Source: a bacterium
Lineage (GTDB): Bacteria; JAMCPX01
Reading direction: 5' to 3'
Assembly: GCA_021789095.1 (NCBI GenBank)
Contig: JAJYJX010000114.1
Coordinates: 1 to 8,396, forward strand
DNA: 8,396 nucleotides
Each line of letters starts with the position of its first letter. The stretch's first letter is position 1. The translations under genes and the position numbers were made by a program. This document shows, in pieces, positions 1-8,396 of this stretch. The notes beneath the pieces were generated by a model, which worked only from the letters and a program-made list of their open reading frames with translations, did not search any database and had not been told where the DNA came from.

Positions 1-1593
1 TGCAACCAGTACAATAATTGCCAACACAACATAAAAAGGCTTGCGTATAATCTTATGCATGGCGGTCTCATACCTGACGGTCAACGCCTTCATGACCTTA
101 CCTTCTTTTACCTCTTTTTCTGCATCCTTGAGAAAGATCATGGCAAGTACGGGTGTCAGGGTGATCGAAATAACCATAGATACCGTCAGCGCAGAAGCCA
201 TGGTCAGAGCAAGGGCCTTAAAAAATGCACCGGTTACACCGCCGAGAAATGCAAGCGGAAAGAAAACAACAATCGTACTCAGGCTCGAACCGACGATAGC
301 GGGCAGCATTTCTTTAACACCGGTTTCAACCGCCCTTTTCTTTGACCCGTGTGCATGAAAATGCCTGATAATATTTTCCAGCACAACGATAGAATCGTCG
401 ATGATAAGCCCGATGGATGCAGCCATGCCTCCCAGAGTCATAAGATTCAATGTCTGACCGAAAATCTTCATCAAAACGACCGTTATAATAAGCGTTATAG
501 GCAGGGTTATGGCCGTAATAAACATGATCCGTACATTTCTCAGGAACAAAAACATGATGAGAATAGCAACGAACACGCCAAACAGGATCGCATCCCGCAC
601 ACTCCCGTAGGATTCTTCGATCAGGCTGGACTGATTGTACCATGTTGCTATATGCAGGGACGGTGGCAATTGAGACTTCAGCTCTTCGAGCTTATTCTTG
701 AGCTCTTTTGCTATTGCTATGGTATTAGCACCCGGCTGGCGCAGGATATTCATCAAAACGGCATTATGGCCATTACTGGTTATGCGAAGGTATTGCTTTT
801 TCACCGATGTTTCTACCTTTGCAACATCCCGAACATAGATAGGCACGCCTTTTTTATTTGCTATCAGTGTATCTTTCATTGCCGTCGTCGATGTAAAAAG
901 CCCTGTCGGCTGGACCATGTAGAGCTCATAATTCTTGCCGATGTAACCCGCGGATGAAATGATATTCGTTTCCTTCAACCCGTTGATCACGTCATCGAGC
1001 GTCAGGTGGTATGCAACAAGCCGCTGCGGATTTACGACAACGTGGTATTCCTTGATCTTGCCTCCCTGAACTACAACCTGGGATACGCCTTTCAGCCTGC
1101 CAAGTATGGGTCTGAGTGTATAATAACCGATATCCCGCAACTGGACCATGTTGAGCGTATCCGAAGTCAGGCTGAGCCCTATAATAGGAAACTGGCTTGG
1201 CCGCATCCAGTTTACAGTAACAGACGCTGTTTGCGGTAATTTGGATCGGATCTGGTTTATAGCGTTCTGGGTCAACTGAAGAGACTTGAACATATCCGTA
1301 CCCCAGACAAAGTTTACGAAGATCTGCATAGAGCCCCGGCTTGTTGCTGACCGCACATCCGTTACCCCGGGAACAGAGTATATAGCCTCTTCGATGGGCT
1401 TTGTCACCTCTATCATCATCTTTTCGATGGGCATGTCTCCGTTGTCCGCGAGAATCACAAGCCTTGGAAAGGTTATCTCCGGAAAGATAGCGACCGGCAT
1501 GGTGCTGAGCAAAATGATACCCATGGCAGCCAGTACCACGGAGAGGAATATAATGCCTTTTTTATGCGTCTCGAATAGCTTTGAAATGTCCAT
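1..1593 (-). CDS. RND-family efflux transporter, inner-membrane pump subunit (N-terminal 531 residues, truncated by window edge)
   Basis: Proton-driven inner-membrane pump of a tripartite efflux complex. The reading frame runs open for exactly 531 codons from ATG at 1593 to the window edge, about half of a typical RND protein of about 1,030 residues. The N-terminus MDISKLFETHKKGIIFLSVV is the usual RND opening: short cytoplasmic helix, then TM1 (about 13-31). A porter region follows (about 35-330), then a TM block from about 332. The TM4 motif GLIIDDSIVVLEN (about 396-408) keeps both acidic proton-relay residues (D399, D400), as in multidrug-type pumps; metal-exporting CusA-type pumps usually have only one. 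Residues 513-531 begin TM7. A stop codon at about 1606-1608 closes the frame upstream. No clear Shine-Dalgarno precedes the ATG, where an AT-rich 12-bp palindrome (1599-1610) sits instead. It is the third gene of the operon. Substrate cannot be deduced. Confidence 0.95.
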   Translation of the reverse strand, partial: MDISKLFETHKKGIIFLSVVLAAMGIILLSTMPVAIFPEITFPRLVILADNGDMPIEKMMIEVTKPIEEAIYSVPGVTDVRSATSRGSMQIFVNFVWGTDMFKSLQLTQNAINQIRSKLPQTASVTVNWMRPSQFPIIGLSLTSDTLNMVQLRDIGYYTLRPILGRLKGVSQVVVQGGKIKEYHVVVNPQRLVAYHLTLDDVINGLKETNIISSAGYIGKNYELYMVQPTGLFTSTTAMKDTLIANKKGVPIYVRDVAKVETSVKKQYLRITSNGHNAVLMNILRQPGANTIAIAKELKNKLEELKSQLPPSLHIATWYNQSSLIEESYGSVRDAILFGVFVAILIMFLFLRNVRIMFITAITLPITLIITVVLMKIFGQTLNLMTLGGMAASIGLIIDDSIVVLENIIRHFHAHGSKKRAVETGVKEMLPAIVGSSLSTIVVFFPLAFLGGVTGAFFKALALTMASALTVSMVISITLTPVLAMIFLKDAEKEVKEGKVMKALTVRYETAMHKIIRKPFYVVLAIIVLVA

Positions 1594-1621
1594 AGTATTA
1601 TAAATTTATATATCTTATGTT

Positions 1622-1686
1622 GTCATTCCTGCGAAAGCAGGAATCCAGTCTTCATGTTTCTGGATTCCCGTTTACACGGGAATGAC
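1622..1686. repeat. Dispersed palindromic repeat, copy A (cloverleaf-forming)
   Basis: The outer arms GTCATTCC (1622-1629) and GGAATGAC (1679-1686) are perfect inverted repeats. Inside are hairpin CCTGC-GAAA-GCAGG (1628-1641), a central stem GAATCCAG (1641-1648) with CTGGATTC (1660-1667), and hairpin CCCGT-TTAC-ACGGG (1667-1680). The stems share boundary bases, but together they can form a three-armed cloverleaf. Copy B at 2744-2809 has the same architecture. The element resembles the ATTCC...GGAAT inverted repeats (for example dRS3-like elements of Neisseria) found between genes in many bacteria. It encodes nothing and lies in the gap between the membrane-fusion and RND genes. Confidence 0.9.
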
Positions 1687-1715
1687 GAAACATAGATATC
1701 CTCATTTTTTTTTCT

Positions 1716-1747
1716 TTGTAGGGGCGGTTCGCGAACCGTCCCTACAA
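1716..1747. repeat. 32-bp near-perfect palindrome downstream of the membrane-fusion gene
   Basis: The two halves meet at GTTCG|CGAAC and pair over 16 positions with one mismatch (G1724 against T1739, a G-U pair in RNA). It begins about 10 nt past the stop codon of the membrane-fusion gene, so the operon transcript would carry a long stem there. On the minus strand the stem is followed by A residues rather than U residues, so it is not a standard intrinsic terminator. It may protect the 3' end, block exonucleases or be another dispersed repeat. Confidence 0.8.
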
Positions 1748-1756
1748 TCCTTTTTC

Positions 1757-2740
1757 CTAATCATTTTCTTCATTGTTGGTACGTTGAATAGGCTTGCTCT
1801 CCTGTATCTTTTTCACCACCTTCACCGCCGTCCCGTCTGCCAGTGCATAATTCCCCTGTGTAATAACAAGCTGCCCTTGATTGAGTCCGCTCAGAATTTC
1901 AACTTTGCCATCCTCTTCATAACCTGTCTTGACCGTAACGTCCCGCGCTATGGAATCCTGTCCGACAACCATAATGTATTCTCTTCCTGTATCCGGATCA
2001 AAGAGGATCGCATCTTTCGGCACAACAAGCGTGTTTGTATGGGTATTGCTTACAATATCAACAACAGCGAACATACCGTCCTTTATTTCCTGGCTCTTGT
2101 TGGGAAAGCTTACATTAAGCGCTACGGTCTGGGTTTCCTGAGATACTGTCGGGTTGATCGTTGCAATCCTGCCATTGAACACATCATCCGGGAAGGATAA
2201 AAAATGGATAAGTACCGTATCGCCGATCTTAACCTGTTCAAGATACAGGGAAGGAAGATCCACATGCAGATAGGTGCTTGACAGGTCTTCCACTGCAACA
2301 ATAGGCGCGTTTGCCTGAACAAGTGCATTACTGCTGACATACCGCTTACTCACATATCCGTTAAATGGAGATGTCAGCGATAGAATACCAAGCCTTAGAA
2401 AATACTGTTTCTTTACACCGGATATAGCTGTACTGCCTCTGACAGCCGCCTCTGCTTCAATAGGTCTCAGCTTTGCGACAATACCGCCTCTTTTTACAAA
2501 ATCTCCTTCTTTAACCAACAGTTCCGTTACAACGCCTTCTACGGGTGAATTTATTTCAACCTTCTTTAAAACGTCCACCCTGCCTGTTGCCTGGATAAGA
2601 TGGTTAACATCCCCGCGCGCTACCTGAACAGCTTTGACCTCCACCTGCGGGGCTTGCTGCTGGGCCTGTTGTTTTGGCGAACAGGAAGAAAACACACTCC
2701 CTGCAAACAAAAAAAATAAAAGTACAATAAACACATTCAT
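1757..2740 (-). CDS. RND efflux membrane-fusion (periplasmic adaptor) lipoprotein
   Basis: Links the RND pump to the outer-membrane channel. Numbered from ATG at 2740 (327 residues), it has a hydrophobic signal segment (2-18) and a likely lipobox VFSSC with lipid-anchored Cys20, then a Gln-rich stretch. Two lipoyl half-motifs follow, at about 61-91 (INSPVEGVV...VKEGDFVKRG) and about 121-151 (LTSPFNGYVSKRYV). Beta-barrel and membrane-proximal domains run from about 155 to 310. Only about 29 residues separate the lipoyl halves, so the coiled-coil hairpin is very short. The start is uncertain. The frame stays open upstream to GTG at 2965, through two repeats. ATG 2740 lacks any positive residue before the hydrophobic core. 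GTG at 2755, inside the repeat, would add VRNDK. ATG at 2956 has a much better ribosome site. The gene lies between the outer-membrane factor and the pump in the usual operon order. Confidence 0.9.
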   Translation of the reverse strand: MNVFIVLLFFLFAGSVFSSCSPKQQAQQQAPQVEVKAVQVARGDVNHLIQATGRVDVLKKVEINSPVEGVVTELLVKEGDFVKRGGIVAKLRPIEAEAAVRGSTAISGVKKQYFLRLGILSLTSPFNGYVSKRYVSSNALVQANAPIVAVEDLSSTYLHVDLPSLYLEQVKIGDTVLIHFLSFPDDVFNGRIATINPTVSQETQTVALNVSFPNKSQEIKDGMFAVVDIVSNTHTNTLVVPKDAILFDPDTGREYIMVVGQDSIARDVTVKTGYEEDGKVEILSGLNQGQLVITQGNYALADGTAVKVVKKIQESKPIQRTNNEEND

Positions 2741-2743
2741 TTT

Positions 2744-2809
2744 GTCATTCCGCACTTGATGCGGAATCCAGTCTTTCCTTCTCTGGATTCCTGTTTTCGC
2801 AGGAATGAC
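2744..2809. repeat. Dispersed palindromic repeat, copy B (cloverleaf-forming)
   Basis: Same plan as copy A: outer arms GTCATTCC (2744-2751) and GGAATGAC (2802-2809), hairpin CCGCA-CTTGA-TGCGG (2750-2764), central stem GAATCCAG (2764-2771) with CTGGATTC (2783-2790), and hairpin CCTG...CAGG (2790-2803). The arms differ in sequence from copy A but remain paired. Read on the minus strand, its first 27 bases match the first 27 plus-strand bases of copy A at 26 positions. It ends 3 nt before ATG 2740 and is translated in frame if the gene starts further upstream, giving the familiar repeat-derived peptides IPAKTGIQ and WIPHQVRNDK. Confidence 0.9.
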
Positions 2810-2858
2810 AAGAGGCGAATTCCTTGTGGAGTTACAAATCTCATCAATCGAACAAAGC

Positions 2859-2894
2859 CCCACTTGGGTACCTCGCCCTCTTAACCTGAGAGGG
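2859..2894. repeat. Hairpin-bearing segment, probably a second type of dispersed repeat
   Basis: Two adjacent hairpins are visible: CCC-ACTT-GGG (2859-2868) and CCCTCT-TAACCTG-AGAGGG (2876-2894). On the minus strand the region reads as HPPLRLRGRG, a peptide typical of translated intergenic repeats and not of a folded domain. It lies between copy B and the end of the outer-membrane factor gene. No second copy exists in the window, so the repeat assignment rests on its look alone. Confidence 0.5.
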
Positions 2895-2948
2895 GGATGG
2901 AGAACAACTTCCGGTTTTTTCTTTATATTATTTGTCCAATAGAATTTA

Positions 2949-4274
2949 TCACTCATATATTTCACCTCTTAAAAATTGTATTTTATACAATGCCTTGTAA
3001 AAATCAGCCGTGGCATTTGACAAGTCTATCTGCGTATTTGTCATAAGCTGTCTGTCAAGCAGCACCTCGAAACTGCTGATCCTGCCGCCGCCTGTGTACC
3101 TTGCCTCGGAATACCGGAAGTTCTGTTCGGACAGTTTTATGTCCTTTTGATAAAGGTTTACACGCTCAACTGCATTTGCCAGATCCTTTAAGGTATTCAC
3201 ATACGAAAGCTTAAGCTCATTGATAAGCAATGCCTGCTTGTAATGAACCTTTTCAAGCCTCATTTGCGCGGCATCCACATTATACGAAATAGCTCCCCAT
3301 TCAAAAACAGGGAGATTAAGCGTGGCAAGGTAAGAATAGCCCCTGTATTGAGCATAAGCTATTGGCTGCGGCTCAGCAAGCCATCCGGCATCAGCTTCGA
3401 TGCTCAGCGTAGGCAGGTGCTTTGACTTTTCCGCACTGACATTATATTTCTGCGACTTCTCCTCATACCGTACAGCCTGTAATGTTGGGTTATTACTAAA
3501 TGTCTGCTCATTGATATCTGAAGCAGATGGCACTGTAAAAGGCACTGATTCAAGTTCTAAAACAGTTTCCGGTGTAATACGGATACCTGTTAAGGATGAC
3601 AGCGCATTGAGCTGTGAAAGCAGTTTTATATTGAATGACTTGAGCTTGGCCTTTGTATTGTCAAGCTCTATCTGTGTTCTGAGCACATCATTTTCCGTCA
3701 CAAGCCCTGTGGAAAGCAGCCGCTTCGTCAACGACAGATAATCCCCGAGACTGTTTATGTTATCCTGAAGGATTTTGATCTGCTCTCCATAAGTTACAGC
3801 ATCTATAAATGTATTCTTTACTGTATATGCCAGTTCATTCTCAACTGCCTTTTGGTCATATTTTGCAGACTCGTAAGACATCCTCAACTGTTTTGTGGAA
3901 AGCCAGCGTGAAGGGTTGAATATGTCGACCTGCGCTATTGCCTGGAGTGTGGCAACGCCCCCGTTCGTTACAGCAGGGTCATATCCATAAGCCCTGCCAT
4001 AACTTGAAGCAATAGTAATGGAGGGTAACAATAATGCACGTGATTGTTTATACTCATTGCTGGAAATGCCGGTATTGGCGCTTGCATAGCCCGACAGTGG
4101 GTAGTTCTGGATCGCTTTATCAATGCACAGCTTTAACGTGATAGCTTCATCTGCGTAAGTATTGCAAGGTATTGATACAAGCATTATGATGTTCGCTAAT
4201 ACGAATGCGCTGATCAAAAGCCCTATTCCCTTTAGCTTTCCACCCTTCCGAAGAAATCTTATCATATTATACAT
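2949..4274 (-). CDS. TolC-family outer-membrane efflux protein
   Basis: Outer-membrane channel of the tripartite pump, exporting substrate passed on by the RND and membrane-fusion partners. The 441-residue length is normal for the family. Residues 1-41 form a signal peptide: basic n-region (RFLRKGGKLK), hydrophobic core (about 16-35) and a probable cut after TYA. The mature part shows the two related outer-membrane-efflux repeats, about 44-235 and 255-437, each rich in long amphipathic helices. Family-like marks are the internal IFNP (118-121) and LPVFEWGAI (321-329), which resembles the usual PLFDWG strand. The ATG at 4274 is the only reasonable in-frame start; an upstream stop closes the frame, and the ribosome site is weak (AGGA about 16 nt away). 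First gene of the pump operon, divergent from the two-component system. Substrate unknown. Confidence 0.93.
   Translation of the reverse strand: MYNMIRFLRKGGKLKGIGLLISAFVLANIIMLVSIPCNTYADEAITLKLCIDKAIQNYPLSGYASANTGISSNEYKQSRALLLPSITIASSYGRAYGYDPAVTNGGVATLQAIAQVDIFNPSRWLSTKQLRMSYESAKYDQKAVENELAYTVKNTFIDAVTYGEQIKILQDNINSLGDYLSLTKRLLSTGLVTENDVLRTQIELDNTKAKLKSFNIKLLSQLNALSSLTGIRITPETVLELESVPFTVPSASDINEQTFSNNPTLQAVRYEEKSQKYNVSAEKSKHLPTLSIEADAGWLAEPQPIAYAQYRGYSYLATLNLPVFEWGAISYNVDAAQMRLEKVHYKQALLINELKLSYVNTLKDLANAVERVNLYQKDIKLSEQNFRYSEARYTGGGRISSFEVLLDRQLMTNTQIDLSNATADFYKALYKIQFLRGEIYE
2954..2969 (-). promoter_or_regulatory. Strong ribosome binding site with ATG overlapping the end of the outer-membrane factor gene
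   Basis: On the minus strand AGAGGTG (2969-2963) is followed after 6 nt by ATG (2956-2954). That ATG overlaps the last 8 nt of the outer-membrane factor gene, including its TGA stop at 2951-2949. It opens a frame starting MSDKFYWTNNIKKK that continues without a stop into the membrane-fusion protein. This is the arrangement of a translationally coupled start and is far better than the signals near 2740. It is probably the original start of the membrane-fusion gene. Confidence 0.6.
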
Positions 4275-4354
4275 ACAGTTAAAAAATATATCCTGAGCAT
4301 TAATTTATCAATAAAATCAGATTAAATAATTTTAATGTAGCCGCTTCATGATTG

Positions 4355-4376
4355 CATTTGACTAAACAAACATTTG
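4355..4376 (+). promoter_or_regulatory. Direct repeat CATTTG in the divergent intergenic region, candidate regulator site
   Basis: CATTTGACTAAA (4355-4366) is followed by CATTTGTGATAAA (4371-4383), with the two CATTTG words 16 nt apart start to start. OmpR/PhoB-family regulators commonly bind tandem half-sites, and the repeat sits over the likely promoter of the regulator gene, which would suit autoregulation. The assignment is inference. The match is short and the region is AT-rich. Confidence 0.35.
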
Positions 4377-4385
4377 TGATAAATT
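4358..4385 (+). promoter_or_regulatory. Probable sigma-70 promoter for the two-component operon
   Basis: TTGACT (4358-4363) matches the -35 consensus at five of six positions. It is followed after 16 nt by TAAATT (4380-4385), four of six for the -10. Transcription would start near 4392, leaving a leader of about 58 nt before the regulator ATG at 4450. No equally good promoter for the opposite (pump) direction is visible in this 175-bp gap. Confidence 0.4.
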
Positions 4386-4427
4386 TATTAAAAATCGGTG
4401 AAAGTCAGGATGCACTTTAAATTTATC
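4378..4427. promoter_or_regulatory. Perfect 10-bp inverted repeat, candidate operator
   Basis: GATAAATTTA (4378-4387) and TAAATTTATC (4418-4427) are exact reverse complements with start positions 40 bp apart, close to four helical turns. A third near-copy (one mismatch, TTAATTTATC) lies at 4300-4309 near the pump operon start. The layout could let the response regulator bind both sides of the divergent region. The words are AT-rich, so chance is a real alternative. Confidence 0.3.
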
Positions 4428-4449
4428 TTTTCAGGACAAACGGGATACC

Positions 4450-5139
4450 ATGAGACTCCTATTGGCAGAGGATGAAATAAAAGTAGCAAGCCATATAAAA
4501 AGGGGGCTGGAAGAAGAGGGCTATGCCGTTGACGTCGTCGCTAATGGCGAAGAAGCAGTAAGTATGGCTGCAGCATACGAATACGATCTGATAATACTCG
4601 ACATAATGCTCCCCAAAAAGAACGGAACGCAGGTTTTAAAAGAACTCAGAGGTAAAAAATATTATACACCTGTTATATTCCTGACTGCTAAAAACAGTAC
4701 CGAGGAAAAGATTTCCGGGCTGGATCTTGGTGCAGACGATTATCTTACCAAGCCGTTTGAGTTTGAAGAATTGTGTGCAAGAATACGGGCAATACTGAGA
4801 AGGCACGAATCCGTAAGGGATACAAAACTTACACTATCCGACCTTGAACTCAATCCTGTTACGCATGAAGTGAAACGAGCGGGACAGAAAATAGATCTTA
4901 CTCCCAAGGAATATACCCTGCTTGAATACCTTTTGTACAATCAGGGCAAGGTTCTGACAAGAACAATGATAGTGGAGCATGTATGGGACCAGGATTTTGA
5001 CAGCTTTACAAATGTTGTTGATGTTTACATAAATCATCTCAGAGCAAAAATAGATCAGCCGTTCAAGAAAAAACTTTTGCATACTGCACGCGGTTTTGGC
5101 TACGTGTTAAGAGAACAGGATGCTCCCGATAAGGATTAG
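4450..5139 (+). CDS. OmpR/PhoB-family response regulator (winged-helix transcription factor)
   Basis: Cytoplasmic DNA-binding partner of the sensor kinase encoded next. At 229 residues it has full family length. The receiver domain (1-118) has acidic pocket E7/D8, phospho-acceptor D51 in LIILDIMLP, T79 and K101 in LTKPF. The winged-helix effector domain (about 126-221) shows DLTPKEYTLLEYLL, the recognition-helix region NVVDVYINHLRAKID and the wing HTARGFGYVL. The arrangement resembles regulators of the CusR/CopR subgroup, often encoded beside RND pumps, but that subgroup cannot be assigned firmly. GGGA lies 4 nt before the ATG and AGGA 13 nt before it, so the ribosome site is modest. It overlaps the kinase gene by 20 nt, indicating one coupled transcript. 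Likely target: the divergent pump operon and its own promoter. Confidence 0.96.
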   Translation: MRLLLAEDEIKVASHIKRGLEEEGYAVDVVANGEEAVSMAAAYEYDLIILDIMLPKKNGTQVLKELRGKKYYTPVIFLTAKNSTEEKISGLDLGADDYLTKPFEFEELCARIRAILRRHESVRDTKLTLSDLELNPVTHEVKRAGQKIDLTPKEYTLLEYLLYNQGKVLTRTMIVEHVWDQDFDSFTNVVDVYINHLRAKIDQPFKKKLLHTARGFGYVLREQDAPDKD

Positions 5140-6487
5140 ATTAACATTCTGGTATGTTGCCGTCTTTTCGATAACGCTGATACTGTACAGTGTATTTTTA
5201 TTCACCTTTATTTCCCATAAGATCATGAATAATATGGATCTCGAACTGATCGCAGAAGCAAAAGAGAGTAGATCCATTTTTCTTGAGGAAATAACGAAAC
5301 CATCTTTTGAAGAACTGGATGAGGAATTGAAGGGAATAAATTATTATCTTCAGATCTATTCAATAGACGGTAAGCTTATTTACAGCTCCGCAAATTTGTA
5401 TAAAACAAATCTCCCGGTCGATACCGAGGCATTCAATTCTATTGAGCACGGCAGCCAAGTTTTCAGGACCATCCATCTGTTCAAACATAAGGACAGCAGG
5501 ATGCTTTTATATCCCATTATTTCAGACGGTACACCAAAATACTATATAAGTATTGCAATGCCACTGCATGAACAGCATGAATTTCTGCACATGCTGGGAA
5601 TTATCCTTACCCTTGTCACCCCTATCGTTATCATCGTAGCAAGCTGGGGCGGTATTGTTATTGCGGGCAGGGCAATGAAGCCCGTTGATGAAATAACAAA
5701 GACCGCAAAACGGATAGAAGCGGGAAATCTGGCAGAGCAGATCAAAACAAAAACGCACAATGACGAAATCGGGAACCTTGCACGGACATTCAATGATATG
5801 CTTCTTAGACTAAAAAAGGCGTTCGACGTGCTCGCCAGCTTTTCACAAAATGTTTCGCATGAGCTGAAAACGCCTCTGACCGTGATGAAGAGCGGCATAG
5901 AAATAACTATGAGAGAAAAAAGATCGGCGGCGGAGTACAGGGAACTGCTCGTCAGTTTGCTCGAAGAGGTGGATCAGATGACAAGGATAATAGACGATCT
6001 CCTGCTCACTTCTCTCTCTGATACTGCTTCTATAAAAGCATCTTTTACCCCTCTCAGTTTATCAAAACTGCTCATGGAGACTATTGACTTTTTTGAAGTA
6101 CTCGCTACCGATAAAACAATCCTGCTTGAGCATAATATCCGGGAAGACGTTTCAATAACCGGGAATGAAAGACTGTTAAAAAGGGCGTTCAGCAACATCA
6201 TAGACAATGCCATTAAATTCACTCCGCCGGGTAAAAAAGTATCCGTATCCCTTGTCCGGGACGCAGGGTATACAACAATACACATACAGGATCAGGGTAT
6301 CGGAATACCAAAAGAAGAGATGCCGAAGATCTTCGACAGGTTCTACAGGGGAAAATCCGCAAACACCGAAGGCCACGGTCTCGGATTGAGCATAGTGAAA
6401 TGGATAGTGGAACTCCACGACGGGGCGATCTCGGTAGCATCGAAGCCTGAAGGTACAAATTTTCAAATCAGATTGGCATTGGTGTAA
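5120..6487 (+). CDS. Membrane sensor histidine kinase (HAMP, HisKA, HATPase_c)
   Basis: Senses an envelope signal and phosphorylates the regulator encoded just upstream. Of 455 residues, TM1 spans about 10-31, a periplasmic sensor domain of about 125 residues follows (32-157), and TM2 spans about 158-182. HAMP runs about 183-235. The dimerisation box FSQNVSHELKTPL carries phospho-acceptor H247. The ATP-binding domain has N363 in the N box (NIIDNAIKFTP), D391 in the G1 box (DQGIGIP), the F box FDRFYRG (405-411) and the G2 box GHGLGLS (418-424). All catalytic motifs are intact. ATG at 5120 lies within the end of the regulator gene, preceded by AGAGAACAGG, and gives the typical opening MLPIRIRLTFWY. 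The sensor domain has His33 beside TM1 and His150/153/157 beside TM2, which might bind metal, but its ligand is unknown. Confidence 0.96.
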   Translation: MLPIRIRLTFWYVAVFSITLILYSVFLFTFISHKIMNNMDLELIAEAKESRSIFLEEITKPSFEELDEELKGINYYLQIYSIDGKLIYSSANLYKTNLPVDTEAFNSIEHGSQVFRTIHLFKHKDSRMLLYPIISDGTPKYYISIAMPLHEQHEFLHMLGIILTLVTPIVIIVASWGGIVIAGRAMKPVDEITKTAKRIEAGNLAEQIKTKTHNDEIGNLARTFNDMLLRLKKAFDVLASFSQNVSHELKTPLTVMKSGIEITMREKRSAAEYRELLVSLLEEVDQMTRIIDDLLLTSLSDTASIKASFTPLSLSKLLMETIDFFEVLATDKTILLEHNIREDVSITGNERLLKRAFSNIIDNAIKFTPPGKKVSVSLVRDAGYTTIHIQDQGIGIPKEEMPKIFDRFYRGKSANTEGHGLGLSIVKWIVELHDGAISVASKPEGTNFQIRLALV

Positions 6488-6579
6488 CAGAAAATTCATT
6501 CTTTACCATGCCATGAAGTGCCGTCTTTATAACGGGAACTTACTGTTTGGATTTTACCATTGATTTCTTGATTATCTAT

Positions 6580-6591
6580 ACATTTGTGATA
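6580..6591 (+). promoter_or_regulatory. 12-bp word ACATTTGTGATA shared with the pump/regulator intergenic region
   Basis: The same 12 bases occur at 4370-4381, over the probable promoter of the two-component system. This second copy is 44 nt before the GTG start of the zinc-ribbon kinase-like gene, in a 147-bp gap (6488-6634) that shows no convincing terminator after the histidine kinase. It overlaps a weak possible -10 (TATACA, 6577-6582; a poor -35 TTTACC lies 18 nt further up). It may be a common regulator site. The evidence is only the exact match in two short non-coding gaps. Confidence 0.35.
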
Positions 6592-6620
6592 TTAACCAAC
6601 CTTACTATTACGTATTTGTT

Positions 6621-6627
6621 AAGGAGG
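6621..6627 (+). promoter_or_regulatory. Ribosome binding site AAGGAGG that fixes a GTG start
   Basis: A full-strength Shine-Dalgarno lies 7 nt before GTG at 6635. The nearby ATG at 6640 is out of frame and meets a stop after two codons. This places the start so that the first zinc-ribbon cysteine is residue 3. Confidence 0.85.
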
Positions 6628-6634
6628 CGTATCG

Positions 6635-8396
6635 GTGAGATGCTTTAAATGCCTTAAAGAAGTACCTGCAGGAACAGAGGTATGTCCCGTCTGCGGGCAG
6701 GTTCTGGTGCCCAAGAAAGAGAAGCAGGTCAGGGACAAGAAGGACTCCGCGGCACCTCAGAATAAACTGAAAGAGTACCAGATAGGAGACACGATAAAGG
6801 ACCGCTACGACATAAGGGACGTCCTCAGCAGGAAAGGCATAGGATATACTTATAAGGTAAGGGACAGGGAAAAGAGAAAGGTCTTTATCCTTAAAGAGAT
6901 ACAGCCCTCGCTTGTCGCATCGAACGGTGCAAAGACCAACCTTTTTGATATTATAAAAACGGTTATCAATCTTAACCTGCCAGAGGTCACGGCGATCCAG
7001 GACTATGGAGAAGACAACGGCATAGTATACTTCGTATCGGAATATATAGAAGGCCTCACGCTCAGGAAGCTCCTTGATGTGCGGAAGGAGATGAAACAGT
7101 TTTTTAAGGGAGAAGAACTTGAATCCATACTTACCCATATATGCAAGGCACTCATAACAACTCATAACAATGGTATTGTCCACGGCGATTTAAAACCTGA
7201 AAACATATTCATTCTCCCGAGCGGCATTAAGATTACAGAACTCGGCATAACAGGCGCACTGTCTCCGCTTGACTTTACATCCATACAACAGGACATGGGC
7301 AGCTCATACAAGTACATTGCACCCGAGGTTGTCATAGGCGGAGCATTATCAAAGGCGAGTGATATATATTCTCTCGGCGTTATAGTGTACGAGATGTTGA
7401 CGGGTATTATACCCGGCGATGTTGTAAGCCCTCCATCGACCTACAACAGTGAACTGCCAAAGGCCGCAGATGGGACCCTGTTAAAGGCACTGCAGCAGGA
7501 CCCGGAGCGCAGGACCCGGTATGTTTCCGAGTTTTATCAAGACCTGCTCCAGGCCTTTGGCCAGGCTGCAGAAACATTTGAAGAAAAACCGTGGACAACA
7601 AAACAGGCACCTGAAGCAGAACAGGCGGGCACACTTCAAACGGAAGTCGATGAAGAGCTTCGTATGTATATGGAAGCAGGCACTGCAGCTGTCCCGCCGT
7701 CATCTGCTGAACAGGAAGCCGCAAGAGAGGAAAAACCCGCAGAATCAAAACCGTCGGCTGATATGGAAGCCACTGTAGAGAAACCTAAAACACAGGAAGG
7801 GCCCGGGGAAGAATACCGTATTACCAGGGAAAAACCTTCAGGGGAAGCCGGGGCACCTGCTGCAGAAGCCCGGTACATTTCAAAAGAAGAAACAGAAGGA
7901 CCTGCCGTTCAAAAACCGGAAACACCGGCTGAGACTGTACCGATAAAATCGCCTGAAGATATAATAAATGAGATCATGGCAGAGAAAGCAAAGGCTGAAG
8001 CAGCAGAAAAGATACCCGCCCCCCCTTCACCTGAAGTGCATGAACCTGAACGGCCAAAGCCTGAAGAAGTGCAGCCTGTACATCCGTCAGGGATTGAAGA
8101 CATTGCAAAATCACTTGAAACATTTACAGGCGAGATACAGGGCTCAAGGGGTACAAAACCCACTCCCCCTGAGACGGGACCGCAAAAACCTTATACACCG
8201 GTCACCGTGCCTTCACAGCCCGTTCAGCAGCAGCCTGTGCCTGAGAGGAAAATAGAAACTGCTCCACAACCCGCACCTGTTTTTCATGAAGCAAGGGCAG
8301 TTAAAAAATCTCCTGTCGCATTAATTATCGTTAGTATATCTGCGATTATTGTAATAGGAGCTGCTGCCGCATGGTTTTTACTAATCCCTGCGAAGC
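6635..8396 (+). CDS. Zinc-ribbon, Ser/Thr-kinase-like (probable pseudokinase) single-pass membrane protein, C-terminus outside window
   Basis: 587 codons are visible. Residues 1-22 hold a zinc ribbon (C3-x2-C6 and C17-x2-C20). A Hanks-type kinase-like domain spans about 52-305. Retained are K87 (ILKEI, the VAIK lysine), H183-G-D185-LKPEN190, the APE motif (229-231) and SDIYSLGVIVYEMLTG (242-257). Degenerate positions are the glycine loop (SRKGIGYTYK, 65-74), the helix-C glutamate (Ile106 by my hand alignment) and DFG, which reads E202-L-G. The Mg-binding aspartate is thus replaced, so activity is doubtful. A Pro/Glu/Lys-rich, probably disordered linker runs about 311-555. One TM helix (about 560-584) follows two lysines, so the kinase-like part should be cytoplasmic and an unseen domain should lie across the membrane. 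Strong ribosome site at 6621-6627. It lies 147 bp behind the histidine kinase; co-transcription is possible but unproven. Confidence 0.88.
   Translation, partial: MRCFKCLKEVPAGTEVCPVCGQVLVPKKEKQVRDKKDSAAPQNKLKEYQIGDTIKDRYDIRDVLSRKGIGYTYKVRDREKRKVFILKEIQPSLVASNGAKTNLFDIIKTVINLNLPEVTAIQDYGEDNGIVYFVSEYIEGLTLRKLLDVRKEMKQFFKGEELESILTHICKALITTHNNGIVHGDLKPENIFILPSGIKITELGITGALSPLDFTSIQQDMGSSYKYIAPEVVIGGALSKASDIYSLGVIVYEMLTGIIPGDVVSPPSTYNSELPKAADGTLLKALQQDPERRTRYVSEFYQDLLQAFGQAAETFEEKPWTTKQAPEAEQAGTLQTEVDEELRMYMEAGTAAVPPSSAEQEAAREEKPAESKPSADMEATVEKPKTQEGPGEEYRITREKPSGEAGAPAAEARYISKEETEGPAVQKPETPAETVPIKSPEDIINEIMAEKAKAEAAEKIPAPPSPEVHEPERPKPEEVQPVHPSGIEDIAKSLETFTGEIQGSRGTKPTPPETGPQKPYTPVTVPSQPVQQQPVPERKIETAPQPAPVFHEARAVKKSPVALIIVSISAIIVIGAAAAWFLLIPAK
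7151..7170 (+). repeat. Two perfect tandem copies of a 10-bp unit inside the kinase-like gene
   Basis: CTCATAACAA occurs twice in a row, encoding ALITTHNNG just before the catalytic loop HGDLKPEN. The spacing from helix E to the catalytic loop is normal for kinases, so the repeat is probably chance and not a recent insertion. Gain or loss of one unit would shift the frame. Confidence 0.9.

Follow-up and report, generated by a model that had tools for sequence, protein, structure and literature searches.

An adaptor gene of an RND efflux system, in which palindromic repeat sequence lies between a plausible start codon and the hydrophobic core of the signal peptide, raises the question of where translation begins and how an export signal came to hold such an insert. 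In the window (the whole stretch of DNA analysed, 8,396 nucleotides) two gene sets diverge. The plus strand encodes a response regulator plus a histidine kinase akin to those of heavy-metal systems; the minus strand carries genes for an outer-membrane factor (OMF) and a periplasmic adaptor, together with the beginning of an RND pump gene. The OMF is TolC-like (2949–4274, minus strand; Pfam OEP, 145.6 bits). The adaptor, a membrane-fusion lipoprotein (1757–2956, minus strand), matches NCBIfam TIGR01730 RND_mfp at 176.3 bits (cut-off 94.9), which identifies it as an RND periplasmic adaptor, and it also matches Pfam HlyD_D23.

A ribosome-binding site (AGAGGTG) and an ATG at 2956 (together 2954–2969, minus strand) lie over the 3′ end of the OMF gene, whose stop codon ends at 2949, and a second in-frame start candidate, GTG, is located just upstream at 2965. 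The adaptor frame opened by ATG 2956 runs without interruption to its stop codon at 1757–1759. It begins with a 14-residue segment, MSDKFYWTNNIKKK (2915–2956), and the hydrophobic core and lipobox, MNVFIVLLFFLFAGSVFSSC (2681–2740, Cys codon 2681–2683; placed by alignment with sister genomes), follow exactly 58 codons later. The lipobox, VFSSC, is slightly off consensus; those of the sisters are mostly LASC. A sequence-only reading of the window had described a ribosome site with its ATG overlapping the OMF end, the open frame, an insert of about 58 codons and a core beginning only at 2740, and all of these are borne out. The insert is composed of a REP dimer (LVIPAKTGIQRRKDWIPHQVRNDK; 2741–2813) and a hairpin segment (PEVVLHPPLRLRGRG...RNSP; 2814–2914), both in frame and on the minus strand.

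The REP element, termed a cloverleaf in that reading, is an inverted dimer of two stem-loops with about 45 matches at E≤0.001 in the window genome, and each of the family's nine genomes has it. In an alignment of 32 copies these start with TGTCATTCC or CGTCATTCC and thus carry a CGTC or TGTC end, and the common form is ATTCCTGC-GAAA-GCAGGAAT-CCA, with an AT-starting stem of 8–9 bp, a loop of 4–5 bases and a CCA tail. The copy at 2741–2813 has one change, which weakens the stem beside the loop. Copies are dispersed and mostly intergenic, often as inverted dimers. By its sequence the element fits the superfamily of CGTC-tagged REPs (Di Nocera et al. 2013, PMC3733652), which includes dRS3 and Rickettsia RPE-4 and RPE-6 and shares with it the TGTC/CGTC tag, the 8-bp AT-starting stem, the mostly GAAA loop, the CCA tail and the inverted dimers. 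There, as here, most copies lie between genes and some are in frame inside them. Among dispersed-repeat intervals of all kinds in the 1.35 Mb (63%) of the window genome surveyed, 136 of 161 are intergenic by a simple mechanical gene call. A second dimer (copy A, 1621–1686, no strand assigned) lies outside any gene in the gap between the adaptor and RND pump genes, such that REPs are found on both sides of the adaptor coding region. CGTC REPs have no dedicated transposase (PMC3733652). Y1 transposase (Y1_Tnp) genes are present in eight of the nine genomes (L100 on contig C189 and L219 on contig C143 of the window genome, and L097–L104); no REP was seen within about 1.5 kb in eight gene neighbourhoods examined, and one further Y1 gene (L219) is ~0.6 kb from a REP.

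The hairpin segment is probably a second repeat insertion, although it is not an obvious repeat in the window genome, where its best other match is partial (E=0.004). Parts of it match sister genomes G003, G004 and G005 (E from 2e-7 to 1e-3), and a related element with 14 partial matches in G005 fills the corresponding slot there. The sequence-only reading had taken both segments as repeats; this stands for the REP, but the hairpin recurs too weakly in the window genome to count as one of its mobile repeats.

The window genome was compared with all eight sister genomes of the family (G001–G008). The adaptor is found next to the OMF gene in every sister, at 75–87% identity in comparisons, and in all nine genomes a ribosome site with its ATG (AGAGGTGAAATATATG or a close variant) straddles the OMF stop at the same place. 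An assembly artefact at the repeat was considered and rejected as unlikely because OMF and adaptor adjoin in all nine, with both flanks syntenic. What differs is the distance from the ATG to the lipobox Cys, which spans 31 codons in G003, 35 in G004, 38 in G002, 41 in G006, 50 in G008, 53 in G001, 91 in the window genome and 129 in G007. G003 has a short uninterrupted signal, MNDKQRNYRIRK-ILFSLFFMYTIWSMIFMSSC (ILFSLFF...SSC), behind the same ribosome site and ATG, and MSDKFYWTNNIKKK resembles its n-region MNDKQRNYRIRK in charge and position. The sequence-only reading had proposed that the ancestral gene began at 2956 and was later split by repeats, and had named a sister with its basic n-region joined directly to the core as support; G003 has this form. 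It had also named two patterns that would count against the proposal, orthologues all starting at the 2740 position with unrelated sequence upstream, and conservation as protein of the peptide between 2956 and 2740. The sisters show neither: the upstream ATG is kept and the peptide varies. As judged from these alignments, ATG 2956 is the ancestral start of the adaptor, because the ribosome site and ATG are kept in nine of nine genomes, the insert is variable and G003 is uninterrupted.

The contents of the slot differ from genome to genome. The REP and hairpin fill it in the window genome, hairpin-type repeats in G005, and in G007 at least four stretches that have copies elsewhere in that genome. 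In G001, G004, G006 and G008 it holds GTCGGAC/GTCCGG-rich segments that, searched as whole segments, are not found elsewhere in those four genomes, and the G001 filling was accordingly rejected as a dispersed repeat. Filling by dispersed repeats is thus shown, at the level of sequence matches, for the window genome, G005 and G007 only. The close sisters G001 and G008 differ in this region by a 9-nt, three-codon indel and by four changed codons, too few for a dN/dS reading. In a tree of adaptor and OMF from the nine genomes the groups G001/G008/G005 and G006/G007 are well supported; insertions were not counted on this tree because the window genome and G003 are poorly placed (supports 24–48).

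Despite this variety the interval from ATG to lipobox is in frame and free of stops in eight of the nine genomes, the exception being G005 (254 nt). The probability of eight of nine being in frame by chance is about 0.001, with openness uncounted and only as a guide, since the genomes are related. When 174-nt windows are set to end at the other REP copies of the window genome, a given frame is open in 9.7% of them, and keeping the frame adds a further chance cost of a factor of ~3. By frame and conservation, the REP in the adaptor appears to be an in-frame insertion in a working gene of the kind described for Rickettsia palindromic elements (RPEs). All in-frame n-regions are net positive, with more K/R than D/E. 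In adaptors from outside the family the n-region is mostly 0–16 residues long and at most 28, as measured with a rough automatic choice of starts.

The region also folds better than shuffled sequences (z −3.1, DNA parameters), and REPs are often transcribed hairpins (PMC3733652). Together with the two REPs flanking the adaptor coding region, this would suit a regulatory RNA, with the two elements acting on translation or on mRNA decay between OMF and adaptor and the open frame being incidental. This is quite improbable: the sisters have unrelated or almost no sequence at the site, such that no RNA element is conserved there, an Rfam scan of the window gave no match, and preservation of the frame would be left unexplained.

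A more serious alternative is that the working start has moved downstream, to a GTG within the REP (2753–2755, minus strand; MRNDKMNVF..., with basic residues supplied by the REP) or to ATG 2740, the upstream frame serving as a leader that feeds the restart. Starts near the core with short, normal-looking n-regions exist in the window genome, G007 and G005, and have GGGAG upstream of the ATG in G007 and AGGAG upstream of a GTG in G005. In G005, moreover, repeats break the old frame, which stops at TTATGA; a new ATG that overlaps this stop opens the adaptor frame. A GGGGAGGGGG stretch just upstream of this ATG (L011:1294-1540) could serve as its ribosome site. Such restarts would also agree with a caution in the literature that REPs annotated as N-terminal coding sequence may in many cases go untranslated (PMC3733652). 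However, neither GTG 2755 nor ATG 2740 has a good ribosome site, and both are within the 3′ stem of the REP or at its edge. In G002 the stretch leading from the conserved ATG to the lipobox offers no further start codon, and the single one in G004 is a TTG within the core, such that a restart has no candidate in either and the upstream ATG must be the start there. Restarting would also leave the open, in-frame state of eight genomes unneeded. A downstream start is thus unlikely, and the repeated filling with different sequences while the frame is kept in eight of nine genomes favours a long precursor over reinitiation. Translation from 2956 across the repeats, and with it a long cytoplasmic n-region, is most likely the present-day state, as far as sequence comparison can indicate.

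A long precursor could alternatively be a functional extended signal rather than tolerated sequence. Autotransporters have exceptionally long N-terminal signal extensions before the core (PMC2805444); the extension here is of similar length, with a basic n-region in every genome. Whereas the autotransporter extensions share a domain organisation (PMC2805444), the one described here is repeat-derived and different in every species; neither its length nor its sequence is conserved between genomes, and G003 does without it. A functional role of this kind is very improbable.

The explanation we consider probable is that the adaptor starts at ATG 2956 and is translated through the in-frame repeats, that the extension is removed harmlessly, and that the n-region is a permissive site that has been filled repeatedly. 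ATG 2956 would still be the start, coupled to the end of the OMF gene, and the REP dimer and hairpin segment would have invaded the cytoplasmic n-region in frame to give a lipoprotein precursor with a net positive n-region of ~72 residues. What the Sec machinery recognises is the hydrophobic core, and what signal peptidase II recognises is the lipobox. The n-region may then need merely to be cytoplasmic and positive, so that a frame-keeping insertion would be nearly neutral and a frame-breaking one would be lost unless a new start arises, as in G005. We infer that the extension is cut off together with the signal peptide and is harmless, and that insertions of this kind are neutral. The site would thus have taken up different sequences on several occasions, with the fillings screened for an open frame.

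Of the repeats that fall within frames in the surveyed part of the window genome, three REPs are credible in-frame insertions in genes, namely those in the adaptor, in a TadE-like protein (L175) and in an ABC ATPase (L170/L058). The TadE-like gene (Pfam PF07811; L175:2077-2742 on contig C64, minus strand) has a REP in frame in the cytoplasmic N-terminus, between MINLYCIEKKKKTKDGQ and GQSATEFIIIFPVLLL (MINLYCIEKKKKTKDGQ-REP-GQSATEF). Its G003 orthologue is short, MKNLYFIKSKTGQAMTEFLIVFPALLL (MKNLYFIKSKTGQAMTEF), as are those of G002 and G007; at the same place G001 has a REP, and G004 and G008 a different segment. From these alignments the pattern is the same n-region pattern as in the adaptor, although the start codon is less clear than the adaptor's in G001 and others. 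Export-signal n-regions in this family thus apparently absorb repeats freely. The ABC ATPase (L058:7300-8409 on contig C59, minus strand) has a REP fragment and other repeat-like sequence in a loop after NMKD, with different repeat-like peptides in the window genome, G004 and G008; this is not an export signal. Two REPs of the window genome, upstream of an hslV-like gene (L059) and of a ferredoxin-like gene (L061), look in frame, and were rejected as extragenic since the natural start comes after the REP. Elsewhere in the window genome, a lipoyl-synthase-like radical-SAM gene (L066:2490-2552, contig C147) has its last codons and stop supplied by a REP. In two large exported proteins of G003 (L090:122-3436, minus strand; L091:1696-4908, plus strand) the linker that precedes a conserved domain contains in-frame REPs, and homologous-looking linker pieces in G001 (L087) and G007 (L270) contain even more repeats.

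Genes with in-frame palindromic repeats have already been described in Rickettsia and in REP-rich genomes, among them cases of different repeats at one site. RPE-1 and other Rickettsia palindromic elements occur in protein-coding genes (reviewed in PMC10969869), and different REPs are located at about the same recB site in two Xanthomonas species (PMC3733652). The inserts described here are like RPEs in being palindromic, in frame within otherwise normal genes, and of different types at the same locus in orthologues. Same-site insertions of RPE-4, RPE-6 and RPE-7 in Rickettsia have been attributed either to one diverged original element or to hot spots (PMC3767692). The present case is from another bacterial family and, in contrast, its fillings show no apparent relationship to one another, a point in favour of a permissive site. 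REPs at N-termini are often of doubtful coding status, and Rickettsia conorii proteins with an N-terminal RPE-1 are expressed (PMC3733652). The adaptor differs from those N-terminal REPs, which that paper treats as often not translated, in that its ancestral start precedes the repeat and the repeat lies in an export-signal n-region. A literature search of open-access papers yielded no description of recurrent insertion at signal-peptide n-regions.

The doubt over translation of N-terminal REPs can thus be addressed by a comparative test, which for one gene points to a start upstream of the repeat with the frame kept. For annotation, such starts are easily misplaced at a downstream ATG. The n-region of an export signal would be a place where repeats can pile up at little cost, a pattern that two unrelated proteins share in this family, and it may offer a natural experiment on how little of a signal-peptide n-region matters. 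Whether the pattern is general is more tentative: it is possible, though we lean somewhat against it, that the cytoplasmic n-regions of export and membrane-anchor signals are preferred sites of in-frame palindromic repeats throughout the family, with positive charge and an open frame the only needs. If true, n-regions would be genomic safe harbours for repeats and a source of new N-terminal sequence.
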